A DNA stretch of 30,189 nt, from the IMG/VR virus record IMGVR_UViG_3300043425_000091, positions 1-30,189 of that record; one strand, written 5' to 3'. The stretch is from a virus. Positions 1-30,189 of the stretch are shown here, in pieces (within the stretch, counting starts at the first letter, position 1; every line of letters begins with the position of its first letter). The notes below the pieces were generated by a model. That model searched no databases and was not told the origin of the DNA. It worked only from the letters and a program-made list of their open reading frames with translations. Made by a program: the position numbers and the translations under genes.

Positions 1-81
1 GGTGGACACTATTACTTCTGTCTTGATAGTGATAGTGAATATACATGGTCTGTAGAAAAAGTCAAAAGATATGAGCAGTAA
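1..81 (+). CDS. C-terminal end of an unknown protein (5' truncated)
   Basis: An open frame runs from the first base to a TAA at 79-81, giving the last 26 residues of a protein that starts before the window. The tail is polar with several aromatic residues (it ends R-Y-E-Q). Its stop overlaps the ATG of the next gene at 71, the same overlap style seen between genes throughout this phage. No function can be assigned. Confidence 0.7.
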   Translation, partial: GGHYYFCLDSDSEYTWSVEKVKRYEQ

Positions 82-469
82 TACAAAAGAACCAGAAAAG
101 GATATTATATCTTTCGATCAAGCACTAGAACTATGTAGCCTTGGGTTTGATGAACCTACATTCTGTATGTATGAAATAGAAAATAGACAGCTATGCCTGT
201 GTTATTTAGATGAAGAAGGTTTATACATGCCTGATAAAGACTTACATGCTCCTACTAAAAGCCAAGTATTTAGATGGTTTAGAGAGAAGTATGATTTAGT
301 ATCTTGGGTATCACTTGGCTCTCAAAATAGTAGAGAGTATATTTTTGGTATTTTAACAGACTCCACTTTTATTGGTAGTTGGAATACTAACTTTTCTACC
401 TACGAAGAAGCAGAGAATGCGTGTATAGATAAACTTATTTCAATCTGTAAACAACAAGATAATGACTGA
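71..469 (+). CDS. Unknown 132-aa phage protein
   Basis: The product is acidic and soluble, with no signal peptide or membrane segment. A central W-F-R-E-K-Y stretch and a C-terminal region rich in aromatic and acidic residues resemble nothing I can name. The start overlaps the upstream stop and its end overlaps the next ATG at 462, so it belongs to a translationally coupled chain of small genes leading to the helicase. Small genes of this kind in phages are often early host-modifying proteins, but that is inference from position only. Confidence 0.75.
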   Translation: MSSNTKEPEKDIISFDQALELCSLGFDEPTFCMYEIENRQLCLCYLDEEGLYMPDKDLHAPTKSQVFRWFREKYDLVSWVSLGSQNSREYIFGILTDSTFIGSWNTNFSTYEEAENACIDKLISICKQQDND

Positions 470-665
470 AGATGAAGTATATAGTGCTATAGAAAACACT
501 ATCATAAAATGGGTTATTGATGGTACTAAAACAGCAGGTTCTTTAACAAGAGAGATTATGCCAATCGTAAAAAAGTATAAACCAACTCCTTACCAGGAAC
601 ATCGTAAGCTTAAAGATGAGTGGGGTAATACCGACTGGAGAGACACAGGTGAAATGGGAGGCTAA
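462..665 (+). CDS. Unknown 67-aa phage protein
   Basis: A short soluble protein with an N-terminal amphipathic helix (residues about 3-35) and a charged, tryptophan-containing tail (D-E-W-G-N-T-D-W). It overlaps the preceding gene by 8 bases, and the next gene follows 11 bases later. Function unknown. Confidence 0.65.
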   Translation: MTEDEVYSAIENTIIKWVIDGTKTAGSLTREIMPIVKKYKPTPYQEHRKLKDEWGNTDWRDTGEMGG

Positions 666-676
666 ATAACAAGAAG

Positions 677-886
677 ATGGCAGAACTAAGTAAACAAGAT
701 GTAGTTAATGACCAATACTATATTTCTACTACAGCTTCTCTTAGTGGGGAAGGTAAGTATCTAAGTACAGTGTTTGGCTACCACAATAAGAAAATTATGT
801 GGTCAAAGGTGTATAAACAAGTATACTATGCTACTGTAAAAGAAGCAGAAGAAGGTCATAAAGAGCTTAAAAAACAATATTCGTAA
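677..886 (+). CDS. Unknown 69-aa phage protein
   Basis: A small soluble protein with beta-strand character in the middle (Y-L-S-T-V-F-G-Y) and a helical lysine/glutamate-rich C-terminus. The stop TAA shares its last base with the ATG of the next gene (TAATG at 884-888), which indicates translational coupling. No recognisable domain. Confidence 0.65.
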   Translation: MAELSKQDVVNDQYYISTTASLSGEGKYLSTVFGYHNKKIMWSKVYKQVYYATVKEAEEGHKELKKQYS

Positions 887-1131
887 TGGAAAAAGTAAAC
901 AGAAGAAGTCTATCAGGTATTTATATCTTCCACAAGTTTGATGAAGATGAACGTAGAGAACCAACAACTTTTGAAGACTGTCCTGAAGAAAAGCAAGATG
1001 AGTGGTTAAACTCATTAGATCCAGAAGCTGTAAAACACTTAGCTAAAGAATTAGGTAATGTTTTACGTAAGATTGGTGATCAATTTGATATCATGCAGGG
1101 TGAAGAGCCTGAAGATGACGAAGTAAATTAA
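886..1131 (+). CDS. Unknown acidic 81-aa phage protein
   Basis: A strongly acidic small protein, with D/E-rich stretches at residues 18-26 and at the C-terminus (E-E-P-E-D-D-E), giving a DNA-mimic-like charge pattern. Acidic early phage proteins sometimes inhibit host DNA-binding enzymes, but nothing specific supports that here. It is coupled to the upstream gene by a one-base overlap and lies 5 bases before the next gene. Confidence 0.65.
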   Translation: MEKVNRRSLSGIYIFHKFDEDERREPTTFEDCPEEKQDEWLNSLDPEAVKHLAKELGNVLRKIGDQFDIMQGEEPEDDEVN

Positions 1132-1136
1132 ATATT

Positions 1137-1418
1137 ATGGATAATAACTGGCAAGAAACAAGGGACAAGTACAGAGCTGCTGCAGTCCACTTTGCAAACA
1201 GATACAATACAGAAGTATCTGAACACATTATAGATGTAATGATATCTGTAATGATGACTAGAGATAATGTTTTACAAGGCGGTAGCTTTGTACAAGCAGT
1301 AGTAGCTAACAATCTAAGAGACTCTATCAGTAAAGCTGATGCAGAATGCAGTAAACAGCTTAGAATTATTACATTATGCAGTAATTTTTGTTACGCAGAA
1401 TATGAATTAGATGAGTAA
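1137..1418 (+). CDS. Unknown 93-aa phage protein
   Basis: Predicted mainly helical and soluble, with three cysteines in the C-terminal third. It ends inside the start of the SF2 helicase gene (8-base overlap, ATG at 1411 against TAA at 1416-1418), so the two are probably translated together. No family recognised. Confidence 0.65.
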   Translation: MDNNWQETRDKYRAAAVHFANRYNTEVSEHIIDVMISVMMTRDNVLQGGSFVQAVVANNLRDSISKADAECSKQLRIITLCSNFCYAEYELDE

Positions 1419-2535
1419 AAGAGATGAAATCCAACAAGAAGCTCTTGATATGGCCATAGCTAACAAACGTTGTGGCTTGGGCATATCAATGGGTGTTGGT
1501 AAAACCTTAATAGGTTTACGTTATATAGATTACTATCAAAAAGCTAATATGAAGAAGCTTAGAGTGTTAATTGTAGCACCCAAGGTTTCTATATTTGATA
1601 GCTGGGATAGTGACGCAGCTAAGTTTGGTATATCACTAGACAATGCTGAATATACAACCTATCTGTCTTTACATAAAAAGAATCCAGGTCATTATGATAT
1701 AGTGGTCTTAGACGAATGTCATAGTCTTCTTATATCTCACACTGTGTTTCTAGCACAGTTTACTGGTAGAATACTGGGCCTAACTGGTACTCCACCTAGA
1801 CATTTTCAGTCTGAAAAAGGTAAGATGGTACATCAGTTTTGTCCTATCCTTTACAAGTATATTACTGATGATGCAGTGAGTGATGATATTCTAAATGATT
1901 ATAGAATTATAGTACACACTATGCCTATATCTAATATTAATAGTTTACCTGTTAATATGAAAGATGGTAAGCAATTTTATACATCAGAACGTAAAAGTTA
2001 TGACTACTGGACTAAAAGAATAGCAGGTGCACAATCTAAAAAACAGGAGCAAATAGCTTCAGTTATGAGAATGCGGGTGCTAATGGATTTTAGAACCAAG
2101 GAAACATATGTAAAGAAGCTTCTTGGTGATATAGAAGATAAATGTATTATCTTTTGTAATACACAAGATCAAGCAGATAGGATATGTAAGAACTCTTATC
2201 ACTCTAATAATGAAGAGTCAGAGCAAAATCTACAAGATTTTAAAAAAGGTAAGATATCAGAACTATCATGTGTACTACAACTAAACGAGGGTATTAATAT
2301 TCCTGAGCTTAGAGCTGGTATTATCATGCATGCATATGGTAACGAGCGTAAGTCTTCTCAAAGACTAGGACGTTTATTACGTCTTAATCCTACAGAAACT
2401 GCTTATGTACACATACTTTGTTATAAAGACACTGTAGATGAGAGATGGGTAGCTGAAGCTCTTAGAGATTTAGACCCAAGAAAAATTAAGTATTTTGATG
2501 TAAACATATCTTCCTATGAATCATCAGCCCTTTAA
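1411..2535 (+). CDS. SF2 DEAD/DEAH-type helicase
   Basis: This 374-aa protein has the ordered motifs of a superfamily 2 helicase or translocase. Motif I G-V-G-K-T is at residues 28-32, the DECH box at 101-104 and motif III T-G-T at 125-127. A motif IV-like C-I-I-F-C-N is at about 245-250, motif V (L-N-E-G-I-N-I-P-E-L) at 291-300 and motif VI Q-R-L-G-R-L-L-R at 317-324. The length is close to the bare two-RecA-domain core, without large accessory domains. ATP-driven movement on DNA during phage replication or recombination is the expected role. The substrate cannot be read from the sequence. It ends 20 bases inside the next gene. Confidence 0.93.
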   Translation: MSKRDEIQQEALDMAIANKRCGLGISMGVGKTLIGLRYIDYYQKANMKKLRVLIVAPKVSIFDSWDSDAAKFGISLDNAEYTTYLSLHKKNPGHYDIVVLDECHSLLISHTVFLAQFTGRILGLTGTPPRHFQSEKGKMVHQFCPILYKYITDDAVSDDILNDYRIIVHTMPISNINSLPVNMKDGKQFYTSERKSYDYWTKRIAGAQSKKQEQIASVMRMRVLMDFRTKETYVKKLLGDIEDKCIIFCNTQDQADRICKNSYHSNNEESEQNLQDFKKGKISELSCVLQLNEGINIPELRAGIIMHAYGNERKSSQRLGRLLRLNPTETAYVHILCYKDTVDERWVAEALRDLDPRKIKYFDVNISSYESSAL

Positions 2536-2914
2536 TGGTAAGTTTATAAAGAGGAACGGCAGGCTAGAGTTTTCTAGCTTGGCTGTTTCTAAACAACATG
2601 AACTCTTTGTATCAGAAGTTCCAGATGGAACTATTGTAGAGTTTTTTTTTGAGGTACAACAAGATGATGGTACACTACCTCAATTAGCTAAGCTACATGC
2701 AATGATAAGAGAATTAGCATTACATGTAGGAGAGCCGTTTGATAACATGAAGTTATTAGTAAAAGATAAAGCAGGATTATGCTTGGCTAGGGAAGTTAGT
2801 GGCAAAGAGTATTTCTTAGCCAAAAGCTTTGGTGAATGTTCTAGAGAAGAACTATCACTAGCTATACAAGCAGCAATAGATATTGGTATTAGTGTTAACT
2901 GTCCAATTGGCTAA
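2516..2914 (+). CDS. Unknown 132-aa protein, possibly recombination-related
   Basis: The N-terminal half is beta-rich. The C-terminal half has the pattern A-K-L-H-A-M-I-R-E-L-A followed by a K-S-F-G-E-C-S-R-E-E-L segment and a helix. This layout recalls small phage proteins of the NinB-like or recombination-accessory type, in which a replication gene is followed by a helix and a 'S.ELS..E(L/M)' segment. The resemblance is from memory and weak. It overlaps the helicase gene by 20 bases, so the two are probably co-expressed. Its 3' end overlaps the 3' end of the inverted gene at 2895-3173 by 20 bases. Confidence 0.75.
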   Translation: MNHQPFNGKFIKRNGRLEFSSLAVSKQHELFVSEVPDGTIVEFFFEVQQDDGTLPQLAKLHAMIRELALHVGEPFDNMKLLVKDKAGLCLAREVSGKEYFLAKSFGECSREELSLAIQAAIDIGISVNCPIG

Positions 2915-3173
2915 TGTCAGCATCATAAGTAAAACCTTGCTCTTCAGCTTGAGTTTCAATCTCATTCATTAGAAGCATCATAGTAGACAGATGTTCCATC
3001 CAGTCTAGTGTAAGTTCTTCTTTTGCTACAGCTAACCTCTGAAACTCAGCAAGTTCTTCATCTGTACGTTCATTAACCATATGAACTACAATAGCTTGTA
3101 TTTTCTGTATAAAACCAGAGCCGAAGGCTACTTGTATAGATGCATCCTTCTTAATCATCTTAATATTTGACAT
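2895..3173 (-). CDS. Conserved-looking 92-aa phage protein on the opposite strand
   Basis: This is the only leftward gene in the left block. The product begins M-S-N-I-K-M-I-K-K-D-A-S-I-Q-V and continues with a G-F-I-Q-K-I-Q helix, an E-E-L-A-E-F helix and a long helix ending in E-T-Q-A-E-E-Q-G. This pattern is familiar to me from small proteins of Bacteroidota phages, but I know no function. It has its own TAAATTTG promoter box at 3201-3194, which argues that it is a real, separately controlled gene and not a shadow frame. Confidence 0.72.
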   Translation of the reverse strand: MSNIKMIKKDASIQVAFGSGFIQKIQAIVVHMVNERTDEELAEFQRLAVAKEELTLDWMEHLSTMMLLMNEIETQAEEQGFTYDADISQLDS

Positions 3174-3178
3174 AATAT

Positions 3179-3186
3179 TAGGTTTG
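3179..3186 (+). promoter_or_regulatory. -7 promoter box for ung (TAGGTTTG)
   Basis: TAGGTTTG matches the Bacteroidota -7 consensus TAnnTTTG and lies 24 bases before the ATG at 3211. No TTG sits at the ideal 19-21 base spacing upstream, so the -33 element is weak. It faces the leftward box at 3194-3201. Confidence 0.55.
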
Positions 3187-3193
3187 TTTTACA

Positions 3194-3201
3194 CAAATTT
3201 A
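3194..3201 (-). promoter_or_regulatory. -7 promoter box for the leftward 92-aa gene (TAAATTTG)
   Basis: Read on the - strand, the bases give TAAATTTG, matching TAnnTTTG, 20 bases upstream of the start codon at 3173. A TTG lies upstream but at about 15 bases instead of 19-21. The box overlaps the footprint expected for polymerase on the rightward ung promoter. Confidence 0.5.
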
Positions 3202-3210
3202 TAAAAGTTT

Positions 3211-3927
3211 ATGACACAAACAGTAAATCTAGAAGAAATAAAGTGTAAGCTTATAGAAAAGCTCACTCCTTCAGGATGGGCCACAAAACTACGTGGCTTT
3301 ATTCAATCTAGTGACTTTGACAAGATACTAGAAGCTCTTTATTTACAAAGAGAAGCAGGTAAAAGGTTCACACCTCCACTAAAACATGTCTTTAAAGCAT
3401 TTGAAGAGTGTCCAGAAAAAGATGTTAAAGTGGTTATTATAGGACAAGACCCCTATCCTAGCATGAATGTAGCTGATGGTATAGCATTTAGCTGTAGTAA
3501 TACAGGTAAACCGCAACCAAGCTTGAGATATATCTTTGAAGAGATAGAACGTACTGTATATCAAGAGTGGCCTACATATCAAGATCCAGACTTAAAACGC
3601 TGGGCTAACCAAGGTGTACTCTTAATTAACACAGCTCTTACTTGTGAAATAGATAAAGTAGGTAGTCATTACGATATATGGAATGACTTTATAATGTATT
3701 TACTAGATATGTTAAACTTGACTAACTCAGGTATAATATTTATCCTATTGGGAGCCAAGGCTCAAGAATTAGAGACTGTACTTGGACAAAACCATTACGT
3801 TCTTAAAGCATCACACCCTGCTTCTGCAGTATATACTGGTCATAAGTGGGACTGTAAAGATGTATTTAATAAAGCTAATGAGATTATTGTAGCAAACAAC
3901 GGGCCTCAGTATAAAATTAATTGGTAA
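3211..3927 (+). CDS. ung: Uracil-DNA glycosylase, family 1
   Basis: Removes uracil from DNA to start base excision repair. The 238-aa length is normal for family 1. The water-activating loop is G-Q-D-P-Y-P at residues 78-83 (catalytic Asp80), where the family usually has G-Q-D-P-Y-H. The L-L-I-N-T-A-L-T strand is at 137-144, and the minor-groove loop with catalytic His is S-H-P-A-S-A-V-Y at 201-208. That loop is shorter than the usual HPSPLS and lacks the leucine wedge. A -7 box lies just upstream. Glycosylase genes are common in crAss-like and other large phages, where they may clear deaminated cytosine from phage DNA or attack uracil-containing competitors. Confidence 0.95.
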   Translation: MTQTVNLEEIKCKLIEKLTPSGWATKLRGFIQSSDFDKILEALYLQREAGKRFTPPLKHVFKAFEECPEKDVKVVIIGQDPYPSMNVADGIAFSCSNTGKPQPSLRYIFEEIERTVYQEWPTYQDPDLKRWANQGVLLINTALTCEIDKVGSHYDIWNDFIMYLLDMLNLTNSGIIFILLGAKAQELETVLGQNHYVLKASHPASAVYTGHKWDCKDVFNKANEIIVANNGPQYKINW

Positions 3928-3946
3928 CCTTTAAAATCTAACAAAG

Positions 3947-4360
3947 ATGGCAGTAAACAAAGTGGAGATCTATGTATCTCAAATTTTAGAAGACTTAGAC
4001 AATGGTCTAACATGGTTGAAAAGAGATGATCTAGGATATGGATCTATTCAAGAAAAGTATAATGCTAAAGATCAGCAGATTGCTATGATCCGTAAACATC
4101 CTGTATTAAAAGATGCAGAAACTACTGTAACAGTATTTACTGTAATTGATGACACTAAACAAGACTATAATGGAGGAACAACCACCGTATCCGCTACAGA
4201 CACCATACATGAGGAGTCTTTGGTCAGCGTACCTGTCACTGAAGGAGAGCACAACGGACCAGTTTCTGATGTCAGCTTACAAAGTATCAGTAGTGGATCT
4301 ACTACAAAAAGAAACGATGAAGTTACAGCAGACGACCTCTCAGCCTTCGCAAACTTATAA
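3947..4360 (+). CDS. Unknown 137-aa protein upstream of the AAA+ ATPase
   Basis: The N-terminal 70 residues look folded and helical (V-E-I-Y-V-S-Q-I-L-E-D-L-D-N-G-L-T-W-L-K). Residues from about 75 are rich in Thr, Ser, Val and acidic residues and are probably disordered, ending D-D-L-S-A-F-A-N-L. It lies 19 bases after ung and about 35 bases before the chosen start of the AAA+ ATPase, so it is probably in the same transcript and might be an adaptor for the AAA+/VWA pair. That link is positional only. Confidence 0.7.
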   Translation: MAVNKVEIYVSQILEDLDNGLTWLKRDDLGYGSIQEKYNAKDQQIAMIRKHPVLKDAETTVTVFTVIDDTKQDYNGGTTTVSATDTIHEESLVSVPVTEGEHNGPVSDVSLQSISSGSTTKRNDEVTADDLSAFANL

Positions 4361-4394
4361 AGATCTCACTAGGAGAATTAATGGTGGATATCAC

Positions 4395-5660
4395 ATGTCC
4401 GCACAAACAGTTACTGACTCAGGTGGTAAAATGACTTGGGTTGATACAACAATTGATAAAACAGTAGAACAAAAATTCAAAATTAACAGAAACATGTCTA
4501 AAGTAAAATCTATTACTAAAAGAACCACGCAAGAAGTGCGTCAGATTGAAACCTCTCTAATTAATAAAGAGGAAGTATTTAAAATGCTAGCTTTGGCTGA
4601 AGCAACAGGACTACCATGTCTATTAATCGGTCAGCCAGGTGTAGCAAAGACTAAAACTGTAGTTGATTATGCTAAGGCTTGGTTAAACAAAGATGGTAAG
4701 ATGACAGCAAAAGACTTTGCTGAGAAGATCTACATCTTAGAAACTGATGAAGGAACTAAAGCATCAGAAATCAAGGGTATGCCTGACTTAGGCAAGTTGT
4801 TTACAGATAATGAGTACTCTCTTAGCACACCTATTGCTGATGCAGAGATTGTAATCATCAACGAGGTAGATAAAGCTAGCTCAGCTATCCGTAATGCCAT
4901 GTTAGGTGTAATGAACGAGAAGTTCTTGTTCAATGGTAAGCACAAGATTCCATGTAAGTGGAAACTGTTTGTAGCTACATGTAATGAAATCCCTAAAGAA
5001 GAGAAAGGTTCTCCATTCTGGGACCGTTTTATGTTAAAACATACAGTTAACCGTGTATCTGCAGGTGAGATGGTTAAATACTACAACAAAGGTGGCCGTG
5101 ATTACCGTGAGAAGTTTAACATCGGTATCCCTAATAAGATGGAAATCAACGAGGTAGAAATTCCAGCAACTAAGCTAGAAAAATATCTAGAAGTTGGTTA
5201 CCAGCATAGCTCTGACCGTACACTTACTTTCGTACCTACACTTTCTAAAGCTGTATCTTATATCTGGGATATCTCAGTAGATAAGGCTCTTGTAAAAACA
5301 GCTCAGATCATGATTGATCAAACTGCAGGTTCTGAATTACAGAATAAACTAATGTCACCAGAGGTTAAAGCAGTAATGAGTAAGGTGGAGATGCTACACA
5401 GCTATCAAACCAATGCTCAGTTAGAGTTGGCTATTGCAGAGATTGAAGGATTGATCAATACATATGCGGGTAGAGGTATTATGGATGCAGGTCAAGTTGG
5501 AGAGATTGAGCTTTCTATGCAGTATATCTTACAGAATCATCCAGCACGTGTTGATAATGTAGACAACAATGAATTAGAAGCTATGATGTCTGAGATGGAA
5601 TCTGGTCCAATGGAAATGGAGCATGCTTCTATGCCAGTTGATGCTAGCAACCCTTTCTAG
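4395..5660 (+). CDS. MoxR/CobS-like AAA+ ATPase
   Basis: Counting from the ATG at 4395, Walker A G-Q-P-G-V-A-K-T is at residues 79-86 and Walker B V-I-I-N-E-V-D-K at 153-160 (Asn in place of the usual Asp before the catalytic Glu). Sensor 1 A-T-C-N lies around 194-197 and an arginine-finger-like F-W-D-R-F around 208-212. This fits the MoxR/CobS branch of AAA+ ATPases, which work with VWA-domain partners, and such a partner follows at 5797. The frame stays open upstream to 4146, but that part overlaps the previous gene in another frame and has an unnatural composition. A start at 4395 or 4317 is therefore more likely. The stop is preceded by a slippery-type heptamer. Confidence 0.9.
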   Translation: MSAQTVTDSGGKMTWVDTTIDKTVEQKFKINRNMSKVKSITKRTTQEVRQIETSLINKEEVFKMLALAEATGLPCLLIGQPGVAKTKTVVDYAKAWLNKDGKMTAKDFAEKIYILETDEGTKASEIKGMPDLGKLFTDNEYSLSTPIADAEIVIINEVDKASSAIRNAMLGVMNEKFLFNGKHKIPCKWKLFVATCNEIPKEEKGSPFWDRFMLKHTVNRVSAGEMVKYYNKGGRDYREKFNIGIPNKMEINEVEIPATKLEKYLEVGYQHSSDRTLTFVPTLSKAVSYIWDISVDKALVKTAQIMIDQTAGSELQNKLMSPEVKAVMSKVEMLHSYQTNAQLELAIAEIEGLINTYAGRGIMDAGQVGEIELSMQYILQNHPARVDNVDNNELEAMMSEMESGPMEMEHASMPVDASNPF

Positions 5661-5773
5661 AACAGGGTTATAGACACTTAACAGAAAATTTCTACTGGAA
5701 AAGTGGTGAGATCTATTTCTTAAACGATGAAGGTGAGATGCATCTATTAGTAGGTGCATCTCTATCTTCATAA
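5648..5773 (+). other. Open frame in -1 register after the AAA+ gene; possible frameshift extension
   Basis: Directly before the AAA+ stop codon (5658-5660) the bases at 5651-5657 read C-CCT-TTC in the gene's frame, an exact X-XXY-YYZ heptamer. A -1 slip there enters an open frame that adds 39 codons (from C-T-A at 5657) before TAA at 5771-5773. The added residues look protein-like, with aromatic, hydrophobic and acidic residues alternating (N-F-Y-W-K-S-G-E-I-Y-F-L). The frame has no usable ATG except one 11 codons from its end. Alternatives are a gene remnant or initiation at a non-ATG codon. Confidence 0.35.
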
Positions 5774-5783
5774 CTATAACCCA

Positions 5784-5791
5784 TAACTTTG
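5784..5791 (+). promoter_or_regulatory. -7 promoter box before the VWA gene (TAACTTTG)
   Basis: TAACTTTG matches TAnnTTTG exactly, and the ATG at 5797 follows after only five bases. Transcription from it would begin at or next to the start codon, so the VWA gene could also be made from a leaderless mRNA in addition to read-through from the AAA+ gene. No TTG lies at the ideal distance upstream. Confidence 0.45.
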
Positions 5792-5796
5792 TAAAC

Positions 5797-7299
5797 ATGG
5801 CTAGTCCTAAACAATATAAGAATGTATACACCATTCTTGAGAAAGTAAAAAAAGGTGAGATACAGTCTTACTATAATGACGATGATGATGGATTGTTTGG
5901 TAAGATTAACTTTTATAAGAAAGCTGATCTTATTAAGCCATACATGCATTACATAGATGAGCGTAAAGTAGATACTGTAGTAGATACTTATATGCAAAAC
6001 CAAGATGCAATAGCAGATGCATACCGTAAGCTATCCTCTAGTACTAAGATCAACCCTGATCAAAAGCCAGACTATGATACTTTTACAAAGAAAGTACAAG
6101 AGAACTATAGAAAGTTTCCTAAGCACATGTCTAAAGACATTCATAAGCTTTTCTATCATAAGATGGAAAACTTAGAATTTGAAGACCGTGAAGATACTAA
6201 CTACACTAAGTTCAAAATGCTTGAGAGAGCTAACAACCCTGTTGCTAAGATTATGACTGAAGGTAGTAACCTTAAGTCTACGATCTTTGCTAGAAATATT
6301 ATGGCATATTTTGCTGTAAGATCTGCTATGATGGAGTATATAGATCCAGATACACAACAGCAGTTCATGAGTGGCATGAATGGTGAAGGTGACCCTGATG
6401 ATCTAGATCAAGCAATGGATAAGATGTTTAATGATAAACAATCTAAGAACATGCTTGACCAAGCTCTTAAAGATGCAACAGATACTTGTAAAGGTCTTGA
6501 TGAATCTGTAGACAAAGAAACCCAGGAAAAAATGTTTGATAACGTTAATAAAGACGGAGGAAGACAAGCTGGTAACCTTAGTCCAGATTATATCAGAAAG
6601 GTTGTACAGGAACTATCTAAGCTTAGTATGTCTTTAGGTAGTCTTAAAGATAAGATTAAGAAGCTTATGGATAAATCTGCTTCTTATTTTAGTGCTAAGA
6701 AAGAGACTGTATATGAAGACTTGTTTAACTCTGATAATCTAGGTGGTCTTAATGACTATATTGAGCTACATCCTAAACTACGTAAAATCTTTGCAGAAGA
6801 TATACTAGTCAAAGATGAAAAGTCAATTGGTAAGGTAGATATCTACATAGATATTTCAGGATCAATGTCTGATAACTGTGGCGTTAAAGATGCTCATGGA
6901 AATAGAATTAGTAAGCTAGACTTCTGTAAAGCATTTACAGTTAAGCTTAGTGAGATGGGTATGCTAAATGAGGTTTACTTATTTAATAACTCTGTTACTA
7001 AATTCAAGAACGATCCTATTTCTTTAGCTATGCTTGATACATCAGGTGGTACTACCACTGATAATGCTATTAGAAGCATTGAAAAAAACGGTGTTAACGC
7101 AATAGTTATTACAGATGCAGAAGATACTTGTAGAGAATACTCAGATAAAGCATTCTTTATAGGTGTTAAAGGATCTAGATTTAGTCACTTTAAAGATGAT
7201 ATTATCAAACAGTACTCAGATAGCAATCAAGTGGTTGTATTTGATGGTACAAAAGTGTACAATGTAGATCGTAAAGGTAACACTATAGGTTTATCTTAG
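5797..7299 (+). CDS. VWA-domain protein, partner of the AAA+ ATPase
   Basis: 500 residues. The N-terminal 340 are helical and charged, with a D-D-D-D-G run at 28-32 and an acidic linker at 195-215. The C-terminal VWA domain has the metal-ion-dependent adhesion site: D-I-S-G-S at 352-356, G-G-T-T-T-D at 417-422 and the strand V-I-T-D at 437-440. Known CobS/CobT and MoxR/VWA pairs use the ATPase to remodel a complex bound through the VWA metal site. The same division of work is inferred here. The target is unknown. Its end overlaps the convergent leftward gene by 17 bases. Confidence 0.9.
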   Translation: MASPKQYKNVYTILEKVKKGEIQSYYNDDDDGLFGKINFYKKADLIKPYMHYIDERKVDTVVDTYMQNQDAIADAYRKLSSSTKINPDQKPDYDTFTKKVQENYRKFPKHMSKDIHKLFYHKMENLEFEDREDTNYTKFKMLERANNPVAKIMTEGSNLKSTIFARNIMAYFAVRSAMMEYIDPDTQQQFMSGMNGEGDPDDLDQAMDKMFNDKQSKNMLDQALKDATDTCKGLDESVDKETQEKMFDNVNKDGGRQAGNLSPDYIRKVVQELSKLSMSLGSLKDKIKKLMDKSASYFSAKKETVYEDLFNSDNLGGLNDYIELHPKLRKIFAEDILVKDEKSIGKVDIYIDISGSMSDNCGVKDAHGNRISKLDFCKAFTVKLSEMGMLNEVYLFNNSVTKFKNDPISLAMLDTSGGTTTDNAIRSIEKNGVNAIVITDAEDTCREYSDKAFFIGVKGSRFSHFKDDIIKQYSDSNQVVVFDGTKVYNVDRKGNTIGLS

Positions 7300-8632
7300 A
7301 ACCTATAACACCAAAAAATAACATAGGGATATCAGGACTAGAACTTATGCTAGTCTTGAGCCCTATGTTTAATTTAAATCTTTTAGTAAAAGAGTAATCA
7401 ATCCCCATCCCGGAAAGTATACTGACATCAGTAGATTCAGTAAATGTCCCATCTTTAGTAAGATATACAAGGGGACTACCAGAAAAATATATATCTGGTG
7501 ATAAAGTTAATCTACGAGTAAGAGTAAAAGGCTTTGTGTAGAAGAGAAGAATAGAACTAGTGACACTCATTTGTTTCATAGGGTCACTAGAAGGAGTAGG
7601 TAAGTAATCTGCTCCAGCAAAAGAAACAGTCAGGTTAGCTCCTGTCACACCCCACTTACCCATAGGATAAATGTATGCGTAGGTACCAAAACCAAACACT
7701 GTACCAAAAGCATAGGCTGCAGTGAAACCAAAGTTAGATATACCTTGAAGCTTACCTGCATCAAAATGCATAGCTGTATATCTACCACTAAGAGCAAACT
7801 GTTGAAAGTTGCTCCACACCATGCCGGTTAGTCCCCAGGAAGATTGCCCAGTCATAGAAGACTGAGATATCCCACCGGTCATAATAATACTGAAACTATT
7901 ATCTAGACTTTGCCCACCAGTAAAGTCAGAGTTAAATAATATAGGATTTACTTTAGCAGGGCCTTTAGCTGCACTCTTAGATTTAGATCCACCCCCACTT
8001 GATTTAGATTCTGATTTAGACTCAGACTTAGATTCTGAGCTACTACTAGATGATTCTGAACTACTAGATTCAGAACTTGAAGAACTTTCCCCACTGCTAG
8101 AGCTGCTGCTACTAGATTCTGAGCTCGATCCTTGAGAATTGCTTGAACTACTAGCAGAGCTACTAGCTGAGGAAGAAGCTGAACTTGCTGCAGAAGAACT
8201 TGCAGATGATGCTGCACTACTAGAAGCAGAAGAAGCCGCAGAACTAGCGGCTTGAGATGCTGCACTGGAGGCAGCTGAAGCAGCGGCAGTAGAAGCAGCT
8301 GCTGATGCGGCAGCACTTACAGCAGCAGAAACAGCACCGGCTGTAATCTGAGTGCTAGTTGCTGAAGCTTGAGCCACAGAACAAGGAGATAGCTTTCTAT
8401 AGTCTTCATATACTTGATTAAGCCACGTGTTAAACGCACCACTCCTAACGTCAGCTGCAGTAAAGACTTTAGACTTATTATAAAAAACGATAACAGTACT
8501 ACCAGTAATAGGGATAACAAACGTAGAAACAGTCTTTGTACAAGGATCAACAAATGTCTGAACCAAAGTTTGAGAATAGCCATACAATGGTAGTATTACT
8601 ACAACAATAAGAGTGATAATATACTTTTTCAT
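7283..8632 (-). CDS. Secreted Ser/Ala-rich probable outer-membrane protein
   Basis: 449 residues. A signal peptide covers residues 1-21 (hydrophobic core I-I-T-L-I-V-V-V-I-L-P, end G-Y-S-Q). A small folded part spans about 22-84 with two cysteines (31 and 84). Residues about 85-227 are almost only Ala and Ser, turning into Ser/Glu and Ser/Lys repeats. The last 220 residues alternate aromatic and small residues in beta-strand pattern (F-G-F-G-T-Y-A-Y-I-Y, S-S-I-L-L-F-Y-T-K-P-F), ending in a strand like an outer-membrane barrel. This suggests a barrel anchored in the outer membrane carrying an exposed or periplasm-spanning flexible rod. It starts directly at the stop of the CsgG-like gene. No named family is recognised. 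Confidence 0.82.
   Translation of the reverse strand: MKKYIITLIVVVILPLYGYSQTLVQTFVDPCTKTVSTFVIPITGSTVIVFYNKSKVFTAADVRSGAFNTWLNQVYEDYRKLSPCSVAQASATSTQITAGAVSAAVSAAASAAASTAAASAASSAASQAASSAASSASSSAASSASSSAASSASSSASSSASSSSNSQGSSSESSSSSSSSGESSSSSESSSSESSSSSSESKSESKSESKSSGGGSKSKSAAKGPAKVNPILFNSDFTGGQSLDNSFSIIMTGGISQSSMTGQSSWGLTGMVWSNFQQFALSGRYTAMHFDAGKLQGISNFGFTAAYAFGTVFGFGTYAYIYPMGKWGVTGANLTVSFAGADYLPTPSSDPMKQMSVTSSILLFYTKPFTLTRRLTLSPDIYFSGSPLVYLTKDGTFTESTDVSILSGMGIDYSFTKRFKLNIGLKTSISSSPDIPMLFFGVIGSKINL
7284..7307. terminator. Inverted repeat at convergent gene ends, possible bidirectional terminator
   Basis: A perfect 8-base stem TATAGGTT / AACCTATA with an 8-base loop lies across the point where the rightward VWA gene and the leftward outer-membrane gene end. 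The symmetry fits termination in both directions, but neither side is followed by a long T run, so this is only a candidate. Confidence 0.4.
7969..8380 (-). repeat. Low-complexity Ser/Ala, Ser/Glu and Ser/Lys coding tract
   Basis: These bases encode roughly residues 85-222 of the 449-aa exported protein: alternating Ala/Ser runs, then Ser/Glu, then S-K-S-E-S-K repeats. The DNA uses many different Ser and Ala codons and is not a simple identical repeat, which implies selection on the amino acids. The regular composition also produces long spurious open frames in other registers. Confidence 0.85.
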
Positions 8633-9363
8633 TACTTGTCAAAGATTCCCTTTTTAACCATACGGTCCAGGATTCTTGCACAAGCAATGTCTAGAGCTTT
8701 TTTAGTAGCAATAGAGATAGAAGATTGATTAAACTTTACAGGATCTAAACTAGCATCTGACAAACCAGATGTTTCTTTAGTAGTCTTAGCTTCACCTAAG
8801 CCAGAACCAGATATAACTGTACCAGTCTCAGCGTTTGTAAATCTAACCTGAAGACCAATACGTGTTACTAGTAGCTGCTTGGTATCACCTTTGATATATA
8901 CTGACTCATCCTCTGATATAGAGTAGTCATAACATTCAATGGTAACAAAGTATTCAGCTAGATTAATTTTCCCCCTGCCGTCTAATTTGTTTTCTGATAT
9001 ACCTGCTTGAGAAGCCTGAAACTGCTTAACCATACGGTTCTTAATCTCAGTTTTGTCTTCTGTAAACTTAAATCTGTTTAGGTTTTCTAAGTATTCCATA
9101 GAAATGTTAGCTACACCTAAACCTACACGCTTTTCTTTAAGCTCAGGAAATAACTCATACATTTCTTCAGAGATTCCAGCCTTTAAGATCTGGATAGGAA
9201 TCTGCTTACCTTCATAATCTAGGAACTGACTGATGTCAATAGCCTTTTCAAAATCTGCTTTATAATTCTCAGTAGTAGTCTTAGCTACCTGAGAAAAACC
9301 AGCATGCCCCACCAGGAGCATGCCGGAAAAAAACATAAACCAAACAAAATATTTCTTTCTCAT
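8632..9363 (-). CDS. CsgG-like outer-membrane secretion channel protein
   Basis: 243 residues with a signal peptide ending G-F-S-Q at about residue 25 (no lipobox cysteine). The body resembles the CsgG/HfaB family, whose members form outer-membrane channels for curli-type subunits. The supporting stretch is Q-V-R-F-T-N-A-E-T-G-T-V-I-S-G-S-G-L-G-E, followed by F-N-Q-S-S-I-S-I-A-T-K-K-A and a C-terminal I-L-D-R-M helix. The match is from memory of the family pattern and needs a profile search. The start overlaps the stop of the upstream small TM gene (ATGA), and its last base is the first base of the Ser/Ala-rich gene. CsgG proteins are usually lipoproteins, so the lack of a lipobox is a difference. 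Confidence 0.68.
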   Translation of the reverse strand: MRKKYFVWFMFFSGMLLVGHAGFSQVAKTTTENYKADFEKAIDISQFLDYEGKQIPIQILKAGISEEMYELFPELKEKRVGLGVANISMEYLENLNRFKFTEDKTEIKNRMVKQFQASQAGISENKLDGRGKINLAEYFVTIECYDYSISEDESVYIKGDTKQLLVTRIGLQVRFTNAETGTVISGSGLGEAKTTKETSGLSDASLDPVKFNQSSISIATKKALDIACARILDRMVKKGIFDK

Positions 9364-9581
9364 GTCTTCAGTTTATTAGAGTATTTGGATAGACCCCAGT
9401 ACAAAAGCCAAAATACCCCTGATAAGCAATAGAATATGATATCTGTAGCCCAAAAGCTCCCAGTGACGTTTAAGAGCGTCTTGAATAAAAGATCGTAGCC
9501 TAGTGGTAAAAAAAACATGGCTAGCATTAGACTTATATCTTTCAGAGAGTTTACTCTCCGTAGTGTGGTTCTTTTGTTCAT
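9360..9581 (-). CDS. Small membrane protein with two TM segments
   Basis: 73 residues: a basic N-terminus (M-N-K-R-T-T-L-R-R), a first hydrophobic segment at about 18-40 and a second at about 46-64 (I-I-F-Y-C-L-S-G-V-F-W-L-L-Y-W). The stop overlaps the start of the CsgG-like gene by four bases, so the two are coupled and likely work together at the envelope. A competing frame at 9376-9591 lacks these properties and was rejected. Could be holin-like, but a lysis holin candidate already exists at 15276-15518. Confidence 0.72.
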   Translation of the reverse strand: MNKRTTLRRVNSLKDISLMLAMFFLPLGYDLLFKTLLNVTGSFWATDIIFYCLSGVFWLLYWGLSKYSNKLKT

Positions 9582-9605
9582 CAGAGTCCATGGGAGTTAA
9601 TTAAG

Positions 9606-10238
9606 TTAAACAATATCTTTTATTTTGCCACACTTAAGACATTCTTCATCTCCGTCTCCATCAGCGTCACCCCAAACGTGCTCACACTGACGGTGTGCAA
9701 AATACTCATCAATCTTACCATCACCATCAAAGTCTAGACCGTCCATTACACCGTCTCCATCTTCATCAATTTCTACACCTTTTTTAGCTGGTGTAGCAAC
9801 TGGAGCTTCAGACTTTACTTCTTCTTCTTTAACCTCTTCTTTAGAAGCTTGTGATTGAGCATTAGCTCTATCAGCTGCAGCTAAGAAAGCAGGGTCCACA
9901 AGAGGAGTAGATGGCTTGTTAGAGTCTTTCATATCATTAGTATGTGATAATGAAACTCCGTCTTCTTCATCCATTTTCTGTACTAACATTTTATCCTTGT
10001 CAGTATCAGAGAACCAGTAATCAATAATCTTACCATAAGAGCCAATGAAAGCTCCTAGTAATAATAACAATAGTTCTTTCCATTCACCTTGGATTGCTGT
10101 ACCGTAAGTAATAGCGGTAAAGATACCTGCTATAATAAGCATAAAAGATCCAAGTACTAACGCTGTAATAAACCAGCGTCTCATCATCATTGAGCTAAGT
10201 AGTTCTTTAAAACCACTAGGTTGTGTGTTGTTTTCCAT
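9606..10238 (-). CDS. Two-TM protein with C-terminal calcium-loop repeats and paired cysteines
   Basis: 210 residues. N-terminal TM segments lie at about 23-46 and 54-70, and the second (L-L-L-L-L-L-G-A-F-I-G-S-Y-G-K-I-I-D-Y-W) resembles the last segment of some phage holins. A disordered acidic linker (about 100-153) leads to calcium-type loops: D-E-D-G-D-G-V-M-D at 158-166, D-F-D-G-D-G-K-I-D-E at 169-178 and D-A-D-G-D-G-D-E-E at 191-199. These are woven with C185-x-H187 and C200-x2-C203, a possible zinc site. The combination is unusual. A holin gated or tethered by Ca2+ is one reading, a membrane anchor for the nearby cohesin/dockerin protein another. Confidence 0.78.
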   Translation of the reverse strand: MENNTQPSGFKELLSSMMMRRWFITALVLGSFMLIIAGIFTAITYGTAIQGEWKELLLLLLGAFIGSYGKIIDYWFSDTDKDKMLVQKMDEEDGVSLSHTNDMKDSNKPSTPLVDPAFLAAADRANAQSQASKEEVKEEEVKSEAPVATPAKKGVEIDEDGDGVMDGLDFDGDGKIDEYFAHRQCEHVWGDADGDGDEECLKCGKIKDIV

Positions 10239-10257
10239 ATAAACGTTTATTAATTAA

Positions 10258-10578
10258 TTACCACTTTGGTGCTTCTTCCTTAAACTCATCACCTTCTTTC
10301 TTTTTAACTTTAGCAGCAGGTTGAGCTGGCTGAGCTGCAGGTTTTTCTACAACTCTTTCAATTACTTTAGTTCCACCACCAGCTTGTTGAGCTTGTTGGT
10401 TAGAGTTAGTAATGTTAATTACAGGGGCTGGAGCTGCAACAGGAGCTGCTTCTTTATCTCCACCACCTAATAGTGTAGTTAACCATACACCACCGGCTGT
10501 AACAACAGTACCTAATACACCTACGATAGTCTTCTTAAGACTTGACCAGGTTCCTTCTTCTTGTGTTTCTTCTGACAT
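10258..10578 (-). CDS. Single-TM protein with Pro/Ala-rich tail
   Basis: 106 residues. A short acidic N-terminus is followed by one hydrophobic Gly-rich segment at about 17-43 (I-V-G-V-L-G-T-V-V-T-A-G-G-V-W). Then come a Pro/Ala stretch, an I-N-I-T-N-S-N-Q-Q-A-Q-Q segment and a Lys/Glu tail. The layout (one TM, then a flexible proline-rich region) fits an inner-membrane protein reaching into the periplasm or cytoplasm, as in some spanin and holin-like phage proteins. No family match is claimed. It is packed between the lipoprotein and calcium-loop genes. Confidence 0.7.
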   Translation of the reverse strand: MSEETQEEGTWSSLKKTIVGVLGTVVTAGGVWLTTLLGGGDKEAAPVAAPAPVINITNSNQQAQQAGGGTKVIERVVEKPAAQPAQPAAKVKKKEGDEFKEEAPKW

Positions 10579-10584
10579 GATATT

Positions 10585-10962
10585 CTATTTTATAATTATT
10601 GGATGTTTAACTTCTTTACCGTTTATGTCTATAAAGATAAGATCATAATCTTGCTTAGCCAGCTGTTTAAGATCAAATACTTTTTTAGTTACTTCTTCTG
10701 TAGCTGTAAAGCCTTCTTTCTTAACTGGCTCTTCTTTACCAAATGGTACAATTAATACAGAATACTTAGCTCCAACTGTAGTAGCAAACTCAGCTGTAAT
10801 AATATTGCCACTTTGTGTAATAGACTTAATACTTGTAGATGTAGACTGTACGCCTAGATTAATAGGAGTAGGCTCTTCTAATTCTACCTTAGTACAAGAA
10901 TAAATTACAAAAATTAATATAAACAATAAGTATATACCTAGTATTTTATTAGTCTCTTTCAT
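10585..10962 (-). CDS. Small lipoprotein
   Basis: 125 residues. A type II signal peptide has the hydrophobic core I-Y-L-L-F-I-L-I-F-V-I and the lipobox V-I-Y-S-C, so Cys23 should be lipid-modified. The following C-T-K is typical of Bacteroidota lipoproteins. The mature part is beta-rich, with a Lys/Glu-rich middle and a final strand (Y-D-L-I-F-I-D-I-N-G-K-E-V). It could be an outer-membrane spanin subunit or a component of the export cassette. Neighbours are the 710-aa secreted protein upstream and the TM protein downstream. Confidence 0.75.
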   Translation of the reverse strand: MKETNKILGIYLLFILIFVIYSCTKVELEEPTPINLGVQSTSTSIKSITQSGNIITAEFATTVGAKYSVLIVPFGKEEPVKKEGFTATEEVTKKVFDLKQLAKQDYDLIFIDINGKEVKHPIIIK

Positions 10963-10963
10963 T

Positions 10964-13096
10964 TTAGAAGTTATTATAACCTGTTAATTTAATTTGAGTA
11001 GAGTTAAGATTAATACCTAACTGATTTCCTTTTATATCTGCAGCATCCATAAGAGGTGATACCTTTACAGATGTAACAATATCAACACCTTGACCTATTG
11101 TACTAAATTTAAGTTTAAATGGTACACTAGTTCCTTTGATAGCCTCTGAGTTGTTTTTATCTAGAGCACCAAACTTAACACGACCATCTTTAGAGCTTGC
11201 AAATACATACCAAGTGTTTGGTACAGTAGCTAATAGCTCTTCAAACTTAATCTTAGCTGGATCAAATGTAAATTCAAATTGTAATCCAGTGACAGATGCA
11301 CCTTTTGTATCTATACTAACTGGAATTTCTACAGTGTTAGATGTAACAGTTAAATTATTTAAGTTTACATCAATAACATTTAAACTTCCAGGTGTAGTAA
11401 TTGAAGTACCTGTACTATTAGATTGAACAGCCATAGTTCTAAAAGCAGTGTTGGTAGCCAAGCTATTAACTGCATTAGTCTGTACTGAAGTGTTTCCTCC
11501 ACTCATAGCAACTACTTGAGAAGAATGAGATCTATTTACATCACCCCATAAAAGATACTTAAGATCTAAAACAGCATTAGTACCAAGTGTGCCTGTTTTA
11601 AATAAAGTACGAGGCATAGTAATAGTCTTCCAGTTTGACTTAGTAATAGAGCCCCAAGAATTATTTACAGATGTATTCATCTCAAACTCTGCTCTAAAGC
11701 CATAATCAGATCCCTGCATATTTCTTATAGAAGAGATATATGTACTAGAACCGTCAGTAACTTTTGTTAGAGAAGATGGTAGTCTGTATATAGCCCATGT
11801 TCCATCATTACTTACAAACTCAACAGGGCCAGTGTAAACGTCAAACAATTGTACAGATTTAATCTGATCAGCTGTAACACCACTAGGAAACTCTCTTGCA
11901 TCAATATGTAACTTACTTATACCATTAGAGTATCCGTTTACAGTAACGTAAGCCCATTCTACTTGACCTGCAATAGTTGTAGCATTAGCTGCATTCCATG
12001 TAGGAAGACTCATCCATCCACCACTACCTGATGTATAACCATTAGGAAGCATCATTAAAGTATCTATACCAGCTACTTGTGCTAATAATTGTGGTAGATC
12101 ACCACCATCAATAGACTTATTACGGTTAATATCTGCAGCAAATAATGATTGTCCAGTATTTAAACTTTGACCATTAGATCCATCCAGTCCCATAGATGTA
12201 AATTCACCTTGAGCTGAAGTAAAATCTGAGATAGTAATAGCGTTGTTATAAATATTATATAACTGATCCATATCATGCATTACACTAACATCATATACAG
12301 TATTAGCATTTAACTGAGATTGATTAATATCAACCTCTCCTGTAGATGTAATAGGAAATAATACACCCTGGTTAGTAAGAGTATCTCTAAATGAAACTCT
12401 TAAATTAGATAGATTAAATAAGTTAGAGTTAATATCTACTTTAGCTGACACATACTTACCAAAGTTTTGGTTCATCAAAACAGAAGTAGATAATGGAGCT
12501 TCCATTATTGTATTGTCCCATGTACCATCTGCTTTCCAACCTGCTACAAAGTTTAATTTAATAGGATTAAACGTATATGCTGTAGAAGCAGCTTTAAGTC
12601 TAAATCTTATTCTAATAAAATCACTATAACCACTATATGGCATAGGTGAATTAGTAGCCCAAGATAGTGTTGTTCTTAAAATAGCATTAGGTCCACCAAC
12701 TCCATTAAATGTATAACTAGCATATTGATAGTTAGTAGTACCATTAGCTGTGTTATTAGCAGCAGATCCTGATGTAACTGAATTCCAGGTATAGTTAGGA
12801 TAGTTATTCCAAGATAACTGTATTGTAGAGTTTTGAGGAAGAATACCACCGTTTCCCCCTGTCCCGGTATGGTTAACTGAAACTAACTCAAAGTTTACCT
12901 GATCATACATAATATCAAATAACAACTGACGTGTAGTGTTGTTATTCATACCATTACCATAGATGATATAGTCAAAAGTGTCTCCTCGGTTAAGAGAAGA
13001 CCCTCCTACAAACGTAGAAGCTTTAAACTTTTGCTGAGCAGAAACCTGTACAGCAAAAGCCAATAAAACCGTAACAAAAAGTAATACTTTTTTCAT
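10964..13096 (-). CDS. Large secreted protein with cohesin-like and dockerin-like regions
   Basis: 710 residues with a signal peptide ending V-S-A-Q at about 21. Residues about 25-190 form a beta-sandwich-like region starting L-N-R-G-D-T-F-D-Y and ending R-I-R-F-R-L-K-A, cohesin-like in outline. Residues 321-345 hold a calcium loop of dockerin type (D-I-N-R-N-K-S-I-D-G-G-D-L), and a second degenerate one is near 519 (G-D-V-N-R-S-H-S). The C-terminal 575-705 is the clearest cohesin-like domain (I-P-V-S-I-D-T-K-G, L-Q-F-E-F-T-F-D-P-A-K-I-K-F). Having both partner types in one chain suggests self-assembly or docking of subunits outside the cell. The assignment rests on motif patterns only. It is coupled to the TM gene upstream (13096). 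Confidence 0.75.
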   Translation of the reverse strand: MKKVLLFVTVLLAFAVQVSAQQKFKASTFVGGSSLNRGDTFDYIIYGNGMNNNTTRQLLFDIMYDQVNFELVSVNHTGTGGNGGILPQNSTIQLSWNNYPNYTWNSVTSGSAANNTANGTTNYQYASYTFNGVGGPNAILRTTLSWATNSPMPYSGYSDFIRIRFRLKAASTAYTFNPIKLNFVAGWKADGTWDNTIMEAPLSTSVLMNQNFGKYVSAKVDINSNLFNLSNLRVSFRDTLTNQGVLFPITSTGEVDINQSQLNANTVYDVSVMHDMDQLYNIYNNAITISDFTSAQGEFTSMGLDGSNGQSLNTGQSLFAADINRNKSIDGGDLPQLLAQVAGIDTLMMLPNGYTSGSGGWMSLPTWNAANATTIAGQVEWAYVTVNGYSNGISKLHIDAREFPSGVTADQIKSVQLFDVYTGPVEFVSNDGTWAIYRLPSSLTKVTDGSSTYISSIRNMQGSDYGFRAEFEMNTSVNNSWGSITKSNWKTITMPRTLFKTGTLGTNAVLDLKYLLWGDVNRSHSSQVVAMSGGNTSVQTNAVNSLATNTAFRTMAVQSNSTGTSITTPGSLNVIDVNLNNLTVTSNTVEIPVSIDTKGASVTGLQFEFTFDPAKIKFEELLATVPNTWYVFASSKDGRVKFGALDKNNSEAIKGTSVPFKLKFSTIGQGVDIVTSVKVSPLMDAADIKGNQLGINLNSTQIKLTGYNNF

Positions 13097-13740
13097 TATA
13101 ATAGTTTATTTACTAATGAAACAGAAGCTTTTTTCAAAGCAGAACTTAAGTTTTGTTGGTTAAATTTACCCCCTTCATCTACAAGAACAGCTGACATAGA
13201 TATTTCATCAGCAGACTCTTCTACAATAATTTTCTTTTCAAGCTTTCCCTCTTTATATAAAAGACCACGTAGTCTAATGACGACTGACTCTTTATTATTA
13301 TGTAGTACGGAAAAACTAGATTGCGTCTTTAATACATCTAAATAGATTATCTCTACAGATAACTTAAGATTAGCATTCTTGTCTAACTCATACTCTTTCT
13401 CTTGAAGTGCTTCTTCTAGTACATTCTTTACACCAAATTCTAAGTTACGGTTACCAGCAAGAGAACCTACTACCACTTTATTAGTAACAGCAGATATATC
13501 TATCTTCTTAGGTTGTTCATACCAGATATTACCTGGATCATTTTTGAACGTACCGTCAAACTTCCAACTGAACCAGTTAGAAATTGCTAAAGTCTTATCT
13601 TCTTGCCCAGAAAAGTGCAAGTAGATCATGTAAACCTGAATGCTTAATGCAAAAGCTATCCATAGACATACTATACCTATAAATATCTTAGCAATAAAGT
13701 CCCCAAGTTTGCTTGTGTAGTTAAGTAAAACAGCCCTCAT
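13096..13740 (-). CDS. TM-anchored envelope protein, CsgG/YajG-like fold possible
   Basis: 214 residues. One TM segment is at about 17-39 (I-F-I-G-I-V-C-L-W-I-A-F-A-L-S-I-Q-V), followed by a periplasmic or exterior domain. The domain has an 'F-G-V-K-N-V-L-E-E-A-L' helix, a strand pair around L-K-L-S-V-E-I-I-Y-L-D-V, and an end K-F-N-Q-Q-N-L-S-S-A-L-K-K-A. That end echoes K-F-N-Q-S-S-I-S-I-A-T-K-K-A of the CsgG-like protein in this cassette. This hints at a shared fold (lipoprotein YajG/CsgG type) but is an inference. It ends on the first base of the 710-aa secreted protein gene, implying joint expression. Confidence 0.72.
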   Translation of the reverse strand: MRAVLLNYTSKLGDFIAKIFIGIVCLWIAFALSIQVYMIYLHFSGQEDKTLAISNWFSWKFDGTFKNDPGNIWYEQPKKIDISAVTNKVVVGSLAGNRNLEFGVKNVLEEALQEKEYELDKNANLKLSVEIIYLDVLKTQSSFSVLHNNKESVVIRLRGLLYKEGKLEKKIIVEESADEISMSAVLVDEGGKFNQQNLSSALKKASVSLVNKLL

Positions 13741-13770
13741 ACTTTCTTCTTTTGTGAGAGCTAAGAGTTA

Positions 13771-13896
13771 TTACCTCCCTTGCCCTCTGTATTTTTTAAC
13801 ATGTTTCTGTTTTGGTCCACTAGTCTTACTGTGACGACCAAGTCTTCTTTTACCGAAGCTGATTTTCTTAGCTTCAGATCCTTTAGCTTTTGCCAT
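13771..13896 (-). CDS. Very basic 41-aa protein
   Basis: A small frame on the - strand from ATG at 13896 to TAA at 13771-13773. It begins M-A-K-A-K-G-S-E-A-K-K-I-S-F-G-K-R-R and ends K-K-Y-R-G-Q-G-R. About 40 percent of residues are Lys or Arg. The arrangement 'A-K-K-I-S-F-G-K-R-R-x-G-R-H-S-K' looks familiar from tiny proteins of Bacteroidota phages. Nucleic-acid binding or DNA condensation is plausible from charge. It lies 12 bases after the endolysin stop. Confidence 0.72.
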   Translation of the reverse strand: MAKAKGSEAKKISFGKRRLGRHSKTSGPKQKHVKKYRGQGR

Positions 13897-13908
13897 AGTT
13901 ATTGGTTT

Positions 13909-14508
13909 TTATGCAAGTAATGCGTGATACTCTTTAAAATGCTTGATACGATCAGCTAAACCAATAGTACCACCGTTTACACGCTTAGTAATTTTGGTTA
14001 CTACTTCATTACTAGAGCCAGTATCAGCAATAAGATTAAGTCCGTTCTTTTTCCAGAACCAAGCTGCAGACGCTAATGCATGTTTAGTAGATACTAAATC
14101 AGGATTAGCAAGGATATCATCAGGTACAGCAGCATCAAAAGCAGTATAGTTTTGCTTACCCGTCAATTGGATATAGCCTCTTCCACGGAACTTGAACCCC
14201 TCTCCAGATGCTTCAGGACCATTACCCATACGTCCACCGTATACACGGTTAGCAATCTTTTCTGGTTTACGAGCGTAAGCGTCAGCTAGTGCTTGTGTAG
14301 GAAAGTATTTCTTAAAAATACCCATAAGACCCTTAGCTGAATAGTTAAGGTTTTCCTGAGTAAGTCTGAATCCACCTGATTCATGTCCACACTGAGCTAA
14401 GAAGTGAGCCAGTCTCAATGGTGTATTAACACCAAAGCTTTCCATTACGCCAGGAATTTGTGCAATCACAGTATCCGGAACGTGTCCTTTTAGTTTGTCT
14501 AAGTTCAT
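13909..14508 (-). CDS. GH19-family endolysin
   Basis: 199 residues, the length of a single glycoside hydrolase family 19 catalytic domain. The hallmark A-Q-C-G-H-E-S-G-G-F places the general acid Glu at residue 43. A second acidic candidate is Glu103 in E-A-S-G-E-G-F, before the R-G-R-G-Y-I-Q-L-T-G-K-Q-N-Y motif at 108-121. The C-terminal K-I-T-K-R-V-N-G-G-T-I-G-L-A-D-R is also typical. GH19 phage enzymes cleave peptidoglycan at lysis. There is no signal peptide, so export needs the holin candidate upstream. Confidence 0.93.
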   Translation of the reverse strand: MNLDKLKGHVPDTVIAQIPGVMESFGVNTPLRLAHFLAQCGHESGGFRLTQENLNYSAKGLMGIFKKYFPTQALADAYARKPEKIANRVYGGRMGNGPEASGEGFKFRGRGYIQLTGKQNYTAFDAAVPDDILANPDLVSTKHALASAAWFWKKNGLNLIADTGSSNEVVTKITKRVNGGTIGLADRIKHFKEYHALLA

Positions 14509-14523
14509 ATCTATAATTGTTTA

Positions 14524-14655
14524 CTACTTCTTCTTCTTAGCAGCAGCTTTAGGAGCTACTTTCTTAACTTCTTTCACTACCTGAGCAGCAACTACAGCCT
14601 TCTGTACCTTGCTACCAAATAAGAACTTCTTTACTAATTCAATAATCTTTTTCAT
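14524..14655 (-). CDS. Small basic 43-aa protein
   Basis: A frame from ATG at 14655 to TAG at 14524-14526. An amphipathic N-terminus (M-K-K-I-I-E-L-V-K-K-F-L-F-G) leads into a helical Val/Ala/Lys stretch ending A-A-A-K-K-K-K. The ATG follows the stop of the spanin-like gene by one base, and the endolysin gene comes next, so it is part of the lysis operon. A membrane-active amphipathic peptide or a nucleic-acid-binding protein are both possible. Confidence 0.65.
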   Translation of the reverse strand: MKKIIELVKKFLFGSKVQKAVVAAQVVKEVKKVAPKAAAKKKK

Positions 14656-14656
14656 A

Positions 14657-15283
14657 CTATTTATTTTTTTTACCGATCTTCCAGTAAGTCTGGAAACCAT
14701 AAGAAATGTTACCGTTTATATCAGATCCGGCTTTAAGTCCGTATATCTTATCTTTTTTAGTCTTTAGAATAAGTCCTGCTTCTGCAGAATGCAATCCTAA
14801 AGTTTGGGTTGTATTTATACCACCTCCTACATACAATTGTGTTTTAGCAGGAGCTTGATTAGTGACAGTTACTGTCTTAGTAACAAATGGAATCTTGTAA
14901 TCATACTTCCAAGATCTACCAGTTATCTTGTTTTCCCTGATACTGTCAGTTACAACAACATAACCAAGTGTATCAAGCTTTACACTGTCAACGTATATAG
15001 CTAATGCAGTGTACATCTTAACAAGATTATCAAACTGTACCTTTAGAGCAGCATAATTAGTATCAGCTAAGTACTCTGTCTTACCTTCTATAAACAAACT
15101 ATCATGAATAATCTGAGCCGGTAACGGTTTTGAGTATATTAAACTATCCTTTTTGAACCAGGTAGTATCGTGTACAATAGTAGTATCAGATGTAGAACGG
15201 TCTCCACCGCCCACACAACCTTTATTCTGTAAAAGAACAAAGACTACTAGTACACCTATAATAAAGATGTATATCTTATTCAT
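14657..15283 (-). CDS. Membrane-anchored spanin-like protein
   Basis: 208 residues from the ATG at 15283, chosen because it overlaps the holin-like stop by eight bases. An upstream ATG at 15325 would overlap that gene far more. The N-terminus M-N-K-I-Y-I-F-I-I-G-V-L-V-V-F-V-L-L is a TM segment followed by C-V-G-G-G, so it may be a signal anchor or lipoprotein signal. A D-T-T-I-V-H-D-T-T-W region, a helical middle (about 75-105) and a Gly/aromatic beta-rich end (L-Y-V-G-G-G-I-N-T-T, S-Y-G-F-Q-T-Y-W) follow. Position between holin and endolysin and the topology suggest a spanin role, which is not proven. Confidence 0.75.
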   Translation of the reverse strand: MNKIYIFIIGVLVVFVLLQNKGCVGGGDRSTSDTTIVHDTTWFKKDSLIYSKPLPAQIIHDSLFIEGKTEYLADTNYAALKVQFDNLVKMYTALAIYVDSVKLDTLGYVVVTDSIRENKITGRSWKYDYKIPFVTKTVTVTNQAPAKTQLYVGGGINTTQTLGLHSAEAGLILKTKKDKIYGLKAGSDINGNISYGFQTYWKIGKKNK

Positions 15284-15518
15284 CGGTTTTCTTTTTAAGT
15301 GAGAACTTATCCCCTGTATCACCAATTAAAGCTGCAATACAGATGTACATTACAGCATCTACTAAAGCATCAGAGGGTTTAATGTCCCCATGGGTAAAAC
15401 TATTAGCTGTAAGAGTGATACATAGAAACAATGCACACATAAAACCTACCACTGGTTTAATAGAGGTAGATCCACGCTCATCTTTAAAAAGATCTAAGAC
15501 CCATTGTTTAAAAGTCAT
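15276..15518 (-). CDS. Holin-like protein
   Basis: 80 residues with two hydrophobic segments at about 22-40 (P-V-V-G-F-M-C-A-L-F-L-C-I-T-L-T-A) and 51-66 (L-V-D-A-V-M-Y-I-C-I-A-A-L-I-G). They are flanked by a charged N-terminus and a Lys/Asp tail (F-S-L-K-K-K-T-D-E). Size, topology and placement just before the spanin-like and endolysin genes fit a phage holin that releases the endolysin at lysis. It overlaps the upstream gene by 11 bases. Confidence 0.78.
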   Translation of the reverse strand: MTFKQWVLDLFKDERGSTSIKPVVGFMCALFLCITLTANSFTHGDIKPSDALVDAVMYICIAALIGDTGDKFSLKKKTDE

Positions 15519-15804
15519 ACTTAATTGTTTTTAGTTTCATAGCTTTGTCATCAGGTAATACAGCTACAACTTCTTGATACTCAGGTACTTCTGGAATTGG
15601 AGCTATTGGAGCTGATGCAGCTTTAAACATTTGACGTTCTAAGTTATCAATCCTGGTCTTGTCAATATTAGACTGAGCCATTAGTAACTTTACGTCAGCT
15701 TTTATTTCGTTTACATCATTCCAAATGAGTAAACTAACAAGAGATACTAAGGATGGAAATATCCAAACCTTAAAAGCTGCTATAGACGGATTCTCTCTAG
15801 TCAT
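15508..15804 (-). CDS. Single-TM coiled-coil protein of the lysis operon
   Basis: 98 residues. One TM segment is at about 12-28 (W-I-F-P-S-L-V-S-L-V-S-L-L-I-W), followed by a predicted coiled coil at 29-60 (N-D-V-N-E-I-K-A-D-V-K-L-L-M) and a Pro-rich stretch (A-P-I-A-P-I-P-E-V-P). This is the layout of an inner-membrane spanin or of small phage membrane proteins next to holins. It overlaps the holin-like gene start, so the two are translated together. Confidence 0.72.
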   Translation of the reverse strand: MTRENPSIAAFKVWIFPSLVSLVSLLIWNDVNEIKADVKLLMAQSNIDKTRIDNLERQMFKAASAPIAPIPEVPEYQEVVAVLPDDKAMKLKTIKYDF

Positions 15805-15812
15805 TTAGAATT

Positions 15813-16088
15813 CTATTTTAAAAGTTTAAACTCATAAACAGAACCTGCGGGCTTCTTCAGACTGATAGTCAATGTGTTAGGTACAATATTTCCTTTAGAA
15901 TCTTTACGTACAAAGTAACGTAAGCCTGAAGGTTGAGCTACCACTGATTGACCAACACCTGGAGCTACGTCTGCTGCAGGAATAACAATAGTATCAACTG
16001 GAGTTTTAGCTGTACTAGCAACAGACATCATAGTACCCGGAATTGGGAACCCTAGAGCGTCTTTTTGGGCATAAAATTTTTTAGCCAT
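15813..16088 (-). CDS. Conserved-looking 91-aa protein with an internal repeat
   Basis: First gene of the long leftward operon. It contains two related segments: Q-K-D-A-L-G-F-P-I-P-G-T-M at about 8-20 and R-K-D-S-K-G-N-I-V-P-N-T-L at about 61-73. This suggests a duplicated beta-motif. There is no signal peptide or membrane segment. In other phages similar small proteins sit near structural genes, so a minor virion protein is possible. Its transcript would start in the intergenic region 16089-16204. Confidence 0.72.
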   Translation of the reverse strand: MAKKFYAQKDALGFPIPGTMMSVASTAKTPVDTIVIPAADVAPGVGQSVVAQPSGLRYFVRKDSKGNIVPNTLTISLKKPAGSVYEFKLLK

Positions 16089-16204
16089 TGTGTAAAGTAT
16101 TTATATATAAATATTTAAAGTGTAGATTTTCTATAATCCCTACATTATAATATACAAAATATCCAGGAATTAACCTAGATTTGTGCATAAAACTAGAATA
16201 ACGT
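16089..16204. promoter_or_regulatory. Divergent control region
   Basis: 116 very AT-rich bases separate the leftward lysis/envelope operon from the rightward replication block. Rightward, TAGATTTG at 16176-16183 is an exact TAnnTTTG -7 box 21 bases before the ATG at 16205, though no TTG is at the ideal distance. A DnaA-box-like TTATGCACA (- strand, 16190-16182) overlaps its end. Leftward, a near-match TATTTTG (- strand, 16161-16155) is one base short of consensus. Confidence 0.55.
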
Positions 16205-16702
16205 ATGGAAACCACAGCTTACGCCAACAAGCTTGAAAAAAAGCTTATCACAGAGTTTAAAGACCTGTTCTATGAAAAAATGGGGTACTATCCTATTATT
16301 GTCAGCAGTTCTAAAGTCCATGGGGATACTTCTATTCCCATCATGAGTCTTCATAGTCTGAAGAAAATGTTTGATCCTTTCTTACCTAAGAGATTTAATG
16401 AGGTGATACCTTTAGAGTCTAAGCTTAGAGAAAGAAACATTGTAGAGTTACGATCTATTTTCTGCCACATGGCTAGGTCTATGAAGTATAACTTAACTTC
16501 TATAGGTGAAATGCTAGGAAACAGAGACCACACTACCATCATTCACAACGTTAATGCATTTGCTGACTTAGTAGAAACTAATGAAGCATTTCGTCTAAAG
16601 TATTTTACTATCCTTAAACATATCAGAGAACAGCATGAGTCACCAATTATGGACAACACTAATCAAGTACAACGTCAGCCCCAATCAGATTTACTTTCTT
16701 GA
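16205..16702 (+). CDS. DnaA domain IV-like DNA-binding protein
   Basis: 165 residues. Residues about 80-140 match the DnaA C-terminal DNA-binding domain. The signature is the helix around C-H-M-A-R-S-M-K-Y-N-L-T-S-I-G followed by E-M-L-G-N-R-D-H-T-T-I-I-H-N, which in DnaA contacts the DnaA box. No AAA+ ATPase domain is present, so this is not a host-type initiator. It may mark the phage origin, compete with host DnaA, or act as a regulator. It is the first gene of the rightward block, with a DnaA-box-like site in its own promoter. Confidence 0.85.
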   Translation: METTAYANKLEKKLITEFKDLFYEKMGYYPIIVSSSKVHGDTSIPIMSLHSLKKMFDPFLPKRFNEVIPLESKLRERNIVELRSIFCHMARSMKYNLTSIGEMLGNRDHTTIIHNVNAFADLVETNEAFRLKYFTILKHIREQHESPIMDNTNQVQRQPQSDLLS

Positions 16703-17243
16703 CTGCTGCAGAAACAGAATTAAGCCTACTGGTATAATAAACCAAGAAGCTGAAGGACATATCTGTAGAGCTAAAGGATTTATAAATGATGAGGGACAAC
16801 TAACAGACAAAGCAGTATTAATTTTAGATGAGTTTCAAACCTTTCTCCTCAAAAGTAAAAAAAAGGTTACTAGTGAAGTGCTGGGAGACCAGTTCCTTGA
16901 TAAGATAAAGTACTATAGAGAGTTATTTCCTAAAGGTACACTGCCATCAGGAGCTGTATCTAAGCAAAGTGTAGCACAACTTAAAGATAAGTTTATCAAG
17001 TTCTTTCAAACTTATCCTGAATATGAATGGCCCATAGTTCATTTAGCTACAGAGTATTACATCTTTGAAAAAGAGAAAGTAAACTTTGAGTTTATGAAAA
17101 ATAGTGGCTACTTTATAGATAAGTTTGGTGTATCTGAACTAGCAAACTACTGTGATCTGTTACTAGAAAGTCCAGAAATTCTAGAACCAGCTATGGAACA
17201 GTATAAAAAACAAAATAGTAAGTGGTTTCAGGAAAACCGTTAG
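16635..17243 (+). CDS. Unknown 202-aa protein, possible replication accessory
   Basis: Starts inside the DnaA-like gene (68-base overlap). The longer start is kept because the overlapping residues form a sensible block, L-I-K-Y-N-V-S-P-N-Q-I-Y-F-L-D-C-C, of the winged-helix kind seen in phage replication accessory proteins. The middle is rich in Lys and aromatics, and the end is helical and acidic. It could be a helicase-loader or DNA-binding adaptor, judging only by position between the DnaA-like and DnaB-like genes. Confidence 0.72.
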   Translation: MSHQLWTTLIKYNVSPNQIYFLDCCRNRIKPTGIINQEAEGHICRAKGFINDEGQLTDKAVLILDEFQTFLLKSKKKVTSEVLGDQFLDKIKYYRELFPKGTLPSGAVSKQSVAQLKDKFIKFFQTYPEYEWPIVHLATEYYIFEKEKVNFEFMKNSGYFIDKFGVSELANYCDLLLESPEILEPAMEQYKKQNSKWFQENR

Positions 17244-17250
17244 AAAAATT

Positions 17251-17280
17251 TTGTTTTTTCCCTAATTAGTCATATATTTG
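17251..17280 (+). promoter_or_regulatory. Consensus Bacteroidota promoter (TTG-N19-TATATTTG)
   Basis: TTG at 17251-17253, then exactly 19 bases, then TATATTTG at 17273-17280, a textbook match to the Bacteroidota housekeeping sigma promoter. The first ATG downstream is at 17302, so the leader is about 15 bases. It should drive the DnaB/Sak4/SSB gene run. Confidence 0.75.
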
Positions 17281-17301
17281 AATTACATTAAACAATTTAA
17301 C

Positions 17302-17526
17302 ATGAGTAACACAACCCACAATTCTGAGGACTTAAAAGATTTCTTTAAGACACTCCCCGTAGTAGACGAGTCAAGACCTGATCTACGTATTATAAACCTT
17401 GAGATACTAGAGACTGTAGTCAGAAATGCTGAACACAGAGCCTCATTAAACGCCAGTATGAAAAGTTTAGCACAAGCTAAAGACATCGTACAAGAAGTGT
17501 TTGGTAAATCATTAGTTAGTTTATAA
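17302..17526 (+). CDS. Unknown 74-aa protein
   Basis: The frame is open further upstream with a TTG at 17278, but that codon lies inside the promoter -7 box, so the ATG at 17302 is the real start. The product is acidic at the N-terminus (D-L-K-D-F-F-K-T-L-P-V-V-D-E) and helical afterwards. It precedes the DnaB-like helicase by 11 bases. No known family. Confidence 0.72.
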   Translation: MSNTTHNSEDLKDFFKTLPVVDESRPDLRIINLEILETVVRNAEHRASLNASMKSLAQAKDIVQEVFGKSLVSL

Positions 17527-17537
17527 TACAATCTTAC

Positions 17538-18590
17538 ATGGATCAAAAAATAGAGAGAGCCTATGGTGCTATTACGCACGCTGAAGGTTTACGTAAAGGT
17601 CTAAAATACATTAATGATAGACGTAAAGGACGTATTAAGTCCTTAAAAACACCTTGGGATGCTATTAACAATGCAACCATTGGTGGTATAGAGTGGGGCA
17701 GCCTAGTTACAATAGGTGCACGCCCCGCTGCAGGTAAGACTATGTTCATTAGTCATATCCTGAGAGAGTCTAAAAGACTTAATCCAGATCAGGATTTTTC
17801 TATCCTAGAGTTTCAATTTGAGATGGGTGACGAGTCCTATGCTGCAAGAGAGTTTGCGGCACAGGTTGCTATGGACTATAACGTAGTGTTATCTTCTAAA
17901 AGAGAGCTTGATGACTTTGCATACCAACAGATGGAAAACTATCTCAAAGATGCAGAAGAGTTAGAAAAGCTTGGCGTACAGAGGATACGTATTAAGAAGC
18001 CTCTTACTTCTGCTGATATGAAGAAAGCTATCCATCACTATTTTAATGAGCTAGGTGGTAAACCTATGATTGTAACTATTGACCATAGCTGGCTTGTAAA
18101 AAAAGCAGCAGATGAGAGAGAGAAATTACAGACTCTTTACAATATAGCAGATATGCTTATAGATGTAAAGCGTGACCTACCCGTTATTGTTATTATCCTT
18201 ACACAGCTTAACCGTACCATGGAAGATGTATCACGCAGAACTCCAGGTACAATTGCTAACTATCCTAGTTCATCAGATATCTTTGGTGGTGATGCTCTTA
18301 TGCAAGGCTCAGACTTAGTCTTTGCTATAAGTAGACCATTTACACTAAACATAGAAGACTACGGGCCAGAGCATTATCAAGCTAGTAAAGAAAATGTATT
18401 CTTACATTTATTAAAACTACGTAATGGTGCTACAGATGATAATATCATTTTCTTACAAACAGATTTTAAAAGACAACGTATGATTGAGTCTCCTCCTCCA
18501 CCTACAGTTCAGCAACAACCGCAGACATGGACACCAAGGGGACCTAGAAATGCACAAAGACCTTCGGCTGATGTTGGCCAAGAATTATAA
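17538..18590 (+). CDS. DnaB-type replicative helicase (RecA-like ATPase core)
   Basis: 350 residues. Walker A G-A-R-P-A-A-G-K-T is at 60-68, followed by E-F-Q-F-E-M-G (H1a-like) around 90-96. Walker B M-I-V-T-I-D-H is at about 176-182 and I-L-T-Q-L-N-R around 221-227, as in the DnaB C-terminal domain (SQLNR motif). The usual DnaB N-terminal domain is missing, and only a short 50-residue helical lead is present, as in some phage replicative helicases. The C-terminus is Pro/Gln-rich and probably disordered. Expected role: hexameric unwinding at the phage fork with the primase at 20582. Confidence 0.9.
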   Translation: MDQKIERAYGAITHAEGLRKGLKYINDRRKGRIKSLKTPWDAINNATIGGIEWGSLVTIGARPAAGKTMFISHILRESKRLNPDQDFSILEFQFEMGDESYAAREFAAQVAMDYNVVLSSKRELDDFAYQQMENYLKDAEELEKLGVQRIRIKKPLTSADMKKAIHHYFNELGGKPMIVTIDHSWLVKKAADEREKLQTLYNIADMLIDVKRDLPVIVIILTQLNRTMEDVSRRTPGTIANYPSSSDIFGGDALMQGSDLVFAISRPFTLNIEDYGPEHYQASKENVFLHLLKLRNGATDDNIIFLQTDFKRQRMIESPPPPTVQQQPQTWTPRGPRNAQRPSADVGQEL

Positions 18591-18606
18591 AACAAAAACA
18601 CACAGT

Positions 18607-19182
18607 ATGACAAGTAACACACCACAAGTAACAGATGTTAAAGAGCTTAAAAAACTTAAGCTAGAAGCTATCAGAGATTTCCATCAAGATTTAATTGATG
18701 ACTTAGAAATCCCACGTACAGACTTTAACATGAAGATGCCGTTCTATGACAAGCATGGTAGAATGGTAGTAGGTATTTTCTCTTCTGAGTTTAGAAAAGA
18801 AAAAGGTTTCTTCTTTGAGCTAATCACTCGTGATCTTGCACCTGCAGATGCAGAACGTAAAGTTTACAGAGTACCATTTAGCACAGCATTTGAAGAAGAG
18901 TATGAGCTTAATGAAAAAGGATCTTACCTAGTTCCTTTAGAAGAACTAAGAGTAGTTAATCCTACATCAGTAGCTATCAAGAAAACAGCTAGGTTTGGTG
19001 ATCAAGAAGAACAGTTACCTTCTTCTCTACCTAAGACGCCTATGCAAGCTTACAAAGCACCAGCTACCATGGAAGATGCTCCTTACAGTGAGATGACTAT
19101 TAGAGACTACTACGCTATCCAAACAGGTAAGCCAGTAAGTTCTAAGACATGGTTAAATGAGTTAATTAAATCTACAAAATAA
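18607..19182 (+). CDS. Unknown 191-aa protein between helicase and Sak4-like ATPase
   Basis: The frame is open from 18484, but the part before 18607 overlaps the helicase gene and has low-quality composition, so the ATG at 18607 is chosen. The first 115 residues look like one folded alpha/beta domain (D-F-N-M-K-M-P-F-Y-D-K-H-G-R-M-V-V-G). A proline-rich linker and a helical end (T-W-L-N-E-L-I) follow. It is four bases upstream of the Sak4-like gene, suggesting a recombination or replication accessory. Confidence 0.78.
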   Translation: MTSNTPQVTDVKELKKLKLEAIRDFHQDLIDDLEIPRTDFNMKMPFYDKHGRMVVGIFSSEFRKEKGFFFELITRDLAPADAERKVYRVPFSTAFEEEYELNEKGSYLVPLEELRVVNPTSVAIKKTARFGDQEEQLPSSLPKTPMQAYKAPATMEDAPYSEMTIRDYYAIQTGKPVSSKTWLNELIKSTK

Positions 19183-19185
19183 CAT

Positions 19186-19869
19186 ATGGCACAGGGAATC
19201 CTAATTATTGCAGAGTCTGGTTCAGGTAAGTCTACTAGTATAGAAAACCTAGATCCAGCAGAGACGTTCATTATTAACGTAGCTAACAAAGCTTTACCTT
19301 TTAAAGGGTGGAGAAAGAAGTATGTACAGTGGAGTAAAGATAACCCAAAAGGTAATCTATATTCAGCTAGTTCATCACAACAGATAGAAGCATGCATGAA
19401 GTATGTTTCAGAGAAGCGTCCTGATATTAAGAACTTAGTTATTGATGACTTCCAGTATATGAGTTCTTTTGAGTTCTTTGAGAGAGTAGACGAGAAGGGT
19501 TACGAAAAGTTTACCCAGATCGGTGCTAACCTGGCACGTATTGCACGTATGCCTAAAGACTTAAGAGAAGATTTAATGGTATTTATCCTTACACATGCTG
19601 AAGAATCTACAGACATGGAGGGTAAGAAAAAGTTTAAAGCTAAGACCATTGGTAAAATGGTTGACGAAAAGCTTACATTAGAAGGATTATTTTCTATAGT
19701 TTTGTTTGGCAAAGTTAAGAAAGACAAAGATGGTGTTATCAGATACGTATTTGAAACAGCCAACAACGGTGAGAACACATGTAAAGCACCAAGAGGTATG
19801 TTTGACGAGTTTGAAATTATCAATGACTTAGCTATTGTTAGACAGAGCATTATAGATTACGAAAACTAG
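19186..19869 (+). CDS. Sak4-like RecA-fold ATPase (AAA_24 type)
   Basis: 227 residues with an early P-loop A-E-S-G-S-G-K-S-T at 9-17, Walker B L-V-I-D-D-F-Q at about 84-90, and a sensor-like F-I-L-T-H-A-E around 134-140. This is the layout of the phage nucleotide-binding AAA_24 / Sak4 family, in which single-strand annealing or recombinase activity is known for some members. Sak4 proteins work with an SSB encoded nearby, and an SSB-like gene follows at 19908. The PD-(D/E)XK exonuclease at 22268 would supply single-stranded substrate. Confidence 0.87.
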   Translation: MAQGILIIAESGSGKSTSIENLDPAETFIINVANKALPFKGWRKKYVQWSKDNPKGNLYSASSSQQIEACMKYVSEKRPDIKNLVIDDFQYMSSFEFFERVDEKGYEKFTQIGANLARIARMPKDLREDLMVFILTHAEESTDMEGKKKFKAKTIGKMVDEKLTLEGLFSIVLFGKVKKDKDGVIRYVFETANNGENTCKAPRGMFDEFEIINDLAIVRQSIIDYEN

Positions 19870-19907
19870 TACTCAATTTTTCATTCACATAAATAAATAA
19901 CAGACGT

Positions 19908-20519
19908 ATGTTTAGTACAAAAGGACAAGAAGTAAAACAAGGTGGAGGTACAGCTAAATCTCTACAAGCAGGAGTAGTTTATGCACACATTCACAGTGGG
20001 CAAGTTAGAACATCTAACAAAGGTGATAAGAAAACCTTAGAGTTAGTATTAGAAGGCCCAGCATCTGAGGGCTTTGAAGGTTGGGCTATTGATAAAAATA
20101 ACCCAGACGGACCTAAGTATACAGGACAATCTAGTCGTGTATCTGCAACTATCTGGACTGACCAGTTCAATGATAGTAACGTATCTAAAAATGAGATCAT
20201 GTACAAGCTTGCAGTTATTGCATCAGAACTTGGCTTAAGAGATCAGATTGATAATATTTCTGCATCTAGTCTTGAAGACTGGGTTGAGAAAGCTGTATAC
20301 ATCTTGAAAGGACACAACTTACATTGGTTCTTGAAAGGTACAGAAGAAGAGTACAACGGTAAGACTATTATTAAGTTGTCTTTACCTAAGTACAAGTTTG
20401 TTTCTGCAGAAGAAGCTAAGCTTGAAAAGTTTGATAAGAACAACCAGTATCACTATAAGGCTTTACAAAATAAGCCAGTAGCTAGCTTTGAGCCAGTGAA
20501 TAGTGATTTTGATATGTAA
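19908..20519 (+). CDS. SSB-like protein
   Basis: 203 residues with beta-rich N-terminal and central parts (A-G-V-V-Y-A-H-I-H-S-G-Q-V-R, K-T-L-E-L-V-L-E-G) compatible with an OB-like fold. The C-terminal tail F-E-P-V-N-S-D-F-D-M resembles the acidic-aromatic tips of bacterial SSB proteins that recruit partners. Position right after the Sak4-like ATPase supports a single-strand DNA-binding role. The primary sequence is too diverged to name a family without a profile search. Confidence 0.68.
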   Translation: MFSTKGQEVKQGGGTAKSLQAGVVYAHIHSGQVRTSNKGDKKTLELVLEGPASEGFEGWAIDKNNPDGPKYTGQSSRVSATIWTDQFNDSNVSKNEIMYKLAVIASELGLRDQIDNISASSLEDWVEKAVYILKGHNLHWFLKGTEEEYNGKTIIKLSLPKYKFVSAEEAKLEKFDKNNQYHYKALQNKPVASFEPVNSDFDM

Positions 20520-20537
20520 TTAGCTGCCCAGAAGATC

Positions 20538-20561
20538 AGGGGGAGAGGTATTGCTCCCCCT
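20538..20561 (+). terminator. G/C hairpin after the SSB-like gene
   Basis: An 8-base stem AGGGGGAG / CTCCCCCT with an 8-base loop, followed by TCTTCATTT and not a clean T run. The left arm lies in a 12-base string (ATCAGGGGGAGA) that recurs at 27182-27193. Weak terminator, attenuator or mRNA-end stabiliser. Confidence 0.55.
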
Positions 20562-20581
20562 TCTTCATTTAACTCTAGATC

Positions 20582-21586
20582 ATGTTTAAGATAAAAAATA
20601 TGGTGCATGACATCAAGGATGTCCCAGCATCATGGATATTTGAACACTTCTGTAAGCTTGGTGAAAAGCTTAGCGGGCATGATATAAAGATTAAAAGCTT
20701 ATTTAATTCTAAAGAACGTACACCTAGTATGTGTATATACTACGATCCTACTAAGGATACGTATAAGTATAAAGACTTTAGCTCTGGTAAAGGAGGTTCT
20801 GCAATTGATCTAGTAAAAGATATTACAGGACTTAACTATCATAAAGCTTGTACTTTAGTAGTAGAGAATTATAATGACTTTGTCCTCCACAATAACGGAG
20901 GATATGATGTACAAAAATTTAAACAAGCGTCTAAATATAAAGTTAGTCAGTTTGTTTTCAGGTCCTGGACCACACAAGACCAGTATTTTTGGACCCAGTT
21001 TAATATTGGATCTAAATTACTAAACGAGCATAATGTAAGACCGTTAGATAGTTACACTATGCATAAGGATTGTGATGATGGTCCCATTGATCTAACCATT
21101 AAAGGTAACTACTTATACGGTTACTTTAAAGATGATGGTACACTGTACAAAATCTATCAGCCCAAAACTCTAGACAAGAAGTTTATTAAAGTTCAGGATT
21201 ATATTCAAGGTTTTGAACAGATTAAGAAAGCTCCTTATCTAGTGATCACCTCTTCTCTAAAAGATGTAATGGCTCTTAAGAGTCTTAAGATACCCACTCT
21301 GGATATCATTGCACCTGACTCTGAGAACACTATTATCCGTAAAGAAATTATGGATCAATACATCAAAACGTACAAAAAGGTCATCATACTATTTGATAAT
21401 GATGAACCTGGTATTAAAGCTATGGAAAGATATAAAGAACTATATCCTGAAGTAGAGTATGCCGTGCTACCTATGAGTAAAGATCCATCAGATTCTATCA
21501 AGGACTACGGTCCTAAAGAAGTATACGTACGCTTGATACCTATACTAAATAAAAGAATACTAAATGGCCAAGAAGAAAGTTACTAG
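20582..21586 (+). CDS. DnaG-like TOPRIM primase
   Basis: 334 residues. The N-terminal 100 resemble the primase zinc-binding domain fold (R-T-P-S-M-C-I-Y-Y-D, Y-K-D-F-S-S-G-K-G-G-S-A-I-D-L-V) but lack its cysteine/histidine set. The TOPRIM region has V-I-T-S-S-L-K-D-V-M-A-L at 221-232 and I-I-L-F-D-N-D-E-P-G at 268-277 (Asp272, Asp274). The usual TOPRIM glutamate of the first motif appears as Ser224. It should make RNA primers for the DnaB-like helicase and family B polymerase. There is no fused helicase domain. Its end overlaps the HNH gene by 23 bases. Confidence 0.85.
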   Translation: MFKIKNMVHDIKDVPASWIFEHFCKLGEKLSGHDIKIKSLFNSKERTPSMCIYYDPTKDTYKYKDFSSGKGGSAIDLVKDITGLNYHKACTLVVENYNDFVLHNNGGYDVQKFKQASKYKVSQFVFRSWTTQDQYFWTQFNIGSKLLNEHNVRPLDSYTMHKDCDDGPIDLTIKGNYLYGYFKDDGTLYKIYQPKTLDKKFIKVQDYIQGFEQIKKAPYLVITSSLKDVMALKSLKIPTLDIIAPDSENTIIRKEIMDQYIKTYKKVIILFDNDEPGIKAMERYKELYPEVEYAVLPMSKDPSDSIKDYGPKEVYVRLIPILNKRILNGQEESY

Positions 21587-21953
21587 ACGAACTACTACTC
21601 CTAAGACTAGAAATGCAGGTACTATGACAGAATCTGCATTCTGGAGTTTTATTAGAAGTACGTTACGTCAAAAATCAAGATGGTGGAAACCTATTACGCA
21701 GTGCAAATTAGAAGCTCGTAGAACCTATACAGGTCCTCTTAAGAGACAAAAGTTTGAGTACCAGTGTAATACTTGTAAAAAATGGTTTCCTGAAAAGAAG
21801 ATTAACGTAGACCACATAGTTGGTGCAGGTAGTCTTAACTGTGGAGCAGACCTTGAAGGCTTTGTAGAACGTCTTTTCTGTGAACAAGATAATCTACAAG
21901 TGCTCTGTGAAGACTGCCACAATAAAAAAACACAACTAGAAAAACAAAAGTAG
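21564..21953 (+). CDS. HNH endonuclease
   Basis: 129 residues. A basic N-terminus (K-K-K-V-T-R-R-T) leads to the HNH core: C-N-T-C at 68-71, V-D-H-I at 82-85 with the catalytic His84, Asn110 in C-E-Q-D-N-L, and C-E-D-C-H-N at 115-120 closing the zinc site. Stand-alone HNH enzymes in phages are homing nucleases or replication/recombination nucleases. Tight coupling to the primase gene (ATG inside its end) favours a functional phage gene over a mobile intruder, but homing cannot be excluded. Confidence 0.9.
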   Translation: MAKKKVTRRTTTPKTRNAGTMTESAFWSFIRSTLRQKSRWWKPITQCKLEARRTYTGPLKRQKFEYQCNTCKKWFPEKKINVDHIVGAGSLNCGADLEGFVERLFCEQDNLQVLCEDCHNKKTQLEKQK

Positions 21954-21955
21954 AG

Positions 21956-22111
21956 ATGGAAGACCCAATTATTGAAGCTGTTATTGAGCAAATGAGAAAA
22001 GACTTTGAGATGGATGATGTATCAGCTATCTATGAATTATTAGAGTCTTCATCAAAGAAAAATCTATTAAGCTATCTCCCAGAAGAAGTAGCTAAACAAT
22101 TAGAAAACTAA
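21956..22111 (+). CDS. Small 51-aa protein
   Basis: ATG at 21956 to TAA at 22109-22111. The product is acidic and helical (I-I-E-A-V-I-E-Q-M-R-K-D-F-E) with a centre A-I-Y-E-L-L-E and an end L-S-Y-L-P-E-E-V. The layout resembles a family of tiny proteins widespread in phages, of unknown role. It starts two bases after the HNH stop and is followed four bases later by the next small gene. Confidence 0.72.
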   Translation: MEDPIIEAVIEQMRKDFEMDDVSAIYELLESSSKKNLLSYLPEEVAKQLEN

Positions 22112-22115
22112 AGTT

Positions 22116-22277
22116 ATGGAGGAGCCTGTTAAAACCTGTCCATCTAGTGTTGCAGATATGCAAGGACAACTAGATGAACTTATTAAGTTTCTAGAATATG
22201 AAGAAGCTATGAGTGTAGATCCTACAACTCAAAGACGTATTAGAGCTAAGCTTATAGAGCTTGGTGTATGGCAATAA
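22116..22277 (+). CDS. Small 53-aa protein
   Basis: ATG at 22116 to TAA at 22275-22277, overlapping the exonuclease start at 22268 by ten bases. Helical, with V-A-D-M-Q-G-Q-L-D-E-L-I-K-F-L-E followed by R-R-I-R-A-K-L-I-E-L-G-V-W. The shared overlap suggests coupled translation with the exonuclease. No function known. Confidence 0.68.
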   Translation: MEEPVKTCPSSVADMQGQLDELIKFLEYEEAMSVDPTTQRRIRAKLIELGVWQ

Positions 22278-23323
22278 CATTAAAACAAAAACACATGGAA
22301 TTAGAAGACATCATGCAGGAATCTGCAGAACTGTTAGAGAAAGACTTCTACGCTAAGAAGTTTTATTTTAGTTATAGTAGCCTTAACAAGCTAATGTGGA
22401 ACCCAGCTGTATTCTATCAGCTATATGTACTAGGAATGAAAGAAGAGCGTACTGATGCTCACTTAGTACAAGGTAAGATTATACATGCCCTTCTTTTAGA
22501 AGAAGATAAGTTTAACGATATGTTTGTAATCAGCCCGGCTAAGCTTCCAGGTGATTCAGTAAAGGTTGTTATAGATAGAGTGTATGCACATCATGTAGAG
22601 ATAGCTCAGAACGGTGACTTAAGAACTGAACTAAAAGACTTTGATCAAGCTATTCTAGATGTGATGGTAGATATGAACTATCACCAAAGCTTAAAGACAG
22701 ACCAGCAACGTATAGATAAAATTCTTGTACCAGAGTCTATCAGTTACTGGGACTTCTTAAAGACTAAAGGAGATAAGATTCTCATAGATCAGCAAACGTA
22801 TGACTTCTGTAAAAACGCAGTAGATCTAATTAAGACTAATAAGTCTGTATGTGATCTAATAGGGTGTAACCTAACTGAGTTTGACAATAAAGAAGTGTAT
22901 AACGAGATAGCTTTATCTGTAGAATATGGTGAAGCACCGTTTGGTCTTAAAGGAATTATAGATAATCTTGTGATAGATCATGATAAAAAAACTATATTTG
23001 TCAATGACATCAAGACTACAAGTAAAGACTTGAAGGACTTTAAAGAAACTGTTGAGTTTTATTCTTATTGGCTACAAGCAGTAATCTACTGTACTATGGT
23101 GGTCACTAGATACAAACAACTTATAGATTCTGGATACAGTCTTCAGTTTCATTTTGTAGTTATAGATAGATCTTTCCAAACTTATCCATTTTATGTAACA
23201 GAGTCTACTCTAAATGACTGGTTAACAAGAATGAATAAAGTTTTGGATGCTGCTAAGTGGCATTATGTTAATAAAAGATACGATCTACCTCATGAATATG
23301 CTACAGGTAGCGTAGTTTTGTAA
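22268..23323 (+). CDS. PD-(D/E)XK exonuclease (RecE/Cas4-like fold)
   Basis: 351 residues. The nuclease core is visible in order: S-Y-S-S-L-N-K at 35-41, Q-G-K-I-I-H-A-L-L with His73, G-I-I-D-N-L-V-I with Asp232, N-D-I-K-T-T with Asp247 and Lys249, and W-L-Q-A-V-I-Y with Gln270. This matches exodeoxyribonuclease VIII / RecB-type enzymes that resect DNA ends to produce single strands. With the Sak4-like ATPase and SSB-like protein it forms a plausible annealing-type recombination set. An internal ATG at 22295 is an alternative start. Confidence 0.9.
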   Translation: MAITLKQKHMELEDIMQESAELLEKDFYAKKFYFSYSSLNKLMWNPAVFYQLYVLGMKEERTDAHLVQGKIIHALLLEEDKFNDMFVISPAKLPGDSVKVVIDRVYAHHVEIAQNGDLRTELKDFDQAILDVMVDMNYHQSLKTDQQRIDKILVPESISYWDFLKTKGDKILIDQQTYDFCKNAVDLIKTNKSVCDLIGCNLTEFDNKEVYNEIALSVEYGEAPFGLKGIIDNLVIDHDKKTIFVNDIKTTSKDLKDFKETVEFYSYWLQAVIYCTMVVTRYKQLIDSGYSLQFHFVVIDRSFQTYPFYVTESTLNDWLTRMNKVLDAAKWHYVNKRYDLPHEYATGSVVL

Positions 23324-23335
23324 TTAAACTATAAA

Positions 23336-23896
23336 ATGATAGAGAGCTTATACACAAAATATTTCCAGAAATCTAGAGCATTTCTGTTTCCTGCTTTGGG
23401 TATAAAGCGTACTAGTAATTATACACCTTCTGGTACTTACCTTTCCGTAGATGGATTGGTAAGTCCAGAAGATATAAAACTAGTTTGTAGCTTTCCAGAT
23501 GATGAGTCTGAAGGCTTCAAGGCTTTTGAGCAACAGATGCTCATAAGCAATCCTTTATTCTTAGAAGTTATACCTATCCAAGGATATAAACTATACGTCT
23601 TTGACTTTCAGATATATAAAGCTGACTGGTTCAACTTTATATTAGGTAAGTATTCTAAATTATCTGCTGTATTAAAAAGAGCTATTAAGAATTACTACGG
23701 TGAAAAATCAAGTGAGTATAAATACATAGAGACATTTCTGTACCCTGATAAATACTTTACATTGTACGCTAAGCTTTTAGACGTAGATATAAAAGTATTA
23801 CAGGAAACAGGTGAACTATGTGATGCTTGTGATATGGAAAAAGAAAACTTAAAAATTCCAGTAGAAGAATTGGAATTATTAAAAAAAGGTACTTAA
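23336..23896 (+). CDS. Unknown 186-aa protein
   Basis: An alpha/beta soluble protein rich in Tyr, Phe and Lys, with no signal or membrane segment. A C-terminal C-D-A-C pair (about 162-165) could bind metal but stands alone. A TAGTTTTG box (23313-23320) matching TAnnTTTG lies at the end of the exonuclease gene, 15 bases before the ATG, without a good TTG partner, so it may have its own weak promoter. Function unknown. Confidence 0.75.
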   Translation: MIESLYTKYFQKSRAFLFPALGIKRTSNYTPSGTYLSVDGLVSPEDIKLVCSFPDDESEGFKAFEQQMLISNPLFLEVIPIQGYKLYVFDFQIYKADWFNFILGKYSKLSAVLKRAIKNYYGEKSSEYKYIETFLYPDKYFTLYAKLLDVDIKVLQETGELCDACDMEKENLKIPVEELELLKKGT

Positions 23897-23901
23897 TTTT
23901 G
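23870..23901 (+). promoter_or_regulatory. Bacteroidota-type promoter (TTG-N21-TAATTTTG)
   Basis: TTG at 23870-23872, 21 bases, then TAATTTTG at 23894-23901, matching TTG-N19-21-TAnnTTTG, 18 bases before the ATG at 23920. With the terminator at 24354-24376 downstream it frames the single gene between as its own transcription unit. Confidence 0.6.
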
Positions 23902-23919
23902 TAAAAACAATAAAAAACC

Positions 23920-24324
23920 ATGAAGAATTCAATGATGTTAGTTACCAGTAGCTGGGGTAATGATAAGACATTTAAGCTAATCCCTATCACACCTGAGTGT
24001 CCTTATAACGAATGCATCTTTGATGTTAGTAGTAAAGTGTTGGCAGTCATTGGTAAAGAAAAGAAAGAGTCTTTTCACATGTTACCAAAGTTGTCTGATG
24101 ACGGTGATGTTCTACACTTAAAGATTGGTAGAAGATCAAACGGTAAAGACTACAAAGAAGAAAGAAAGATGCTTACTACTTTCTATGAGTACTACATTGA
24201 GCATCCAGAAGAAATTGTTAGCTTCATCAACATGTTTGCTCTCAATGCAGAGTCATTTGACTACATGACTTACTTAGATAAGAAAGTAGAAGAACCAAAA
24301 CAGTCTAGTATTATCACTGTATAA
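23920..24324 (+). CDS. Unknown 134-aa protein in its own transcription unit
   Basis: The start M-K-N-S-M-M-L-V-T-S-S-W-G-N-D-K-T-F-K-L is followed by a beta-rich first half and a helical second half (F-Y-E-Y-Y-I-E-H-P-E-E-I). No recognised domain. It has a good promoter in front and a strong terminator behind, so it is probably expressed at high or separately timed level. That makes an abundant accessory protein for the polymerase that follows one possibility. Confidence 0.78.
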   Translation: MKNSMMLVTSSWGNDKTFKLIPITPECPYNECIFDVSSKVLAVIGKEKKESFHMLPKLSDDGDVLHLKIGRRSNGKDYKEERKMLTTFYEYYIEHPEEIVSFINMFALNAESFDYMTYLDKKVEEPKQSSIITV

Positions 24325-24353
24325 TATTGTCCTTGTTCATTTATACCAATTAA

Positions 24354-24376
24354 GGCAGAAGATTCTGCCTTTTTTT
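24354..24376 (+). terminator. Rho-independent terminator
   Basis: Perfect 7-base stem GGCAGAA / TTCTGCC with a 2-base GA spacer (effectively a tetraloop-sized loop when the innermost pair opens), followed at once by seven T. It lies 29 bases after the stop at 24324 and before the polymerase gene. Confidence 0.9.
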
Positions 24377-24415
24377 GGCGGTAAAAAGGGGAAACAGCTT
24401 AACTGAATTACAATT

Positions 24416-26356
24416 ATGGAAGAAAAAAAGCCTACCCACTGGGTAATGGACTATGAAACACTAGTCAATTGTTTTATAGGTGTGTTCCAGCATTACAAAG
24501 ATGAGAACATCAGGAAGACCTTTGTAATCTATAAGGATCGTAATGACCTACCAGAGTTTGTAAAGTTTTTAACTGAGTGTAAGGATAAGAACCAATGGCA
24601 TATTAGCTATAACGGTTTAGCTTTTGACGCTCAGATTAGTCAGCATATACTAGATAAGCAGCGTCAGCTACTTACTCTTAGTACTGAAGATGTTATCAAA
24701 GACATCTATGCTTTTGCACAGAAGACCATCTCTCTTAAAGATCAGAATACCTTTCTTGAGTACTCTCCCGCAAAGATAAAGATTAGACAGATAGATCTGT
24801 TTAAGATGAATCACTGGGATAACCGTGCCAAGATGAGTAGTCTTAAGTGGATACAGTTCTCTATGGACTGGCAGAACGTAGAAGAGATGCCTCATCATCA
24901 TACAGCTCCTGTAGAAAATGACGAGCAACTTAAAATGATCACCGAGTATTGTGTTAATGACGTACTTAGTACTAAGAAAGTCTTAGAGCATTCTAAAGAA
25001 CAAATAGTACTTAGACAAACTCTTACCAAAGAATATGGTATAGATCTCTATTCTGCTTCAGAGCCTAGAATATCTAAGGAGTTATTCTTACACTTTCTAT
25101 CACAGAAGCTTGGCTGGGATAAAGGAACAATCAAAACACTTAGAACCCATCATAGAGAGATCTATTTAGGTCAGTGTATACTTCCTTATATCAGTTTTAA
25201 GACTGAACATTTTCAAAGAATGTTTGACTACCTACGTACACAGGTAATTATATCCACTAAGAATGGGTTTAAGTACACTGTTAACTACAAAGGTATGAAA
25301 ACTGATTACGGTCTAGGTGGTATTCACGGGGCCCGTGAAGCCGGGGTATATGAAGCTAAGCATGGTTATACTATTATGACCAGTGACGTAACATCATTCT
25401 ATCCTAACTTAGCTATCCGTAATGGATTTCACCCAGCTCATCTTCCTAAAGAAGAGTTTTGTGAACTGTATGAATGGTTCTTTGAAGAGCGTAAGAAAAT
25501 TCCTAAGTCTGACCCTAAGAACTATGTGTATAAGATTATTCTTAACAGTACATACGGTTTAACAGGTGATGAGAACAGTTTCCTGTACGATCCAAGAATG
25601 ACTATGCAGATTACCATCAACGGGCAGCTTAGTCTAAGCATGCTTTATGAGATGATCTGTGAAGAGATTCCAGAAGCTGTGCCTCTTATGCAAAACACTG
25701 ACGGTCTAGAAACACTGATACCTAACTCTTATGTAGAGAAGTATCATGAAATCTGTGACAGATGGTGTCAAATGACTAAGCTTGAACTAGAACATGATGA
25801 GTATTCTAAAATGATCATCAGAGATGTAAACAACTACATAGCAGTATCTAAGTCAGGTAAGGTTAAATGCAAAGGTGCATTTGAGTGGGAGGATCTAGAC
25901 AAGAAGAAAGTAGCAGTGTTTCATAAGAACAAAAGCTTTCTTATTATACCAAAGGCTATCTATGCTTACTTTACAAAAGGTGTAAAGCCTGAAGACTTTC
26001 TAGCAGAAAATCAGAACATCTTTGATTACTGTGCAGGAGTTAAAGCTAAGAGTGGATGGTACTTTGAGTTAAGAAGCATTCAAGAAGGTGAGCTAGTATC
26101 TAAAAGACAACAAAAGATTGTCAGATACTTTGTTTCTAATAGAGGTGGTAAACTAGTTAAATGTCACACAGACGGAAGACTTATACAAGTAGAGTCTGGA
26201 CAGTGGCTACAAACCACCATAAACGAAATAGACGAAACAAGATCCTTTGATTCTTACGGGATTAACAAAAGCTACTATCTAGATCAGATCTATAAAGAGA
26301 TCCATCAGATTGAAAAAGAAAAGAGTTTATCATTTACACAACTATCATTATTTTAA
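24416..26356 (+). CDS. Family B DNA polymerase with 3'-5' exonuclease
   Basis: 646 residues. Exonuclease motifs: Exo I M-D-Y-E-T (Asp12, Glu14), Exo II N-G-L-A-F-D (66-71) and Exo III Y-C-V-N-D (178-182). A G-L-G-G-I-H-G-A link motif is at 299-306. Polymerase motif A S-D-V-T-S-F-Y-P (323-330), motif B K-I-I-L-N-S-T-Y-G (373-381) and motif C Q-N-T-D-G (426-430). Motifs A and B are only about 50 residues apart, so the fingers are compact, and motif C has N-T-D-G in place of D-T-D-S. Both traits are known in a phage PolB subgroup. It is the replicative polymerase of this phage. Confidence 0.94.
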   Translation: MEEKKPTHWVMDYETLVNCFIGVFQHYKDENIRKTFVIYKDRNDLPEFVKFLTECKDKNQWHISYNGLAFDAQISQHILDKQRQLLTLSTEDVIKDIYAFAQKTISLKDQNTFLEYSPAKIKIRQIDLFKMNHWDNRAKMSSLKWIQFSMDWQNVEEMPHHHTAPVENDEQLKMITEYCVNDVLSTKKVLEHSKEQIVLRQTLTKEYGIDLYSASEPRISKELFLHFLSQKLGWDKGTIKTLRTHHREIYLGQCILPYISFKTEHFQRMFDYLRTQVIISTKNGFKYTVNYKGMKTDYGLGGIHGAREAGVYEAKHGYTIMTSDVTSFYPNLAIRNGFHPAHLPKEEFCELYEWFFEERKKIPKSDPKNYVYKIILNSTYGLTGDENSFLYDPRMTMQITINGQLSLSMLYEMICEEIPEAVPLMQNTDGLETLIPNSYVEKYHEICDRWCQMTKLELEHDEYSKMIIRDVNNYIAVSKSGKVKCKGAFEWEDLDKKKVAVFHKNKSFLIIPKAIYAYFTKGVKPEDFLAENQNIFDYCAGVKAKSGWYFELRSIQEGELVSKRQQKIVRYFVSNRGGKLVKCHTDGRLIQVESGQWLQTTINEIDETRSFDSYGINKSYYLDQIYKEIHQIEKEKSLSFTQLSLF

Positions 26357-26366
26357 CAATACAATT

Positions 26367-27179
26367 ATGCCAGTAAAAACAGTTTTTGAAACAGAAAATT
26401 ATCTTAGAAGCTGCAGTCTTCCTAGTCACGGAAAGTCATATACAGTTATCCCACACGGAACAGTAATAGATGAAGCTAGAACCCAGTTGGCAGCAGCTGG
26501 TTTTACCATCAAGAAAGAATTATATAAAACTACACTCACAGGAGATGTAGCACAAGGTATGTATCACCTAGAATCTGGTAACGATCCAGAGATGGGACTT
26601 ATGTTTGTATGGTCAAACAGTTATAATAAAACCATGGCGTTTAAATGTGCAATTGGTGCACATGTATTTATCTGCTCCAACGGTGTAGTATCAGGAGATC
26701 TAGGTAATTACAGAAGAAGACACAGCGGTTCTGCTTTATCTGATGTAGCTACATCTATGCAAGAGCAGATAGCTAATGCTTCTAAGTACTATGATAACCT
26801 TATTCAAGACAAACAGATGCTAAAAGATATTCACCTTAGTCAAAGACAGAAGGGGACCATCTTAGGTAGACTGTTTGCTGAAGATGAGATTCTTACACTT
26901 ACTCAAGTAGGTATTGTTAAACGTGAACTAGATAAACCAACGTTCAATTATAGCAGTAATCCAGACAGTGCCTGGGATATGTACAACCATATCACTCTAG
27001 CTCTGAAAGATTCTCATCCTATGAAGTATTTATCTAATCACCAAAGAGTACACACCTTCTTTGTAAATGAGTTTGGTAATCTAGTATCAACGACAAATAC
27101 TGTTGTAGAACCAGTTGCAGTACAAGCTCCAGTTATGGAAGAAGAACTAGTAGCTGACTTTGGTGTAAACTTTCTTTAA
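26367..27179 (+). CDS. DUF932-like phage protein
   Basis: 270 residues from the ATG at 26367. The frame extends to 26310 but there overlaps the polymerase gene and adds an unlikely His/Asn/Tyr-rich start. Around residues 95-135 the order F-K-C-A-I-G-A-H-V-F-I-C-S-N-G-V-V-S-G-D followed by R-R-R-H-S-G-S-A matches the core of the DUF932 phage/plasmid family, where a C-S-N-G segment precedes a basic H-S/T-G motif. Biochemical role is not established to my knowledge. Location after the polymerase suggests DNA metabolism. Confidence 0.76.
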   Translation: MPVKTVFETENYLRSCSLPSHGKSYTVIPHGTVIDEARTQLAAAGFTIKKELYKTTLTGDVAQGMYHLESGNDPEMGLMFVWSNSYNKTMAFKCAIGAHVFICSNGVVSGDLGNYRRRHSGSALSDVATSMQEQIANASKYYDNLIQDKQMLKDIHLSQRQKGTILGRLFAEDEILTLTQVGIVKRELDKPTFNYSSNPDSAWDMYNHITLALKDSHPMKYLSNHQRVHTFFVNEFGNLVSTTNTVVEPVAVQAPVMEEELVADFGVNFL

Positions 27180-27185
27180 AAATCA

Positions 27186-27208
27186 GGGGGAGACTATATA
27201 TCTCCCCC
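27186..27208 (+). terminator. G/C hairpin after the DUF932-like gene
   Basis: An 8-base stem GGGGGAGA / TCTCCCCC with a 7-base loop CTATATA, directly after the stop at 27179 and followed by AT-rich bases without a T run. It shares the 12-base string ATCAGGGGGAGA with the hairpin at 20538-20561. Confidence 0.6.
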
Positions 27209-27223
27209 ATAATTTAATTAACT

Positions 27224-27565
27224 ATGACATGGTATATATTAAATGAAGACAAGACTACCACTGCATTACCTGCAGGAGAGTATCCTAAACTAGGTGCTTT
27301 TAAAGAACCATCTAAACATGTTGGTGATACTACTATAGGAGACCAAAGAATATCTACAGTGTTCTTACACTTTGATCACGGTCTAAACTTTGGAACACCT
27401 ACAGAACCATCTGACCCAGTATTATTTGAGTCTATGATTTTTAATGGACCACATGACGAGTACCAACGTAGATACTGTACGTATCAAGAAGCTTTAGAAG
27501 GACATAATAACCTAGTTAAAGCTTTAGAAGAGGAAAGACATCCTGATTTTTACTTTAACGATTAA
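27224..27565 (+). CDS. Unknown 113-aa protein
   Basis: A soluble, acidic protein with a beta-rich first half (T-W-Y-I-L-N-E-D-K-T-T-T-A-L) and a helical end (Y-Q-E-A-L-E-G-H-N-N-L-V-K-A-L-E). It follows the hairpin at 27186 and precedes the kinase gene by 11 bases. No family recognised. Confidence 0.75.
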   Translation: MTWYILNEDKTTTALPAGEYPKLGAFKEPSKHVGDTTIGDQRISTVFLHFDHGLNFGTPTEPSDPVLFESMIFNGPHDEYQRRYCTYQEALEGHNNLVKALEEERHPDFYFND

Positions 27566-27576
27566 AAACTAACACA

Positions 27577-28320
27577 ATGATTATAGGCGTTTCAGGGTAC
27601 AGTGGATCAGGAAAAGACCTGGTCGGTACAATTATACAATACTTAGTTGCTAATAACCAAAATGGTTACAATAACAGTAGTAGTACTTTAAATGAAATTA
27701 TAAAGTCTCAAGAAGAGCATGATTGGTGGTTAGAAGAACAATCTGGTTGGGAAATAAAAAAATGGGCAGGTAAATTAAAGACCATAGCTTCCATACTTAC
27801 AGGTATTCCTGTAGAAAACTTTGAAGATCAAGAGTTTAAAAAGACATTACTTGGTCCAGAGTGGGGCACAGTTAAAGATATTCCTTTAAATACTGTACCA
27901 GTATTTGCAGATATACAGTTTAACAACTTAATATCAGTAAGAGACTTTTTACAAAGGTTGGGTACAGATGCTATCAGAGATGGTTTACATGAGAACACAT
28001 GGGTAAATGCTTTAATGGCTGATTATATACCTGAAGATGTACAATGGTCTGATGGCCCTATTGGTGGATATAAATCTGGTGAAAAATTACCTAACTGGAT
28101 TATTACAGATACACGTTTTTCTAATGAAGCAGAAGCTATTAAAAAAGCTGATGGTATTATCATACGTGTAGAAAGACCTGGGGTAAAACCTATTAATCCA
28201 CACCCTTCTGAAACTGGTTTAGATAAATGGAACTTTGATCATGTAATAAATAATGATGGATCTCCTACAGACTTAGCTAAAAAAATTAAGAAAGTCTTAG
28301 AAGAAAATAAAATTATTTAG
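27577..28320 (+). CDS. Deoxynucleoside monophosphate kinase
   Basis: 247 residues. The P-loop G-Y-S-G-S-G-K-D-L is at 6-14, followed at about 127-135 by R-D-F-L-Q-R-L-G-T-D-A, a motif typical of phage dNMP kinases (LLQ..GT). Next come W-I-I-T-D-T-R-F-S-N-E-A (about 174-185) and R-V-E-R-P-G, and the C-terminus H-P-S-E-T-G-L is also characteristic. The enzyme phosphorylates dNMPs to dNDPs to supply precursors for phage replication. It lies three bases before the radical-SAM-like gene. Confidence 0.88.
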   Translation: MIIGVSGYSGSGKDLVGTIIQYLVANNQNGYNNSSSTLNEIIKSQEEHDWWLEEQSGWEIKKWAGKLKTIASILTGIPVENFEDQEFKKTLLGPEWGTVKDIPLNTVPVFADIQFNNLISVRDFLQRLGTDAIRDGLHENTWVNALMADYIPEDVQWSDGPIGGYKSGEKLPNWIITDTRFSNEAEAIKKADGIIIRVERPGVKPINPHPSETGLDKWNFDHVINNDGSPTDLAKKIKKVLEENKII

Positions 28321-28323
28321 TTT

Positions 28324-29178
28324 ATGGAGATCATATATCAGAAAACAAAAACTCTAATCACCCGGGATAATGGAAGAAGCTCAGACGCTATTAGTCCGAA
28401 CTTCATCTACGGGTGTTTAGGTGGTTGTATGAGCTCATACTGTTATGTAGGCAGATACAATCATGATAAGGTGTATGTTAACCAGAATGTAGTAGATATC
28501 TTTGACTCTATTAGTGGCTGGGTAGATAACAAAGTATGGCCTAAGATTATTAATCAGGTTGATCCAGTATTCTATACAGTAGATATTGGGTGCAGCACTG
28601 ATGTAGCTTTAATGAGTAAACATTATAACTGGCAGCATGTCTTTGACTACTTTAGTTTTGCTAAAGCTAGAGCTAAGTCTACCTTTGCTACTAAGTATCC
28701 AACAATGTTTGTAGATAAAGACTACGATCTAGTTAGAGCTAAACACCGTATCCGGGTAAGTTTGATGCCTCAGATGTACTCTGATGTACTTGAACCACAC
28801 ACAGATACTATAGAAGAACGTATAGCTAGCATTCCTAAGTTACAAGAGAAGATGGAAGTTCACATTAACTTCAGTCCTATTATATATACGGAAGGTTGGC
28901 TAGATGAGTACCGTAAGTTATTTGAGCAACTTAAAGCTGCTAATATAGATGTTAAGTGTGAGTGTATATTCCTTACACATAACTTACACCAGCATCAGCG
29001 TAACAGTCCGGAAGTACAAGGTCTCTTATGGCGTCCTGATATACAAGAAGCCAAAGATTCTCAGTATGCACCAGATAATATACGCTACCAGTGGCTGCTT
29101 AAAAAACAAATGGTTAGTGACTTTACTGGACTCTATGCTGAGTATTTTGATCCAACTAACATTAGATATATTTTTTAA
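28324..29178 (+). CDS. Radical-SAM-like protein, spore-photoproduct-lyase type
   Basis: 284 residues. A cysteine cluster near the N-terminus, Y-G-C-L-G-G-C-M-S-S-Y-C-Y-V at 29-42, places Cys31, Cys35 and Cys40 where a [4Fe-4S] cluster site would be. The spacing is C-x3-C-x4-C instead of the normal C-x3-C-x2-C. Later segments (D-I-G-C-S-T-D-V-A-L, V-H-I-N-F-S-P-I-I-Y-T-E-G-W-L) fit the barrel of spore photoproduct lyase-like enzymes. A DNA-repair or base-modifying role is possible. Activity is uncertain because of the altered cluster motif. Confidence 0.68.
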   Translation: MEIIYQKTKTLITRDNGRSSDAISPNFIYGCLGGCMSSYCYVGRYNHDKVYVNQNVVDIFDSISGWVDNKVWPKIINQVDPVFYTVDIGCSTDVALMSKHYNWQHVFDYFSFAKARAKSTFATKYPTMFVDKDYDLVRAKHRIRVSLMPQMYSDVLEPHTDTIEERIASIPKLQEKMEVHINFSPIIYTEGWLDEYRKLFEQLKAANIDVKCECIFLTHNLHQHQRNSPEVQGLLWRPDIQEAKDSQYAPDNIRYQWLLKKQMVSDFTGLYAEYFDPTNIRYIF

Positions 29179-29277
29179 AACATTGACCTGTGCCCCTGAG
29201 AAACTCATATATAAGGATAAGCAGGTTAGCTCTGATATAAAGGGGTAAGAGAATAAAGAGCATAATTTTATAATACT

Positions 29278-29352
29278 ATGACACATTGGGTAATGGGTTT
29301 TATGTGCGGCATACTGCTAGCAAACTTTATATTTAGATCTAAAAACAAATAA
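29278..29352 (+). CDS. 24-aa single-TM peptide
   Basis: ATG at 29278 to TAA at 29350-29352. Nearly all of the peptide is hydrophobic (W-V-M-G-F-M-C-G-I-L-L-A-N-F-I-F) with a basic end R-S-K-N-K, fitting one membrane span with the C-terminus inside. It precedes the next gene by three bases. The 99 bases in front (29179-29277) hold no recognisable gene or consensus promoter. A short frame like this could be chance. Confidence 0.45.
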   Translation: MTHWVMGFMCGILLANFIFRSKNK

Positions 29353-29355
29353 GCT

Positions 29356-29583
29356 ATGGACAGACAGACACCTGTAGAAAGATTAGCAGACTATGTACGG
29401 TCAAGGTATGACACCACTGAAGTATTTAACAACCTGGTAACCAATTTATTACACAGAGAAATGCTACAGCGTGTAGAAGACTATAATGCTGGACATGCTG
29501 ATGGTCTATGCAATCATATTAATGATGCTAATAATTATATAAACGAACAAAACTATTTAAAAGATGAAGATACTACACATTAG
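29356..29583 (+). CDS. Unknown 75-aa protein
   Basis: A helical, charged small protein (P-V-E-R-L-A-D-Y-V-R-S-R-Y, then L-L-H-R-E-M-L-Q-R-V-E-D-Y-N) with several His and Asn residues toward the end. Its last 20 bases overlap the start of the phosphoesterase gene, so translation is probably coupled. No function known. Confidence 0.7.
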   Translation: MDRQTPVERLADYVRSRYDTTEVFNNLVTNLLHREMLQRVEDYNAGHADGLCNHINDANNYINEQNYLKDEDTTH

Positions 29584-30189
29584 TGATACCCATGGATTCC
29601 ACTACATGTACCCTGATAGTAACTTTGAAGGCATAGACGTAGTGATTCATAGCGGTGACTGCTCTAATTATAGAGATGCTTATAGAAATCATGCTGAAGT
29701 ACTTGACTTTCTAGAGTGGTATAAGAACGTACCAGTAAAATATAAGATCTATGTAGCTGGTAATCATGATAGTTCTATAGAAAGACGCATGGTTAACCCT
29801 GGAGACTTTGCTGCAGCTGGTATTATCTATCTAGAAAATGAGGCTACTACTATAGAAGGTATTAAATTCTACGGTAGTCCTATTACACCTACGTTTGGTG
29901 ACTGGTCTTTTATGAAAGCTAGGGCTAAAACCCACGCTGTATGGGAAGCTATTCCTGATGACACAGATGTTCTTATTGTCCACGGTCCCCCAAAGGGTGT
30001 AAGAGATCTAAGCTTTGATAGAGATGGTAACCTTGAGATGTGTGGTGACTTATCCCTTACAAAGAGATGTTGGGCTCTAAAAGACACACTAAAGTTAGTT
30101 TGTTTTGGCCATATCCATAATATGGATGGGGTAGACACTAACCAAGGCGTCTCCACTTACTCACGTACAAAAACTGTATTTTCTAATGC
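29564..30189 (+). CDS. Calcineurin-like metallophosphoesterase (3' truncated)
   Basis: The frame runs from ATG at 29564 past the window end, giving 208 complete codons. All metal-binding motifs are present: S-D-T-H-G at 7-11, H-S-G-D-C at 34-38, A-G-N-H-D at 70-74, V-H-G-P-P around 145-149 and F-G-H-I-H-N at about 185-190. This is the two-metal phosphoesterase fold used by nucleases and phosphatases acting on nucleotides or DNA. A phage member beside DNA-repair genes may be a nuclease or polynucleotide phosphatase, but the substrate cannot be read from the sequence. Confidence 0.9.
   Translation, partial: MKILHISDTHGFHYMYPDSNFEGIDVVIHSGDCSNYRDAYRNHAEVLDFLEWYKNVPVKYKIYVAGNHDSSIERRMVNPGDFAAAGIIYLENEATTIEGIKFYGSPITPTFGDWSFMKARAKTHAVWEAIPDDTDVLIVHGPPKGVRDLSFDRDGNLEMCGDLSLTKRCWALKDTLKLVCFGHIHNMDGVDTNQGVSTYSRTKTVFSN

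Follow-up and report, generated by a model that had tools for sequence, protein, structure and literature searches.

The open reading frame at positions 28324–29178 of the window (the whole 30,189-nucleotide stretch of viral DNA analysed here) encodes a short radical-SAM protein resembling spore photoproduct lyase (SPL), in which the cluster cysteines are spaced C-x3-C-x4-C. As judged from the alignments described below, this x4 spacing is a clade-wide SPL variant of uncultivated phages and a few bacteria. In our view the protein is probably a phage-type short SPL that would undo a DNA thymine photoproduct in the dark, its activity and substrate both being predicted from sequence comparison and a structural model.

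The reading frame has an ATG start, codes for 284 amino acids and contains no internal stops. The motif reads Y-G-C31-L-G-G-C35-M-S-S-Y39-C40-Y41, so the protein lacks the canonical radical-SAM motif CX3CX2C (x2 below) and has CX3CX4C instead. A preliminary description of this DNA had taken GCLGGCMSSYC to be two residues longer than normal, and both the reading frame and the alignment agree. The third cluster cysteine is flanked by two tyrosines. The features of the gene are as follows.

28324..29178, plus strand: SPL-like radical-SAM protein, short form (PF20903, TIGR03886 and fold match)
28414..28443, plus strand: cluster motif C31-x3-C35-x4-C40, present in all 76 alignable viral rows of window type
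28429..28434, plus strand: two inserted residues, M36-S37, absent from all 98 x2 rows and from SplB (site set by the alignment; exact position inside C35–Y39 arbitrary)
28438..28446, plus strand: Y39-C40-Y41, the tyrosines aligned to SPL Y97/Y99 (Bacillus subtilis numbering)
28591..28593, plus strand: C90, aligned to the hydrogen-donor cysteine of SPL (B. subtilis C141)

The SPL-like relationship suggested in the preliminary description is upheld by the profile score, the predicted fold and the relay residues. Against the Pfam SPL model PF20903 the protein scores 47.9 bits over residues 26–225 (gathering cut-off 27). The best NCBIfam model is TIGR03886 (lyase_spl_fam), with 200.9 bits over profile positions 61–346 and a curated cut-off of 437.55, while TIGR04070 (photo_TT_lyase, SplB) gives 41.2 bits against a cut-off of 400; because both scores are below the cut-offs, we do not place the protein in either family. 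The short relatives L109, L120, L088, L192 and L090 likewise fall below the TIGR03886 cut-off, and relative to the cellular form the window protein is shorter by about 60 residues at its N-terminus. It is 33–37% identical over nearly the full length to three cellular members of TIGR03886, a family found in many phyla, but the cellular proteins that pass the cut-off (L111 and L173) are x2 and full length.

An AlphaFold2 model of the window protein, built from a 52-row alignment and containing neither cluster nor SAM, has a pLDDT of 93.6 and a pTM of 0.91. Its best fold match is the SPL crystal structure 4fhf (Z 28.3 over 268 residues, 2.1 Å, chain residues 61–341; TM to SPL 0.81), and the next fold family is RlmN, with a Z of 14.3. 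The preliminary description had named a fold prediction other than a radical-SAM barrel as evidence against its assignment; the barrel predicted is that of SPL. Compared with Geobacillus SplB (TIGR04070; PDB entries 4fhc, 4fhe, 4fhf, 4fhg, 4k9r and 4rh0), the protein has a matching predicted fold (Z about 28) and retains both YCY tyrosines as well as the hydrogen-donor cysteine, but it is only 19% identical in the structural alignment, lacks the N-terminal residues noted above and has CX3CX4C where SplB has CX3CX2C. In a viral fold library the best TM was 0.62 (by query length), with nothing scoring as SPL-like.

The x4 model has a short helix at residues 34–37, whereas a model of the viral x2 protein L088 (43-row alignment, pLDDT 94.3, no cluster) has no helix between the cysteines. 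Around the motif, the x4 model is predicted with slightly less confidence (pLDDT blocks of 86 and 86) than that of L088 (89 and 91). The x4 and x2 relatives also differ at many otherwise fixed sites, for example 26, 29, 46, 53 and 91. Cys214 is a cysteine in 99% of x4 rows and in 7 of 98 x2 rows. We considered it as an extra cluster ligand and rejected this, since the position is otherwise mostly valine or isoleucine and is located in a strand; we take it as a probable packing residue.

An alignment of phage homologues, proposed in the preliminary description as a check on the constancy of the spacing, supports it throughout. The first viral scan gave x4 in 39 of 39 loci. The alignment-based scans took the best 80 of 574 viral and the best 80 of 546 bacterial or archaeal confirmed relatives, and in their joint alignment all 76 alignable window-type viral rows, the window included, are x4, as are five cellular rows. 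The same alignment holds 98 TIGR03886-like relatives (21 viral and 77 cellular, the latter including three from plasmids) along with a single row for SplB, all x2. The window-type viral loci (type A) number 80, and four of them stand outside the joint alignment: L076 is short, being ended by a contig edge, and is x4; L085 is split by an intein and its flanking sequence gives x4; L083 and L084 have a reading frame broken within the motif. A broken copy from Rickettsia tamurae (L150, 5995–6853), also outside the joint alignment, carries an x4 motif.

At the DNA level, a pattern built on the same anchor residues found no viral stretches with x2 spacing and at least 119 with x4. This control covers only relatives with the YGC-x-GGC...YCY anchors; where the anchors differ, x2 does occur. 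Among 115 new x4 loci that were read, not all of them independent because some lie on contigs already in the set, 99 pass simple SPL checks and 16 do not, about half of these being incomplete; by eye the 16 belong to the same family. A second viral x4 branch (type B) has mostly the motif GCFGGCVDTYCYM and comprises 63 near-full proteins. The other viral SPL-like proteins (L086–L106 and L302–L380) share the short form and the relay cysteine with the window protein but differ in spacing, with x2 in 21 of 21 and in 77 of the 79 further relatives. The remaining two, L327 and L368, have C-x4-C-x2-C, so that the first gap is variable too. Because the x4 spacing is conserved, chance is ruled out.

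Trees were calculated from chosen rows with the whole motif removed, using 48 rows without type B and 50 with type B added. The x4 rows group on one branch in both (support 99/97 and 100/96, respectively), and the AU test does not reject x4 as one clade (p-AU 0.366 and 0.411). The sole x2 row inside this branch is L090, which has a long branch and is unsurely placed. Relatives with normal spacing, which the preliminary description thought would point to a local insertion, do exist; however, with the exception of L090 they fall outside the x4 clade, so the insertion is a trait of the clade and not a local one. One insertion event would be the simplest reading of these trees, although it is not proven.

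Bacterial x4 copies are sporadic (L107, L108, L109, L110, L120 and L387), with Cesiribacter, Paracaedibacteraceae and a Burkholderiales MAG among the carriers. L109 adjoins a SAM synthetase gene, L110 is near an Exo_endo_phos gene and L120 is near an RNase_T exonuclease gene. Four ORFs flanking cellular x4 genes were checked in Pfam, of which three matched and one did not. By eye, and short of proof, the cellular x4 genes look chromosomal rather than prophage-derived. In the order of Odyssella, two of 42 genomes match, both already in the set. Of 291 genomes sampled from the order that contains Cesiribacter, 62 give a match of whatever strength, and the 20 loci read there comprise two with x4 (one from the query's own genome) and 18 with x2. 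The first scan of bacterial and archaeal contigs, with the window protein as the sole query, gave no relative.

The radical relay of B. subtilis SPL is described, in the excerpted literature, as consisting of Cys141, Tyr99 and Tyr97, which align with C90, Y41 and Y39 of the window protein. The excerpts also describe, for the B. subtilis C141A variant with dithionite, the abortive product TpT-SO2-. All 76 viral x4, all five cellular x4 and all 21 viral x2 rows retain C90, as do the 79 further viral relatives; Y39 and Y41 are kept in all 76 viral x4 rows. The 77 cellular x2 rows have cysteine at the donor position in 42 and glutamate in 35 (the glutamate-type loci being L041–L043 and 32 of L147–L186). 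The wider family is therefore not uniform in chemistry, and the phage protein keeps a donor that is absent from nearly half of these cellular rows. The preliminary description had left the choice between an unusual cluster site and a repurposed fold. Since the three cluster cysteines, the YCY tyrosines and the SPL hydrogen-donor cysteine are all kept, the evidence favours an unusual cluster site.

Coding changes between relatives point to strong purifying selection on the phage gene. Between the window and L002 (dS 0.52, dN 0.028) the changes are mostly synonymous, and dN/dS is about 0.05 for this pair, 0.03 for window/L021, 0.06 for L003/L006 and 0.17 for L009/L012. In L085 (6925–8747) a split intein lies exactly between Y39 and C40, the third cluster cysteine; its halves match complementary parts of the Pfam model Intein_splicing, each with a score short of the gathering threshold. 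Inteins tend to insert at conserved active sites, and the position here fits one. The N-terminal half ends in a stop and the C-terminal half is a separate ORF; between them lies an antisense ORF (7070–7960, minus strand) with HNH-like residues by eye, for which Pfam gives only a sub-cut-off match to DUF968. L083 (3976–4819) and L084 (8001–8844) share an identical frame break in the cluster motif, at a UGA. Beyond the break, about 20 synonymous and seven non-synonymous changes separate the two, as if still translated; recoding, recent decay or some other event may account for this.

The gene is found in the following setting.

22268..23323, plus strand: PD-(D/E)XK nuclease (PF12705, E 5.7e-11)
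24416..26356, plus strand: family-B DNA polymerase (phrog_1252, E 2.2e-141)
26310..27179, plus strand: DUF932 protein (PF06067, E 9.5e-11, family search from 26367)
27577..28320, plus strand: deoxynucleoside monophosphate (dNMP) kinase, directly upstream of the SPL-like gene (phrog_139, E 7.7e-43)
29564..30189, plus strand: calcineurin-like phosphoesterase whose frame runs off the window edge (PF00149, E 1.1e-13)

The phrog_139 and PF00149 matches confirm the kinase and phosphoesterase that had been named as neighbours; a 75-residue ORF also lies in the interval between them. At the 80 type-A loci, many of which are short contigs, the kinase is found in 52, the polymerase in 54, the nuclease in 49 and the DUF932 protein in 38. 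The 63 type-B loci, where neighbours were named by resemblance to window genes, have a polymerase-like ORF upstream in 33, a nuclease-like ORF upstream in 21 and a DUF932-like ORF directly downstream in 36. In type A and type B alike, the SPL gene thus belongs to a replication module with a family-B polymerase. The preliminary description read its surroundings as suggesting DNA repair or nucleotide modification: the DNA-metabolism setting stands, but no evidence was found for nucleotide modification. UDG is present in 13 of 26 long phage records; photolyase occurs in none of the 26, so no partner repair system was seen. In the excerpts of the literature on cellular splB, LexA regulation is predicted in alpha- and beta-Proteobacteria and SplB-like genes are located in SOS-type operons.

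Elsewhere in the window, 4146–5660 encodes a MoxR-type AAA ATPase (PF20030), followed by a 500-residue protein (5797–7299) that matches no PHROG or phage record, and a 449-residue protein on the minus strand (7283–8632) has a long Ser/Ala-rich low-complexity stretch. Megablast of window positions 1–25000 matched no phage record. Searches of 50,697 phage records, in which records very near the window are perhaps absent, with type A, type B and viral x2 proteins gave no match at E 1e-5; relaxing the threshold to E 10 gave three weak matches, each of them partial (coverage 18–22%).

Radical-SAM enzymes with non-canonical spacings are known. The excerpt of PMC4389238 lists QueE (CX14CX2C), HmdB (CX5CX2C), ThiC (CX2CX4C) and also PhnJ; these show that spacing can change, and some of the loops, such as that of QueE, are longer and yet bind the cluster. 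QueE thus offers a precedent, its cluster site being canonical apart from the extended loop. QueE and HmdB differ from the window protein in that the first gap is lengthened, ThiC has its motif near the C-terminus, and none of the set in that excerpt is CX3CX4C. The papers that a literature search turned up for CX3CX4C concern, by title, ferredoxins and metalloproteinase inhibitors.

Under the favoured SPL reading, C31, C35 and C40 would bind a [4Fe–4S] cluster, the two extra residues forming a longer loop between the second and third cysteines and leaving the YCY triplet unchanged. The cluster would cleave SAM to give a 5'-deoxyadenosyl radical, which would take a hydrogen from a thymine photolesion, presumably spore photoproduct (SP; 5-thyminyl-5,6-dihydrothymine) or a closely related product. 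After that the lesion would break apart, with C90 donating a hydrogen to the thymine radical and Y41 and Y39 assisting radical return. Presumably made alongside the replication genes, the enzyme would allow the phage to reverse photodamage in DNA without light. The fold, the relay residues, purifying selection, the replication-gene setting, the intein site in L085 and the QueE precedent all support this reading; counted against it are the two NCBIfam cut-offs that the protein falls below, glutamate donors in 35 of the 77 cellular x2 rows and the 26 phage records devoid of photolyase.

Alternatively, the fold and relay of SPL could have been redirected to a different thymine derivative, be it a nucleotide, a modified base or some other dimer; the lengthened cluster loop and the lack of the N-terminus would then reflect a new substrate. 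The many otherwise fixed sites that separate the x4 clade from x2 relatives, the absent N-terminal residues and the nearby dNMP kinase speak for such an enzyme, but every SPL relay residue is kept and none of the window genes searched was recognisable as a base-modification gene. Moreover, viral x2 relatives also lack the N-terminus, so its loss is not tied to x4. On balance we regard redirection as rather unlikely. It is less plausible still, and in our judgement improbable, that the protein is degenerate or structural, with a longer motif that holds no working radical-SAM cluster. The departure from CX3CX2C and the frame break in L083 and L084 would fit decay, but the three cysteines and YCY are present in 76 of 76 rows, selection is strongly purifying, synonymous changes predominate even past that break, and loop-length variants exist in working enzymes (excerpt of PMC4389238). 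A local insertion or sequencing error in the window contig, which has the odd spacing itself in its favour and nothing more, can be dismissed as next to impossible, given x4 in many contigs and bacterial genomes and pattern counts of 0 for x2 against at least 119 for x4.

SP is favoured in dehydrated A-form DNA, according to the excerpt of PMC3949526. Within the literature searched, papers naming spore photoproduct lyase together with phage, judged mostly by title, gave no report of a phage-borne SPL, and none on SP in phage heads was found by title. We suggest tentatively that large uncultivated phages, over a wide range, may carry a dark-acting lyase with a clade-specific loop against SP formed under UV in capsids; SP is proposed there because packed DNA is tight and poorly hydrated.

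SPL, which mends UV damage to DNA independently of light, is known chiefly as a repair enzyme of bacterial endospores. If the suggestion is true, SP chemistry would be a general virion problem that extends beyond spores. Purifying selection on an SPL family of phages would imply that a dithymine lesion matters in virions or in phage replication. For the family itself, relatives that pass TIGR03886 are now seen with both cysteine and glutamate at the donor position (L111 and L173 between them). The CX3CX4C clade offers a natural test of lengthening the loop between the second and third cluster cysteines, for which x2 proteins sharing its fold and relay are available for comparison.
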